Part shown: in pieces, positions 1 to 64,000 of the stretch
Layout: every line of letters begins with the position of its first letter
Numbering within the stretch: the stretch's first letter is position 1
Assembly (NCBI GenBank): GCA_028247015.1
Contig: JAOKFJ010000002.1
Span: 1 to 64,000 of the forward strand
DNA: 64,000 bases
Direction: 5' to 3'
Source: Methylophilaceae bacterium
Lineage (GTDB): Bacteria > Pseudomonadota > Gammaproteobacteria > Burkholderiales > Methylophilaceae
Notes under the pieces: generated by a model
The model's input: only the letters and a program-made list of their open reading frames with translations
Told to the model about the DNA's origin: nothing
Database searches by the model: none
Translations under genes and position numbers: made by a program

Positions 1-2
1 AA

Positions 3-1365
3 TATCCAGAAGAAATAGAGATTAATAGTACCCCCATTAAGCTTAAATATCATTTTGAGCCAGGTAAAAAAAATGATGGATTGTCTATACATTTTCCTTA
101 TCCACTTTTGAGCCAATTAAAATCAGAAAATTTTGATTGGTTAGTTCCAGGAATGATTAGAGAAAAAAGTAACATTTATGATGAAAGGCCTTCCAAAAGA
201 TGTTCGTAATCAATGCGGTTCACTGCAAGAGGCTGTTACAGAATTCTTGGGGGCTGCAGACCAAAATAATGAATTTGATTTAGAATTTACTAGATTTGTA
301 AGAAAAAAAACAAAATCACAATTTGCTATGTCGGAAAAGGGCACAGAAGAAATTCCAGCCCATTTAAAAGTTAATTATGTATTATTAGACGAAGAAAATA
401 TTCCTATAGATGAAGGAAAAAATCTTTCAAAACTGCAACTTGATTATAAGGAATTAGTGACAGAAGTAATTGAAGAGATTCAATTTGAAATTGAGCAAAC
501 TGAACTGCAATACTGGCCAGATATTAATGTTCCTATTAATATTGAGAAGTCTTTGAGAGGGCAACAAATAGTTGGCTATCCTGCTTTAATAGATCGCGAG
601 ACTCATGTAGATTTAGTTGTTTTAGATAATGCTAATGAAGCGGATGCTTTTCATTATGATGGAGTAAAAAGATTATTATGTATTCAATTGAAAGATAAAT
701 TAAGAAATTTATCAAAAACTCCACCTCGCTTTGAGAGCATTGCACTTCCAATGCAAGGCCATATTAATTCAGACATACTTAAAGCAAATTTTATTGATGT
801 AATTATTGAAGAGTTGATGAATTTCTCTTCTGAGGTTCCTAGAAATCAAAATGAATTTGATCGATTAGTTTTGAATAGTAAAAGATTAATTCCAGAACTT
901 ACTCAGCAACTATCGTTAGGCTTAGTTGCAATTGCTGAAAGCTATCATTCGTTAGTTAAGACTATGAATCAATTCAAAAAGCTTCCAAAAGAATTATTGC
1001 AGGACTGTAATGATCAAATAGATATTCTTTTACCACCATTTGAAAAACCGTTGTTTTTATTTACATATATCGAACACATACCAAGATACATTAATGCGGT
1101 AATTATTCGTCTCGATAAATACTCACAAAGAAGACTAAAGGATGATGAGTTAATAAAGGATATTATTAGATTGCAAGATAAGTGGATCGAAAAAGTTGAA
1201 GAAATGGTCAAAAAAGATAAAACTATTCCAATGGAGTTTATTGAATTTCAGTGGGCACTTCAGGAACTTCGTGTTTCACTATTTGCTCAGGAACTTAAAA
1301 CTCCTTATCCAATTTCAGTTAAACGAATGGATCGTCAATGGCAAGAGTTAGTGGATCTTCAATAA
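3..1365 (+). pseudogene. hrpA: ATP-dependent RNA helicase HrpA, C-terminal part, interrupted by a +1 frameshift at the A6 run 163-168
   Basis: Frame 3 (3-209) reads YPEEIEINSTPIKLKYHFEPGKKNDGLSIHFPYPLLSQLKSENFDWLVPGMIREK, a DUF3418/HrpA-like segment. Homology continues in frame 1 as (V)TFMMKGLPKDVRNQCGSLQEAVTEFLGA... to 1365. Removing one A from the A6 run restores one frame. Confidence 0.75.
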
Positions 1366-2201
1366 TGGCACTAAAGAAAAAAATTATTAGTAAATTTTTT
1401 AATTATCGAATGACTGATAACGATAGTTGTAGCTTCAGGAATAGTAATTTTATAAATTGTTCCGTAGATGTAAGCGAATTAAATGGCGTACGTTCTATGC
1501 ATATTGGCTCAGAGACTATTCAAAGCTCAATGAATATTGCCGACCCATTTTTTTTAGAACTTAACTATACAAAAGCTATGAGTCTTTGTTTTGTCTTTAA
1601 TAAGTCACCAAAGGAAATTTTAGTTGTAGGGTTAGGCGGAGGTTCAATAGCAAAATTCTTTTATAAACATTCCAGAAAATCAGTAATCAATATTGTGGAA
1701 TTAAATTCACAAGTTATAAATGTGGCAAAAGCTTATTTTAAAACCCCACAATCTAAACGCTTTAATATCATTGAAGGGGATGCAATTCGATATTTATTCG
1801 ACTATGAGATGGAATATGATATTTTATTGTCTGATGCCTTTGATGATATTGGGATACCTGAGAATTTTTGTACGATGGAATATTTTTCATTATGTAAAAG
1901 TAGGTTAAGCCAACATGGAATTTTTATGATTAACTTGTGGGGCTCAGACCCAAAGACAATGCTTTATATTGACCGCATTAAATCTGTATTTGATGGAAGA
2001 GTTCTTTATGCCGCTACTGACAATCCAGGTAATATCATTGTATTTGCATTTAATTCGCTTCCATCAGAGTTAAGAATTGCCTCTTTAAAATTAAGAATAA
2101 AAGACCTAGAAAAGCAGTTTAACTTGAATTTAATGGTATATTTCAAACGCCTGATAGAAAGTAGTTCTAACAGTAATGAGCGTCGTATTAAATTCGAATA
2201 G
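1365..2201 (+). CDS. spermidine synthase-like (SpeE-fold) methyltransferase family protein
   Basis: ORF with ILVVGLGGGSIAKFFYKHS...INIVELNSQVINVAKAYF and DILLSDAFDD motifs; likely ATG at 1365 overlapping the hrpA stop. Confidence 0.75.
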   Translation: MALKKKIISKFFNYRMTDNDSCSFRNSNFINCSVDVSELNGVRSMHIGSETIQSSMNIADPFFLELNYTKAMSLCFVFNKSPKEILVVGLGGGSIAKFFYKHSRKSVINIVELNSQVINVAKAYFKTPQSKRFNIIEGDAIRYLFDYEMEYDILLSDAFDDIGIPENFCTMEYFSLCKSRLSQHGIFMINLWGSDPKTMLYIDRIKSVFDGRVLYAATDNPGNIIVFAFNSLPSELRIASLKLRIKDLEKQFNLNLMVYFKRLIESSSNSNERRIKFE

Positions 2202-3351
2202 GATATTAGTGAATCATAATTATTTTGCAAGCTGCCCTCGGGGTTTAGAAGACATTCTTATTCAAGAGCTGAACCAGATTAGCGCATCTGAAATTAAGAA
2301 AACTGATGGTGGCGTTAGTTTTTCTGGTTCACTCGAAACTCTATACAAAGCTAATTTGTCTAGTCGAATAGCTACAAGAATTTTATGTAGAGTTAAGGAA
2401 GGCAACTATATCAAGGAAGATGATATTTATAATGCTGCGCTTTCTGTTAAATGGACAGATCTTTTTGATATATCAAAAACAATCAAGGTAAGCACAACTG
2501 GTATTCAGTGCCCTTTGAAAAGCATTGATTTTATGACATTAAGAATTAAAGATGCTGTATGCGATCAGTTTAGAAATAAAATTAATCGTAGGCCAGATGT
2601 TGCTGTCAGAGATCCAGACGTTAGAATTCATTTATTTTTAGAAAAGAATACTTTTCAGTTGTATATAGATTCGTCAGGAATAGCCCTTTACCAACGTGGG
2701 TTTAGGAAAGATAGCGTTGAAGCTCCCCTTAGGGAAAATTTAGCAGCAGGTATTATATATCTGTCTGGATGGGCACCAGGCGAATCTTTTTTAGATCCAA
2801 TGTGTGGAAGTGGTACATTTCTAATTGAGGCATCAATGATTGCAGCAAATCAAGCGCCGGGGCTAAAAAGAAAATTTGGTTTTGAAAGTTGGAAGAATTT
2901 TGATTCTGACCTGTTAAATAAAATTAAGTTAGGTTACGAAGCTCAAATTATTAAGGGAGAGCCATTAAGGGTATTTGGATCTGATAAAGACATACGGGCA
3001 ATTCGTGTTGCAAAGAAAAACCTTGCTGCAGCCGGTTTTGAAGATTCCGTAGAGTTAAGCTGTAAGGACTTTAATCAAATAAAAGCCCCTAAAGACGCAG
3101 GCGTTCTAGTTGCTAACCCACCTTATGGGATTCGTATTGGGGAAGATGATGATTTAGCTGAGATCTACCCTTTATGGGCCTCTACACTAAAAAATATTTT
3201 TGCTGGTTGGAGAACATACTTTCTGACTAGTGACTTGAGAATGCCAAAACTTATGCGACTTTCACCTAGTAAAAAGACACCGCTTTATAACGGTGCCTTA
3301 GATTGTCGCTTATTTGAAATAAAGATGGTTGCAGGCAGCAACCGAAAATAA
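2176..3351 (+). CDS. rlmL: THUMP-domain class I SAM-dependent RNA methyltransferase (RlmL/YcbY N-terminal type)
   Basis: NYFASCPRGLEDILIQEL start, DPMCGSGTFLIEASMIA, VLVANPPYGIRIG motif. Confidence 0.8.
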   Translation: MSVVLNSNRILVNHNYFASCPRGLEDILIQELNQISASEIKKTDGGVSFSGSLETLYKANLSSRIATRILCRVKEGNYIKEDDIYNAALSVKWTDLFDISKTIKVSTTGIQCPLKSIDFMTLRIKDAVCDQFRNKINRRPDVAVRDPDVRIHLFLEKNTFQLYIDSSGIALYQRGFRKDSVEAPLRENLAAGIIYLSGWAPGESFLDPMCGSGTFLIEASMIAANQAPGLKRKFGFESWKNFDSDLLNKIKLGYEAQIIKGEPLRVFGSDKDIRAIRVAKKNLAAAGFEDSVELSCKDFNQIKAPKDAGVLVANPPYGIRIGEDDDLAEIYPLWASTLKNIFAGWRTYFLTSDLRMPKLMRLSPSKKTPLYNGALDCRLFEIKMVAGSNRK

Positions 3352-3356
3352 TAACT

Positions 3357-3860
3357 TTATTTTAATACACTAAGTGCTGCTTCATAATTTGGCTCTTCAG
3401 TAATCTCAGAAACAAGTTCGCTATGAATAACCTTATTATTCTCATCAAGAACAATTACTGCTCGTGAAGTCAGGCCTTTAAGACTCGTATCTAAAATTGC
3501 AACACCATAATCGTTTGAAAATTTTTCATTATTTCTATAGGATGAAAGCGTGATGATTTTATCTGTACCCTCAGCCCCACAAAACCGTTTTTGTGCAAAT
3601 GGTAGGTCAGCAGAAACACATAAAACTACTGTATTAGATAAGTGGCTAACTTCTTGATTGAATCGCTTCACGGATAAAGCGCATGTTGGCGTATCAATGC
3701 TTGGAAAAATATTAATTACTTTTTTTTGCCCACTAAAGATTTCTAACGTAACGTCTTCTCGCTTATTATTTGCTAAGTTAAAATCCTTAACATCGTCCCC
3801 TACCTGAGGAAATGTTCCACCAATTGAGACTGGATCACCTTTTAACATAACTTGACTCAT
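3357..3860 (-). CDS. tpx: thiol peroxidase, atypical 2-Cys peroxiredoxin
   Basis: VINIFPSIDTPTCALSVKRFN active site; full-length Tpx-like ORF. Confidence 0.9.
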   Translation of the reverse strand: MSQVMLKGDPVSIGGTFPQVGDDVKDFNLANNKREDVTLEIFSGQKKVINIFPSIDTPTCALSVKRFNQEVSHLSNTVVLCVSADLPFAQKRFCGAEGTDKIITLSSYRNNEKFSNDYGVAILDTSLKGLTSRAVIVLDENNKVIHSELVSEITEEPNYEAALSVLK

Positions 3861-3938
3861 AATGATTCTCCTTAAAATTTATAATAAATATTGGATTTGC
3901 AATCATTCTATCAAAGCTTCTAAGGTAAAATAATTTAT

Positions 3939-6900
3939 ATGTCGCAAATCGATAACATTCATTATATCCACCTTCGCTGCCATAGCGAATTTTCAATTTC
4001 AGATGGAATTGTAAGGATTCCTGAATATACAAAAAAAGCAAAAGAAATTGGTATGCCAGCATTAGGATTAACTGACCTAAGTAATACTTTTGGAGCTGTG
4101 AAATTCTATAAGTCTGCCCTTGAGTCGGGTATTAAACCAATCATTGGCTGTGATGTGTGGTTAGAAAATTTAGTTACTCGTGATCAGCCTTATCGTCTTT
4201 TAATACTTTGTCAGAATAAAAATGGCTTTCTAAACTTATCTGAACTTCTATCAAAAGCGTACCTTGAGAATCAGTATCGTGGGAGAGCTGAGCTAAAAAA
4301 AGAATGGTTTAATAAAGAAAACACTGTTGGATTACTTATGCTTTCTGGGGCTACCTCAGGAGAAATAGGGCAATTAATTATTCAAGGAAAATTAGATCAG
4401 GCTCATTTGGCCCTTCAAGAATGGAAAAGTATCTTAAGTGACAGATTTTATTTGGAGCTGCAAAGGCACGGCGAAGGAAATTTTAGACAGCAGCAAGAGA
4501 GGTATATTGATCAAGCGCTACATTTAGCAGTCGAGCATGGTGTTCCTGTAGTAGCAACTCACCCAATTCAATTTATGGCTGAAACAGATTTTATGGCGCA
4601 TGAAGCCAAAACATGTATTGCTGATGGTTATGTTTTGGGAGACCAACGAAGGCCAAAACTATATTCCTCTGAACAGTATTTTAAGGACAGCGATCAGATG
4701 CAGGAATTATTTAAAGATATTCCCTCTGCAATTCATAACACCATTGAAATAAGTAGGCGCTGTAACTTTGAGTTCACTCTTGGAGATAGTTATCTTCCAA
4801 ATTTCCCCATACCCGATGGTATAAAAATAGATGATTACCTTCTAATTGAATCAAAAAAAGGATTAGACCAGCGCATGAAATTACTCTATCCAGAAATTTC
4901 TGAGCGCGAGGATCAGTTACCTAAATATTTAGAGAGGCTTAATTTTGAAGTTAAGGTTATTAATCAAATGGGTTACGCTGGTTATTTCCTGATTGTTGCT
5001 GATTTTATAAATTGGTCAAAAACTAATGCTATTCCAGTTGGGCCTGGTCGAGGTTCAGGTGCAGGTTCTGTAGTTGCATTCAGTTTGGGCATTACAGACT
5101 TAGATCCATTAGCATATAACTTACTATTTGAGCGTTTTTTAAATCCAGAGCGTGTATCGATGCCTGATTTTGATATTGATTTCTGTCAAGAAGGCCGAGA
5201 TCGGGTAATCGATTATGTCAAAGAAAAATATGGGGCTAATGCAGTTTCTCAGATTGCAACATTTGGAACAATGGCTGCCAGAGCAGTTTTAAGAGATGTT
5301 GGGAGAGCTCTCGATTTACCTTATCTTTTTGTTGATGGTATTGCTAAATTAGTTCCAAATGAACTAGGAATAACCTTAAAAGATGCGATTGATAAAGAAC
5401 CTCAAATTAAGGAAAGAATCAAAAAAGAGGAAGAGGTTAAAGAATTATTTGAGCTTGCTCTAAAGCTTGAAGGCCTAGTGAGGAATGTCAGTATGCATGC
5501 AGGAGGAGTATTAATTGCCCCAAGTAAAATCTCTGCTTTTTCACCTATCTATTGCCAGCCTGACGGCGAAGGAGTTATTAGTCAATTTGACAAAGATGAT
5601 GTTGAGTCAGTGGGCCTTGTTAAATTTGATTTTCTTGGACTTAGAACTCTAACTATTTTATCTATGGCTTTAGAAAATGCTAACAATATTAGAGTAAAAG
5701 AAAATCTTGATCTAATTAATTTAGAAACACTACCTATTAATGACAAATCTACCTTTGATCTTTTGAAGTCTTCAAATACTACCGCAGTATTTCAATTGGA
5801 ATCCCGAGGTATGAAGGATATGTTAAAACAAGCTAAGCCAGATTGTTTTGAAGATATTGTTGCTCTCGTTGCCCTTTATCGTCCAGGCCCTATGGACCTT
5901 ATTCCAGATTTTTGTCGTAGAAAGCATGGACAACAAACTGTTTCATATCCTCATCCTGCAACTGAATCAATCCTTAAGGAAACATATGGTATTGCGGTTT
6001 ATCAAGAGCAAGTTATGCAAATTGCACAGGTTGTTGCTGGTTATAGCTTGGGGGAAGCAGATCTCTTAAGGCGAGCTATGGGAAAAAAGAAGCCTGAGGA
6101 GATGGATGCGCAACGCACAATTTTTATTGAAGGAGCAATGAAGAATGACCTGAGCAACAAACAGGCTAGTGATTTATTCGATTTATTAGAAAAGTTTGCT
6201 GGCTATGGGTTTAATAAATCTCATGCAGCTGCATATGCAAAAATTGCTTATCAAACAGCTTTTTTAAAGGCACATTACCCATCTGCTTTTATTGCAGCAT
6301 CTATGTCTGCTGATATGAATAATACCGATAATATTCATTTATTATTTGATGATTGTTCCTTGAATGGCATTGAGCTTCTCGGCCCAGATATTAATCTTAG
6401 TGACTTTAAATTTATGCCAGTTACTCAAAAAGAAATTCTTTATGGATTAGGTGGCTTAAAGGGAACGGGTCTTTCTGCAATTGATGTTATTTTAGAGGAA
6501 AGAAATGAAAACGGTCCCTTTCTTTCTCTATTTGATTTTACGTCCAGATTAGACTTAAGAAAAGTTAATCGGCGAGCCATTGAGTCACTGATTCGTGCAG
6601 GTGCATTTGATAAATTAAATTCGAATAGAGCAAGTTTATTAGCCAGTGTTAATCTTGCAATAAGTCTAGCCGATCAAGCCAATGCGAATCTTGGACAAAA
6701 TAGTCTTTTTGCTGAAGCTGATACTCAAAAAATTAATTTGATTGAAATGGTGCCATGGGAAGACAAGCAACAACTTTCAGAAGAAAAAATAGCGATTGGG
6801 TTTTATTTTAGTGGCCATCCATTTAAGTTTTATCAAAAAATTATTAGTGGATTTGTATCAGAAAATTTAACTGATCTCAAGCCTAGAGAATCTTCTTATC

Positions 6901-7406
6901 TTATAGCTGGAATTATCTCTGCTATTAGAATTCGAATGACTTCTAGAGGAAAAATCGCAATTGTGACGCTTGATGATGGCAAAGCAAGGATTGAAATGTT
7001 TGTAGGTAATGCTGTTCTCAATGAAGCTCAATCCTTATTAAAAGAAGACCAACTATTGATTGCTGAGGGAAAAGTCAGTCATGATGATTTTTCAGGAGGA
7101 AATCGTGTAAGTGCAATTAAGGTTTATGATCTGATGAGCATCCAATCTTCTAAAGCAGCACTCCTAACTATATCAATGAACGGCCAGGCGGATGCAAAAA
7201 AACTAAAAGTACTGTTAAGACCTTATTCGAGAGAAAATTTTCATACTTCATTAAAAAGGTGCAAAGTAAAAGTAGAATATCAAAATAGCAATGGAAAAGT
7301 GGAGTTACTTTTAGGCCCAGAATGGGATGTTAGCCTTCATGAGGATTTAATCTCAGGACTTTCTAAATCCTTTCACGATGAAAATGTAAAAATCCTTTAT
7401 AATTAG
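3939..7406 (+). CDS. dnaE: DNA polymerase III alpha subunit
   Basis: 1155 aa; PHP N-terminus (HLRCHSEFSISDGIVRI), VGPGRGSGAGSVVAF, PDFDIDFCQ motifs. Confidence 0.97.
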   Translation: MSQIDNIHYIHLRCHSEFSISDGIVRIPEYTKKAKEIGMPALGLTDLSNTFGAVKFYKSALESGIKPIIGCDVWLENLVTRDQPYRLLILCQNKNGFLNLSELLSKAYLENQYRGRAELKKEWFNKENTVGLLMLSGATSGEIGQLIIQGKLDQAHLALQEWKSILSDRFYLELQRHGEGNFRQQQERYIDQALHLAVEHGVPVVATHPIQFMAETDFMAHEAKTCIADGYVLGDQRRPKLYSSEQYFKDSDQMQELFKDIPSAIHNTIEISRRCNFEFTLGDSYLPNFPIPDGIKIDDYLLIESKKGLDQRMKLLYPEISEREDQLPKYLERLNFEVKVINQMGYAGYFLIVADFINWSKTNAIPVGPGRGSGAGSVVAFSLGITDLDPLAYNLLFERFLNPERVSMPDFDIDFCQEGRDRVIDYVKEKYGANAVSQIATFGTMAARAVLRDVGRALDLPYLFVDGIAKLVPNELGITLKDAIDKEPQIKERIKKEEEVKELFELALKLEGLVRNVSMHAGGVLIAPSKISAFSPIYCQPDGEGVISQFDKDDVESVGLVKFDFLGLRTLTILSMALENANNIRVKENLDLINLETLPINDKSTFDLLKSSNTTAVFQLESRGMKDMLKQAKPDCFEDIVALVALYRPGPMDLIPDFCRRKHGQQTVSYPHPATESILKETYGIAVYQEQVMQIAQVVAGYSLGEADLLRRAMGKKKPEEMDAQRTIFIEGAMKNDLSNKQASDLFDLLEKFAGYGFNKSHAAAYAKIAYQTAFLKAHYPSAFIAASMSADMNNTDNIHLLFDDCSLNGIELLGPDINLSDFKFMPVTQKEILYGLGGLKGTGLSAIDVILEERNENGPFLSLFDFTSRLDLRKVNRRAIESLIRAGAFDKLNSNRASLLASVNLAISLADQANANLGQNSLFAEADTQKINLIEMVPWEDKQQLSEEKIAIGFYFSGHPFKFYQKIISGFVSENLTDLKPRESSYLIAGIISAIRIRMTSRGKIAIVTLDDGKARIEMFVGNAVLNEAQSLLKEDQLLIAEGKVSHDDFSGGNRVSAIKVYDLMSIQSSKAALLTISMNGQADAKKLKVLLRPYSRENFHTSLKRCKVKVEYQNSNGKVELLLGPEWDVSLHEDLISGLSKSFHDENVKILYN

Positions 7407-7435
7407 CATCAAATTAAAAATTAAAACTATCTAAT

Positions 7436-8404
7436 ATGAAGCGTCACTATTTGCAATTTGAAAAATCTCTAGAGGCTCTAGAGACAAAAATTAATAGTCT
7501 ACAAAAGGCACATGAGGAGCACCCTTCTCTCGATATTTCTCGAGAACTTAAAAGCTTAGTGGAAAAAGCTTTTAATGCTACTAACGAAATTTATCAAAAC
7601 TTAACTCCATGGCAAATTTCTCAAGTATCACGACACCCTCAAAGGCCTTATTCATTAGATTATATTAATCATATATTTTCTGATTTTCAGGAGCTTCACG
7701 GCGATCGAGCATACGGTGATGATCCAGCTATAGTGGGGGGCTTAGCTACCTTTGAAGGGCAATCAATTATGGTGATAGGGCATCAAAAGGGACGCGATGT
7801 TAAAGAGCGACAAATGCGTAATTTCGGAATGCCAAGACCCGAAGGCTACAGGAAGGCTCTGCGACTTTTTAGACTTGCAGAGAAATTTGACCTTCCTATA
7901 GTTACACTAATTGATACTCCAGGAGCCTATCCAGGAATTGGAGCTGAAGAAAGAGGTCAGTCAGAAGCTATTGCTAGAAATTTATATGTAATGGCGGATT
8001 TAAAAACACCAATCATTGGATTATTAATTGGTGAAGGTGGCTCAGGTGGAGCCCTAGCCTTAGGGGTTGTTGATTCTTTAATAATGCTAGAATTTTCAAC
8101 TTATTCAGTGATTTCTCCTGAGGGCTGTGCCTCTATATTATGGAAAAAACAAGAAATGGCAGAAAAAGCAGCAGAACAACTAGGTATTACAGCTGATAGA
8201 TTAAAAAAATTAGGTTTGGTAGATTTAATAGTATCTGAGCCAGTAGGTGGTGCACACCGCGACCCAATAAAAATTATGGACAACGTAAAAGCTGTTCTTA
8301 AAAAAGAGCTAATTAAACTGAAAAAGCTATCAATAGATACATTATTATTAGATAGATATCAAAAATTAATGAGCTTTGGCCAAGTCGAAGAAATTGGTAA
8401 ATAA
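7436..8404 (+). CDS. accA: acetyl-CoA carboxylase carboxyltransferase subunit alpha
   Basis: [46 protein letters not shown]. Confidence 0.97.
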
Positions 8405-9743
8405 CCAAGAAATTCTTCTAAATGCTATTCGGCAGTCTTATCAACAATCTCTTGTTCAATTCAAAAAGCCTAAAGTAATTAGTGTTGCATTAAGTGGAGG
8501 CTGTGACTCTATGGTCCTTCTTCATGCATTAAATGAGCTCAAAGATGAATTAAATTTCAAACTAAATGCAATACATATTCATCATGGTATTAGTCCCAAT
8601 GCAGATAAGTGGTTATCTTTTTGTGTTAATGAATGTGAAAAAATAAAGGTAACTCATAAAGAAAAAAAAATTGATATTCAATCAGAAAGGCATCTTGGAG
8701 TTGAAGGTGCAGCAAGAAAATTAAGGTACGAGGCACTTAATAAATTACGAGAAGAAACACTTACAAGTGCACACCATCAAAATGATCAGGCTGAAACATT
8801 ATTCTTGCAATTAATTCGTGGAAGTGGATTAAAGGGGTTAGCGTCGATGCCTCATTATCATGAGAGGCGGGATATATGGAAGCCTTTATTAAATGTTAAT
8901 CGTGAAACTATAAAAGAATATGCAGAATTAAATAACGTTTTATTTATTGAGGATGAGAGCAATCTAGATATGCATTATGATCGAAACTTCTTAAGGCATG
9001 AAATATTTCCTATTTTAACAGAGCGTTTCCCTCATTTAGTTAAAACCCTTAGTCGATCAGTAGATCATATTGCAGAGGGATTGAATTTAACTGAGACTAT
9101 TGCTAAGGAAGATGCTAAAAGTTTTTTTTCAGATGATCTTAGCCGTCTTTCATTAATGATGATAAAAGAATTGCCAAAGGATAGGGTTATTAATCTAATT
9201 CGTTGGTGGTTAAATAAAAATAATATTTTAATGCCTTCAAAGAAAACTATAGATAATCTTTATGAACAAATCATAAAAATTAAAAAAGATAATTCACTTT
9301 TAATAAAAATTTCAGAGAAAATGAATGTACGAGCATTTCAAAACGAACTCTGGTTAGTAAAATTTGAACCTCTTCTAGAGCCATATGAAATTATTTGGCG
9401 AGGCGAAGATAAAGTTCTACTTCCAGATCAATCCCAGTTAATTTTTCAGCCTGTAAAAGGGGCTGGGTTTTCATTAGAAAAATTGGGAGTTACTGCGTTA
9501 AGGATCCAAAATCGAATAGGAGGTGAGAAATTTAAGCCCAGCTTAAATCAGCCCTCAAGAACTCTTAAATACCTCCTTCAAAAATCTAAAATTCCCCCAT
9601 GGCAGCGAGAAAAAATTCCATTAATATTTTCAGAAGATATATTAGTAGCGGTGCCTAATTTCGGAATTCATCACAGGTTCGTTGCAGACAAAGATAAAAT
9701 AGGCTTAACTATTAAATGGATAAATAATGAGCCTCAAATTTAG
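8376..9743 (+). CDS. tilS: tRNA(Ile)-lysidine synthetase
   Basis: [15 protein letters not shown]-loop, [34 protein letters not shown]; start overlaps accA (TTG start used by ORF track). Confidence 0.93.
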
Positions 9744-11052
9744 ATTACTTATATATATTAATTTATTACTTTTGGTTGCAATCTTTATTGGTCTTTTTGC
9801 AATAATTTCATCTGCAAAAAATAATGTAAGGCAAGAAATATTATCAACCCAATCCCTTGCAGTTTTTGCAATAGAAAATGGAATAGAAAAAAATCCTGAA
9901 ATTTATTTGCGTCAAGAAAAAGAGGGCTCACTAGGATTGGCAAACCTGAATGAATTACGGCACCTAAAGATACAATTTTTCAATAAAAATAATCAATTAA
10001 GGGACCAAACAAGCTCAGATTTATCTATGCTAACTATACCCCCTAATTGGTTTATTTCTATTATGGAAGATTTTTCAACAATACTTCCTGAAAAGAGAAT
10101 TAATATCAAGATAGAAGGAAAAGAATTTGGCTATATATTGATTAATCCGGAACCTACATATGAATATTCTGAAATATGGCAACAAATAATAAGTGGTTTT
10201 TTGGTCATTTTACTTTTTTTTGGTCTTGTAAATATTATGATATTTGTAGTCTTCTATCACACACTAAAACCAATAAATTCGATCATTGAAGGGTTTCAAA
10301 AATTAGAAGATGAGAATTATAAAGCGAGAATTAAAAAAACAAATATCAAAGAACTAGATATTATTGGTAAGAAGTTTAATGAAATGGTTAAAAAATTAAG
10401 GGAAGGAAACGTTAAGATTCATAAGTTAAGTCAGGATTTAATTAATGTTCAGGAGCAAGAAAAAAAAGAATTAGCAAGAAATCTACATGACGAATTCGGG
10501 CAATCACTCACTGCAATTCAAGCTGAAGCTGCTTCAATAAAAAAGAGTAAAAAAGAAGAATCTACGATTCTGGCACTGAATAGCATTATTAAGATTTCAA
10601 AAAATATGATGCTTTCAACTCGGGAGCTTATAAAAAAATTAAGTCTAGGCATTCTTGAGGAGATGGGCTTTGAAATTGCTATTACTGACCTAGTTAATAA
10701 TTGGTCTAAAAGGAACTCAAGTTCAAAGCTAAATTTTTTTTATGATAGAAATTTAGATAATTTAATTCCATCATCATTTGAGGGTCAAATTTACCGTATC
10801 GTCCAAGAGGCACTTACAAACATTACTAAGCATTCGATTTCTAAAATAGTTAATATTAGTATTCTTTTAAAAAATAATAAGAAAAATCTTGAAATTAAAA
10901 TTTTTAATAATGGCGTAAAAAATAAACTAAATAAAGAAAATGGCATTGGACTGTTGGGAATGATTGAGCGAGTAAATCAAATGAACGGTACTATCTATTT
11001 TAAGAAAAAAAATAATTTCGAAATTATTATTATTTTAAAGATTGCCTCATGA
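9727..11052 (+). CDS. sensor histidine kinase, NarX/DegS (HisKA_3) class with MoxY-like N-terminus
   Basis: N-terminal TM, second TM, HAMP-like linker, ELARNLHDEFGQSLTAIQAE H-box, GIGLLGMIERVNQMNG ATPase region. Confidence 0.85.
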   Translation: MSLKFRLLIYINLLLLVAIFIGLFAIISSAKNNVRQEILSTQSLAVFAIENGIEKNPEIYLRQEKEGSLGLANLNELRHLKIQFFNKNNQLRDQTSSDLSMLTIPPNWFISIMEDFSTILPEKRINIKIEGKEFGYILINPEPTYEYSEIWQQIISGFLVILLFFGLVNIMIFVVFYHTLKPINSIIEGFQKLEDENYKARIKKTNIKELDIIGKKFNEMVKKLREGNVKIHKLSQDLINVQEQEKKELARNLHDEFGQSLTAIQAEAASIKKSKKEESTILALNSIIKISKNMMLSTRELIKKLSLGILEEMGFEIAITDLVNNWSKRNSSSKLNFFYDRNLDNLIPSSFEGQIYRIVQEALTNITKHSISKIVNISILLKNNKKNLEIKIFNNGVKNKLNKENGIGLLGMIERVNQMNGTIYFKKKNNFEIIIILKIAS

Positions 11053-11663
11053 TTAAATTAATTCTAGTTGATGACCATGATATCGTTCGAGCTGGACTCA
11101 GAAGGCTCCTTGAGAATCAAAAAAATATTAATATAGTAGGAGATTTTGGAAGCGGTGAACTTGCCTATCAGTTTTTAAGAGAAAATACGGTTGATGTAAT
11201 CGTGATGGATCTTTCTATGCCGGGAAAAGGAGGTATTGAGTCTACTCGGCAAATAAAAAAACAATTCCCAAAAATTAATATTTTAATTTTATCGATGCAT
11301 GATAATTCAACAATGGCAAAAAAAGTATTAGATGCAGGAGCGACTGGTTATATTTTAAAAAATGATATTGCAGATGATTTAATTAACGCTATATATTCCG
11401 TAAGCAAGTCAGAGGCTGTTTTCTCAGAATCAATTAAAAAATCCCTAGCATCTAAGAGTAAAAATATTTTAAGCAGTCTAAATGATAAAGAGTTAGAAAT
11501 ATTGAAATCTTTAGCCAAGGGTAATGACCTAAAAATTATTGCTACTGATATTAATATAAGCTATAAGACAGCAGCAAATTATCAGACGTCAATAAAACAT
11601 AAATTAGAATTAAAAACATCGATGGATTTATTTAAAATAGCAAAAGATAATGATTTAATATAA
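11049..11663 (+). CDS. LuxR/NarL-family response regulator
   Basis: IKLILVDDHDIVRAGLRRLL receiver, VIVMDLSMPGKGG, C-terminal LuxR-type HTH (DKELEILKSLAKG...ISYKTAANYQTSIKHKL); overlaps the kinase stop. Confidence 0.92.
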   Translation: MIKLILVDDHDIVRAGLRRLLENQKNINIVGDFGSGELAYQFLRENTVDVIVMDLSMPGKGGIESTRQIKKQFPKINILILSMHDNSTMAKKVLDAGATGYILKNDIADDLINAIYSVSKSEAVFSESIKKSLASKSKNILSSLNDKELEILKSLAKGNDLKIIATDINISYKTAANYQTSIKHKLELKTSMDLFKIAKDNDLI

Positions 11664-11767
11664 TAATTGAATAATTCATGCCTTTAGATTTTCAGGAAAA
11701 ATTCCTATATTAATCATAGTCATACTTATGTACAATTCCGTCTATATTTTAAAAAAGATTAATTATC

Positions 11768-14080
11768 ATGAAATTTGTTTTACAGTTATTAACCTTAATT
11801 TTTATATCAAATTTACTCATTGCTGAAGAAAATCTAGTTCTTGATAAAATTGATGTTTATACAGCGACTCCACTTCCATCAATTGGACTTCCAATGGATA
11901 TGGTCCCTGCAAACATTCAAATAGTCGATCAGGAAAAAATATCGGAGCAGAGTGGGGTTTCTATTGCAGATTATATGGTAAACAACCTTCAAGGAGTTAC
12001 CGTTAATGAAATTGCAGGAAATCCATATCAGCTTGAGATAAATTATCATGGCTATAACGCAACCCCAATTGCAGGAAATCCACAGGGGCTTTCAGTTTAT
12101 GTTGATGGTGTTAGGGTTAATGAGCCATTTAGTAATACTGTTATGTGGGATTTGATCCCTAGCTTCTCAGTAGATAAGATGCAAATGATTGGTGGTTCAA
12201 ATCCAGTTTTCGGCTTAAATACGCTAGGCGGCTCATTGTCAATGCAAACTAAATCTGGTCGAACATTTAATAAATCTGCAATTGATATTTCGGCTGGTTC
12301 TTGGGGAAGAAAGGTTGGTTTATTAGAGTCGGGTGGGGTTTCTAAAGACGGTAAATTTGACTATTACCTTGGCTATGAGCATTTTTCAGAAGATGGATGG
12401 CGAGACTTTTCTCCGACACATGTTAATCAATTATTTTCAAAAATAGGCTGGGATACTGAAAAAGCACGTTATGAGGTTAGTTATACGGGAGCACATAATT
12501 TAATGATTGGTAATGGCCTAACACCAAAAGAATTGTTGGGTAATGACCGCACAGGTATTCATACGCTAGAAGATCAAACTGATAATAATTTTGGGAGGTG
12601 GGTGCTAACCTCAACAAATTTCATTGATGAAATGACTATGCTATCCTCGAACGCCTATTATCTTCGTTCAGACCGAACAACCTTTAATGGTGACCTGAAT
12701 GATGATTTTTGTTCGACTGATATGGGAAATGAAGATGAATGTTCTACTGAGTCACTCGAGGCTTTCGATTTTGATGGCACCCAAAACTTAAAAGAAGGTG
12801 TCTTTAATAGAACTATTACAAAACAAGATGCTTATGGAGCAAATGCTCAAATTACATTTGATCATGATTACAAGCAGAGAAAAAACCAGTTAGTTATTGG
12901 TTCTGGTATTGAATACTCACTAATTAAATTCAAACAATCTGGTCAAGAAGTTGCAACATTAGATGCGAGTGGTTTCTTTACCGGTGCTTTGGAGGAAGAA
13001 GAGCAATCGACAGGCCTTACAGGAAAAACTAAAACTTTTGGTATTTTTGCAACTAACACGCATTCTTTATCAGATCAATTAAGTATTAATACAGCTGTTA
13101 GATATAACTTTATTCAGGTAGACAATCATGATACTTTTAATACTCCTGGCGGTGACGCATCCTTAACTGGGAAGCATCATTATGAAAGATTTAATCCTTC
13201 AATTGGTATAACCTTCTCTCCAACGAAAAACTATACTACTTATGCTTCATATAATGTGTCGAGTCGAGCGCCAACGAGTATTGAATTAGGTTGTGCAAAT
13301 CCAGACCAACCATGTAATCTTCCAACACAAATGGCTGATGATCCACCACTAGACCAGGTGGTTGCTAAAACATTAGAATTTGGTGCTCGTGGCCGGCTAT
13401 CGAATGGTATAAAATGGAATGCAGCTATTTATAGTGCGGCTAATCATGATGACATTATATTTGTAAATGCGAGTTCCGCCTCCGGAGCAGGCTATTTTTC
13501 AAATGTTTCAAAGACAAAAAGACAAGGTGTTGATCTAGGCTTAGCATTTGATATCAATAAGGCATCAATGAATATTAATTATGGATTCCTTCTAGCTCGT
13601 TATGGAAGTGAAATTAATTTACCAAATGAAGTAAATAGTTCAGCTTCGAACGATTTAATCTTAGTAAAAAAAGGCGACTACTTACCTAATATGCCAAAAC
13701 ATCATTTAAAAATTAGGTCTGATTATAAATTTAGCTCAAAATTCAAGGTTGGCGCAACTATTTCTGCTTTCACAAAATCTTATATGATGGGAAATGAAAA
13801 TCAAGAGCATGATTCCTCTACTGGTAGTGGACTACAGGGAGAAACTCCGGGATATGCAATACTTAATATGGATTCTGAATACAATTTCAAGGATGGGTGG
13901 AATCTTTACTTTAAAGCCATTAATGTTCTTGATCAAGCATATTACACTGGTGGACGCTTAGCAGAAAGTTCAGTGAATACTTCTGATAGGCTCCATTCAG
14001 GCGATGAAGCCGAAGGAGTTGCCAGCTTGATTCCAGGGTCTCCACAAGCAGCCTGGATCGGGCTTCGTCACGAATTCTAA
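11768..14080 (+). CDS. TonB-dependent outer-membrane receptor
   Basis: Signal peptide, plug (VPANIQIVDQEKISEQSGVSIADYMVNNLQGVTVNE...YVDGVRVNEPF...GGSNPVFGLNTLGG), C-terminal WIGLRHEF. Confidence 0.9.
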   Translation: MKFVLQLLTLIFISNLLIAEENLVLDKIDVYTATPLPSIGLPMDMVPANIQIVDQEKISEQSGVSIADYMVNNLQGVTVNEIAGNPYQLEINYHGYNATPIAGNPQGLSVYVDGVRVNEPFSNTVMWDLIPSFSVDKMQMIGGSNPVFGLNTLGGSLSMQTKSGRTFNKSAIDISAGSWGRKVGLLESGGVSKDGKFDYYLGYEHFSEDGWRDFSPTHVNQLFSKIGWDTEKARYEVSYTGAHNLMIGNGLTPKELLGNDRTGIHTLEDQTDNNFGRWVLTSTNFIDEMTMLSSNAYYLRSDRTTFNGDLNDDFCSTDMGNEDECSTESLEAFDFDGTQNLKEGVFNRTITKQDAYGANAQITFDHDYKQRKNQLVIGSGIEYSLIKFKQSGQEVATLDASGFFTGALEEEEQSTGLTGKTKTFGIFATNTHSLSDQLSINTAVRYNFIQVDNHDTFNTPGGDASLTGKHHYERFNPSIGITFSPTKNYTTYASYNVSSRAPTSIELGCANPDQPCNLPTQMADDPPLDQVVAKTLEFGARGRLSNGIKWNAAIYSAANHDDIIFVNASSASGAGYFSNVSKTKRQGVDLGLAFDINKASMNINYGFLLARYGSEINLPNEVNSSASNDLILVKKGDYLPNMPKHHLKIRSDYKFSSKFKVGATISAFTKSYMMGNENQEHDSSTGSGLQGETPGYAILNMDSEYNFKDGWNLYFKAINVLDQAYYTGGRLAESSVNTSDRLHSGDEAEGVASLIPGSPQAAWIGLRHEF

Positions 14081-14132
14081 TATTTTTTTCTTAAGTTAGA
14101 TATTGTATAATATGTTTTTTTAAAGGCATATT

Positions 14133-15332
14133 ATGACAATTGGAACACCTCTGTCTGGCAGTGCTACTCGCGTTATGCTTTTAGGAAGTGGCGAGCTTGG
14201 AAAGGAAATTATTATTTCTTTACAAAGGTTGGGGGTAGAAGTTATTGCAGTTGACCGATATTTAAATGCTCCTGGACATCAGGTAGCCCATCGCTCTCAT
14301 GTAATCGACATGACCAACAAACAAGCCCTAAAAAATATCATAGACCTTGAAAATCCTCATTATATTGTTCCTGAAATTGAAGCAATAAACACAGCCTTGT
14401 TAGCTGAAGTTGAAGCTAAACAACAATCAATTATTGTACCTAGCGTTAAAGCAGTTCAATTAACAATGGATCGTGAAGGTATTCGAAAGCTAGCAGCAGA
14501 AACATTAAGTATTTCAACCTCAGCCTATATTTTTGCCAGAAGTGTTGAAGAGCTCAAAGAGGGTATCTTGAGTAAAGTTGGATTTCCTTGTTTTGTAAAA
14601 CCAACTATGTCTTCGTCGGGTAAAGGTCAGTCAAAAGTCATGGTTGAGTCTGACATTGAAGATGCATGGAATTACGCGGCTTCAGGGGGCCGAGTAAATC
14701 AAGGAGTAGTAATTGCTGAGGCTATGATTGATTTTGATTATGAAATAACATTATTAACAGTGAGATCTAAAGATAGCCATGGAGAAATCCAAACAAATTT
14801 CTGTGAGCCAATTGGACATCGTCAAGAAAGTGGAGATTATATAGAAAGTTGGCAACCCCAGCCAATGAAAATTGAAGCATTAAATCAATCGAAAGTTATA
14901 GCTAAAAAGGTAACTGAGGCTTTAGGAGGATTGGGTTTGTTTGGAGTTGAGTTATTTATTAAAGATGACAATGTTTGGTTTTCTGAAATAAGTCCTAGGC
15001 CTCATGACACAGGTATGGTGACGATGGCTACGCAGAAACAATCTGAATTTGAATTACATGCTAAAGCTATTTTAGGGCTTCCTGTTGACACCTCACTTAA
15101 TAACGCAGGCGCAAGTGCAGTAATATATGGACAACATGATGCCAAGAATATTAATTTTAGTGGGGTAGAGGAAGCATTATCTATTAAAGGTATTGATGTA
15201 CGGTTATTTGGAAAGCCTGAGTCTTTTAAAAAGAGAAGAATGGGAGTTGTTTTAGCATCATCAGAAAATATTACTTTAGCTAGAGAAAATGCAACTAAAG
15301 CACAGGCCTTAATAATCCCCATAATAAAGTAA
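14133..15332 (+). CDS. purT: formate-dependent phosphoribosylglycinamide formyltransferase 2
   Basis: ATP-grasp; [47 protein letters not shown]. Confidence 0.95.
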
Positions 15333-15391
15333 TGTCATATTAGAATTTTTAGTAATTAATTGTGCTAAAATTCGCGCCTTATTAAAAATTT

Positions 15392-17218
15392 TTGGTGTCT
15401 CACATGTCCCGTAAGTTACGAAATATTGCCATAATCGCTCACGTTGATCATGGTAAAACGACTCTTGTCGACAAACTCCTTCAACAATCTGGAAGTTACG
15501 CAGACCATCAACAGGTCACTGAGCGGGTAATGGACTCAAATGATATTGAAAAAGAGCGGGGTATTACAATCCTTGCTAAGAATACTGCTGTGACCTACGA
15601 TGGTCATAATATCAATATTGTTGATACACCTGGCCATGCTGATTTTGGTGGGGAGGTTGAGCGTGTATTAGGTATGGTAGACGGAGTTGTATTATTAGTT
15701 GATGCAGTTGATGGACCAATGCCGCAAACACGATTTGTGACCAAAAAAGCATTAGCATTAGGGCTTAAGCCTATTGTAGTTCTTAATAAAATTGATCGAC
15801 CTGGAGCAAGATGTGATTGGGTCATTAATAAAACTTTTGATTTGTTTGCAAACCTAGGAGCAACAGATGAACAGCTTGATTTTCCTGTTGTTTATGCTTC
15901 AGCGTTAAATGGATACGCTAAGCTTAATGAAAAAGATGAATCTGAAACAATGAAACCCCTATTTGAGACAGTGCTTAACCATGTTAAGGCCCCTGAAGGA
16001 GACCCTAAAGCTTCATTACAGTTTCAAATTTCTGCTTTAGATTACTCAACCTACACAGGAAGAATGGGAATAGGTCGAATCAGAAATGGTGTATTAAAAC
16101 CTGGAACAGTAGTAGCAGTAATGTTGGGTGATAAGAAGATTGGACAAGGACGTATCAATGAAGTTTTTGGCTTTAAAGGGCTTGAGAGAGTTACAGTAAA
16201 CGAGGCAGAAGCTGGAGATATTGTTATTGTTACAGGCATTGATGACGTGGGAATTGGCGTTACAATTGCAGACAATGAAAATCCTGTCGGACTTCCAATT
16301 ATTGCAATAGATGAACCCACACTAAATATGGATTTCATGGTGAACAGTTCACCATTGGCAGGCAAAGAAGGTAAATTTGTTACCAGTCGCCAAATACGTG
16401 AACGTCTCACTAAAGAACTATTAGTAAACGTTGCATTGCGTGTTGAAGATACGGACGATGAAACTGTTTTTCGTGTATCAGGAAGGGGAGAGCTTCATTT
16501 AACTATACTTCTAGAAAATATGCGCAGAGAAGGGTTTGAAATAGCAGTTGGGAAACCGCGTGTGGTTTTTAAGGAAATAGATGGCGAAAAATGTGAGCCA
16601 TATGAAAGCTTAACAGTCGATATTGAAGATGAAACTCAAGGTTCGGTAATGGAAGAGCTAGGCCGACGAAAAGGTGAGTTAACTAATATGGAGTCAGATG
16701 GATTGGGTAGAACAAGATTAGAGTATAAAATTCCAGCAAGAGGTCTTATTGGATTCCAAGGTGAATTTTTAACTATGACAAAAGGAACTGGTCTTATGTC
16801 TCATATTTTTGATGAGTATGCTCCAGTAAAATCTGAAATTCCAGGACGTCGAAATGGGGTATTAATTTCTTCAGAAAAAGGAGAAGCTGTAGCATTTGCT
16901 TTATGGAAACTTCAGGATAGGGGAAAAATGTTTGTAAGCCCAGGCGAAAAACTTTACCAAGGCATGGTAATTGGTATCCACACTCGAGACAACGACTTAA
17001 TTGTTAACCCAATAAAAGGTAAGCAACTTACTAATGTTAGATCATCAGGAACTGATGAAGCAGTAAGATTAATTACTCCAATTATAATGAGCTTGGAGTA
17101 TGCAGTTGAGTTTATTGATGACGATGAGTTAGTGGAAATTACCCCAACATCATTAAGAATTAGGAAGAGATATTTACTTGAACATGAAAGAAAAAAAGAC
17201 AATAAATCAGTAACTTAA
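15392..17218 (+). CDS. typA: ribosome-associated translational GTPase TypA/BipA
   Basis: [41 protein letters not shown]; full-length BipA. Confidence 0.96.
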
Positions 17219-18811
17219 CTAAGATTCCTGAGAATTTACATAATCTTCATAGTTACCAGTAAAGTCAATAATTTCATCTTTTTTGATCTCCAAAATTCGG
17301 GTCGCAATAGAGCTAACAAATTCTCGATCATGAGTTACAAAAAAGAGAGTACCTTTAAATTTATCAAGTGCTGTATTTAAGGATTCTATCGATTCCATAT
17401 CCATATGATTAGTAGGTTCATCAAGAAGTAGAATATTTGATCTTGAGAGCATTAATTTACCAAAAATCATTCTACCTTGTTCTCCACCAGACAGAACCTT
17501 AACTTTTTTCTTAAAATCTTCACCAGAAAAAAGAAGCCTACCAAGCATGCTTCGTATAACTTGATCATCATCTTCGGGTCTACTCCATTGGGACATCCAT
17601 TCAAATACAGTATTGTCTTTTTCAAATTCTTCAGTGTGATCTTGAGCAAAGTAACCTAATCTTGCTTTATCTGTCCATTTAATTGAGCCTTCAGTTGGTG
17701 TGATCATATTACCAATAATCTTGAGCAACGTAGATTTACCGATTCCATTCTCACCAATAATTGCAATCTTTTCTCCAGCCTCCACCATAAAGTTTTTGTT
17801 ATTAAAGAGTGGCTCATCAAATGTATGTGACATTTTATTAACAATTAGTGCTTGCCTATAAATTCTATCTTTATCATCGTATTCATAACGAATGAATGGA
17901 TATTGACGACTAGATGGTCTCATATCCTCTACTTTTATCTTATCAATTTGTTTTGCTCGTGAGGTGGCTTGCCTAGCCTTTGATGCATTAGCAGAAAATC
18001 TTCTAACAAAATCTTGTAACTCTGAAATTTGCTGTTTAGCTTTATCATTAGCCTTTAATTGCTGAGCCTTAACAAGGGTGCTAGCTTCCATAAAGTCATC
18101 ATAATTTCCTGGGTAGATAGTTAATTTTGTATAATCCATGTCAGCTGTATGTGTACATACTTGGTTTAAGAAATGGCGATCATGTGAAATTATAATCATG
18201 GTTGAATTTCTATTGTTTAATATATTTTCTAGCCATCGAATAGTATTTATATCTAGATTATTGGTTGGTTCGTCTAGTAATAAAATATCTGGATCAGCAA
18301 AAAGTGCCTGTGCAAGTAAGACTCTTAATTTCCATCCTGGTGCCACCTCACTCATAGGACCCTCATGCTGATCATTTGGAATTCCCACTCCAGATAAAAG
18401 CTCTCCGGCCCTGGCTTCCGCCGTATATCCGTCATATTCAGCATAAACTCCTTCTAACTCAGCTGCTTTCATATAGTCATCTTCAGTTGCTTCTGGGTTA
18501 GCATAGAGACGGTTCTTCTCCTCATTAGCATCCCACATTTCTTGGTGCCCCATCATAACGACATCAATAACTCTTAGTTCTTCATAAGCAAATTGATCTT
18601 GACGTAACCATGCCATTCTTTCAGAAGTATCGAGCGCAGTGCTCCCACCAGAAGGTTCTAGCTCTCCTGCTAGTATTTTCATAAATGTTGATTTACCACA
18701 TCCATTAGCTCCAATGAGCCCATAGCGATTTCCATCGCCGAATTTTACTGAAATATCTTCAAATAATGGTTTTGAACCAAATTGCATTGAAATGCTGTTT
18801 GTTATTAGCAC
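17219..18811 (-). CDS. ybiT: ABC-F family ATPase (YbiT type)
   Basis: Two ABC domains with Walker A ([18 protein letters not shown]) and no TM segments. Confidence 0.85.
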
Positions 18812-18832
18812 TGACTAGTTCCTTAACTTCGT

Positions 18833-19438
18833 TTATTGAAATTTATTATATTGAACAACTTGTTCGATTGGCAGTTGTCCTGGCCTCGGCCATGGCTCCT
18901 GAATTGATTTCCCTATAGCGATAAACATAGTAGGTATGTGATCATTGGGGAGGTTAAGTAATTTAGCCACTGCATCAAAATCGAAGCCATCCATAGGGCA
19001 GCTATCATACCCTAAATCCTTTGCGACTAACATTAAATTCATTGCTGCCATCCCACATGAGCGCATAACTTCATCTCTTTGCGCTTCAGGTTTATCTTTG
19101 TAATAACTTGATATTGCTAAGACTAGATTTTCTCTTACATTTACTGGTGCATTCTTCCAGTAACGGTCTGGATTTTTATTCCATGCCATTAGATCTCCAG
19201 TAAGCACGATGAGTAATGAAGCGTCTGTTACTTGCGATTGATCCCAGCTAACCTTCTTTATTTCCTCTCTTAATAACTTGTCAGTAACTAAACGAAATCG
19301 CCAATGCTGTATGTTAAAAGCTGTAGGTGAAAGTATCGCTAAATTCATTAGTTGGTCTATTTCAGATCTTGTGAGTTCATGTGTTGGGTCGAAAGCTTTA
19401 TGCGATCGCCTTAATTTGATTGTGTCCTTGAGTTCCAT
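18833..19438 (-). CDS. nitroreductase family protein
   Basis: IKLRRSHKAFDPTHELTRSEIDQLMNLAILSPTAFNIQHWRFRLV; GMAAMNLMLVAKDLGYDSCPMDGFD. Confidence 0.87.
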   Translation of the reverse strand: MELKDTIKLRRSHKAFDPTHELTRSEIDQLMNLAILSPTAFNIQHWRFRLVTDKLLREEIKKVSWDQSQVTDASLLIVLTGDLMAWNKNPDRYWKNAPVNVRENLVLAISSYYKDKPEAQRDEVMRSCGMAAMNLMLVAKDLGYDSCPMDGFDFDAVAKLLNLPNDHIPTMFIAIGKSIQEPWPRPGQLPIEQVVQYNKFQ

Positions 19439-19445
19439 ATATTCC

Positions 19446-19949
19446 TTAAATGTTAGGGTAGGTAATACCCGTGATAATTAAATGTTCATTGCCTGAGGGT
19501 TTATGCCATATGACTTCATCATCAATTTTAGCGCCAATTAATGCTTTTGCAAGAGGAGAAACGTAACTAATTTTACTAAGCTTAATATCTGCCTCGTCTT
19601 CGCCAACAATAATAAAGCTGAGAGTGTCTCCGTTAAAATTTTCAATTGCAACATTCGCAGAAAATAAAACAATATCTTTGGGTTGATGTTCTGGATTTAT
19701 TACTATTGCCGAATCTATACGAGCTAAATAGTAACGAATTTCACGTTCAATCCGCATTTTTTTTTCTTTAGAAGTAGGACTGTCATCGCTCAATAAGTAA
19801 GCTCGATCGGATTCAATTTTTGTGACGGCCTCATGGAGCATTTTTAGACCATTGGGTGTTACGTAATTTATTTCTTTACTAATAATTCGCTCTGGAATAT
19901 CAATCCCAGCATGTTCTAAATCATTTTCTTTAACAAAAGCTCTACTCAT
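19446..19949 (-). CDS. greB: GreA/GreB family transcription elongation factor
   Basis: Coiled-coil N-terminus and FKBP-like C-terminus (ISYVSPLAKALIGAKIDDEV). Confidence 0.75.
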   Translation of the reverse strand: MSRAFVKENDLEHAGIDIPERIISKEINYVTPNGLKMLHEAVTKIESDRAYLLSDDSPTSKEKKMRIEREIRYYLARIDSAIVINPEHQPKDIVLFSANVAIENFNGDTLSFIIVGEDEADIKLSKISYVSPLAKALIGAKIDDEVIWHKPSGNEHLIITGITYPNI

Positions 19950-19981
19950 TTTTTCTTTTTATTCAATAATTTATTTAATTT

Positions 19982-20020
19982 ATTTAATGTTATTTATTAT
20001 ATGTATAAATAACATTAAAT
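19982..20020. repeat. Perfect 16-bp-arm inverted repeat, 7-nt loop
   Basis: ATTTAATGTTATTTAT-tatatgt-ATAAATAACATTAAAT in the intergenic gap between greB-like and the YdjM-like gene. Confidence 0.9.
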
Positions 20021-20093
20021 TTTGATTTTATTTGTTATCTGTTATTTTACTATATTCATTATCCTGCCTTAAATTCAGTTTGCATTTAGTATA

Positions 20094-21095
20094 TTAATTT
20101 CGTAATAACTCCCAAAATTCTTTAAGTTTTGATCTTGATGGACTACGATTTGTTATATAGATAATGTGCTCATCTTCATTTGCATTCTTTTTTAATTCAA
20201 TACCCCATAACCCATTAATTTCATTTGGTAGCATTGAGTATCGAATGTCAAAAATTTGATTTGGATTATTTTTTGACACAGCAATATAACCATTGCTAAA
20301 CCACTCAAATCTTTTTATATCTTTTGCTTGTTGTGAGTTTTTGTTAAGCCATGGAAAATCTTGATCAATATTAAGCTTTTTTGTTCTTTCACCTTCATAT
20401 ATTATTTGTTTGGGCAGCAGAGCTATTCCATCAGTATAAAAATAACTAGTTGTTTCATATATGGACTTCCATAGAAAGAGATTACCAATTGTTGGCTTTA
20501 CTTGAATTCTTTCAATAGTATGCCCTCTATCTATAGCCAGATCTTTTGCTATATTTTTAGCTTTATTATGTTGAACTACACCTAGCCCTAAGTAAAGCAG
20601 ACCCCAAATTAATGCTAGTTTTGCAAGAAGTGTTTCTTTAAAAAATATACTCATTAATATTAATATTAGTATTGGTAATGTGAAGAGTGGGTCGATAATA
20701 GAAATATTATTCCATGAGATACGATTATAGCTAAAGGGCCATAACAATAAAGTCCCATAACTAGTGCAGGCATCTAACAGACCATGAGTTCCATAGCCGA
20801 GTGTCGAGAAGATCCATGCTTGCTTAAAGGATAAGCTTTTTTTAAGTCTTAAAATAAAAAATAATATAGATGCACAAATTAAACCACCAATGGGTATAAA
20901 AACTAAGGAATGTGAAAATTGACGATGATATTCTAGAAAGAGGAGAGGGTCCTGCTCTGATCGAATAAAAATATCAAGGTCGGGAGCCATACCTGATAAA
21001 AATCCAAGAATACCTGCACTAACTAAGTACCTTTTATTTTTTACTGTTGATTGAGCGACGGATGCTCCAATAACTCCCTGACTTATGGGATCCAT
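20094..21095 (-). CDS. YdjM/DUF457-like membrane-bound metal-dependent hydrolase
   Basis: MDPISQGVIGASVAQ, MAPDLDIFI, HRQFSHSLVF, GYGTHGLLDACTSYGT motifs. Confidence 0.8.
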   Translation of the reverse strand: MDPISQGVIGASVAQSTVKNKRYLVSAGILGFLSGMAPDLDIFIRSEQDPLLFLEYHRQFSHSLVFIPIGGLICASILFFILRLKKSLSFKQAWIFSTLGYGTHGLLDACTSYGTLLLWPFSYNRISWNNISIIDPLFTLPILILILMSIFFKETLLAKLALIWGLLYLGLGVVQHNKAKNIAKDLAIDRGHTIERIQVKPTIGNLFLWKSIYETTSYFYTDGIALLPKQIIYEGERTKKLNIDQDFPWLNKNSQQAKDIKRFEWFSNGYIAVSKNNPNQIFDIRYSMLPNEINGLWGIELKKNANEDEHIIYITNRSPSRSKLKEFWELLRN

Positions 21096-21097
21096 CG

Positions 21098-21715
21098 TTA
21101 GTGGGCTTTTTTTAGATTAGTTCTAGATTTCAGGAACAGCTCTTTAAATTGAATATAGTCAGTTGCTACGGGAAATTGAGGAAATTCGGTGATTAATTTA
21201 TCTGGAGGGCAGAATAATATCCCTGCATCTGCTTGCCTCAACATTCCAATATCATTGTATGAATCTCCTGCTGAAACTACTTGTAAATTAAGTCCTTGGA
21301 GCGCTTTTACAGCTTTAGTTTTCTGGTCTTCTTGTCTAAGTTTATACCCTGAAATTTCACCATTATTTTTGACGATCAAATTATGACAAAATAAGGTTGG
21401 ATAATCCAATTGCTTCATTAATGGCCCTGCAAATTGATAAAAGGTATCAGAAAGAATAATTACTTCAAATTCTGATTTTAACCATTTAAGAAATTCTTGA
21501 GCACCTTCTAATGGAGATAGTGTTGCGATGACTGACTGTATATCATTAAGTTTTAAATTATGTTGCTTTAGGATATTAATCCTACCCCGCATTAAGACAT
21601 CATAATTTGGGATATCTCGTGTGGTTAGCTTAAGTTCTTCAATACCTGATTTTTCGGCAAATTTTATCCAAATTTCTGGGAGTAAAACTCCTTCTAGATC
21701 AATACAAGCTAACAT
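21098..21715 (-). CDS. thrH: bifunctional phosphoserine phosphatase/homoserine phosphotransferase ThrH
   Basis: MLACIDLEGVLLPEIWIKFAEKSGI, VILSDTFYQFAGPLMKQLDYPTLFCH, SAGDSYNDIGML. Confidence 0.92.
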   Translation of the reverse strand: MLACIDLEGVLLPEIWIKFAEKSGIEELKLTTRDIPNYDVLMRGRINILKQHNLKLNDIQSVIATLSPLEGAQEFLKWLKSEFEVIILSDTFYQFAGPLMKQLDYPTLFCHNLIVKNNGEISGYKLRQEDQKTKAVKALQGLNLQVVSAGDSYNDIGMLRQADAGILFCPPDKLITEFPQFPVATDYIQFKELFLKSRTNLKKAH

Positions 21716-21837
21716 GATTTATCCTTGATTATTTTTTTTGCATTACATCAAAAGCTAATACTATTCGATTTTTTTTATTATATTGTATTCTCAAACGCTA
21801 AGTTTTTTTTAACGTAAAGCGATCATTTATTATGATT

Positions 21838-23262
21838 TCAAAGACAATAAAAATTAACTCCTATTATAACTCTATCTTTATTTCCTCCATAAACCGAAGA
21901 ATGATTTCTATCAGAAGGGAAGATTGTTATTAAGCCTTTAGTAGGAAGAATATCTTTGTTTGGTTCGTAAAGCTTCAAAATACCTGGCTCACTGCAGCCT
22001 TGATCTCCGACTGAAAGGTAATAAACAAGACTGTACTTTTGTTTTGCTAAATTAAGAATAGGGTCTTTGTCTCTCGAGCTAATGTGATTGTGGACCCTCG
22101 TGCCACCCCCAGCTCCAAAGATGCTAAAAAAAGACTCATCTACAAAAATTTTCGAATTAAAAGTCTTGATTAAAATTCTTTCGAAGTCTTCTGCTAAGTA
22201 TTTTATAATAGGATGATGTTGATTATCTCGAAATAGTTCATAAAGAGAGCCTCTAGTATTTCCAAAACTAGGATCTTTTTCTTTCTCTAAGTTTGATGAT
22301 TTTAATTCATATAGACAGGTAAGTAGTTCTTCTTCTACAGCTCTTTCCAACATAAATACTTTGCGGGGAAGGTCAAGATTACAATCCATGTTTTTTTTAT
22401 TGGCAGCACTAACTTCGAAAGTTTTTTGCGGCTTTCTTGCCTGCAAAACGCTCAATAAAAAACTATAGGATCCTGACTCAGGATCAATATGGTTTGCTCT
22501 TTCTATGCTTGTGATTGCAGAGTCTATATCTCCTTTACCATAAAGAATAATACCTAAGGTATAGTAGACATTTGCAATGTCAGGCTCCAAAATTAATGCT
22601 TGCCTGCAGATTGCTTCAGCCTCGTCTAACCTCCCCAAATCCTTTAGTGTGATACCCAGACCGCAATGAGCTACTACATAGTCTGGTTTTAAGGCTATAG
22701 CTTGCCTATACCCTTGTTCAGCCTCATCTAACCTACCTAGGTCATGAAGTGTCATACCTAAGATGCAGTGGGCGTCGGAAAAGTCTGGCTGCAGTGCTAT
22801 TGTTTTTTTTAAGCTTACCTCACCTTCTTCTAATCTCCCAAGTTCTGAAAGCGCTTTACCCATCATGAAATGTGCATGGATATAGTTTGATTGAATTGTA
22901 ATGGCTTTTTTGAAGGGCGCTATAGACTCTTCTAGGTTACCTAGTTCGTATAAAATAATTCCAAGATTACTATGGGCCTCGACATCATTAGGGCCAAGTT
23001 CAGCTGCTTTTTTGTTAGCATTTAATGCTTCGGTAAGTTTACCCGTGTCCTTATGAACAGCTGCCAGAAGTTTCCATGCAAATTGATGGTATGGAAATTG
23101 TTGTATAGTTTGGATTATTGCCTTCTCAGCATCTTCGTAATTTCTATTTTGATAGAGATCAAGAAGCTTAATTAATAATTCCTGAGGAGGGCTCTTAGCA
23201 TTTTTCCTTTTTTTTTCTTCTGCAATTTTCTTACGCTTCTCAGAAAGTGTTAGGATTTTCAT
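21838..23262 (-). CDS. TPR-repeat protein with C-terminal putative 2OG-Fe(II) oxygenase domain (paralogue B)
   Basis: Several 34-aa TPRs (EAHSNLGIILYELGNLEESIAPFKKAI...) followed by FGAGGGTRVHNHISSRDKD...HSSVYGGNKDRVIIGVNFY. Confidence 0.75.
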   Translation of the reverse strand: MKILTLSEKRKKIAEEKKRKNAKSPPQELLIKLLDLYQNRNYEDAEKAIIQTIQQFPYHQFAWKLLAAVHKDTGKLTEALNANKKAAELGPNDVEAHSNLGIILYELGNLEESIAPFKKAITIQSNYIHAHFMMGKALSELGRLEEGEVSLKKTIALQPDFSDAHCILGMTLHDLGRLDEAEQGYRQAIALKPDYVVAHCGLGITLKDLGRLDEAEAICRQALILEPDIANVYYTLGIILYGKGDIDSAITSIERANHIDPESGSYSFLLSVLQARKPQKTFEVSAANKKNMDCNLDLPRKVFMLERAVEEELLTCLYELKSSNLEKEKDPSFGNTRGSLYELFRDNQHHPIIKYLAEDFERILIKTFNSKIFVDESFFSIFGAGGGTRVHNHISSRDKDPILNLAKQKYSLVYYLSVGDQGCSEPGILKLYEPNKDILPTKGLITIFPSDRNHSSVYGGNKDRVIIGVNFYCL

Positions 23263-23277
23263 ATTAATAAGATAGCA

Positions 23278-24729
23278 TCAGAGACTATAAAAATTAACAC
23301 CAATCATAACCCGATCGGTTTTTCCACCATAAACTGCAGAGTGTAACCTACTAGAGGGAAAGATTATTATCATACCGTTATTGGGAAGAATATCTTCGTC
23401 GGGCTCGTAAAGTTTTAAAATGCCCGGCTCCTTGCAATCTTGATCTCCTACAGAAAGATAATACACAAGGGAGTACTTTTGCTTACCTAAATTGAATCCG
23501 ATATCCTTGTCAAAATCCATTATATGCTTATGAGGAGTTAAGCCTCCGCCAGCACCCAAAATATTAAAGAAAGAATCAAGTATGAAGACGTCTGATTTGA
23601 CAGCTTCCATCAAAATTCTTGTTAAATCCTCTGCTAACTTTTGAATGGTAGAACTGCTGTCTTGAAATAAGTTAAAATCTGGTGAGCACTTACCATTTCC
23701 ATAGCGAGCATCACTTCTTCCAGAGGCTAACAGTCCTCCTCTTTTTAATTTTTCTATTTCTAAAAAACTCATTTCATAAAGTCTGTTGATAAGTCCTTCT
23801 TCTACTTCTCTATTCAAGATAAGTGGACTGGAGGGCAATTCTTTCAAGGCATCTGTGCCATTCGCCTTAGTACCCACAGCTTTACTTTCCTCTCGAGAAA
23901 TTCTTGACTTTATAACAGTCAATATTAATTCATATTCTTTTAATTCTGGACTAATGTCATGTGCGTTCTGTGCACTTTCTAGCGCTAAATCCTTATAACC
24001 CAATTTATAAAGAATTCGAGACAAGTTATAGTATGCTAGGGAAAAATCGGGTTTTAACTTAATTGATTTCCTGGTGCTTACCTCAGCTTCTTCTAATCTG
24101 CCAAGTTCTTCGAGCGCGATACCTAAGTTGCTGTAGGCTTCGGGATAGTTAGGGTTTAAATCTATTGCTTGGGCATAGCTTGCTTCAGCCTCATCTAATC
24201 TACCCAGCTTTTTGAGCGTGTTACCCAAGTTGTTATAGGCTTCTACAAAGTCAGGCTTCAGCGCTATTGCTCGCCTGTGGCTTGCCTCAGCTTCTTCCAA
24301 TCCACCCAGTTCTTGGAGACACAAACCTAAGTTGTTGTGGGCTTCGATATAGTCAGGCTTCAGTACTATCGCTTGAGTAAAGCATGCTTCAGCCTCGTAA
24401 AATCTACCCAGTTCCTGAAGAATCGCACCCAAGTTACTATGGGCTTCGGCATCTTGTGGAGCTAATTCCATAGCTCTTCGATTAGCATTTACTGCTTCAG
24501 ATTTTCTTTTTGTTTTCGCTAATATTGCCCCCAGTACTTTCCAGCCAAACTGATGATAAGGAAATTCTTGGGTTAAATATACCGCTAGCTTTTCCGCATC
24601 ATCGTTTTGTCCAGTTTGATAGAGCTCAAGAAGCTTAATTAATAATTCCTGAGGAGGGCTCTTAGCCTTTTTTATTTTTTTTGCTTCGGCGATCTGTTTA
24701 CGCTTTTCAGAAAGGGTTAAGTTTTTCAT
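23278..24729 (-). CDS. TPR-repeat protein with C-terminal putative 2OG-Fe(II) oxygenase domain (paralogue A)
   Basis: Same architecture and near-identical N-terminus (LTLSEKRKxIAExKKxKxAKSPPQELLIKLL) and C-terminus to the neighbouring ORF. Confidence 0.75.
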   Translation of the reverse strand: MKNLTLSEKRKQIAEAKKIKKAKSPPQELLIKLLELYQTGQNDDAEKLAVYLTQEFPYHQFGWKVLGAILAKTKRKSEAVNANRRAMELAPQDAEAHSNLGAILQELGRFYEAEACFTQAIVLKPDYIEAHNNLGLCLQELGGLEEAEASHRRAIALKPDFVEAYNNLGNTLKKLGRLDEAEASYAQAIDLNPNYPEAYSNLGIALEELGRLEEAEVSTRKSIKLKPDFSLAYYNLSRILYKLGYKDLALESAQNAHDISPELKEYELILTVIKSRISREESKAVGTKANGTDALKELPSSPLILNREVEEGLINRLYEMSFLEIEKLKRGGLLASGRSDARYGNGKCSPDFNLFQDSSSTIQKLAEDLTRILMEAVKSDVFILDSFFNILGAGGGLTPHKHIMDFDKDIGFNLGKQKYSLVYYLSVGDQDCKEPGILKLYEPDEDILPNNGMIIIFPSSRLHSAVYGGKTDRVMIGVNFYSL

Positions 24730-24788
24730 ATATTTGTAATTATATTCTATTCAATAAAAAAAATTACAGCTTTTTTTATTGCTTATTT

Positions 24789-26348
24789 CTATTCCCACTC
24801 AATAGTTGCTGGAGGCTTACCTGAAATGTCATACACAACACGGTTAATGCCTTTGACTTCATTGATAATACGGTTTGAGACTTTACCTAAAAGGTTATAA
24901 GGTAATTCTGCCCAATGAGCGGTCATAAAATCTGAAGTAATAACAGCTCTTAGTGAAACAACATATTCGTAGGTACGTCCGTCTCCCATAACACCAACAG
25001 ATTTAACAGGTAAAAATACAGTAAATGCCTGCGAAGTCTTTTCATACCAACCACTTTTCTTAAGCTCTTCAATAAATATAGCATCTGCCTTTCTCAATAG
25101 ATTTGCAAATTCCATATTTACTTCACCTAAAATTCTAACGCCCAGACCAGGTCCAGGGAAGGGGTGTCGGTAAACCATTTCTTTGGGAAGCCCTAGAGCA
25201 ACTCCAAGCTCGCGAACCTCATCCTTAAATAATTCTCTTAAAGGCTCGAGAAGCTTTAAATTAAGTGTATCTGGTAAACCACCAACATTATGATGGCTTT
25301 TAATATTATGTGCTTTTTTAGTCTTACCTCCTGCCGATTCAATAACGTCTGGGTATATTGTTCCTTGGGCTAACCATCTGACATTTTTAAATTTTTTTGA
25401 TTGGTCTTGAAAGACTTCTACAAAATCCCTACCAATAATCTTTCTTTTGACTTCAGGATCAGAAATACCTTTAAGGTCTGACATAAATTTTTCTGTTGCA
25501 TCTACATGAATAACTTTAACCCCAAGATTTTTCCCAAAGGTTTCCATTACCGCTTCAGCTTCATTAAGTCTGAGGAGGCCATGGTCAACAAAAACACAGG
25601 TCAATTTATTACCTATAGCTCGATGAATTAATGCGGCAGCAACAGAAGAATCAACCCCGCCTGAGAGACCAAGAAGAACCTCGTCATTTCCTACTGTTTT
25701 TTTAATATGTTGAACCGCTGTTTCAATATAATCTGGCATATTCCATTCTGGCTTAGATTTACTAATATCAAATACAAATCTTTTTATTATGGCTTTGCCT
25801 TGGTTCGTGTGAGTAACTTCTGGATGAAACTGCACCCCATAAAATTTTCTTTCCTCATCTGCGATGGCAGCAATAGGGGTCGATTGATTACTTGCAATAA
25901 CTTTAAAATTATTTGGGAGGCTTATAACTTTATCACCGTGACTCATCCAGACATCAAGGAGACCGTGACCATCATTATTAGTTTTGTCCTGAATATCTTT
26001 TAGTAATGATGAGTGACCTTGAGCACGGATTTCTGCGTAGCCAAACTCTCGCTTATCACTGGTCTCAACCTTACCTCCTAATTGATTTGTCATGACCTGC
26101 ATTCCGTAACATATTCCTAGCATGGGTATGCCCATATTAAAGATAGAATCTGGAGCTTGAGGCGTCTCGTCTTCATAGACTGAATTAGGACCACCTGAGA
26201 GAATGATGGATATTGGTGAGAACTCTTCAATTCTTTTAATATCAACATCGTAAGGCAGAATTTCGCAATAGACGTTTAGTTCGCGAACACGCCTAGCAAT
26301 TAGCTGTGTATATTGTGAGCCAAAATCAAGAATTAAAATTTTATCCAT
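24789..26348 (-). CDS. guaA: GMP synthase (glutamine-hydrolysing)
   Basis: [42 protein letters not shown], ends [18 protein letters not shown]. Confidence 0.97.
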
Positions 26349-26386
26349 CTAATAAGCTTGGATTGAAAACTTAATATTTGTAATCA

Positions 26387-27874
<1,488 letters not shown>

Positions 27875-27916
27875 TTATACAGAAAAGGTTGTATTGAATC
27901 GAGTAAAAGTAATAAA

Positions 27917-28219
27917 TTATTTGTATTTTTTTTTATTCTTATCTTCTGCGACTCTTTTCCGTCGAATTTCTTTTGGGTCTGCGATAAGAGGGCGATAAAT
28001 TTCAATGCGATCACGGTCTCGTGGAACATGGTCTAGCTTTGTTAGTTTTCCAAAAATTCCAACTGGCTGATCATCGAGATTTATACTCTTAAATTCATTT
28101 AGAATGCCTGATAGCTCAATAATTTCTTTGACTGTTATGCCATTCTTGACTTTTACAGCGATGATTAGTTGCTTTTCTGGTGTTGCGAATGCGACTTCAA
28201 TCATAATCTGGTTAGGCAT
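27917..28219 (-). CDS. rnfH: RnfH family protein (UPF0125)
   Basis: MPNQIMIEVAFATPEKQLIIAVKVKNGITVKEIIELSGI...DRDRIEIYRPLIADPKEIRRKR; internal ATG at 28219 preferred over the 28270 ORF start. Confidence 0.88.
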   Translation of the reverse strand: MPNQIMIEVAFATPEKQLIIAVKVKNGITVKEIIELSGILNEFKSINLDDQPVGIFGKLTKLDHVPRDRDRIEIYRPLIADPKEIRRKRVAEDKNKKKYK

Positions 28220-28646
28220 CAATATCCTTATTGGCCTGAGCAACAAAGTTATCAATAAATGTGTTTGCAATCATACTAAACACTGGTGAAATTAGTTTAT
28301 CTAAAATTAAATTACTAAATTCATAATGTAACTCAAGCTCTATTCTGCATGCATTTTCTTCTATCTCAAAGAATTGCCAACGACCTTCGAGCTTTTTAAA
28401 TGGGCCATTGATAAGCTTTATAAGCATTTGTTCAGGATAAGTTTTGAAATTCTCAGTGGTGAATGATTGCTTTACGCCTTTGTAGTTTATTAGAATAGTT
28501 GCGCGTGTAATTTCATCAGTTCTAGCTAACACTTTTGTTTCTCCGCACCATGGAAGAAAGTCGGGATAATCTTCAACTTGATCAACTAACTTAAAAAGCT
28601 TTGCTCTGGGGTGAAGGACTATGGCATGTCTTTTAATTGTGACCAT
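28212..28646 (-). CDS. ratA: type II toxin-antitoxin/ubiquinone-binding START-domain protein RatA
   Basis: AIVLHPRAKLFKLVDQVEDYPDFLPWCGETKVL, conserved neighbour of rnfH and smpB. Confidence 0.9.
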   Translation of the reverse strand: MVTIKRHAIVLHPRAKLFKLVDQVEDYPDFLPWCGETKVLARTDEITRATILINYKGVKQSFTTENFKTYPEQMLIKLINGPFKKLEGRWQFFEIEENACRIELELHYEFSNLILDKLISPVFSMIANTFIDNFVAQANKDIDA

Positions 28647-28701
28647 GGAATTATAATATTAAAGTTGGAGTACAATTATACGTTTAATTGGTTATATATT
28701 A

Positions 28702-29157
28702 ATGAGTATTGTTCAAAATAAGAAAGCTTTTCATGATTACTTCATTGAAGACAAGTATGAGGCAGGTATTGTCCTTGAAGGCTGGGAAGTTAAAGCAATA
28801 AGGGATAATCGTGCTCATATTAAAGAGTCTTATGTGATTATTCAAAGAGGTGAGATTTATCTTCTAGGTTGCCATATAACCCCTATGGGCAATGCTTCAA
28901 CTCATATTAATCCAGAGAATGTTCGTACAAGAAAATTACTTCTCAAAGACGAAGAAATTGCAAAGTTAATAGGCAAGGTAGAGCGCTCAGGCTATACGCT
29001 AGTTCCATTAGATTTACATTTTAAGAGAGGTTATATTAAGTGTGAGATAGGTTTAGCAAAAGGGAAAAAACAATACGATAAAAGAGCTACAGAAAAAGAG
29101 AAAGACTGGAATAGAGAGAAAAATAGGATCATGAGGGCAGCCAACAAAGGAAAGTAG
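28702..29157 (+). CDS. smpB: SsrA-binding protein SmpB
   Basis: [58 protein letters not shown]. Confidence 0.97.
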
Positions 29158-29176
29158 TATAATGGAAACTTGTTTT

Positions 29177-29531
29177 GGGGCTGACCAGGTTTCGACGTGG
29201 GTTACAAAGCAGAATAGTGCATACCGAGGCTTCTAGGTACCTCGTAAATAAACTAGAAAAAAAAGTAATCGCAAATGACGATAACTACGCTTTAGCTGCT
29301 TAATTCCAGCTAAACGCTGTCCCGATTTGTCACTCGCTCGGGTTACAGCGTCATAAAGAGAGACTCGGAGATTATTGGGTTACTTAATAATTTCTTAAAC
29401 TAAGGTAACTCGCTTTTATATTCGCTTGCTTGTTGGTGGAGTAGAAGTTAAACATAAACAACATAGCTATGTATGTAGACCTATCTGTAGAGGATTTGCG
29501 GACGGGGGTTCGATTCCCCCCAGCTCCACCA
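29177..29531 (+). ncRNA. ssrA: transfer-messenger RNA (tmRNA), tag peptide ANDDNYALAA (ORF 29271-29303)
   Basis: 5' GGGGCTGACCAGGTTTCGACGTGGG, tag reading frame GCAAATGACGATAACTACGCTTTAGCTGCTTAA, 3' GGGGGTTCGATTCCCCCCAGCTCCACCA; directly after smpB. Confidence 0.97.
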
Positions 29532-29537
29532 ATTGTT

Positions 29538-29565
29538 AAACCCTTGATTATCTAGGGTTTTTTCT
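29538..29565 (+). terminator. Rho-independent terminator of ssrA
   Basis: AAACCCT-tgattatct-AGGGTTT followed by T-rich tract. Confidence 0.7.
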
Positions 29566-29697
29566 TATATTATTTATTATTCGGTTTTACAAATCTGCAA
29601 AGAAAAACCTCGTCAAGGATTAGACGACTCATTATTAGATTTATATTTTAATGATTTAAAATAATTTTTAGGATAAATAAAAGGACTGATATAGATT

Positions 29698-29817
29698 ATG
29701 GAGTCTTTCTCTGAAGAGTTTTTAGGAATACCAGAAGTTATTTGGAAAGGCATATTGTTTCTCATAGTCTGTGTTGCTATTTACTATGGTTGGAAAAGAA
29801 ATAAGGATGATGTCTGA
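29698..29817 (+). CDS. 39-aa putative single-TM small protein
   Basis: MESFSEEFLGIPEVIWKGILFLIVCVAIYYGWKRNKDDV, ATG and TGA in frame; not in the supplied ORF track (short). Confidence 0.4.
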   Translation: MESFSEEFLGIPEVIWKGILFLIVCVAIYYGWKRNKDDV

Positions 29818-29818
29818 T

Positions 29819-30016
29819 ATGTCATTAGAGAATATATATGGTGTTGTTGTGTTGGTAGGAGTAGGTTTAGTTATACTGTTACATCCAGATAAATTTCGCT
29901 ATTCATCTAAACATATACGTCAGTTCATCTTTAGATATTGGTGGATTTCCATATTTGTACTTCTTGGTTATTTAACAATGACAGAGGGGAGTCATCTCTT
30001 CATCCCAACCGACTAA
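29819..30016 (+). CDS. small membrane protein, hypothetical
   Basis: Two hydrophobic segments: MSLENIYGVVVLVGVGLVILLHPDKF...YWWISIFVLLGYLTM; ATG 1 nt after the previous ORF's stop (ORF track start 29771 also possible). Confidence 0.45.
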   Translation: MSLENIYGVVVLVGVGLVILLHPDKFRYSSKHIRQFIFRYWWISIFVLLGYLTMTEGSHLFIPTD

Positions 30017-30045
30017 TTAAGTGGGAAAATTCGTATGCCACTTAA
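30017..30045. repeat. Inverted-repeat element copy 1 (TTAAGTGG - 13 nt - CCACTTAA)
   Basis: Same 13-nt loop length and similar sequence as the copy at 33421-33449. Confidence 0.7.
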
Positions 30046-30199
30046 CATTTAAACTGCATTGTATTCTAGTGATTCTAAATAATGAACTTTAAAAGTTTAC
30101 TTCACTCTTAATTTTACTTCTGGTATTTAACAATATGTTAAATACTTTTTGTGAAACAGTTAACCTCACTTACAGCGCTCCAACTTAAAGGATTCAAAT

Positions 30200-30685
30200 A
30201 TGAAAAGAACTATTATCGTTTTTGCACTATCTCTATGTTTTGCAACCTCTGTTTTTGCTAAAGATATTATTGATACAGCAGTTGCTAATGGCAATTTTAA
30301 AACACTAGCTACTGCTCTTACTGCAGCAGATCTTATCGACACACTTAAAGGACCAGGTCCTTTTACCGTTTTTGCACCTACGGATAAAGCATTTGCTAAA
30401 ATTCCTAAAGCAGATTTAGAAGCACTTCTAAAAGATAAGGCAAAATTAAGTGCGGTATTAACTTATCATGTGGTCGCTGGAAAAGTTATGGCAGCAGATG
30501 TAAAAACTGGAAAAGTTAAAACCGTTCAAGGTTCCGAACTTAATGTCTCGGTCAATAGTACAAAAAAACCTTACAGTGAGAGTATTACTACTGTAAAAGT
30601 AGATAATGCAACTGTTATAATAGCTGATATTGTTGCAGACAACGGTGTCATTCATGTAATAGATGCAGTGGTCATGCCTAAATAA
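30200..30685 (+). CDS. secreted fasciclin (FAS1) domain protein
   Basis: Signal peptide; [46 protein letters not shown]. Confidence 0.93.
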
Positions 30686-30741
30686 TTAATTAGTAATATT
30701 TAACCTTGTAATAAAGATTTAATTAATTAAGTTTTAATCAG

Positions 30742-30771
30742 AAAGCCCAGCAAAATTGTTGGGCTTTTTTT
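30742..30771 (+). terminator. Rho-independent terminator after the fasciclin gene
   Basis: AAAGCCCAGC-aaaatt-GTTGGGCTTTTTTT. Confidence 0.8.
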
Positions 30772-30839
30772 AATACACCCCACCCCAAAACCCACAAACC
30801 TTCCTATTTAATGAATAATAAATAAGAGGCGAGGGTGCA

Positions 30840-30853
30840 CAGCTCCACCAATT
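30840..30853 (+). repeat. 14-bp direct repeat of the tmRNA 3' end (candidate att remnant)
   Basis: CAGCTCCACCAATT identical to 29521-29534 (end of ssrA plus 3 nt). Confidence 0.75.
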
Positions 30854-31391
30854 ATGGCGACACCCAATATTCTTTACGAGTATTTTTTGTGAATATACAT
30901 TTAGCTCGACAATGGCCACTTGAAGATAATTGCAGGACATCCATTTGTTTAAATTTAATATTAATAACTTCAAATCTATCATCGGAACTATTAAATTCAT
31001 AATCTCTAGCAGATGATATTTCCTTGCCTGGAAAAGGAATAATCTTATAGTCATCTCTTTGCTTATCATTTAATTTATTCCAATGAGTTTTTTTATTTTC
31101 TACAATAGACGCTTCTCCATCAACTTGCACCTGTAGCTTTTGTTTCTGGTCCCAAAATAATAGCGAGCAGTTTTTATTATGATGCAATTGATAATATTTT
31201 TGACTTTCACGATCTGTGAAAATTAATAATGAATAATCATACTCATCAAAGTTTCGCGCAACAACAATTCTTTGAAAAACTTTATTATTTAATGCGGTTG
31301 AAAAAACTGGGAGTCGAAAAGATGATTTTCGATCAACTGTACCTCGCTGTATTGTTTTTAGTGACATCAAGATAAATTCTGAAATATTCAT
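30852..31391 (-). CDS. pyridoxamine 5'-phosphate oxidase-like FMN-binding family protein
   Basis: RIVVARNFDEYDYSLLIFTDRESQKYYQLHHNKNCSLLFWDQKQKLQVQVDGEA; ends REYWVSP. Confidence 0.75.
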   Translation of the reverse strand: MNISEFILMSLKTIQRGTVDRKSSFRLPVFSTALNNKVFQRIVVARNFDEYDYSLLIFTDRESQKYYQLHHNKNCSLLFWDQKQKLQVQVDGEASIVENKKTHWNKLNDKQRDDYKIIPFPGKEISSARDYEFNSSDDRFEVINIKFKQMDVLQLSSSGHCRAKCIFTKNTRKEYWVSP

Positions 31392-31605
31392 ACCTAATCC
31401 TTATTTAGTTATATCTTTAGTCCTAGAAAACATCTCGTTGTTCATTTATTTAAATTTAATATTAACTAATTATTAATTTAATGGTCAATAATTTATTATA
31501 GTGAAAAATATAGTTTTTGTGGGCCAACAAATTTTGTAAGTAAGTGTAATTTTTTTAAGGAATAACTTTGAGTTTATTTGATATATTTGTGGGTAGTTAA
31601 AGCAT

Positions 31606-33045
31606 ATGCCTAAGAAAAAAAATACAAATATTGTTTGGCTTAAAAGAGATTTAAGACTTACCGACCATCTCCCTTTGCATCATGCAATTCAAGAACAAGA
31701 AAACTTCTTAATTCTTTATATCTATGAACCTTCATTAATGAGGGATGTGCATTATGATGAGCGTCACTGGAGATTCATAGAACAATCATTAGCTGATATT
31801 CAAGAAGAACTTCAAGTGTATGATAAAAAATTGACGGTTGCTCATGGGGAAGTAGCTGGAGTATTTAAGCTCTTATTAGATAAATACTGTATTAAAAATA
31901 TCTTTAGTCATGAGGAAACTGGTTTAAAAATTACCTATTCTAGGGATAATCAGCTTAACCTACTATTTAAAAAATATAATATTACATGGAATGAGTATCC
32001 TTCTAATGCAGTTATTCGAGGCTTAACTAATCGTAAAAATTGGGAAAAGCATTGGAATAATGTAATGCGTGACCCTATTGAGCGAATTAATTTGCTAAAA
32101 GCTAAAATTATCAACCATGATTTTTGTACAAAAAATTTACCAACTTTTCCTATTAAAAAATCCTATCAAAAAGGTGGGTTTAAGAGTGCGCATATTGAGT
32201 TAAAAAGTTTTTTTATTGATAGGGGTAGCGAATATTCTAAGAATATTTCTAAACCAGAAAAAAGTCGCTATTCCTGTTCAAGACTCTCGCCATACATTAG
32301 CTATGGAAATATAAGTATTAGAGAGATTTATAAAGTATTATTAAATTCATGGGATAAGCCTGGGTGGAGAAGGTCAATAAAAGCATTTTCATCAAGACTT
32401 CATTGGCATTGTCACTTTATTCAAAAATTCGAAAGTGAAATAACAATTGAAAACGAGCCTGTAAATAGCGGTTACAAAAATTTTCCATACTTAATTATTG
32501 ATAAAAGCCATAGTAATTTTCAATTATGGGCTCAAGGTAAAACGGGATATCCTCTTGTAGATGCTTCTATGAGAGCATTGCAGTCAACCGGCTATCTTAA
32601 CTTTAGAATGCGTGCAATGTTAGTTAGTTTTGCATGTCATTATTACTTGATTCACTGGAAATTAGTCGCAGAATATTTAGCGACATTATTTTTAGATTTT
32701 GAACCTGGTATTCATTACCCTCAAATACAAATGCAAGCAGGCGTCACTGGTATTAATACTATTCGAATTTATAATCCTATGAAGCAAGCGCTTGAACATG
32801 ATGTAGATGCATTATTTATAAAAAAGTGGGTTGAAGAGCTTCGTGGGTATGACCCAGGATATATACTTAATTTACCTAGTAAAAATTATGATTTATTTTC
32901 CCAGCCTGAAAGCCATTACCCACAACCACTTTATAATTTCCAAGAGAGAATAAAAAAAACAAAAGATTTATTATGGCAATGGAAGAAAAGTAATAAAGTT
33001 AAAAAGAATAATTTAAAAATATTATCAAAACATGTCAAAGTTTAA
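31606..33045 (+). CDS. cryptochrome/deoxyribodipyrimidine photolyase family protein
   Basis: VWLKRDLRLTDHLPLHHAI; GYPLVDASMRALQSTGYLNFRMRAMLVSF FAD-binding region. Confidence 0.88.
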   Translation: MPKKKNTNIVWLKRDLRLTDHLPLHHAIQEQENFLILYIYEPSLMRDVHYDERHWRFIEQSLADIQEELQVYDKKLTVAHGEVAGVFKLLLDKYCIKNIFSHEETGLKITYSRDNQLNLLFKKYNITWNEYPSNAVIRGLTNRKNWEKHWNNVMRDPIERINLLKAKIINHDFCTKNLPTFPIKKSYQKGGFKSAHIELKSFFIDRGSEYSKNISKPEKSRYSCSRLSPYISYGNISIREIYKVLLNSWDKPGWRRSIKAFSSRLHWHCHFIQKFESEITIENEPVNSGYKNFPYLIIDKSHSNFQLWAQGKTGYPLVDASMRALQSTGYLNFRMRAMLVSFACHYYLIHWKLVAEYLATLFLDFEPGIHYPQIQMQAGVTGINTIRIYNPMKQALEHDVDALFIKKWVEELRGYDPGYILNLPSKNYDLFSQPESHYPQPLYNFQERIKKTKDLLWQWKKSNKVKKNNLKILSKHVKV

Positions 33046-33292
33046 AGAAGAGAGAAAGGGTATATACTTTATTTCATCAAGGAGTTTCTGACTATATTGT
33101 GCAATAAAGACTTTATTCAATTAAGAGAGAAATATAAAAAGTGAAAAAACTACTCTTACTCTTATTCTTAATACCTAATCTGGTGATGGGGGATTGAAAC
33201 TTAAAAAACTATTACTAGTATTGGCTCTTGTTTTAATAATCTTGGCGGGTATAACATGGCTAATACCAACTTAATTAACTAGGGAGTAAATT

Positions 33293-33424
33293 ATGGATGA
33301 TTGTGGTTGCGGTAGAAGTCCGAACGGTAAATGTATCGGTTGGCATAGTCTGTCTGAACAGGAATATCAAGAAAAATTAAAGGCGTACGAAGAAAATAAC
33401 CCCAATTTACCCCTAGACAATTAA
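33293..33424 (+). CDS. 43-aa Cys-rich small protein
   Basis: MDDCGCGRSPNGKCIGWHSLSEQEYQEKLKAYEENNPNLPLDN, preceded by AGGGAG ribosome-binding-like sequence; absent from ORF track because short. Confidence 0.55.
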   Translation: MDDCGCGRSPNGKCIGWHSLSEQEYQEKLKAYEENNPNLPLDN

Positions 33425-33480
33425 GTGGGCAAATTCATGTACCACTTTTAAATTCGTGTTCCTATTCGTGTACCACTTGA
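33421..33480. repeat. Inverted-repeat element copy 2 plus a degenerate ATTCGTGTACCACTT repeat
   Basis: AAGTGG-gcaaattcatgta-CCACTT, then aaattcgtgtt and attcgtgtaccactt (33464-33478). Confidence 0.65.
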
Positions 33481-33709
33481 CATGAGATAGCAATACACAA
33501 CAATCACTACTATGGACTTCGTAAGATTATGAGTAGGGCGATCTCGTTGGCTTAATACACAACTATGGGCGACTATACAGACAAAATTGATACATCCCAG
33601 CTCCTCTCTGCTGTGGTTTTTCTTTTTTCTAATATTAATACCTATACTGAGATATTAACTAATCAATAAGATAATATATAATGCTTGCTAATTTAAATCC
33701 GAAATATAT

Positions 33710-35755
33710 ATGAAATCAAACTATCGCTCAGAAATTGATGGACTACGATCTATTGCTGTTATAAGTATAATTTTTTACCACGCTCAGATTATTATATTTG
33801 GAGATAAATTTTTAAAGGGAGGCTTCGTTGGTGTAGATATTTTTTTTGTAATAAGCGGCTATCTTATTTCACGAATTTTACTAAGTGAGTTATTTGATAA
33901 AGGTAAAATTAACTTATTGAATTTTTATGAGCGTCGAGCGCGTCGAATCATCCCTGTTCTTTTTGTAACTTTTTTAGTCTCTTTTCCGTTTGCCTATAGT
34001 TACCTTTTACCTAGCCAGTTTATTGAGTATGCACAAAGCATATTATCGGCTACTTTTTTTGGGTCAAACATCTTTTTTTATCTGACTAATACACAGTATG
34101 GTGCTCAAGATTCTCTCTTACAACCCTTTTTACATACATGGAGCTTGGGCGTTGAAGAACAATTTTATATTTTCTTTCCTTTACTTGTTTTATTTGGCTA
34201 TCGGTTTTTTAAAAATTATCTCATCTCCATAATAACCATCCTAATCATATTAAGTCTGCTTTATGCAGAATGGATGAGTAGTGAAAATCAGGAATTTAAT
34301 TTTTTCATTATCTTTACTCGTTTTTGGGAATTAGGTATTGGTAGTTTGTTGGCTTTTTATGAGCTGAAATATGGCAGAGTAAAAAATAATTTATTAAATC
34401 AGACTATGCCATTACTTGGGTTATCCTTAATCATATATTCTATAGTTTTTTTTAGCCAACAAACTCCACATCCAAGTTTGATAACATTGTTGCCAACAGT
34501 TGGAACTGCTCTGATCATTCTATATACGGGAAACAAGATTGACATAGTAGGTAAATTTTTAAGTTTAAAATTCTTTGTTAGTATTGGATTAATTTCTTAT
34601 TCTTTATATTTATGGCACTATATTTTATTTGCTTTTGCAAGAGTGAGTGATCTTGATGGCTTACAAAACTATGAGAAATATTATCTGATTCTAGCGACAC
34701 TAATCCTATCTGTCATTTCTTACTTTTTGGTTGAAAAGCCTTTTCGTAATAATCAGTTTGTAAGTACCAAGAAATTTATAATTACGATTATGATCTTATT
34801 ATTTTCCATATCTATTACTAATTGGATGATTATAGCCTCGGATGGTTTGAAAAATAGACTGCCGACTATATTTGGTTCTGATACAAAAACCTCTATAGAT
34901 TATGAATTAAGCTATATAACTGATAATGATTTCCTTTTTAGATCTCAGATAATAAAAGATATTAAGCCAATTAAATTTACTGATAACGGTGAATGTATTA
35001 TTTTGAGTAAAACATTCAATAATGCCTTTATTGAAAAATTTAATTCATGCAAAAAAAAATACACAAAAGCAACGATCGTTATTGGAGATTCTCATGCAGA
35101 AAATTTATTCAAAATTTTCCATGGAACAAATAAAAATAAATTTTTGGTAAGCGTTGCTCAGGGAAGTTGTAGACCGCATGGTTGTAATCAAAAACATAAC
35201 CACTACAGATTTCTTTTAGATAACTTTCTTCAGTATCTAGGTAAGGATGATTTAATCATATATCACCAAAGTGGCTCTTATCTTTTGCGGGATGTAAACG
35301 GAGCTGTTGATTCTCAAAAGACATTTGATGATGATTATTTCAAAGTTGATTATGAAAATTTAGATATAATTAGAAAATACCTAAACCTATTAGCAAAAAA
35401 AACATTTGCAGATATAGTGTGGGTAGGACCATTTGTAGAGTATAGATATAATCCAAAGGAAATTGTAAGGCTATCTAAAACCGAATTTATAAGTAAATTA
35501 AAAATAAACCCAGCTAGTATTAGATTATTTAATTTGCTGGAAGACGAAATAGGGGCTGTCTTAAATAAAGATGGAAAAAGTTTTGACTATCTTTCATTTA
35601 ATGAAATTTATAAGGTTAATAGTAGGGCCTTTATTAAGAGTGGTGATTCAAGCCTTTGTTTTCAATTCGCCGATAAAGATCATTTTTCAAATTGTGGTGA
35701 GAATGAAGCCTCAAAAAATCTAGAGATGAAAGCTTTTCAATTAATTAAAAGATGA
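33710..35755 (+). CDS. acyltransferase 3 (OafA/YrhL) membrane protein with SGNH C-terminal domain
   Basis: YRSEIDGLRSIAVISIIFYHA, FFVISGYLIS, HTWSLGVEEQFYIFFPLL; C-terminal VIGDSHAENLFK and DKDHFSNCG. Confidence 0.92.
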   Translation: MKSNYRSEIDGLRSIAVISIIFYHAQIIIFGDKFLKGGFVGVDIFFVISGYLISRILLSELFDKGKINLLNFYERRARRIIPVLFVTFLVSFPFAYSYLLPSQFIEYAQSILSATFFGSNIFFYLTNTQYGAQDSLLQPFLHTWSLGVEEQFYIFFPLLVLFGYRFFKNYLISIITILIILSLLYAEWMSSENQEFNFFIIFTRFWELGIGSLLAFYELKYGRVKNNLLNQTMPLLGLSLIIYSIVFFSQQTPHPSLITLLPTVGTALIILYTGNKIDIVGKFLSLKFFVSIGLISYSLYLWHYILFAFARVSDLDGLQNYEKYYLILATLILSVISYFLVEKPFRNNQFVSTKKFIITIMILLFSISITNWMIIASDGLKNRLPTIFGSDTKTSIDYELSYITDNDFLFRSQIIKDIKPIKFTDNGECIILSKTFNNAFIEKFNSCKKKYTKATIVIGDSHAENLFKIFHGTNKNKFLVSVAQGSCRPHGCNQKHNHYRFLLDNFLQYLGKDDLIIYHQSGSYLLRDVNGAVDSQKTFDDDYFKVDYENLDIIRKYLNLLAKKTFADIVWVGPFVEYRYNPKEIVRLSKTEFISKLKINPASIRLFNLLEDEIGAVLNKDGKSFDYLSFNEIYKVNSRAFIKSGDSSLCFQFADKDHFSNCGENEASKNLEMKAFQLIKR

Positions 35756-35865
35756 TCTTACTTATTAATGTATTAATAAATTTTCCAAGATTGAACATAG
35801 ACATTTAAGTGAAGAATCACATAAAATTTTAATATAGCCGAATCCGTCAATGCCATGGACACAAC

Positions 35866-36699
35866 TTAATCTTTTATAAACTTTAGAGTCATTCGGTCAG
35901 ACTCGCCAATCCGCATCATCACCTCTTTGTTTTCATCTGAAATGTCTCTTAAATTTGGCAGTAAATTCCAAACACCACCCGGATGATCAGATGAGTCATT
36001 AGGATTAGCGTTTATTTCAGATGAGGCTTCTAATCGAAAACCATTTTTTTCTGCTAATTTAACAACATACTCAACTGTCATATATCCACTTTTAATCTGC
36101 TGCTCTATAGGGGTAGCTGGCTTAGCCCTATGTTCGATGAGCCCTAGAACGCCACCTGGTTTTAAGGCTTTGTTAAAGCCAGCAAACATAGATTCAGCTG
36201 TACCGGCTTTTGCCCAGTTATGAACATTTCTAAATGTCAGAACCATATCAACGGGGCCATCTGGTATAAAATCTGGTTGATTTGATTTGAAATGTACCCA
36301 TCGGAGTTTCTCATAAATATTAGGGTTTAATTTCATTTTTTCTTTGAATTTTTTCTCCATTTTAATAAAAAAAGGATTTATATCTTTATGCAACTTGTAA
36401 GATGTATAGTAATACTGTCCTTTGTCACGCAAAAGAGGAGCTAATATCTCGGCATACCAACCAAATCCGGGTGTAATTTCAACCACTGACTGCTCTGGCG
36501 AAAGACCAAAAAATAGTAATGTTTCTTTGGGATGACGAAATTTATCCCGATTAACATTAGAAGGTGTTCGATGTTCGCTTGCTAAAACTTTATCAATCAG
36601 TTGATCTACGTCGGAGTCACTACAGCTTGTCAAGAATAACAATACAAAAAATGCAGCAAAAGAAAACTTTAAAAAATTAACAATATTAGGTTTTTTCAT
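35866..36699 (-). CDS. secreted/lipoprotein-like class I SAM-dependent methyltransferase
   Basis: Lipobox-like LFLTSCS; EITPGFGWYAEILAPLL; MVLTFRNVHNW; GVLGLIEHR. Confidence 0.75.
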   Translation of the reverse strand: MKKPNIVNFLKFSFAAFFVLLFLTSCSDSDVDQLIDKVLASEHRTPSNVNRDKFRHPKETLLFFGLSPEQSVVEITPGFGWYAEILAPLLRDKGQYYYTSYKLHKDINPFFIKMEKKFKEKMKLNPNIYEKLRWVHFKSNQPDFIPDGPVDMVLTFRNVHNWAKAGTAESMFAGFNKALKPGGVLGLIEHRAKPATPIEQQIKSGYMTVEYVVKLAEKNGFRLEASSEINANPNDSSDHPGGVWNLLPNLRDISDENKEVMMRIGESDRMTLKFIKD

Positions 36700-36720
36700 A
36701 TACTCAGTTTACCTCCAAAA

Positions 36721-37110
36721 CTAGGACTTTGATTTCTTCATTAGATAGATGCTTAGACATAAAAATAAAGAAACAATGACCTCAATAGCTATTGCCTTAA
36801 TTAGGAAGTCTGCTCCATGAACTAACCCTGCATAAATTCTGAAAATTGCAGCAGAGCCTAATAAGCTTAATGTTGTATAGAGCCAAACATGCTGATTTCT
36901 ATATGCACCGATGCAAGACATCAATCCTGCGGTAAAAAAGAAGGCAGTAAAGTCTCCTATTTGTGTATTCATACCCATAGTGGTATCTCCAGGGCCCTCA
37001 ACTAATGCCATGGCTAAACCCGCTGCGGCAGTTTCAGGATCTAAAATCCATCGAAATGCTGAGCTAAGCAAAACTAAACCAATCGACGCTGATATCAATC
37101 TTGCAATCAT
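36721..37110 (-). CDS. hypothetical 4-TM membrane protein (DUF4345-like)
   Basis: Hydrophobic small ORF, RWILDPETAAAGLAMAL. Confidence 0.5.
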   Translation of the reverse strand: MIARLISASIGLVLLSSAFRWILDPETAAAGLAMALVEGPGDTTMGMNTQIGDFTAFFFTAGLMSCIGAYRNQHVWLYTTLSLLGSAAIFRIYAGLVHGADFLIKAIAIEVIVSLFLCLSIYLMKKSKS

Positions 37111-37124
37111 AATATTCTCCTATT

Positions 37125-37562
37125 TTATAGATTAGATATTTTTGTTAAATTTTCTTGAAATAATTTTAAATCCTCGCCAAGTATTTTTTTGGTCTTACTT
37201 TGTGCCTTTTTCCAATAAGGTAATATTTTATTAAGTACTTGGTTTCCTCTTTTACTTAACTTTGTAAATTTCATACGGCCATCAGTTCCACAATAAGTTT
37301 TTATCCAGCCTAATTTATCTAGAACCTTTAAATTTCTCGTTAAGGTAGTTCTTTCCATTTTAAGTATATTTGATAATTCACTGATGGTCTTCTTTTCAAT
37401 CTGTGACAATACGACAAGTATTGATACTTGATTCGGATTAATTTTTTCGCCGGATTGTTGTAAATGTTCACTATAAATTTGTGAGATATTTCTTGCAGAC
37501 CTTCTTACGCTTGTGCATAAGCAATTTGTTAGTTCTGAATATTTTTCTCTATGTGAATTCAT
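37125..37562 (-). CDS. MarR family transcriptional regulator
   Basis: wHTH: ISELSNILKMERTTLTRNLKVLDKLGWIKTYCGTDGRMKFTKLSKRGNQVL. Confidence 0.87.
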   Translation of the reverse strand: MNSHREKYSELTNCLCTSVRRSARNISQIYSEHLQQSGEKINPNQVSILVVLSQIEKKTISELSNILKMERTTLTRNLKVLDKLGWIKTYCGTDGRMKFTKLSKRGNQVLNKILPYWKKAQSKTKKILGEDLKLFQENLTKISNL

Positions 37563-37642
37563 ATATATATTTGTTTACAATTTAATTACTATAGTATACA
37601 TTTAAATAATAAGTGTATATACACATAATTTGAGGTAAAAAA

Positions 37643-38476
37643 ATGAAAAGTATAAAAAAATTTGAATTAGAAGATGGGACTTACATAAGGTATACGGAGC
37701 AGGGGTCCGGTGAGCCTCTCATATTGTTGCATACAATAAGAAACCGATTAGAGTACTCTCATAACTTATTACCGTATTTAATAAAAAAATTTAAAGTCTA
37801 TGTTATCGATCTACCCGGTCACGGAGACTCTCCTATCAATAAAAAAACAAACTATGATCAAGAGTTTATGACTGACTCCGTTGTGTCATTTATTGAATAT
37901 TTAAATTTAAAAAATCTAACAATAGCAGGTGAATCGATTGGGGCTGTTTTATCAGCAACTATCACAAAAAAAATACCCAGTCGGGTAAAAAAAATATTTT
38001 GTTTTAATTCTTATGATTATGACAAGCGATTTGCTCAGGGAGTCATGAGAGGTAATTTTATGGCAACTTTTTTATTATTTCATGTAAGTTTACCTTTAGG
38101 ACTTGGGATATTTTTTGCCGCGCTAGAATCTTTTCCTACTTTATGGATGATTTTTCGGGGAGGCGTGCATAAGAAATCTGCTATAACAAGTGAATATATA
38201 AAACTTCTTTGTACGTCTACAAAAAAAACTGGGTTTATCTATCATGAGAGGAACGTCTTTCAAAACCATAAATCATGGTTAAACGATGGGTCTTTATATA
38301 AGGATTTAAATACGCCTGTTAGTTTAATTTATGGAGAAAGCGATTGGTCCAAACAAGATGAAAAACTAAATACTATGAAGGCATTGAATCTTGATTCATT
38401 TCATACATTGGATAGCACAGGCCATTTTTCGTTTTTGGAATCACCTAAGCAAGTCTCTGACATTATTTTAAAATAA
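37643..38476 (+). CDS. alpha/beta hydrolase
   Basis: GSGEPLILLHTI, VIDLPGHGDSP, IAGESIGAVLSA nucleophile elbow, ends STGHFSFLESPKQVSDIILK. Confidence 0.88.
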   Translation: MKSIKKFELEDGTYIRYTEQGSGEPLILLHTIRNRLEYSHNLLPYLIKKFKVYVIDLPGHGDSPINKKTNYDQEFMTDSVVSFIEYLNLKNLTIAGESIGAVLSATITKKIPSRVKKIFCFNSYDYDKRFAQGVMRGNFMATFLLFHVSLPLGLGIFFAALESFPTLWMIFRGGVHKKSAITSEYIKLLCTSTKKTGFIYHERNVFQNHKSWLNDGSLYKDLNTPVSLIYGESDWSKQDEKLNTMKALNLDSFHTLDSTGHFSFLESPKQVSDIILK

Positions 38477-38497
38477 ATTAACAATAAGGGGAAAATT

Positions 38498-39229
38498 ATG
38501 GAAAAAGTAGCATTTATTAGCGGTGCAAACAGGGGCATAGGTTTTGAGACATCAAAAAAATTAGCTGAATTAGGTATAAAGGTTATATTGGGCTCAAGAG
38601 ATTTAAATAAGGGGAAAGAGGCCATTGAGAAATTAGCATCTCAAGGAATAGAAGCAGACTTAATTCAATATGATGCCGCAGATCTTGAAGCACCACAAAA
38701 AGTTTATGATTATATTGCTGAGAAATATAATAAATTAGATATATTGGTAAATAATGCAGGGGTGCTTTTAACTGGTAATCTTTTTGTTACTAATACCTCA
38801 ACTGTTTCTGACAGCGATATAAAAGAAACATTTCAAACAAATCTTTTTTCTGTCATCTCTCTCACACAAAAATTACTTCCTCTCATTAAAAAATCTGATG
38901 CAGGAAGAATAGTTAATGTTTCGACAATTCTGAGTTCCTTAACTCTTCACTCAGCAAAAGATTCTCCGATTGCACCAGCAAAAGAATTTGCATATAACGC
39001 ATCAAAAACTGCATTAAACGCATTTACAATTCATCTTGCACTAGAATTAAAAGAGACAAATATTAAAGTAAACTCAGGCCACCCTGGATGGGTAAAAACA
39101 GAGTTGGGCGGGCCAAATGCCCCGATGGAAGTAAAAGATAGCTATGAAACCTCATTGTATTTATCTACATTAAGTGATGATGGTCCAAGTGGGGGTTTAT
39201 TTCATAAAGAAGAAACTTTACCTTGGTAG
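38498..39229 (+). CDS. SDR family oxidoreductase
   Basis: FISGANRGIGFETSKKLAELGIKVILGSRD, LVNNAG, YNASKTALN. Confidence 0.93.
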   Translation: MEKVAFISGANRGIGFETSKKLAELGIKVILGSRDLNKGKEAIEKLASQGIEADLIQYDAADLEAPQKVYDYIAEKYNKLDILVNNAGVLLTGNLFVTNTSTVSDSDIKETFQTNLFSVISLTQKLLPLIKKSDAGRIVNVSTILSSLTLHSAKDSPIAPAKEFAYNASKTALNAFTIHLALELKETNIKVNSGHPGWVKTELGGPNAPMEVKDSYETSLYLSTLSDDGPSGGLFHKEETLPW

Positions 39230-39248
39230 GTAAAATATTTAAGAATTA

Positions 39249-39313
39249 GATAGTACAGCTATTTTCTTTTGGACTCACCTAAGAAAGTTTCTGACATTTT
39301 TTTGGGTAAATAG
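39249..39313 (+). pseudogene. Relic of an alpha/beta hydrolase 3' end
   Basis: gatagtacagctattttcttttggactcacctaagaaagtttctgacatttttttg aligns, with a few indels, to 38411-38470 of the intact hydrolase. Confidence 0.65.
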
Positions 39314-39401
39314 CTGTCCAGTTAAAAAAAGTAAACTCCTACAAATGCAGCTAGAATTAATAATATAATGTATGTAAATGCTATTATAAAGTTGAAAAAA
39401 T

Positions 39402-39587
39402 ATGAGAGAAGGAAGCGAAGAATTAACTAACGAAATACTTAAAGACGAGGAATCCTGTTGTAGCGACACAAGCTGCTGCCCCCCAAAGCCTCCAATCACA
39501 AGAGATACTCCAAAAATTGGACGTAATGATCCTTGTATTTGCGGTAACGGACGTAAATTCAAGAAATGTTGTGGAAAAAATATTTAA
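39402..39587 (+). CDS. SEC-C motif small metal-binding protein
   Basis: [25 protein letters not shown]-terminus with additional CCSDTSCC cluster. Confidence 0.8.
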
Positions 39588-39677
39588 GAGAAAATATTAA
39601 ATAAAAAAACTATACTATTTTCTATGCTGCGATACACAACATTCAACTAGAGTTCTTTTTCAACAAGGAGAAATAAC

Positions 39678-39941
39678 ATGGAATTAAAATTAGATAAAAC
39701 AACAAAGATACTACTAGGTGCTATTGCATTTGGCTTGTTCTTAAATGCTAGTAATGTGTTTATAGATAAAGCTCATGCAAATGATTGGGATTTAGTAGTA
39801 GAGCTCAATAAAAGTAATGTAAAGATTGATAGGATGCAAGAGAATTTAAATATAATTGATAAGAATGTAAGAGTCTTAGAAAAAATAATAGATACTGCTG
39901 AAAAAAATCTTACAGCTGCGATTAATAATGCTTGTAAGTAG
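39678..39941 (+). CDS. small secreted/membrane-anchored coiled-coil protein, hypothetical
   Basis: N-terminal hydrophobic segment ILLGAIAFGLFLNASNVFIDKAHA and predicted coiled coil. Confidence 0.5.
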   Translation: MELKLDKTTKILLGAIAFGLFLNASNVFIDKAHANDWDLVVELNKSNVKIDRMQENLNIIDKNVRVLEKIIDTAEKNLTAAINNACK

Positions 39942-39998
39942 GCGAAGAGAGACTTAATACACAACTATGAAGGACTAAACTACAACTCCTAACTTATA

Positions 39999-40289
39999 TT
40001 ACATTTGGCTGTTCACATAACATTTAAAACTACCTTGAAGAATCTGTCTTTTATATCCATTCTGATTTATTTCATTTAATTTAATACTCTCTATTTCAAA
40101 GCGAGTCCCACAAGTCTTATTAACTACTTTTTTTAATTCTTTTCTTAAATTATTAGAATTACTATTTTCTGTTATTGATATGTTATATCTATCTGAACCC
40201 AGAGGCTGTAATTTAACTTCTAACGAATTAGATTCTTTAGTAAGCAATAGGCATGGAAACAAAAATAAAATTAAGAGTAGTTTTTTCAT
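39999..40289 (-). CDS. small secreted protein, hypothetical
   Basis: Signal peptide MKKLLLILFLFPCLLLTK, 96 aa. Confidence 0.5.
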   Translation of the reverse strand: MKKLLLILFLFPCLLLTKESNSLEVKLQPLGSDRYNISITENSNSNNLRKELKKVVNKTCGTRFEIESIKLNEINQNGYKRQILQGSFKCYVNSQM

Positions 40290-40321
40290 TTTTTATACTT
40301 CTCTCTTAAATGATTTGTATG

Positions 40322-41602
40322 TTACTTTTTTGAAGCCTCAATTGCTTGTTCAACGTCTTGAATAATGTCATCAATATGTTCAATACCTACCGAGATTCTT
40401 ATCAAATCTTCACTAACGCCTGCCAAAACTTTTTGTTCTGGAGTTAATTGTCTATGTAATGTTGATGCTGGATGGCACGCAAGTGATTTTGCATCTCCCA
40501 TACTAAGAACTCTTAAGATCATTTGAAGTGCATCTATAAATTTAGCACCAGCTTCGACCCCACCTTTAATACCAAAACTGACAATGCCTGAAGCTTGGCC
40601 ATTGGTAATTTTTTTACAAACATCATTATATTTATCATTAGGTAGAGCAGCATAATTTACCCATTCCACACGTTCGTGGCTTTCTAAATATTTTGCAAGC
40701 GCAAGAGCATTCTCACAATGTCGTTCCATTCTTACACCCAATGATTCGAGCCCTAGCATTATTATATAGGCGTTATTAGGTGACAAACATGCCCCTGTTT
40801 CTCTTAGAGGAACGACGCGACAACAAGCAATAAAAGCAGCAGGTCCGAATTGTTCGGTATATACAACTCCATGGTAAGAAGGGTCTGGCTCATTAAGCAT
40901 TGGGAATTTTTTTGGATCTTTAGTCCAATCAAATTTTCCGGAATCAACAATAATTCCACCAATTGTCGCACCGTGACCATCTATATATTTTGTAAGGGAA
41001 TGAACAACAATATCTGCTCCAAAATCAATAGGCCTGCATAAATAAGGCGTGGCTACAGTATTATCCACAATCAAGGGAATACCGTGCTTGTGAGCAATAT
41101 CTGCAAACTTTTTTAGGTCAATAATATTTCCTAAGGGATTACCAATTGACTCACAATATATGGCTCTAGTTTTTTCGTCTATTGCCTCTTCAAGGCCCTT
41201 AAAATCTGCACCATCAATCATTTTCACATTAATGCCATACTTAGGGAAGCTATGGGTAAAACAGTTATAGGTCCCTCCATATAGCTGATTGGTGCTCACA
41301 ATATTATCACCCGCTCTTGTAATAGTCTGAATAGCGTAAGTGATTGCAGCCATGCCAGAAGCAAGCGATAAAGCAGCAATTCCACCTTCCATTTCCGCAA
41401 CTCTTTTTTCAAGTACCGTGTTAGTAGGATTACCTATTCTTGAATAAATATTTCCTTCGACCTTAAGGTCGAATAAATCTGCACCATGCTGCGTGTCATC
41501 AATGGTAAACCCCGATGTTTGATAAATTGGGGTTGTTGCTGACTTTTGGTCATTTTTATCTGGATCATAACCATGATGAAGTGCTATTGATTCAAGTTTC
41601 AT
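40322..41602 (-). CDS. metY: O-acetylhomoserine sulfhydrylase / aminocarboxypropyltransferase
   Basis: PLP Cys/Met metabolism family: [36 protein letters not shown]. Confidence 0.93.
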
Positions 41603-41621
41603 ATGTGTATTCCTTTAATTA

Positions 41622-42956
41622 TCATTTGAAATCTACTGCTCCGTCGTTAACTTTTGACCATTTAAAACTTAAATATTCTATTAAGTAATTTTGATAAAAT
41701 TTATAAGTCCTATTAGGAAACTTGTCCATTGCTCTTAATACATAATTTGCCTGTATTGATGGCTTTGATTTTTCACCCAAATATTTTGGAGTGCAGCTCG
41801 TTAATTGCTTTTTCTTCATATAGTTGATTGTTGTGCAAATACGCTGACTCACTATTTCGCATCTAGCAGTCCAACTGAAATTAATATACCCTGCATGAGC
41901 AAAAAGATTTGGTATTCCACTAAACATCATCCCTCTATACCAACTAGTATCATTAATATTTACTTTTTTATCGTTAACAAAAATATCAATGCCACCTAAT
42001 AATTGTGCATTACCACCTGTAGCCATCACTGTAATATCGCTGTGGATGACTTTACCATTTTGTAACTTAACTCCAGTTGTTTCCCAATTACTAATACCTT
42101 GGCGCACTATTGATACTTTTTCTGACTCTACAGCCCTAAAATAGTCTTGATCTAAACTAGAAGCTGGTCGTTGATCCCAATAATCATATGAGGGTGTAGT
42201 TGTTTCATTGTAATAAGGATCAGTAGCGATTATTTTCTTTCTTAGTGACTTTTTAAAAAATCTACTAAATATATAATCTTTTAAGACCTCAAATGTTTTA
42301 TAACCTCGAGATGATTTTTCTTGACTATCAATATTTATAATCCATGCAGGGCTGCGTTGAACCAATGTTACTTTTTTCGCTTCTTTTATTATTGATGGTG
42401 CCATAGTAATGGCAGTGCACCCGCTACCAATAATAGTTACATTTTTATTTTTGTAGTCTGTGTCTCCCCATGCTTGGGTATGTACAATTTTCCCCTGGTA
42501 TTTATTTTCGTTTTTAAACTTTGGTAAATGAGGGTTTTTACGATCACGGGAACCAGTGCAGAAAATAACATGTTGGCTAGTAAAATTTTTACGATTAGTT
42601 TTTGTTATCCATTGGCTATCTTTCCATGATGATGATGTGACCTGTGTATTAAATAATATATGTTTTTTAATATTAAATTTTTCTGCAGTTTGCTTTATAT
42701 ATTTTTTAATGTCCTGACCTTTGCCTATTATTGGACCTTGCCAAGGATTAAAACTAAATCCATAGGTATACATATCATTATCCGCACGAACACCAGGAAA
42801 CTTCATCTGATCCCAGGTACCGCCCACATCGCTTCTTGACTCTATTATCTTATATGTAATATTAGGGAAGTTTTTTTGGAGATAATAAGCTGTTGTTATT
42901 CCAGCTATTCCTGCACCAATAATGGTTACGTCTACTTTTTCCATCTTAATTACCAT
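41622..42956 (-). CDS. FAD-dependent monooxygenase (flavin monooxygenase/Baeyer-Villiger-like)
   Basis: VTIIGAGIAGITTAYYL, GGTWDQMKFPGVRADNDMYTYGFSF, GSGCTAITMAP. Confidence 0.87.
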   Translation of the reverse strand: MVIKMEKVDVTIIGAGIAGITTAYYLQKNFPNITYKIIESRSDVGGTWDQMKFPGVRADNDMYTYGFSFNPWQGPIIGKGQDIKKYIKQTAEKFNIKKHILFNTQVTSSSWKDSQWITKTNRKNFTSQHVIFCTGSRDRKNPHLPKFKNENKYQGKIVHTQAWGDTDYKNKNVTIIGSGCTAITMAPSIIKEAKKVTLVQRSPAWIINIDSQEKSSRGYKTFEVLKDYIFSRFFKKSLRKKIIATDPYYNETTTPSYDYWDQRPASSLDQDYFRAVESEKVSIVRQGISNWETTGVKLQNGKVIHSDITVMATGGNAQLLGGIDIFVNDKKVNINDTSWYRGMMFSGIPNLFAHAGYINFSWTARCEIVSQRICTTINYMKKKQLTSCTPKYLGEKSKPSIQANYVLRAMDKFPNRTYKFYQNYLIEYLSFKWSKVNDGAVDFK

Positions 42957-43249
42957 TCAATTATAATATGTTGATTGACAAACAAATTAACCCAAAATTC
43001 AATTTTAGTTTTCATGATGTAATGATACACACAAATTTAGTCCACTAATTATTAGTACACAATATATTAGCAATTTTTAAAAAGTAAAAAAAGAGCCAAA
43101 ATCATGAATTCGTAATATATTTTGTAATATTAACGCATAGCTTTTCTATTTTACAGAAGCTGTCAAATTTTTTAACTTTGATAAATTAATCTGAAATAAA
43201 AGTATTCTAAATACTTGTATTTTAATAAAATTTCTATTAATATCCGCTG

Positions 43250-43561
43250 ATGTTTAGAAAAAATTTGTCTCTTTTAATTGTAATTCTCGGCCTATTATTT
43301 AATATTCAGGCAGGATTTACTCATGGTGTTGAACATATAGTTCATGATCATGAGTCGCATGAAAGTTCAAATGACCATGAATCGCATGAAAATTCAAAAG
43401 TATGTGAGGAATGTCTTTTAATTCATAACTTAGTTAAGTCATCTGATTTAAATGATGTCCTCTATTTCAATCTTCAAAACTATACTAATTTCAATTACAA
43501 CTATGATGTAGGTAAAAAAACTACTTACACCTTTGTTGCTTATCAGTCCCAAGCCCCATAA
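43250..43561 (+). CDS. small secreted His-rich protein with CxxC
   Basis: Signal peptide then HGVEHIVHDHESHESSNDHESHENSKVCEECLLIH. Confidence 0.65.
   Translation: MFRKNLSLLIVILGLLFNIQAGFTHGVEHIVHDHESHESSNDHESHENSKVCEECLLIHNLVKSSDLNDVLYFNLQNYTNFNYNYDVGKKTTYTFVAYQSQAP
43346..43399 (+). repeat. 27-bp imperfect tandem repeat (2 units) encoding DHESHExSx
   Basis: gatcatgagtcgcatgaaagttcaaat / gaccatgaatcgcatgaaaattcaaaa. Confidence 0.85.
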
Positions 43562-43610
43562 AAAATCCTTAAAAAAATTAAGCTTTTTATTTTTATTTTA
43601 AGGAATTATT

Positions 43611-45653
43611 ATGCGTTATATAAGCACTTTATGTGTATTTCTTATGTGTTTGCCAATGCAATTAGTGAATGCAGAAGAATTACAGCTCAAAGAAATACCA
43701 GTTACAGCGAACCCACTTAATTTATCAAGTGATGAAATGACGCGCCCCGTTCATATAATGAATGGTGTGCAATTGCAAAACAAGAAAAGTTCCTCTTTAG
43801 GCTCAATGCTTGACAGTGTTCCAGGTCTAAGTAATAACTCTTGGTCTGATAATGTTGGACGGCCTACTATTCGTGGTATGGACAGAAATAGAGTTCAAAT
43901 ACTTAATAATGGTATGCAGATTAAAGATGTCTCTAATCTGTCTGGTGACCATGCAATTTCTCTTGATAGTTTATCTTCTGAACAGATTGAAGTTGTAACA
44001 GGACCTGAAACTATTATTTATGGCGGTGGTGCAGTAGGCGGGGTCGTCAATATTATTGATTACCGTATCCATCCTGAATTTGTTGATGGAATAGTTGGGA
44101 AATACGATGTGAGTAGGGGCGGCGCAAACAATGCAAACTCTAGTTCTATGCTTATCGATATCGGTACCGATAATTTAATGTTCCATCTTGATTTGTATAA
44201 TCGTGATTCTAAGAACATTAAAATTCCTGGATCTTCTGTATCTGAAAAATTAGCTAATTCTGACTCAGAATATCCTACGGGCAAATACGGTAAAGACACT
44301 CTACAAAATTCTTATAACGAAAGTATAGGTGGTGGGGTAGGTGCTACTTACTTCTTTAATAATGGTCATACAGGGTTTTCGTATGCTAAGCATGAGCAAG
44401 AATATGGAACTATCCTTGAGGCCGATGCATTTATTGATTTAGAGTCTGATAACTTCAAATATGAACTTGAAATGCGTGACCTCTCTAATTTTGTCAATAA
44501 ATTTAAGGTTAAAGTAAGTCATACTGACTATGAGCACTTTGAAATGGAGGATTCAGCAATTGGCCTGGATTACTTTGACATAGGCACCGATGCTAAATTT
44601 GAGATAGTTCACTCACTGTTATCTACAGCAGGTGGAGTATTGGGACTTGATATAAGCACATCAAAATTCTCTCAAAATACTAAGCCATATGAACCAAACA
44701 ACAAACGCCAAAATTTTGGATTTTATGCTTTAGAAGGTATTGAAGTAGGCAATCATAAATTTACCGTGGGCTTTAGGCACGACTATCATGATTATGAAGC
44801 TAATGCCTTTACCAGTGATGACGGTGCGCCGACAGAGGGAGGTGATGAAGGTAGTACTAGTTTTGCTGCAACTGAAAAATCATTTCATGCCACAAGCTTT
44901 TCGGTTGGTACGTCTTCAAAAATTAATGATCAATGGGCATTAGCAATTAATGTTGCTCGTACTGAGAGAGCGCCGAATCATGATGAATTATTTGTTTACG
45001 GTGAACACCATGCTACAGAAACTATTGAACACGGTGATCGTACATTATCTGATGAACGTTCTAACTCTGCAGAGGTTACATTAAGTTGGGCAGACCAAGG
45101 TAATGCCTTTTCAGTGTCACCATACTTTATAGACTTTAGTAGCTATATTGCATTATTGGATACGGGAGTTGTTCAATGGCATGAACACGATGGTGAAGAA
45201 GAAGCATTACCTGTCTTCCTCCATCAAAACGTTCCTGCTGATTTTTATGGCTTTGAATTCCAAGGAAATATAGAATTATCTAGTAATTATGGCTTTAATT
45301 ATTGGGGCGACTATGTAAGAGCTAAGAACAAAAATGGTGGCGATCTCCCAAGAATTCCTCCATTAACTCTGGGGTCTGGATTGTCTTATCAGCTTAATGC
45401 TTTGCAGGCGAGTATAGATGTAGAGCATAATTTTAGTCAGACTAATACTGGACCTAAAGAATTAAAGACTGACAGCTTCACAAATCTTTCACTAACCATG
45501 AATTACGAATTACCATTTATGGGAGGAGTTACTGCATTTGTTAAGGGTGATAATCTTTTAGACGAAGAAAGAAGAAACCATGCTTCAAGCCTAAAAGATA
45601 AAGTCTTGTTTGGTCAGAGGGCAATTACAGTTGGTGTTACTGGGTATTTTTAA
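43611..45653 (+). CDS. TonB-dependent receptor, ZnuD-like (putative zinc/metal)
   Basis: Plug VPGLSNNSWSDNVGRPTIRGMDRNRVQILNNGMQ; His/acidic-rich loops (YGEHHATETIEHGD, HEHDGEEE); ends VGVTGYF. Confidence 0.85.
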   Translation: MRYISTLCVFLMCLPMQLVNAEELQLKEIPVTANPLNLSSDEMTRPVHIMNGVQLQNKKSSSLGSMLDSVPGLSNNSWSDNVGRPTIRGMDRNRVQILNNGMQIKDVSNLSGDHAISLDSLSSEQIEVVTGPETIIYGGGAVGGVVNIIDYRIHPEFVDGIVGKYDVSRGGANNANSSSMLIDIGTDNLMFHLDLYNRDSKNIKIPGSSVSEKLANSDSEYPTGKYGKDTLQNSYNESIGGGVGATYFFNNGHTGFSYAKHEQEYGTILEADAFIDLESDNFKYELEMRDLSNFVNKFKVKVSHTDYEHFEMEDSAIGLDYFDIGTDAKFEIVHSLLSTAGGVLGLDISTSKFSQNTKPYEPNNKRQNFGFYALEGIEVGNHKFTVGFRHDYHDYEANAFTSDDGAPTEGGDEGSTSFAATEKSFHATSFSVGTSSKINDQWALAINVARTERAPNHDELFVYGEHHATETIEHGDRTLSDERSNSAEVTLSWADQGNAFSVSPYFIDFSSYIALLDTGVVQWHEHDGEEEALPVFLHQNVPADFYGFEFQGNIELSSNYGFNYWGDYVRAKNKNGGDLPRIPPLTLGSGLSYQLNALQASIDVEHNFSQTNTGPKELKTDSFTNLSLTMNYELPFMGGVTAFVKGDNLLDEERRNHASSLKDKVLFGQRAITVGVTGYF

Positions 45654-45774
45654 ATTTTAAATTTCTGAGCTGCATCCTGCATATTTTGATATGAGCATTT
45701 CATATAGTGTGGGTAGGATGTGGTGAAGTAATTTGTGTCACTAAATTTACTTAATAAAAATGAAGGAATAAAAC

Positions 45775-46146
45775 ATGGAGCATATTTTAGAATTTTACAT
45801 GACAGGAGTAGATGGAAATTTAAGAGGCTTTGTTTTTGGATTCGTTCATGTGTCGATAATGCTACTCGGATACTATACCGGGTGGAGTATAAATAGATTT
45901 TTAAAAATTTTTTCAAATGGTTATATAGCTGGTATTTTTGGCGCAGCACTATCTCATATTGTCGCCGACTTAATTGCCAGTTATATCGATCCACATTTAA
46001 GAAGTATGGTTTTTGGTATTGTTCTTGGCGGAATACTGCCTTTACTCTTTGTTCCAATATTTGAGAAATATGTAGTTAAAAGTAAACACCATATTGTTGT
46101 TGGAGATCATGAAGATGTTTCTGAAGACTTACGATCTAAGCATTAG
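45775..46146 (+). CDS. hypothetical membrane protein in the metal locus
   Basis: Several TM segments, His-rich tail KHHIVVGDHEDVSED; same strand downstream of the receptor. Confidence 0.55.
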   Translation: MEHILEFYMTGVDGNLRGFVFGFVHVSIMLLGYYTGWSINRFLKIFSNGYIAGIFGAALSHIVADLIASYIDPHLRSMVFGIVLGGILPLLFVPIFEKYVVKSKHHIVVGDHEDVSEDLRSKH

Positions 46147-46194
46147 AAGCTAAAAGTAATACAAAAATTTTTTGAGTTTAAAGAGAGGAATAAG

Positions 46195-46593
46195 ATGATA
46201 GCAACACAAGAGATTACCGATAAAATTGCAATAAGTTTGTCATTGGCATGTGCATTTCATTGTCTTTTTTTTCCGTCTATTTTATTAGTTCTTTCAAATT
46301 TTGTTTCTATTAATTTTGATAATGAGTTGATACATTTTTCACTGTTGCTGACGATAGTTCCATTTAGTATTTATGGTCTGACTAAGGGGCTAAGAAATCA
46401 TAAAAAATATTTATTTTTTGTATTAGGTCTATTTGGTATCATTATTCTTTCTTTAGCACTTTTAATAAACAAAGAAATTATAGGGGAATTCGGAGAGGTA
46501 TTTTTAACATTACTTGGCTCAACGATTATTGCAGCCGCACATTTTAAAAACTATAGGCTTTGTAGGCATTTGGATTGTGATTGTCATAATTAG
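46195..46593 (+). CDS. MerC domain membrane protein
   Basis: ITDKIAISLSLACAFHCLFFPSILLVL...; ends CRHLDCDCHN. Confidence 0.8.
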   Translation: MIATQEITDKIAISLSLACAFHCLFFPSILLVLSNFVSINFDNELIHFSLLLTIVPFSIYGLTKGLRNHKKYLFFVLGLFGIIILSLALLINKEIIGEFGEVFLTLLGSTIIAAAHFKNYRLCRHLDCDCHN

Positions 46594-46795
46594 GCTTAAA
46601 TTAATATATTAGAGTTGTTCAGTAAACTCTATTATCGTATCATTTGCGAATGTCTCATTTTAAATCTTATTTATATTTAAATATTCCTAGTAAAATTCTT
46701 AGTAACTATATTGGTCGCTTAATTGTCCGGGCGTAAACTAAACTTATGAAAAAATTAGCTCTACCCAGAACACTAATGAACCTAATTTATCCCTT

Positions 46796-48253
46796 ATGAA
46801 TTATTCGTATAATTGGCGATTAGAAAATAGCTATGCCCATCTGCCGGAACATTTTTTCACTCGTATTAATCCCACGCCTGTAAGTAAGCCGCGGCTTATA
46901 TTATTTAATGCTGACCTTGCAAAATTTCTCGGTATTGATTTACCTATTGATGACAAAGATACACTTGCCCAACTCTTTTCTGGTAATAAACTACCAGATG
47001 ATGCAAAACCTATTGCACAGGCCTATGCTGGTCATCAGTTCGGCCATTTTTCTATACTAGGGGATGGTCGTGCTCACTTAATTGGAGAGCAAGTCACACC
47101 CGATGACAGACGCTTCGATATTCAGCTTAAAGGTTCTGGCCCAACACCTTATTCACGAGGTGGGGATGGGCGGGCAGCTCTGGCTCCAATGCTTCGGGAA
47201 TACCTTATTAGTGAAGCGATGCATGCATTAAACATTGCTTCAACCCGAAGTCTCGCTGTGGTATCAACTGGTGAATCAGTCATGCGCGCATCAGTATTAG
47301 ATGGCGCAATTCTTACACGTGTTGCTTCTAGTCACTTACGAGTAGGTACTTTTGAATATGCCAAGGCTACGCAGGGTCTTGAGGAATTAAAGCAATTAGC
47401 TGATTATGCAATAGCGAGACATTATCCTGAACTAAATGACCACGAAAACCCTTACCTCGGCCTTCTTAATGCAGTAATTGAGAAGCAGGCTAAGCTTGTG
47501 GCTGCATGGATGCATGTTGGGTTTATCCATGGTGTGATGAATACCGATAATATGACGATTAGTGGTGAAACGATTGATTATGGTCCCTGTGCTTTCATGG
47601 ATATTTTTTCTATGGGGGCAGTGTTTAGCTCGATTGATTCTCGTGGACGCTATAAGTATGGAAGTCAGGCACATGCAGCCCAATGGAATCTGTCACGGCT
47701 AGCGGATAGCTTACTGCCACTTTTAGACAAGGATGCGGATAAAGCAGTGAAGCTTGCAGAAGTAGCGATTGGGGGGTACAGCATAACCTTTAATGAGGCG
47801 TGGATTAAAGGTATGCGTTGCAAGCTTGGATTATTTGGAGAGGAAGCCGACGATGTTTCCCTCATACAGGGCCTTTTAGATTGGATGCAAAATTCGAAAG
47901 CAGACTACACAAGTACTTTTCGTCATCTGACTCAAGAGAATACCCCAGAAAATGAAATCTATAATTCAATGGAATTTAAAAAATGGCACACGTTATGGAA
48001 AAGAAGACTCACTCGAAACTCAAAGCCCCTAAAAGCTTCTTTTTGTCTAATGCGTGAGAGTAATCCCGTAATCATTCCGAACAACTATTATGTAGAAGAG
48101 GTATTGGTACAAGCAGAAAATGCTAATTTAAAGCCATTCTTGTCTTTGCTTAAGGCCTTGAAGAATCCGTTTGAGGAAACATTATCCAATCAGGCTTACC
48201 GTAACCCAGCTATTCGACCGGATCCAAATTACCAGACTTTTTGTGGCACATAA
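46796..48253 (+). CDS. selO: protein adenylyltransferase SelO (YdiU/UPF0061)
   Basis: AYAGHQFGHFSILGDGRAHLIGE, DIQLKGSGPTPYSRGGDGRAAL, VMNTDNMTISGETIDYGPCAFMD. Confidence 0.95.
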   Translation: MNYSYNWRLENSYAHLPEHFFTRINPTPVSKPRLILFNADLAKFLGIDLPIDDKDTLAQLFSGNKLPDDAKPIAQAYAGHQFGHFSILGDGRAHLIGEQVTPDDRRFDIQLKGSGPTPYSRGGDGRAALAPMLREYLISEAMHALNIASTRSLAVVSTGESVMRASVLDGAILTRVASSHLRVGTFEYAKATQGLEELKQLADYAIARHYPELNDHENPYLGLLNAVIEKQAKLVAAWMHVGFIHGVMNTDNMTISGETIDYGPCAFMDIFSMGAVFSSIDSRGRYKYGSQAHAAQWNLSRLADSLLPLLDKDADKAVKLAEVAIGGYSITFNEAWIKGMRCKLGLFGEEADDVSLIQGLLDWMQNSKADYTSTFRHLTQENTPENEIYNSMEFKKWHTLWKRRLTRNSKPLKASFCLMRESNPVIIPNNYYVEEVLVQAENANLKPFLSLLKALKNPFEETLSNQAYRNPAIRPDPNYQTFCGT

Positions 48254-48301
48254 AATTTCAATGTATTACGATAAACTCTAGGATTGTAATTTTTAACCAG
48301 C

Positions 48302-48712
48302 CTAAATCTCAAATAAATTGATAAGAAACGGGAAGATAAAGGCGAAAAAAATCCCGACAGTAAAAATTCCTAGCGACACAAAGTAAATAATCAAGGATAA
48401 CCTTCGAGTTTTTTCACATGCATCTGCTAATTTTTTATCTGCAGGACAAGGAAGGCTTCTTGCAAGGTATTGAATTGCCCCAGAAATTATGAGCATGATA
48501 AAAGCACTAATAAATATCGGTATTTTATAGATAGAAAGAATAATTAATTGTGGAAATACCGAAATCAAAGAACTTAATGCGGCTCCGGCACCAATTGAAA
48601 CTAAAAGAGCAGGTAGTGCACAGCAAATAATAGTCCCGCTACTGGCAAATAAAGTTAGATAATTTAATATTTTATGTGACTTTATTGCATCTAATTCCTT
48701 ATTTAGACTCAT
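48302..48712 (-). CDS. MerT-like membrane transport protein
   Basis: MSLNKE...LTLFASSGTIICCALPALLVSIGAGAAL, cytosolic CPADKKLADAC; internal ATG 48712 overlaps the preceding gene. Confidence 0.6.
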   Translation of the reverse strand: MSLNKELDAIKSHKILNYLTLFASSGTIICCALPALLVSIGAGAALSSLISVFPQLIILSIYKIPIFISAFIMLIISGAIQYLARSLPCPADKKLADACEKTRRLSLIIYFVSLGIFTVGIFFAFIFPFLINLFEI

Positions 48713-49016
48713 ATTTTCTTTTAATCTCACTAACAGATTCAGATACAACCTCAATTTTTTTGACGTCGTATCCAGATTCGGTAATAACTGTTCTAATAAA
48801 ATTTTCGTCAATACCATTTTCATCATTTGATTCAATAGCGACGAAGTAATCCTCTAAATTTACAAAAACAGCCTTTACATTTTTAACTGATTCGAAACTT
48901 TTTTCTATGCCCTGTGCACAAAAGGCACAAACCATTCCAAGAACTTCAATTTTTTGCGTTAGTGCATGACTATTGGCACTAAAACATAAGACTCCTATTA
49001 CTATTAATTTTTTCAT
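48699..49016 (-). CDS. secreted heavy-metal-associated (HMA/MerP-like) domain protein
   Basis: Signal peptide; KIEVLGMVCAFCAQGIEKSFESVKNVKAVFVNLED. Confidence 0.85.
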   Translation of the reverse strand: MKKLIVIGVLCFSANSHALTQKIEVLGMVCAFCAQGIEKSFESVKNVKAVFVNLEDYFVAIESNDENGIDENFIRTVITESGYDVKKIEVVSESVSEIKRKYESK

Positions 49017-49027
49017 TGTTTAAACTC

Positions 49028-49618
49028 CTAAAATGTATACATCAAGTGAAGAGATGGGTCTCCATCCGTTATTCCTGCGTCCATAAATATAGCTTTATTT
49101 ATTAGCCTTAATGTTGGGGTATATTCAATTTTTTTGAATAAGCTATTAGTATTTTTAGCTTTTAAAATAAACCAAGGCTGTGTTTCGTTATAACCTGTTT
49201 CATAGAATGAAAATCCACCCTCTATTTTAGTTGTATCAAAATTTTCGTGCCCAACTCTTAAGATCTGATGCGAAAATAAACTAAATAATCTTTTTGTCTC
49301 ATAATCAAATTGCAAAGTAGGGCTTAAGTAAGAGTGATCTTTATCCTTAAAATTTTTCTTAATATTTATTTTTCCAATATTAGTAAAAAGCCATAAATTA
49401 GTTTGTGAGCTAACTGCATTTTTTCTCATCAATCTCCTTAAATGAAATATGTTCCCAGCTCTTAATTTATATCCATTACCTTTAATTGTATGTGCTGATA
49501 TTCCAATGGCATTTTTTGCTGTTATTACATAACTAGATTCTAGGCTAACATGGTCTTTACTGGCTGTAGCCATTGTAGTTATAGATCCCTTGAAGCTCAT
49601 CGGCGCTGCATACAACAT
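49028..49618 (-). CDS. secreted/beta-barrel-like hypothetical protein; canonical start apparently missing
   Basis: In-frame upstream codons encode KKIYALVLLVFLTYQSMLYAAP, a signal peptide, but no ATG/GTG/TTG precedes it before the in-frame stop at 49685-49687. Confidence 0.55.
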   Translation of the reverse strand: MLYAAPMSFKGSITTMATASKDHVSLESSYVITAKNAIGISAHTIKGNGYKLRAGNIFHLRRLMRKNAVSSQTNLWLFTNIGKINIKKNFKDKDHSYLSPTLQFDYETKRLFSLFSHQILRVGHENFDTTKIEGGFSFYETGYNETQPWFILKAKNTNSLFKKIEYTPTLRLINKAIFMDAGITDGDPSLHLMYTF

Positions 49619-49664
49619 TGATTGATAAGTGAGAAATACTAAAAGTACTAGCGCATAAATTTTT

Positions 49665-49949
49665 TTATCGTTTATATAAATCTGTTAATTCCTTAATTTT
49701 TTCATCTTGAATATTTTTATCTTTTGAATGAAATGCTTCCATAACACAGCTTTCAAGGTGTTTTTGAAGCATAATAATCTCCAGTGACTTGCATGCGGAA
49801 CTAACAGCTTTTAGCTGTGTTATGATTTCAGGGCAGTATCTTCGTTCCTCAATCATTTTTTTTATTCCATTTAATTGGCCTGTAACTTTATTTATTCTTG
49901 TAATGTGTTTTTCATAATTTGGATGTTTTGTTTCAGAACAATTTTTCAC
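49665..49949 (-). CDS. csoR: CsoR/RcnR family copper-sensing repressor
   Basis: HITRINKVTGQLNGIKKMIEERRYCPEIITQLKAVSSACKSLEIIMLQKHLESCVMEAF; C-H-C copper ligand pattern. Confidence 0.88.
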   Translation of the reverse strand: MKNCSETKHPNYEKHITRINKVTGQLNGIKKMIEERRYCPEIITQLKAVSSACKSLEIIMLQKHLESCVMEAFHSKDKNIQDEKIKELTDLYKR

Positions 49950-49981
49950 TAGTTTTCCTTAATTATAATTTTGAATACATA

Positions 49982-50002
49982 ATATACCCCATAGGGGTAT
50001 AT
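49982..50002. promoter_or_regulatory. CsoR operator-like palindrome
   Basis: ATATACCCC-ATA-GGGGTATAT, perfect 9-bp arms, 33 bp upstream of csoR and 74 bp upstream of the divergent ORF. Confidence 0.85.
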
Positions 50003-50075
50003 ATCAAATTTTTCTAATAAATAAATTGATTATGGTTGTAATTGAATTAATTATTTTTTTTGGTGTCAGAAAAAT

Positions 50076-50411
50076 ATGTCTATATTATTTAAAATTATTA
50101 TTGCAGTTATTATAATTGTTGCAGCTACTGAGCTCAGTAAAAGAAGTACAACGTTGGCAGCTATTTTACTTGCAATGCCAATTGTATTATTTGTGTCCTT
50201 CACGCTAATATGGGAAGAATCAAAGGATGCCAATAAAATAGCAATGCTTACGCACGAAACTCTTATGTTTATATTGCCAGTGCTTCCATTCTTATTTCTA
50301 TTAAGCTACATGTTAAAAAATGGGACTAATTTTTACATATCCTTAGGTGTCTCTTCACTTGGAATTATTTTGGCGACACTTTTAGTACAAAAATATTTTT
50401 TTCAAACTTAA
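50076..50411 (+). CDS. hypothetical membrane protein
   Basis: Three to four TM segments: LFKIIIAVIIIVAATELSKRSTTLAAILLAMPIVLFVSFTLIW. Confidence 0.6.
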   Translation: MSILFKIIIAVIIIVAATELSKRSTTLAAILLAMPIVLFVSFTLIWEESKDANKIAMLTHETLMFILPVLPFLFLLSYMLKNGTNFYISLGVSSLGIILATLLVQKYFFQT

Positions 50412-50492
50412 TATTCACTATAAAGCATAATAAATTCTTAGTATGAGGGATTTACTATACAATTTAGACGGTCAATATTTAACGGAAATATT

Positions 50493-51143
50493 ATGTGTCC
50501 AGCATGCTATCTTAATGGCTTTTTATTCTTAATATTTGGAGCTAGTGGTGCCTCAATAGCCAATAATCCATGGGTTATTGCACTTGCTATTGTATTGACT
50601 TTGGCAGGTCTCTATTGGATGTGGAAAGCATGGAAAAAAAGGACACCCGGTAAAACAATGAAAAATTTAAAAACAACGATTATTTTTCTGCTAGTTTTTG
50701 CTGCAGGTTTCACTACAGCTTCATACATTACTCACGAATACTTCAAAAATTTATATGAGCAACAAACAAGGTTATCTTCTTTTGTAACAGAAAATGGAGA
50801 TAAGAATGAATCCATATATATAATATCCCCTAAAGACGGAGAAGAAGTTACTAATCCAGTGAAGGTAGTATTTGGCCTTAAAGATATGGGGGTAGCACCA
50901 GCAGGAACGATTAGGAAGAATACAGGCCATCATCATTTATTAGTTAACTTAGATGTACTTCCAGATCTAGATTTACCCTTGCCTAGCAATAAAAATTTAA
51001 TTCACTTTGGTTTGGGCCAGACAGAAACTGATATTAAATTAGATAAGGGAATTAATACGCTACAATTAATACTAGGCAATCACATGCATGTGCCTCATCA
51101 GCCACCATTAATCTCAAAAAAGATTAAAGTTATTGTGAAATAA
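50493..51143 (+). CDS. DUF4399 domain protein with N-terminal CPAC-containing membrane segment
   Basis: MCPACYLNGFLFLIFGASGAS... TM; C-terminal ISPKDGEEVTNPVKVVFGLKDMGVAPAGT..NTGHHHLLVN..HFGLGQTE..LILGNHMHVPHQPPLISKKI. Confidence 0.7.
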   Translation: MCPACYLNGFLFLIFGASGASIANNPWVIALAIVLTLAGLYWMWKAWKKRTPGKTMKNLKTTIIFLLVFAAGFTTASYITHEYFKNLYEQQTRLSSFVTENGDKNESIYIISPKDGEEVTNPVKVVFGLKDMGVAPAGTIRKNTGHHHLLVNLDVLPDLDLPLPSNKNLIHFGLGQTETDIKLDKGINTLQLILGNHMHVPHQPPLISKKIKVIVK

Positions 51144-51152
51144 AATTTAAAA

Positions 51153-51506
51153 TTATTTGTGTAGGTGGAAAACTTTATTCATTATTTTCCAATGATTATC
51201 AAGCTTTAACAAAGTAAATAGGTCAGTAAATTTATGACCAGACCAATTATCAGACTCTAGTCTAACGGTCGCGACCGTTCCTTCAATATCAATACTAGCA
51301 ATATTTGCATTTAGTTCAGTGGCCGCAGGATTTTCATCAACCCAATCAAAAAGATTTTTTATTGGTCCAGAAAATAAATCATCTCCTATGTACCCAAAAA
51401 CTGTTGCCTCACTATGAAATGCTGGCTTCATATCATCTCCGTTTCCTGATGTTGCCCCTTTTATATAATGACTTATAGTTTTACTAATTAGGTCCTTATC
51501 ACTCAT
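51153..51506 (-). CDS. NTF2-like (SnoaL/lumazine-binding) family protein
   Basis: ISKTISHYIKGATSGNGDDMKPAFHSEATVFGYIG...DLFTLLKLDNHWKIMNKVFH. Confidence 0.75.
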   Translation of the reverse strand: MSDKDLISKTISHYIKGATSGNGDDMKPAFHSEATVFGYIGDDLFSGPIKNLFDWVDENPAATELNANIASIDIEGTVATVRLESDNWSGHKFTDLFTLLKLDNHWKIMNKVFHLHK

Positions 51507-51658
51507 TTATTAATCCCCCATTTTTAATTTTAAAATATATATAAAATACACATTACTTGAGCGTATTAATTTATATAGTACTCCAATAGTTAAGTATTTA
51601 TAGGTAAAGCCGATGCATAACAGAAGACATAAATTAGGGACTTTGATATAATCTCAAC

Positions 51659-52399
51659 ATGAATCAAATCAACATTACACCAAAAGATATTAGTAGAATA
51701 TTTTGGGAGCTAATTTATGGGACAGAAGAAAATTTTAGCCCGTTAGACAGAGCAAATTTATTAAACACAATTTCTAAATTAGACATTCTTAGGTATCAAG
51801 AGATAGCTGATGAATCTTCTCAAGCTGAAGTTCGATTACATTACAATGAGACTACAGGTTCAACGACTCCAGCCCAAGCAATTGGACTTTACTACATAAC
51901 AAAATATTTTAGACCATTAAGGGTAATAGAGATTGGTACATGGATTGGTAAAAGCACTGTATCAATTGCATCTGCCATAGATACATATTCTCAAGCAGGT
52001 GAAATAGTAACCTGTGATGTGACGAATGATATTAAAATTCCATTTGAAGGAAAAACGAAAATTACCCAATTTCCAAAACAAGATAGCAATCAGATGCTGC
52101 AGCAACTTTCTGGTACATACGATCTTGTATTTATTGATGGAAAGATTATGCATAAAGATATACCACTTCTAAAGAATTTAATTACTCCAAAAACTATATT
52201 TGTTATTGATGATTTTGAAGGTCTTGCTAAGGGAGTTGAAAATGTTTCGATTCTTAGAGATAAAATAGACTTACTCAAGAGCCATTACTTGATAATGCCT
52301 CCAAACGAAAAAATACTTAATGATCACCGTTTTAAAACTACTTCTACAACAGCTGTTATAGTTCCTATGAAGACATTTACTCTTGCTGTAAGTCATTAA
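51659..52399 (+). CDS. class I SAM-dependent (O-)methyltransferase-like protein
   Basis: RVIEIGTWIGKSTVSIASAI; YDLVFIDGKIMHKDIPLLKNLI. Confidence 0.7.
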   Translation: MNQINITPKDISRIFWELIYGTEENFSPLDRANLLNTISKLDILRYQEIADESSQAEVRLHYNETTGSTTPAQAIGLYYITKYFRPLRVIEIGTWIGKSTVSIASAIDTYSQAGEIVTCDVTNDIKIPFEGKTKITQFPKQDSNQMLQQLSGTYDLVFIDGKIMHKDIPLLKNLITPKTIFVIDDFEGLAKGVENVSILRDKIDLLKSHYLIMPPNEKILNDHRFKTTSTTAVIVPMKTFTLAVSH

Positions 52400-52479
52400 T
52401 ACATAGCCATTAAAAGCTACCTAAGGTTATTTTTTTGGTTTAAGAAGTTATTTGGATAATTTTTTACCTAGCTTAATTT

Positions 52480-53727
52480 ATGATTAATTTTTATAAAGAC
52501 AAACAAAATAATAGAAAAATACTCCCACGTTTTTTTTATAGAAACTTTATCGATCATATTAAAGAAAATAACCTATCAAAAGATAAAGCTATTGAATTAT
52601 TCGAAGATTTAGTTCTTTCAAGTAAGGGCTCTGATTATTTAAAATTTACATGGAATTTACCTAAAATATTTAATAAATATTTTAATAAAGAAGAAATTGT
52701 AAAGCTAGAATCTATATTGAAAAAAAAGCGCGATAAAAGATTAGGTAAAGCAAAAAAACATATTTATCCTCATGTTTCAGATGAATTCTCTCTTGATGGA
52801 AAATTTTTAGAGTCAGTTTTCGATACGAGTAAATTACCAGAAATATTAAAAAAAGATATTTTCTTTACTATGGGTAGTTGTTTTGCAAGAAATTTTTCTA
52901 ATTTTTTAAATGAAAAGGGAATCAAATCAAAAAACCTAGGTTTTGCAGAGGATTTAAATACACCGGGCTCTAATGCGTCTTTTTTAGATTTTGTTTCTAC
53001 AGAAAATAGGGAGCTTTTGACTGAAGAACTACCTAGTTTGATTAATCATTATTGGAGTTCGCTGAACCAAAAAGAAATAGATATTTTAATTAAAACAAAA
53101 ACAAATGAAATTTTAGCGGTTAAAGAATTAATAGAATCATGCACAAAAATTATTATTACATTAGGAAATACAATTGACTTCTATAAATCAATTGATGGAA
53201 ACGATGAGATTATCCCGAAGTTTATAAGCTTAGATCATTCTGAAGATATTGATACAAGAATTAATGCTGCCGCGAGAATAAAAAAAACTGGAGCTTATAT
53301 GAGGATGTCAACTTTTAGTGAAACAAAAAGTCATATAAAAAATATTCATAAATTTGTAAGAAAGTTAGCTCCAAAAGCAACACTTATCTTTACCGTTTCA
53401 CCAGTACCAATCGATAGCGTACTAGGAATAACAGACCTATTAAATTTAAATGCAATTGAGATAGACTGTATAAGTAAAAGTACTATAAGAACTGCTTTAT
53501 ATGAAGTTATGAATTCTGCTGAAATAATAAAAGACGATAATCTTTTTTATCTTCCCTCCTATGAAATTGTTAAGTGGGTCGCTCCTGTAATTGGCCTACC
53601 AATTTTTGGAAATGAAGATGCAGCATCGAGACATGTATCGAACGATATTTTGAATAGCGTTTGTGAATTTATATATAATGACATAAGTGATGACAGTATA
53701 ATTTCTAAACAAAAATATAGATTATAA
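52480..53727 (+). CDS. GSCFA domain protein
   Basis: FFTMGSCFARNFSNFLNEKGI; IIITLGNTIDFY; TVSPVP. Confidence 0.8.
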   Translation: MINFYKDKQNNRKILPRFFYRNFIDHIKENNLSKDKAIELFEDLVLSSKGSDYLKFTWNLPKIFNKYFNKEEIVKLESILKKKRDKRLGKAKKHIYPHVSDEFSLDGKFLESVFDTSKLPEILKKDIFFTMGSCFARNFSNFLNEKGIKSKNLGFAEDLNTPGSNASFLDFVSTENRELLTEELPSLINHYWSSLNQKEIDILIKTKTNEILAVKELIESCTKIIITLGNTIDFYKSIDGNDEIIPKFISLDHSEDIDTRINAAARIKKTGAYMRMSTFSETKSHIKNIHKFVRKLAPKATLIFTVSPVPIDSVLGITDLLNLNAIEIDCISKSTIRTALYEVMNSAEIIKDDNLFYLPSYEIVKWVAPVIGLPIFGNEDAASRHVSNDILNSVCEFIYNDISDDSIISKQKYRL

Positions 53728-53730
53728 AAT

Positions 53731-54459
53731 ATGGATATTTCTGAAGAATTAAAAATAGCATATAAGATTGCTAACAAACAAATCAATATTTTTCCGTACC
53801 CACATTTATATATAAACAATATATTTACAGACTCATTTTATAGCCAGATTATTAATCATCTTCCACACTTTGATCAGCTTAAAACTTTAAGCGATGTAAG
53901 ACCAGTAACTAAGGGAGCCTACAAAGAAAGGTTTGCCTTGAATCTAGACGATAAATCATTAGGTGTTTTAAGTGATAAAAATTATTTATTCTGGAGTAAT
54001 TTTCGAAAACAATTTTTGTCTGGTGGGATTAAGAATTTTTTACTTACTACAAAATTTTCAGCGTATGTAGAAGCAAGATTTTCTAATTTTAAAGAATTAT
54101 ATTTTTATGATGAGCTATTATTAATTAATGACACTCTAAATTATAGTCTGGGCCCACATACAGATTCCCCAAAAAAAGTTATGTCTTTTCTTTTTTACCT
54201 TCCAAGTGATGAATCTCAAATAGAACTAGGCACCTCAATTTATATTCCAAAAGATCGATCTTTTGCATGTGCAGGTCTTACGCATCACCTTCATGATGAT
54301 TTTATTAAAATTCATACTAATGATTTTCTACCTAACTCTGTATTTGGATTTATAAAGTGTAATAATTCATTTCATGGAGTAGAAAAAATAGTGAGTGATG
54401 AAAGAAGATGGGTACTTCTTTATGATATTTATGTTGGAGATAAACGTGAGGATAATTAA
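53731..54459 (+). CDS. putative 2OG-Fe(II) oxygenase
   Basis: YSLGPHTDSPKKVMSFLFYLPSDE (HxD), distal FGFIKCNNSFHGVEKI (H). Confidence 0.7.
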   Translation: MDISEELKIAYKIANKQINIFPYPHLYINNIFTDSFYSQIINHLPHFDQLKTLSDVRPVTKGAYKERFALNLDDKSLGVLSDKNYLFWSNFRKQFLSGGIKNFLLTTKFSAYVEARFSNFKELYFYDELLLINDTLNYSLGPHTDSPKKVMSFLFYLPSDESQIELGTSIYIPKDRSFACAGLTHHLHDDFIKIHTNDFLPNSVFGFIKCNNSFHGVEKIVSDERRWVLLYDIYVGDKREDN

Positions 54460-54464
54460 ACTAT

Positions 54465-55847
54465 TTATTTAGGTTGTCGCTGGAAATAAACATATGATAG
54501 GTTTAAGACAAAAGGAATGAATCCAGCATAAATAAATTTACTTATGTCGTAATAGTTGATTATAAAAAAACTTACTGTGCCAATAACAACACCAATCATG
54601 TAGTTTTTAATTGAAATTTTATCATTCATTGATAAGATAATTATAAGTGGTGCAAAAGTTATTCCTAGAAGAGTCCATGCGTAAATAACAATATGGAACA
54701 CACTATTATTATTTATTAAGGCTATAGCTGCCGCTGTTAATGCTACCGTAAAGGTAATTAGTTTGATTTGAGTGGTTGAGAAATTTTTTGTCTTAAATAA
54801 ATCTTGTGAGATATTTCCTGAACAGTTTATTATCAATGAGTCTGCTGTTGACATAGTTGCAGCAAAAATTCCAGCAATAATTATTCCAATCATAAAAGGG
54901 CTTAATAATTCGAGTGCCATTAATGGCAATGCTAATTCAGGGTCAAAGGTACTATTATTATCCAAATAAATTCTAGAAAGCATTCCAACACAAAAAGCTA
55001 AAAAATAAAAAAGGAGATACCAAAAGTAATAATGATAACGAGATTTTTTAACTAAACTAGAATCCTTTAACGCCATAAATCTGACCATAATATGAGGTTG
55101 GCCAATAACAAATAAACCAGCGACAAGCCAACTTATAGGATAAATAAATTTTAAAAATAGAGAGCTCTGAATTTCAGGCGGAAAGAAATTTAAATAATTA
55201 TCAATTAGCAGCCATTTATCGAATGCAATATCGATCCCACCTAAACTAACAATGCATGAGATAACTAAAATTATCATTGAGAGGACCATAACAAAAGCTT
55301 GAATCACATCCGTCCATATTGATGCCCGAATACCTCCAACCATCGTATACATAAAGACAATAAATGAACCTATGCTAATGCCTAGCCAAAGATCCCAACC
55401 AAACACAACCATTAATGTTTTTCCACCTGAAACAAATTGAGCGGAGGCATAGATAATTAAGAATATAAGGCTTAATAATCCTATAAATTTTGAAATAAAT
55501 TGACCTTGTTCTGACCATGCACCGACAACTGATGCGTAGGTGACATTAGAATTTTTTGTTACAGCTTCATTGATTTTTTTATGTACAATTCTTGAGATTA
55601 AAAAGTCACCGAGTATCCAACCTATCATGAGCCAAATTGAGGGAAGTCCAACTAGGTATGTGAATCCAATTAATCCGATAAACATATAGCCACTGTTGTT
55701 AGTTGCCATAGCAGACAAGCCGACTATCCATGGACTTAGAGATTTTCCGGCTAGATAATAGTCAGATTTATTTGGTTTACTAAGAAATCCTGCAGATAAT
55801 CCAACAAGGGCAATAACAAATAAAATAATTAAAAAAGAAAAAATCAC
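54465..55847 (-). CDS. sodium:solute symporter family protein
   Basis: SSS-type multi-TM: LAGKSLSPWIVGLSAMATNNSGYMFIGLIG; 2-nt gap from ectC. Confidence 0.88.
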   Translation of the reverse strand: MIFSFLIILFVIALVGLSAGFLSKPNKSDYYLAGKSLSPWIVGLSAMATNNSGYMFIGLIGFTYLVGLPSIWLMIGWILGDFLISRIVHKKINEAVTKNSNVTYASVVGAWSEQGQFISKFIGLLSLIFLIIYASAQFVSGGKTLMVVFGWDLWLGISIGSFIVFMYTMVGGIRASIWTDVIQAFVMVLSMIILVISCIVSLGGIDIAFDKWLLIDNYLNFFPPEIQSSLFLKFIYPISWLVAGLFVIGQPHIMVRFMALKDSSLVKKSRYHYYFWYLLFYFLAFCVGMLSRIYLDNNSTFDPELALPLMALELLSPFMIGIIIAGIFAATMSTADSLIINCSGNISQDLFKTKNFSTTQIKLITFTVALTAAAIALINNNSVFHIVIYAWTLLGITFAPLIIILSMNDKISIKNYMIGVVIGTVSFFIINYYDISKFIYAGFIPFVLNLSYVYFQRQPK

Positions 55848-55849
55848 GA

Positions 55850-56224
55850 TTAATCAATCTCGTACGCGCCCTGTTTGTTATGTACTTCATCGCCCTTGAT
55901 GGGCGGATTAAAAACACAAGCTAATTTCATTTCTTCATCACAACTCAATACGTGCTCATCATGAAGATTTAACGCATAAAGGACCCCAGGTTCAATCTTA
56001 AAAGATTGTTTATTTTTTAGATCAGTAATCTCACCCTGACCAGAAATACAATAAACGGATTCTAGATGATTGACGTAATGCATTTTAATTTTTGAATCTT
56101 TGTATATAGTTGTGATATGAAAAGAGAAGCCCATTCCATTTTCCTTTAGAAGCATACGAATGCTATTCCATTGTCCATTGGGATCTTCAACTTTATTGCA
56201 TTGTTCAACTTTTTTTACAATCAT
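55850..56224 (-). CDS. ectC: ectoine synthase
   Basis: MIVKKVEQCN...WNSIRMLLKENGMGFSFHITTIYKDSKIKMHYVNHLESVYCISGQGEI. Confidence 0.95.
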   Translation of the reverse strand: MIVKKVEQCNKVEDPNGQWNSIRMLLKENGMGFSFHITTIYKDSKIKMHYVNHLESVYCISGQGEITDLKNKQSFKIEPGVLYALNLHDEHVLSCDEEMKLACVFNPPIKGDEVHNKQGAYEID

Positions 56225-57531
56225 GACTCAACCTCATAGTCATTATGGAAGTAATCTACTTCTTCATCAAAATTATTTGTTGAAGCACAAACTGCTTTAA
56301 TTGCATCTTCTAATATATCAATACCTTTTTTTAAATTTTGATCAGAAATTGTGAGTGGACATAAAAATTTAATTACATGATCATCAGCCCCACTAGTTTC
56401 GATCATTAAACCTTTTTTGAAGGATAACTTGGTGATTTTGTTAGCTAGATCACCGTTGACACAATTTAGGCCTTGAAACATTCCTCGACCTCGGGACGAA
56501 AAGTTACCTTCTCCATAGGTCTTAATAATTTTTTGAACACGTTCAGAAATATATTTACCTTTTTTTCTAACTTCGTTTGTAAATAATTCATCAGACCAGT
56601 AGTGGTCAATTGTTTCTTTAGCTGTCACAAAAGCTAGGTTGTTGCCACGGAAGGTACCATTATGCTCACCTGGTTTCCATATATCATGCTCTGGCTTGAT
56701 AAGTGCTACTGCAAAGGGAAGGCCGTACCCACTTAATGATTTTGATAGTGTAATAATATCTGGGTTTATACCAATCTCTTCGAAACTAAAAAATGTACCA
56801 GTCCTCCCGCAACCTGCTTGTATGTCATCAATTATCAATAGCAGGTCATGCTTATCACAAACTTTTTGTATACTTCTCAGCCAATTAAAACTAGCGGCAG
56901 TTATCCCACCTTCGCCCTGAACAGTTTCAACAATAATCGCCGCTGGATGATCTATGCCACTACTTGAATCAGTTAGAACCTTATCAAGGTAAGCCGATGT
57001 ATCAATATCATCACCCATATAACCATCATAGGGAAGTGTGTCTATTCCAGTTAATAGTGTACCTGCAGCACCACGATGGTGTTGGTTACCAGTTGCAGCC
57101 AGTGCTCCCATTGTCACGCCATGGTAACCGTTTGTAAAATTGATAATGGTTTGTCGCTTTTTGATTGTTCTGGCTAACTTCATAGCTGCTTCAACAGCAT
57201 TTGCACCAGTGGGTCCAGTAAATTGAACCATGTAATCCATATTTCGAGGCTTTAAAATTTTCTCATTAAATGTCTTAAGAAACTCTCCTTTTGCCTTAGT
57301 ATGTAGATCAAGTCCATGAGTAACGCCATCTGATTCTATATAATTTAATAAAGATTTTTTTAGTACAGGATTATTATGGCCGTAATTTAATGTGCCCGCG
57401 CCAGCTAAAAAATCTAGGTATTGATTTCCTTCAAGGTCATATAGATACTCCCCCTGCGCTCTGTTAAAGATCCTTGGAAATGATCTTGCATAACTTTGAA
57501 CTTCTGATTCGATCTCTTCAAATATTTTCAT
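56221..57531 (-). CDS. ectB: diaminobutyrate-2-oxoglutarate transaminase
   Basis: IESEVQSYARSFPRIFNRAQGEYLYDLEGNQYLDFLAGAGTLNYGHNNP; SKSLSGYGLPFAVALIKPE. Confidence 0.96.
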   Translation of the reverse strand: MKIFEEIESEVQSYARSFPRIFNRAQGEYLYDLEGNQYLDFLAGAGTLNYGHNNPVLKKSLLNYIESDGVTHGLDLHTKAKGEFLKTFNEKILKPRNMDYMVQFTGPTGANAVEAAMKLARTIKKRQTIINFTNGYHGVTMGALAATGNQHHRGAAGTLLTGIDTLPYDGYMGDDIDTSAYLDKVLTDSSSGIDHPAAIIVETVQGEGGITAASFNWLRSIQKVCDKHDLLLIIDDIQAGCGRTGTFFSFEEIGINPDIITLSKSLSGYGLPFAVALIKPEHDIWKPGEHNGTFRGNNLAFVTAKETIDHYWSDELFTNEVRKKGKYISERVQKIIKTYGEGNFSSRGRGMFQGLNCVNGDLANKITKLSFKKGLMIETSGADDHVIKFLCPLTISDQNLKKGIDILEDAIKAVCASTNNFDEEVDYFHNDYEVES

Positions 57532-57540
57532 GCCTTACCT

Positions 57541-58047
57541 TTATTTAATTTGACTTATTGTGACTAGTATTTCTGATTCATGCTCGTTAGAAAAATCTTC
57601 ATACTTGTCGAATAGAATTTCCTCATACATTGTGGCTTCATATTTTTTTACAATTTTTTGAAACATTCTTCTTGAAGCTATATTATTTTTTGTTATGGAA
57701 GTTTCAATAGTATTAACATCTTTATTTTGATCTAATAAAAACTCGATCAACTCGATACCGAGGCCTTTACCTCTGTAACTCTCATCTATCGCTACTTGCC
57801 AAATAAAAAGACAATTTTTATTTGCTGGATTTATAAAACCTGAAACAAATGCAATAACTTTCTCACCCTCAAAAGCAACAGAACAAGTTTGATTGAAATA
57901 ATGGGACTGTATTAAATAATGATAAGTTGAATTTAAATCAAGGGGAGGACAGCATTGAATAAGTTTTGCTACCGCGGAACCATTTTTTTTGGTCGGGAAG
58001 GTTATTTTTATTTTACTATCTTTTTTAGAATATACTTCGATTGTCAT
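57541..58047 (-). CDS. ectA: L-2,4-diaminobutyrate N-acetyltransferase
   Basis: GNAT: LDLNSTYHYLIQSHYFNQTCSVA, WQVAIDESYRGKGLGIELIEFLL; first in ect operon. Confidence 0.94.
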   Translation of the reverse strand: MTIEVYSKKDSKIKITFPTKKNGSAVAKLIQCCPPLDLNSTYHYLIQSHYFNQTCSVAFEGEKVIAFVSGFINPANKNCLFIWQVAIDESYRGKGLGIELIEFLLDQNKDVNTIETSITKNNIASRRMFQKIVKKYEATMYEEILFDKYEDFSNEHESEILVTISQIK

Positions 58048-58128
58048 ATTCTAGAATAGCTATTCTACTCTTACTGATGTTAATGTCCAGTTAGCCTATT
58101 CTTTGCACTATTCAAAGCAAAAAAAAAT

Positions 58129-59460
58129 TTATCTTTTGATGAAATATTTGTTCGTTTCACTCTTAATAATTTTACTAAGTAACAACAAACCAATTAGATT
58201 AGGAATAGCCATCATGCCATTCGTAATATCTGACAAATTCCAAATTAGACCTAAGCTCATTGTCGAGCCAATAAAGACAGCAAACACATAAGCAATTCTG
58301 TAGTATTTTATTATGTTAGTGCCCATCAAAAATTCTAGACCTTTTTCTCCATAGTAACTCCAGCCAATAAGTGTTGAAAATGCAAATAAGGCTGTTGAAA
58401 ATGCAATAATAATAACCCCACCATAACCTAATGTAGCCTCTACACTTTTACTTGTTAATTCACCTGCGCTAATTCCTAGTGTCCATACATCAGTAGTAAG
58501 AATGACTAGTGCTGTCAAAGTACACACTACGATAGTATCGATAAAGGTTCCAGTCATTGTTACAAGTGCTTGACTGACTGGGTCTTTTGTTTTTGCCGAT
58601 GCTGCAACTATTGAGGCGGACCCTAGACCTGCTTCATTTGAGAATAGACCTCTAGCTACACCAAAACGAATTGCAGTGGCAATAGTTGCACCTACAAAGC
58701 CACCTGTTGCAGATGCACCATTAAATGCACTATTGAATATTAATGAAAATGCATGTGGTATTTGATCAAAACGTAATGATAAAGTAACTAGCATGGTGCC
58801 GATATAAAGAATAATCATAAAAGGAACAAGTACAGACACAAAGCGTCCTATTGATTTAATTCCACCAATGATAACGAGTCCAGTGAGAATCGCTAAAAAT
58901 ATTCCTGTCCAATGAGTAGATATATTAAAGGCACTTTCGAAGATATGTGCAGATGAGTTTGCTTGGACCATATTCCCGACACCAAATGCAGAGACTACTG
59001 TAAAGAATGCAAAAAAAGCCCCTAATAATGGCATGTTGGCTCCTTTAGAAATATAGTACATTGCCCCTCCGCGCATACCACTCGGACCTTTTTCGCGATA
59101 CTTTACAGCTAGTAATCCTTCTGAATATTTTGTTGCCATACCTAAGAGGCCTGTCAACCACATCCAAAAAATAGCACCAGGACCACCCAATGTAATGGCT
59201 GTCGCAACTCCAACTATATTACCGATCCCTACAGTTGCTGCTAAAGCAGTCATTAATGATGAAAATTGAGAAATATCTCCTTTACCATTATCTTTAGTAA
59301 AAATAATTTTAAAGGCGAGCGGAAGTGATCTAAATTGTAAACCTCTTAGGAGGAAGGTTAGATAGATATGGGTCCCAAAAAGCAAAATTAACATTGGAGG
59401 GCCCCAAACCCAACCAGATAAAACCCCTATAAAACTCTCAAATTTTTCTAATAACTGCAT
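58129..59460 (-). CDS. alanine/glycine:cation symporter (AGCS) family protein
   Basis: FSSLMTALAATVGIGNIVGVATAITLGGPGAIFWMW; FSNEAGLGSA. Confidence 0.92.
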   Translation of the reverse strand: MQLLEKFESFIGVLSGWVWGPPMLILLFGTHIYLTFLLRGLQFRSLPLAFKIIFTKDNGKGDISQFSSLMTALAATVGIGNIVGVATAITLGGPGAIFWMWLTGLLGMATKYSEGLLAVKYREKGPSGMRGGAMYYISKGANMPLLGAFFAFFTVVSAFGVGNMVQANSSAHIFESAFNISTHWTGIFLAILTGLVIIGGIKSIGRFVSVLVPFMIILYIGTMLVTLSLRFDQIPHAFSLIFNSAFNGASATGGFVGATIATAIRFGVARGLFSNEAGLGSASIVAASAKTKDPVSQALVTMTGTFIDTIVVCTLTALVILTTDVWTLGISAGELTSKSVEATLGYGGVIIIAFSTALFAFSTLIGWSYYGEKGLEFLMGTNIIKYYRIAYVFAVFIGSTMSLGLIWNLSDITNGMMAIPNLIGLLLLSKIIKSETNKYFIKR

Positions 59461-59510
59461 TATTTATCTCAAAAGAATTGTAGCTATAATTATGATTATA
59501 GATGTACTAA

Positions 59511-59855
59511 TTACTGACAATTTAATATTTGATAGGTAGCCTTTCCATTTTCTGAAGAGCCAATTTTGATTATGGTATTACCTTTGTTAGTAATAGCTGC
59601 ATTTTTTGCTAGTTGATTTAAATCTAGTTTAATTGAGTCGGGATCTCTATCAATAAAGCCTACCTCAGAGAGGACGCTAACTATTACTGTACTTTTTATG
59701 ACGCATTGATCTTTATTAAATTTATTTACGATATTAATACTTTCTGAGCCCGGCTCAATATCAATAAATTTTGCACATCCAAATAATATTAGTGAAGATA
59801 TTAAGATGCTTGTTACTTCTTTATATTTTATAGACAATATCAAAACTTTCTCCAA
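59511..59855 (-). CDS. DUF4156-like lipoprotein
   Basis: Lipobox LILFGC, C-terminal IKIGSSENGKATYQILNC. Confidence 0.6.
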   Translation of the reverse strand: MEKVLILSIKYKEVTSILISSLILFGCAKFIDIEPGSESINIVNKFNKDQCVIKSTVIVSVLSEVGFIDRDPDSIKLDLNQLAKNAAITNKGNTIIKIGSSENGKATYQILNCQ

Positions 59856-59874
59856 TAAATTACCTTAGTTTATA

Positions 59875-60201
59875 TTACCCTTCATTAAGTAACTCTCTTT
59901 TATTAGGCTGTCCGTTTGATTTATCAGCATCAGGGATAGCTTCTTTCCTAGCTGTTATAATTGGCCATACCTTAGCTAATCTTGCATTAATTTCAATAAA
60001 ATCTTGTTGGTCAGCTGGAACATCGTCTTCAGCAAATATTGCTTCAGCAGGGCACTCGGCGACACATAATGTACAGTCTATACACTCGTCTGGATCAATT
60101 GCAAGAAAGTTTGGTCCTTCAACAAAGCAGTCGACTGGACAAACATCAACACAGTCAGTGTATTTACATTGAATACAGTTTTCGGTTACTACATACGTCA
60201 T
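59875..60201 (-). CDS. fdxA: 7Fe-type ferredoxin
   Basis: [55 protein letters not shown]. Confidence 0.96.
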
Positions 60202-60250
60202 AATCTTCCTCTATATAATCTTCAGTATTATTTTAATTTATTTTCTATCT

Positions 60251-61537
60251 CTAGGCTATCGATTGAATCATCCCAGCTCCGACGGTATGATAAGTACTTT
60301 CATCAACAATAATAAAAGCACCAGTACTTCGATTATCCTCATAATTATCAACAATTAGAGGTTGGGCTAATTTGAATGAGAGTTGCGCAATATCGTTTGT
60401 TTTTAGTGTTTCTGCGTTTTCCATTTCTAGATTTTGAATATTTACCTTATGATGAATTTGTGTAATTTTAACCTTCGAGACTCTAGTTGTATGCATTACT
60501 AGGTAAGTGCGACTTAGGGATAGGGGTGCTTCTGCTAACCAACAAACCATAGCTGAAAAATCTTTAACTGCATTAATTGAGTCATTTTGATGAACTAGCA
60601 TATCCCCGCGAGAGATATCAATTTCATTCGATAGTGATACGGTAACTGATTGCTCTGGGATTGCTTCATTTATCAGTTGGTCGCCTACTCGAATTTCTAT
60701 TACCTTGGACTCATGACCAGATGGCAAGACCTTAATTTTATCGTTTACTTTTAATAGACCAGACTCAATTCTGCCCATGAATGCTCTAAAATCATGCAGC
60801 TCTTTATTATCAGATGCATGGGGGCGACAGACAAACTGTACTGGAAATCTTAAGGTAGACTCTTTAATATCTTCACTAGTATCAAGTTTCTCAAGAAATT
60901 CAAATAGTGTTGGCCCCTTAAACCATGTGAGAGAATCTCCTCTTTCTACAATCATATCTCCATTTAATGCAGACATTGGTATAAATTCTATATTAACTCC
61001 AGGGCTTACAAGGTCGATATCATTTGCGAATTGCAGATAGTCTTTACAGATTTGATGGTAGCTAGATTCGTCATGGTCAATTAGATCCATTTTGTTAATT
61101 GCAACTAGTATATGTTTGATTCCTACTAATTTAGAGAGATAGGTATGTCTTCGGGTTTGAGTAAGTAGACCTTTTCTGGCATCTACAAGAATGATAGCAA
61201 GCTGCGCAGTAGATGCAGCAGTTACCATGTTTCTGGTGTATTGCTCGTGTCCTGGAGCATCAGCAATGATGTATTTACGAGTACCGGTTGTAAAATAGCG
61301 GTATGCAACATCAATCGTAATACCTTGCTCTCTTTCAGCCTGAAGTCCATCAGTAATTAAAGAAAGATCAATAGCATTCATACCTCTTTTCTTTGAGGTT
61401 TTTTCAATTTGGTTTAGGGTGTCGGTAAGAATCATTTTACTATCAAATAGCAGTCGTCCAATAAGAGTGCTCTTACCATCATCTACACTTCCGCAAGTCA
61501 TGAAGCGCAATACGTTATTATTTTTTTGTTCTGTCAT
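60251..61537 (-). CDS. cysN: sulfate adenylyltransferase subunit 1 (CysN)
   Basis: LRFMTCGSVDDGKSTLIGRLLFDSK; start at MTEQKNNNV likelier than the upstream ORF start at 61594. Confidence 0.95.
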   Translation of the reverse strand: MTEQKNNNVLRFMTCGSVDDGKSTLIGRLLFDSKMILTDTLNQIEKTSKKRGMNAIDLSLITDGLQAEREQGITIDVAYRYFTTGTRKYIIADAPGHEQYTRNMVTAASTAQLAIILVDARKGLLTQTRRHTYLSKLVGIKHILVAINKMDLIDHDESSYHQICKDYLQFANDIDLVSPGVNIEFIPMSALNGDMIVERGDSLTWFKGPTLFEFLEKLDTSEDIKESTLRFPVQFVCRPHASDNKELHDFRAFMGRIESGLLKVNDKIKVLPSGHESKVIEIRVGDQLINEAIPEQSVTVSLSNEIDISRGDMLVHQNDSINAVKDFSAMVCWLAEAPLSLSRTYLVMHTTRVSKVKITQIHHKVNIQNLEMENAETLKTNDIAQLSFKLAQPLIVDNYEDNRSTGAFIIVDESTYHTVGAGMIQSIA

Positions 61538-61538
61538 T

Positions 61539-62441
61539 TTAGAAATACCCTTCTTTTTTTCTTTCTTCCATCGCAGCATCTGAAGTTTGATCATCTAAGC
61601 GGGTGGCACCTCGCTCTGTAATGACAGTGCTTGCGGTTTCAAGAATAATCTTATTTACATCATCAGCCTCGCTTTCTACAGGAGCTGTGCAGGTAATATC
61701 ACCAACAGTCCTAAAACGAACCATTATGTTTTCAATTTTCTCTCCTGCTTTAATTGGAGTTACTTCAGTAATAGGAACAATGGATTCATTTCTTCTAACA
61801 ATATCTCGTTTATGAGCAAAGTAAATACTCGGTAATTCTAAATTTTCTCTTTCGATATATTGCCAGACATCCATTTCTGTCCAGTTAGAGATGGGAAATG
61901 CACGAATGTTTTCTCCTTTGTGTACTTTTGCGTTATACAAATCCCATAATTCTGGGCGTTGATTTTTTGGGTCCCATTGTCCAAACTCATCTCTAAAACT
62001 CATTATTCGTTCTTTCGCCCGTGCTTTTTCCTCATCTCTTCTTGCACCACCAATGCAACAATCAAACCCATACTCTTCGATGGCCTCTAAAAGAGTAATG
62101 GATTGATATTTATTTCTTGGTTCATCATTAGACTTTAAAACAATCGTACCCTTCTTCATTGAGTCTTCAAGAGAGGCTACAATTAATCTTTCATTCAAGT
62201 CACGCACTTTTTTGTCTCTAAAGTTAATTACTTCAGAATAGTTATGCCCAGTATCTATATGCATTAATGGGAAAGGAAATCTCCCGGGCCTAAATGCCTT
62301 TTCTGCAATTCTTAATAAGCATAGAGAATCTTTTCCACCAGAAAAAAGTAAAACTGGGTTACTACATTGCCCCGCAACTTCTCTCATAATATGAATGGCT
62401 TCTGACTCTAACCAATCTAAATGTGTTAATAATTTTTTCAT
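61539..62441 (-). CDS. cysD: sulfate adenylyltransferase subunit 2 (CysD)
   Basis: LTHLDWLESEAIHIMREVAGQCSNPVLLFSGGKDSLCLLRIA. Confidence 0.97.
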   Translation of the reverse strand: MKKLLTHLDWLESEAIHIMREVAGQCSNPVLLFSGGKDSLCLLRIAEKAFRPGRFPFPLMHIDTGHNYSEVINFRDKKVRDLNERLIVASLEDSMKKGTIVLKSNDEPRNKYQSITLLEAIEEYGFDCCIGGARRDEEKARAKERIMSFRDEFGQWDPKNQRPELWDLYNAKVHKGENIRAFPISNWTEMDVWQYIERENLELPSIYFAHKRDIVRRNESIVPITEVTPIKAGEKIENIMVRFRTVGDITCTAPVESEADDVNKIILETASTVITERGATRLDDQTSDAAMEERKKEGYF

Positions 62442-63070
62442 GATTTGTCACCTTGATTGTGAAGACCACATTCTCTTTTTTCATCTACTTTTGTAGGATC
62501 AAAATAATCAAATTCATTATCTAGACTATGTTCGCTCATATAAACATCTAAATCTGAATCTGACCAATAGTAGAATGGACTTATTTTTAAAAGACCTTGA
62601 TTGGTTTCAGTTAATATATCTATTTTATTTCTAAAGTCAGTCTGCCCTTTTCTTAGATTTGTTATCCATAAGTCAGGTTTAATTTCTTCCATAGCTCTAT
62701 TAAACGGCTCTAGCTTAACTTGTTCTGTAAATTCTTCATGTCTTGGATCTTCAATACCTGGAACCGGCCCCATAAAAATTTCTCTATGAGCAGATGTTTG
62801 TGAGGGTACATATAATTTAAGGTTTAAATTTAGATGAGAAATAATTTTTTCAGCATAGATATATGTTGCCTTAGTATTGTAACCAGAGTCACACCATACA
62901 ACTTTGATATTAGGCATAACTTTCGTACATAAGTGAATTATCGCAGCCTCATAAGGGCGAAAATTTGTAGTAAGTATAGGATTATTACTTTTTTCTAATG
63001 CCCACTTTATTATTTCTATCGGCTTTTTATCCCTTATCTCATCGTTAAGGTTAGATATGTCTTTGTTCAT
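62438..63070 (-). CDS. cysH: phosphoadenylyl/adenylyl-sulfate reductase
   Basis: LWITNLRKGQTDFR, KISPFYYWSDSDLDVYMSEHSL, KRECGLH. Confidence 0.92.
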   Translation of the reverse strand: MNKDISNLNDEIRDKKPIEIIKWALEKSNNPILTTNFRPYEAAIIHLCTKVMPNIKVVWCDSGYNTKATYIYAEKIISHLNLNLKLYVPSQTSAHREIFMGPVPGIEDPRHEEFTEQVKLEPFNRAMEEIKPDLWITNLRKGQTDFRNKIDILTETNQGLLKISPFYYWSDSDLDVYMSEHSLDNEFDYFDPTKVDEKRECGLHNQGDKS

Positions 63071-63088
63071 TTTTCTCTCATTTTTAGA

Positions 63089-63700
63089 TTATCGCTTTAT
63101 ACGTTTCCATGCAGGATTAATAGTGTCTAACGCACCTTGATATGGATTACTGAAGTCATTGAGACCTTTGAGAGCATCGATAGCATCTCGATCTTTTCTA
63201 ATCAAGTAACTATTAAATCCTGATCTTTTTAAAAAGAAGAGTTGATCTCTTAGAACATCTCCAAAAGCCCTTAATGTTTTATTAAAACCATATTTAATTC
63301 TTAATTGCTTCCCACGAGAGAAGATTCGACCATCAGAGAATTTCTCAATATTGACTGCAATCAAAGGAAATTGATTAATGTCACCTAGCAATAAAAGCGA
63401 ATCTTCTATCTCTTCGTGTGTTGCAAACCAGAATCCAATATCTTGGTTTTTAATCCGATTTTTTAAGAGCTCTTGATGTTTAATTAAAACCTTTAGATGT
63501 AGTAAAATTTTACCTGAGCTTGGAAATACTGCTTTATTAACTTGTTCCTCTGTGGGGTACTCTTCTCCAGTTAACTTAAAAAGTACAACTTTTCCGGCTT
63601 GTTTTTTTACTTCTACGTTAATTTTAGGAAGCTCAATTGTTAGCCACTCATCTTTAATAATAGTTTTATCGTAAATAAGTTGTGATTTTATTGTTGTCAT
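63089..63700 (-). CDS. DUF934 family protein associated with sulfite reduction
   Basis: FSDGRIFSRGKQLRIKYGFNKTLRAFGDVLRDQLFFLKRSGFNSYLI. Confidence 0.9.
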   Translation of the reverse strand: MTTIKSQLIYDKTIIKDEWLTIELPKINVEVKKQAGKVVLFKLTGEEYPTEEQVNKAVFPSSGKILLHLKVLIKHQELLKNRIKNQDIGFWFATHEEIEDSLLLLGDINQFPLIAVNIEKFSDGRIFSRGKQLRIKYGFNKTLRAFGDVLRDQLFFLKRSGFNSYLIRKDRDAIDALKGLNDFSNPYQGALDTINPAWKRIKR

Positions 63701-64000
63701 ACTTCATCTCCATAGACGCGAGATTTAAATGGCTCAATTCCAATTCTTTTTACACAGTCAATAAACAATTCACCTTCATGTCTCTGTTGCACATACACAT
63801 CTATTATTTTTTTTACTACTATGGGCATTTCCTCAGAAGAAAAAGAAGGTCCAATTACCTTTCCAATGCTTGCATTATTTCCTTGGTCGCCTCCCAAAGT
63901 AACTTGATACCATTCACTACCATCTTTATCTACACCTAATACACCAATATGACCAACATGATGATGTCCACATGCATTCATACATCCAGATATGTTTAGA
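63697..64000 (-). CDS. cysI: sulfite/nitrite reductase hemoprotein, C-terminal part (runs off the window)
   Basis: NISGCMNACGHHHVGHIGVLGVDKDGSEWYQVTLGG siroheme/4Fe-4S motif; codons continue to the window edge. Confidence 0.92.
   Translation of the reverse strand, partial: LNISGCMNACGHHHVGHIGVLGVDKDGSEWYQVTLGGDQGNNASIGKVIGPSFSSEEMPIVVKKIIDVYVQQRHEGELFIDCVKRIGIEPFKSRVYGDEV

Follow-up and report, generated by a model that had tools for sequence, protein, structure and literature searches.

Current understanding of copper efflux in bacteria is built on P1B-ATPases and RND pumps. What does a CsoR-family repressor control when the genes behind it encode a putative outer-membrane barrel, a secreted HMA protein, and a MerT-like membrane protein, with no CopA ATPase among them? 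This question is raised by an operon of Methylophilaceae bacterium GCA_028247015.1, carried by a stretch of 64,000 nt (contig JAOKFJ010000002.1, positions 1-64,000, hereafter the window). The source assembly amounts to 0.88 Mb in 28 contigs and is 62% complete. Its genus, within the family Methylophilaceae, is made up of OM43-like methylotrophs with genomes of about 1.3 Mb. The closest named loci are found in the marine strains KB13, LSUCC0401, and LSUCC0717 and in metagenome bins of Methylophilaceae, whose MerT-like protein is 78% identical.

A preliminary description of this DNA saw in the operon a mercury-type transport architecture under CsoR control and recruited for copper. As a whole, this reading appears to stand. 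The evidence comes from sequences and structural models and concerns the anatomy of the operon, the operator, its co-occurrence with CsoR, the gene order, the fold of the barrel, the near-absence of copper ATPases, and the absence of MerA. We lean, with some reserve, toward a system that would confer copper-inducible, ATPase-independent copper tolerance at the cell envelope, Cu(I) being passed outward. The link with copper is well supported; we infer Cu(I) as the ligand of the repressor, de-repression by copper, and an outward direction of transport.

Organization of the operon

The genes follow the order CsoR, barrel, HMA, MerT-like, with all four open reading frames on the minus strand (Table 1). 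The analysis recovered the palindrome and all four genes of the first description, together with the cysteine motifs. A ribosome-binding site precedes the GTG start of csoR, the open frame of the barrel overlaps the end of csoR, and the start of the MerT-like gene overlaps the HMA gene by 14 bases. These sequence features indicate that csoR and the barrel-HMA-MerT genes (hereafter the module) are probably transcribed as one unit.

Homologues of the DUF3147/PRK09272-like protein encoded on the other side of the operator also adjoin the module in relatives, in varied positions and orientations. It is possibly an accessory of the system, of uncertain membership. Elsewhere in the window, what seems to be a distinct cluster for zinc-type uptake (43611-46593, plus strand) encodes a ZnuD-like TonB receptor, a MerC-family protein (PF03203), and a small membrane protein. 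In two loci of relatives (L051 and L071), a ZnuD-like gene follows the MerT gene at a short distance.

Table 1. Coordinates of the operon and of the adjoining features in the window
Feature	Positions	Strand	Basis or comment
CsoR-family repressor, 94 aa, GTG start	49665-49949	-	PF02583; C-H-C ligand set
Outer-membrane-type 12-stranded beta-barrel ("BAR"), predicted	49028-49684	-	Open frame; AlphaFold model
Secreted HMA (MerP/CopZ-like) protein, 105 aa, MVCAFC	48699-49016	-	PF00403
MerT-like inner-membrane protein, 136 aa	48302-48712	-	Cysteine motifs; profile match to MerT
CsoR type-2 operator, perfect palindrome ATATACCCCATAGGGGTATAT	49982-50002	.	Pattern scan; streptomycete consensus; kept in 14 genus loci
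Predicted sigma-70 promoter	49979-50007	-	Consensus match only
DUF3147/PRK09272-like membrane protein, divergent from csoR across the operator	50076-50411	+	Family match; recurs near the module

The CsoR repressor and its operator

The regulator matches PF02583 with an E value of 3e-24 and 85.5 bits (cut-off 22.8), and its best matches in the PDB are the CsoRs 4m1p and 4adz. The Cys-His-Cys positions that ligate Cu(I) are invariant in 13 CsoRs from loci of the genus. By its sequence, the protein has the attributes of its class, namely the PF02583 fold, the C-H-C ligands, and a G-tract TAC/GTA type-2 operator in the promoter. The 31 genomes of the genus contain 15 CsoRs, all at the module locus, and no second CsoR was found in any of these genomes.

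The perfect operator that had been noticed upstream of this C-H-C CsoR is indeed present. It is a 21-bp palindrome, ATATACCCC-ATA-GGGGTATAT, and the sole match with three mismatches or fewer in the 64-kb window, where 0.01 are expected from shuffled sequences. The experimentally studied CsoR consensus of streptomycetes is ATATACCCCTNAGGGGTATAT (PMC3902906). The window operator agrees with this consensus at 19 of the 20 defined positions, the only mismatch being located in the non-conserved 5-base spacer. The site lies inside the predicted promoter, whose -35 box TTGATA (50007-50002) and -10 box TATTAT (49984-49979) stand 17 bp apart. The operator takes up this spacer, and a repressor bound there would obstruct the polymerase. 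In an alignment of the upstream regions of the genus loci, the -10 box is similar and the -35 box often so; the operator, the -10 box, and the ribosome-binding site are kept and the remaining sequence drifts.

The palindrome accompanies the repressor. The motif ATACCC-N5-GGGTAT, allowing one mismatch, stands before the operon in all 14 CsoR loci of the genus and in 10 of the 12 more distant CsoR loci. None of the loci devoid of CsoR has the palindrome at this threshold, their best matches having at least 2-3 mismatches. Distant carriers include alphaproteobacterial bins and a Thiotrichales bin (csoR last gene), and sphingomonad-type bins (csoR divergent). The position of csoR varies with the lineage, upstream, divergent, or downstream, and the palindrome stays in front of the operon. 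The operator class, the position in the promoter, and the co-occurrence of palindrome and CsoR argue for the proposed control of the operon by CsoR. The palindrome also scores like a terminator hairpin, but this reading is less likely because the palindrome is within the promoter and is linked to the presence of CsoR.

The HMA and MerT-like proteins

The HMA protein carries a signal peptide and the MVCAFC motif. It has the PF00403 domain with a CxxC site that characterizes the class, barely above the cut-off (E 3e-5, 24.9 bits vs. 24.8), in agreement with the MerP-like secreted CxxC protein initially proposed at this place. Its best NCBIfam matches are CopZ models, below their cut-offs. MxCxxC is found in 63 of 79 HMA relatives.

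The MerT-like protein has the expected CC pair in membrane helix 1 and a second motif in the positively charged helix 2-3 loop. The latter is CP-x8-C (C89, C99), not CP-x7-C as had first been read. C30, C31, C89, P90, and C99 are invariant in 43 aligned MerT-like sequences. As judged from the alignment and the helices of the model, the protein displays the hallmark of MerT, with its CC in helix 1 and two further cysteines in the loop that joins helices 2 and 3. Similarity to the family by sequence profile is faint. The window protein is below the PF02411 cut-off and has no Pfam match, and 6 of 27 relatives match PF02411 weakly (best E 1.4e-4). When sequence profiles are compared, the CC pair aligns with that of MerT proteins from plasmids (E 1.2e-5, probability 81). 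The structural model shows three long helices and a short one (pLDDT 80), and a PDB sequence search with this protein gave nothing relevant. The best named family is NF045683, the NCBIfam MerT/CopZ fusion-like heavy metal transport selenoprotein, which also joins MerT and CopZ-like parts. However, the score is 18 against a cut-off of 375, and the parts are separate genes in the window. On a Vibrio plasmid (L159, 2745-3677), MerT/HMA-like genes adjoin a GDCCVxC (seleno)protein gene and a Tn3 transposase; a similar GDCCVxC gene is found beside merT/merP in L158.

The predicted outer-membrane barrel

The barrel has no Pfam match and no sequence relative in the PDB. Its AlphaFold model, obtained with 51 sequences, consists of a signal helix followed by 12 strands with a mean pLDDT of 92.1. 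A signal peptide and a closed, even-stranded barrel are the features of outer-membrane beta-barrels, and this confident model supports the putative outer-membrane protein of the preliminary description. The nearest solved folds (TM about 0.5) are the small 12-stranded porins KdgM/NanC, which have the same strand number and size; since the identity is about 8-10%, the likeness is one of fold class rather than of shown relationship. The protein is nearly cysteine-free. Methionines located directly after the signal peptide are conserved, M37 being found in 48 of the 51 sequences. Together, the ladder of cysteines in the HMA and MerT-like proteins and the barrel make a relay across both membranes plausible.

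In the window, no ATG, GTG, or TTG codon is present where the relatives have their start; ATT and ATA codons are found there, and the first ATG, at 49618, would remove most of the signal peptide. The missing canonical start may be explained by an uncommon start codon or by a mistake in the assembly.

Distribution of the module

The content of the operon had been considered unusual. In fact, the gene set is widespread. A MerT-like gene is present in 45 of 149 related genomes, and a scan of about 85,000 species yielded more than 550 relatives. Among the best 80 of these, the barrel-HMA-MerT order is kept in 78 loci. The hosts are beta-, alpha-, and gammaproteobacteria and one Bacteriovoracaceae bin, in a survey biased toward relatives of the MerT protein of the window. 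Conservation of the operon was one of the checks suggested at the outset; the order is held across three proteobacterial classes. In 300 genomes drawn evenly from the order, the barrel occurs in 26. An operon formed by chance or unique to one genome is ruled out by the 45 genomes and by the conserved order. A mobile plasmid origin was also rejected, the plasmid search having retrieved no barrel and only six distant MerT records.

Some loci show particular arrangements. In another family of the order (L050), the HMA and MerT-like genes are preceded by a gene for a different outer-membrane-like protein (PF13557, below cut-off). In two genomes of the genus (L048 in G025 and L066 in G015), the barrel and HMA genes are farther apart and no CsoR is present; a small lipoprotein-like gene is seen in the gap of L048. 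In L072, a gene for a MerR-family regulator takes the place of csoR directly upstream of the barrel (at 3033). Finally, a contig binned as Porticoccus (L075) carries an OM43-type csoR-barrel-HMA-MerT operon, possibly as a result of mis-binning or transfer.

Leader peptides as a probable alternative switch

CsoR is found in 15 of the best 80 loci. Another 45 are headed by a small secreted protein containing Cys and His residues and typically ending with PP and a few residues. CsoR and this DUF2946-like leader never occur together at any locus found. The leader replaces CsoR in one genome of the genus (G001), and the window itself has no DUF2946-like leader. When seven leaders were compared with PF11162, one was over the cut-off, three gave weaker matches, and three gave none; the cysteine motif, the C-terminal PP, and the first-gene position were seen by eye.

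In many leader-type loci, including L081, L086, L090, L094, and L121, the last codons after PP can pair with the ribosome-binding site of the barrel gene, and the folding z-scores of the leader-barrel region are often -3 to -6. The arms of the hairpin differ between lineages yet stay complementary. Pairing averages 9.4 for an arm with its own partner and 3.4 across loci, a control that is supportive in nature because the arms had been chosen for pairing beforehand. Experiments have shown two DUF2946 proteins, CruR (PMC9426467) and CutF (PMC9973294), to be leader peptides that sense copper. For CutF, a layout of this kind is reported, in which copper turns the next gene on (PMC9973294). A CutF-like layout would give the module the same sign of response as de-repression of CsoR.

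Copper genes in the genus and around the module

According to the preliminary description, the operon has other genes instead of a CopA ATPase. The missing CopA is inconclusive in the window genome itself, because of its incompleteness, and the genus-wide result carries the point. No match to the Cu P1B-ATPase model was obtained in 29 of the 31 genomes of the genus. Of the other two, G001 has a fragment of 428 residues, located on an island, and G022 a single protein that falls short of the cut-off. The lack of CopA hence holds for nearly the whole genus. Family-wide, a Cu P1B-ATPase is above the cut-off in 64 of 90 genomes, and most relatives with larger genomes have one. A second streamlined genus (g14, 1.3 Mb) gave trace matches only; its species with the module are G072, G081, and G089. 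An RND heavy-metal pump is over the cut-off in 9 of the 31 genus genomes. MerA is over the cut-off in none of the 31, and mercury detoxification was rejected on this ground.

Copper genes are found beside the module in relatives. CopA and CopZ are encoded directly behind it in L083, and outer-membrane-factor (OEP) and CusB-like genes follow it in L087. A CusF-type gene is in front of it in L085 (by Pfam) and in L129 (by eye). These neighbors and the lack of MerA in the genus fit the idea of a mercury-type architecture recruited for copper. In G001, a metal island (L165, 4142-13244) begins 1.6 kb behind the module and encodes a cation-diffusion-type protein, an RND pump with its own PP-ending leader, a truncated P-type ATPase, and a MerR-family regulator.

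A model for the module and its alternatives

The control by CsoR, the disappearance of CopA, and the neighboring efflux genes speak for a role in copper tolerance. In the model we propose, CsoR would sit on the palindrome inside the promoter and block transcription. A rise in cytosolic Cu(I) would lead CsoR to bind the metal via its C-H-C ligands and to release the DNA, and the CsoR, barrel, HMA, and MerT-like proteins would be made. Cu(I) would then travel by thiol exchange from the cytosolic CP-x8-C loop of the MerT-like protein to its membrane CC pair and to the periplasmic MVCxFC site of the HMA protein, and would exit through the outer-membrane barrel. No ATPase would be involved, which would suit streamlined genomes in which CopA has been lost.

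The direction of transport is the weakest step, because MerT works inward in mer operons, where it imports Hg(II). No energy source for export is evident, the homology to MerT points inward, and DUF2946 leaders can also repress by copper. Moreover, by Pfam the window proteins resemble MerT and HMA only weakly. We rank outward export first and import second. In a system for copper uptake or delivery, the barrel would admit copper, the HMA protein would bind it, and the MerT-like protein would carry it to the cytosol or to cuproenzyme assembly. Besides the homology to MerT and the same cysteine layout, the methionines conserved just after the signal peptide of the barrel would agree with such a function, as would the CruR case of Bordetella, where a DUF2946-led operon containing a TonB receptor is repressed by copper (PMC9426467). 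However, CsoR would open the genes at high copper, an odd time for import, the efflux genes of L083 and L087 stand behind the module, and the leader's hairpin, which may sequester the Shine-Dalgarno sequence, resembles that of CutF, where copper means on. On balance, uptake seems rather improbable.

The module might also handle another metal or a thiophilic ligand, such as nickel, zinc, mercury, or persulfide, the link with copper then being one of family name only. The CsoR family senses Cu, Ni/Co, persulfide, or formaldehyde, and members with the C-H-C set can also sense nickel (InrS). MerT and MerP are mercury proteins, and L072 has a MerR-type regulator upstream of the barrel. Among CutF-like leaders, those whose motifs have histidine alone go with nickel/cobalt genes (PMC9973294); the leaders of the module, in contrast, have cysteines, as do those associated with copper genes. 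In addition, Cys and His are invariant at the Cu(I) positions of CsoR, the operator is of the copper CsoR type, CusF and CopA-CopZ genes are neighbors, and no MerA is over the cut-off in the 31 genomes. A ligand other than copper is quite unlikely. Finally, it is highly improbable that the barrel, though nearly devoid of cysteine, without a family match, and replaced in L050 by another outer-membrane-like protein (weak PF13557), is an unrelated neighbor or a general porin, with HMA and MerT alone forming the metal system, since it precedes them in 78 of 80 loci from three proteobacterial classes and conserves its N-terminal methionine M37 (48/51).

Relationships with known systems

Among the open-access papers searched, none was found to describe the barrel-HMA-MerT set. 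This accords with the initial statement that no characterized system was known with exactly this composition. The parts are of known kinds, and their combination, their spread, and the two alternative switches appear to be new. We suggest tentatively, as a possibility that falls short of our favored conclusions, that the module is an undescribed ATP-independent route for trans-envelope copper export, spread among proteobacteria, switched by CsoR or by a leader, and replacing CopA in streamlined aquatic methylotrophs.

With the MerT/MerP proteins of mer operons (Tn501/Tn21 type), the module shares a three-helix CC protein, the cysteine pair between helices 2 and 3, and an adjoining secreted CxxC HMA protein. 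In contrast to mer operons, it has neither MerR nor MerA, HMA precedes MerT, a barrel is included, and the regulator is CsoR or a DUF2946-like leader. With the CsoR-copZA efflux operons of Streptomyces, Bacillus, and Listeria, the window operon shares a C-H-C CsoR, and its operator is the streptomycete consensus at the conserved positions. However, a MerT-like protein, a secreted HMA protein, and a barrel are found instead of the CopA ATPase and the cytosolic CopZ.

The third comparison is with CutF-CutO and CruR-BfrG. MerT is mentioned nowhere in the main text of the corresponding papers (PMC9973294, PMC9426467). Relatives of the module share with these systems the secreted Cys/His leader, the PP end, and the possible pairing with the ribosome-binding site, but the genes downstream are barrel-HMA-MerT. 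Within one genus, the same genes are placed under either a DNA-binding repressor or a putative nascent-peptide switch, which makes the module a clean natural experiment on regulatory replacement.
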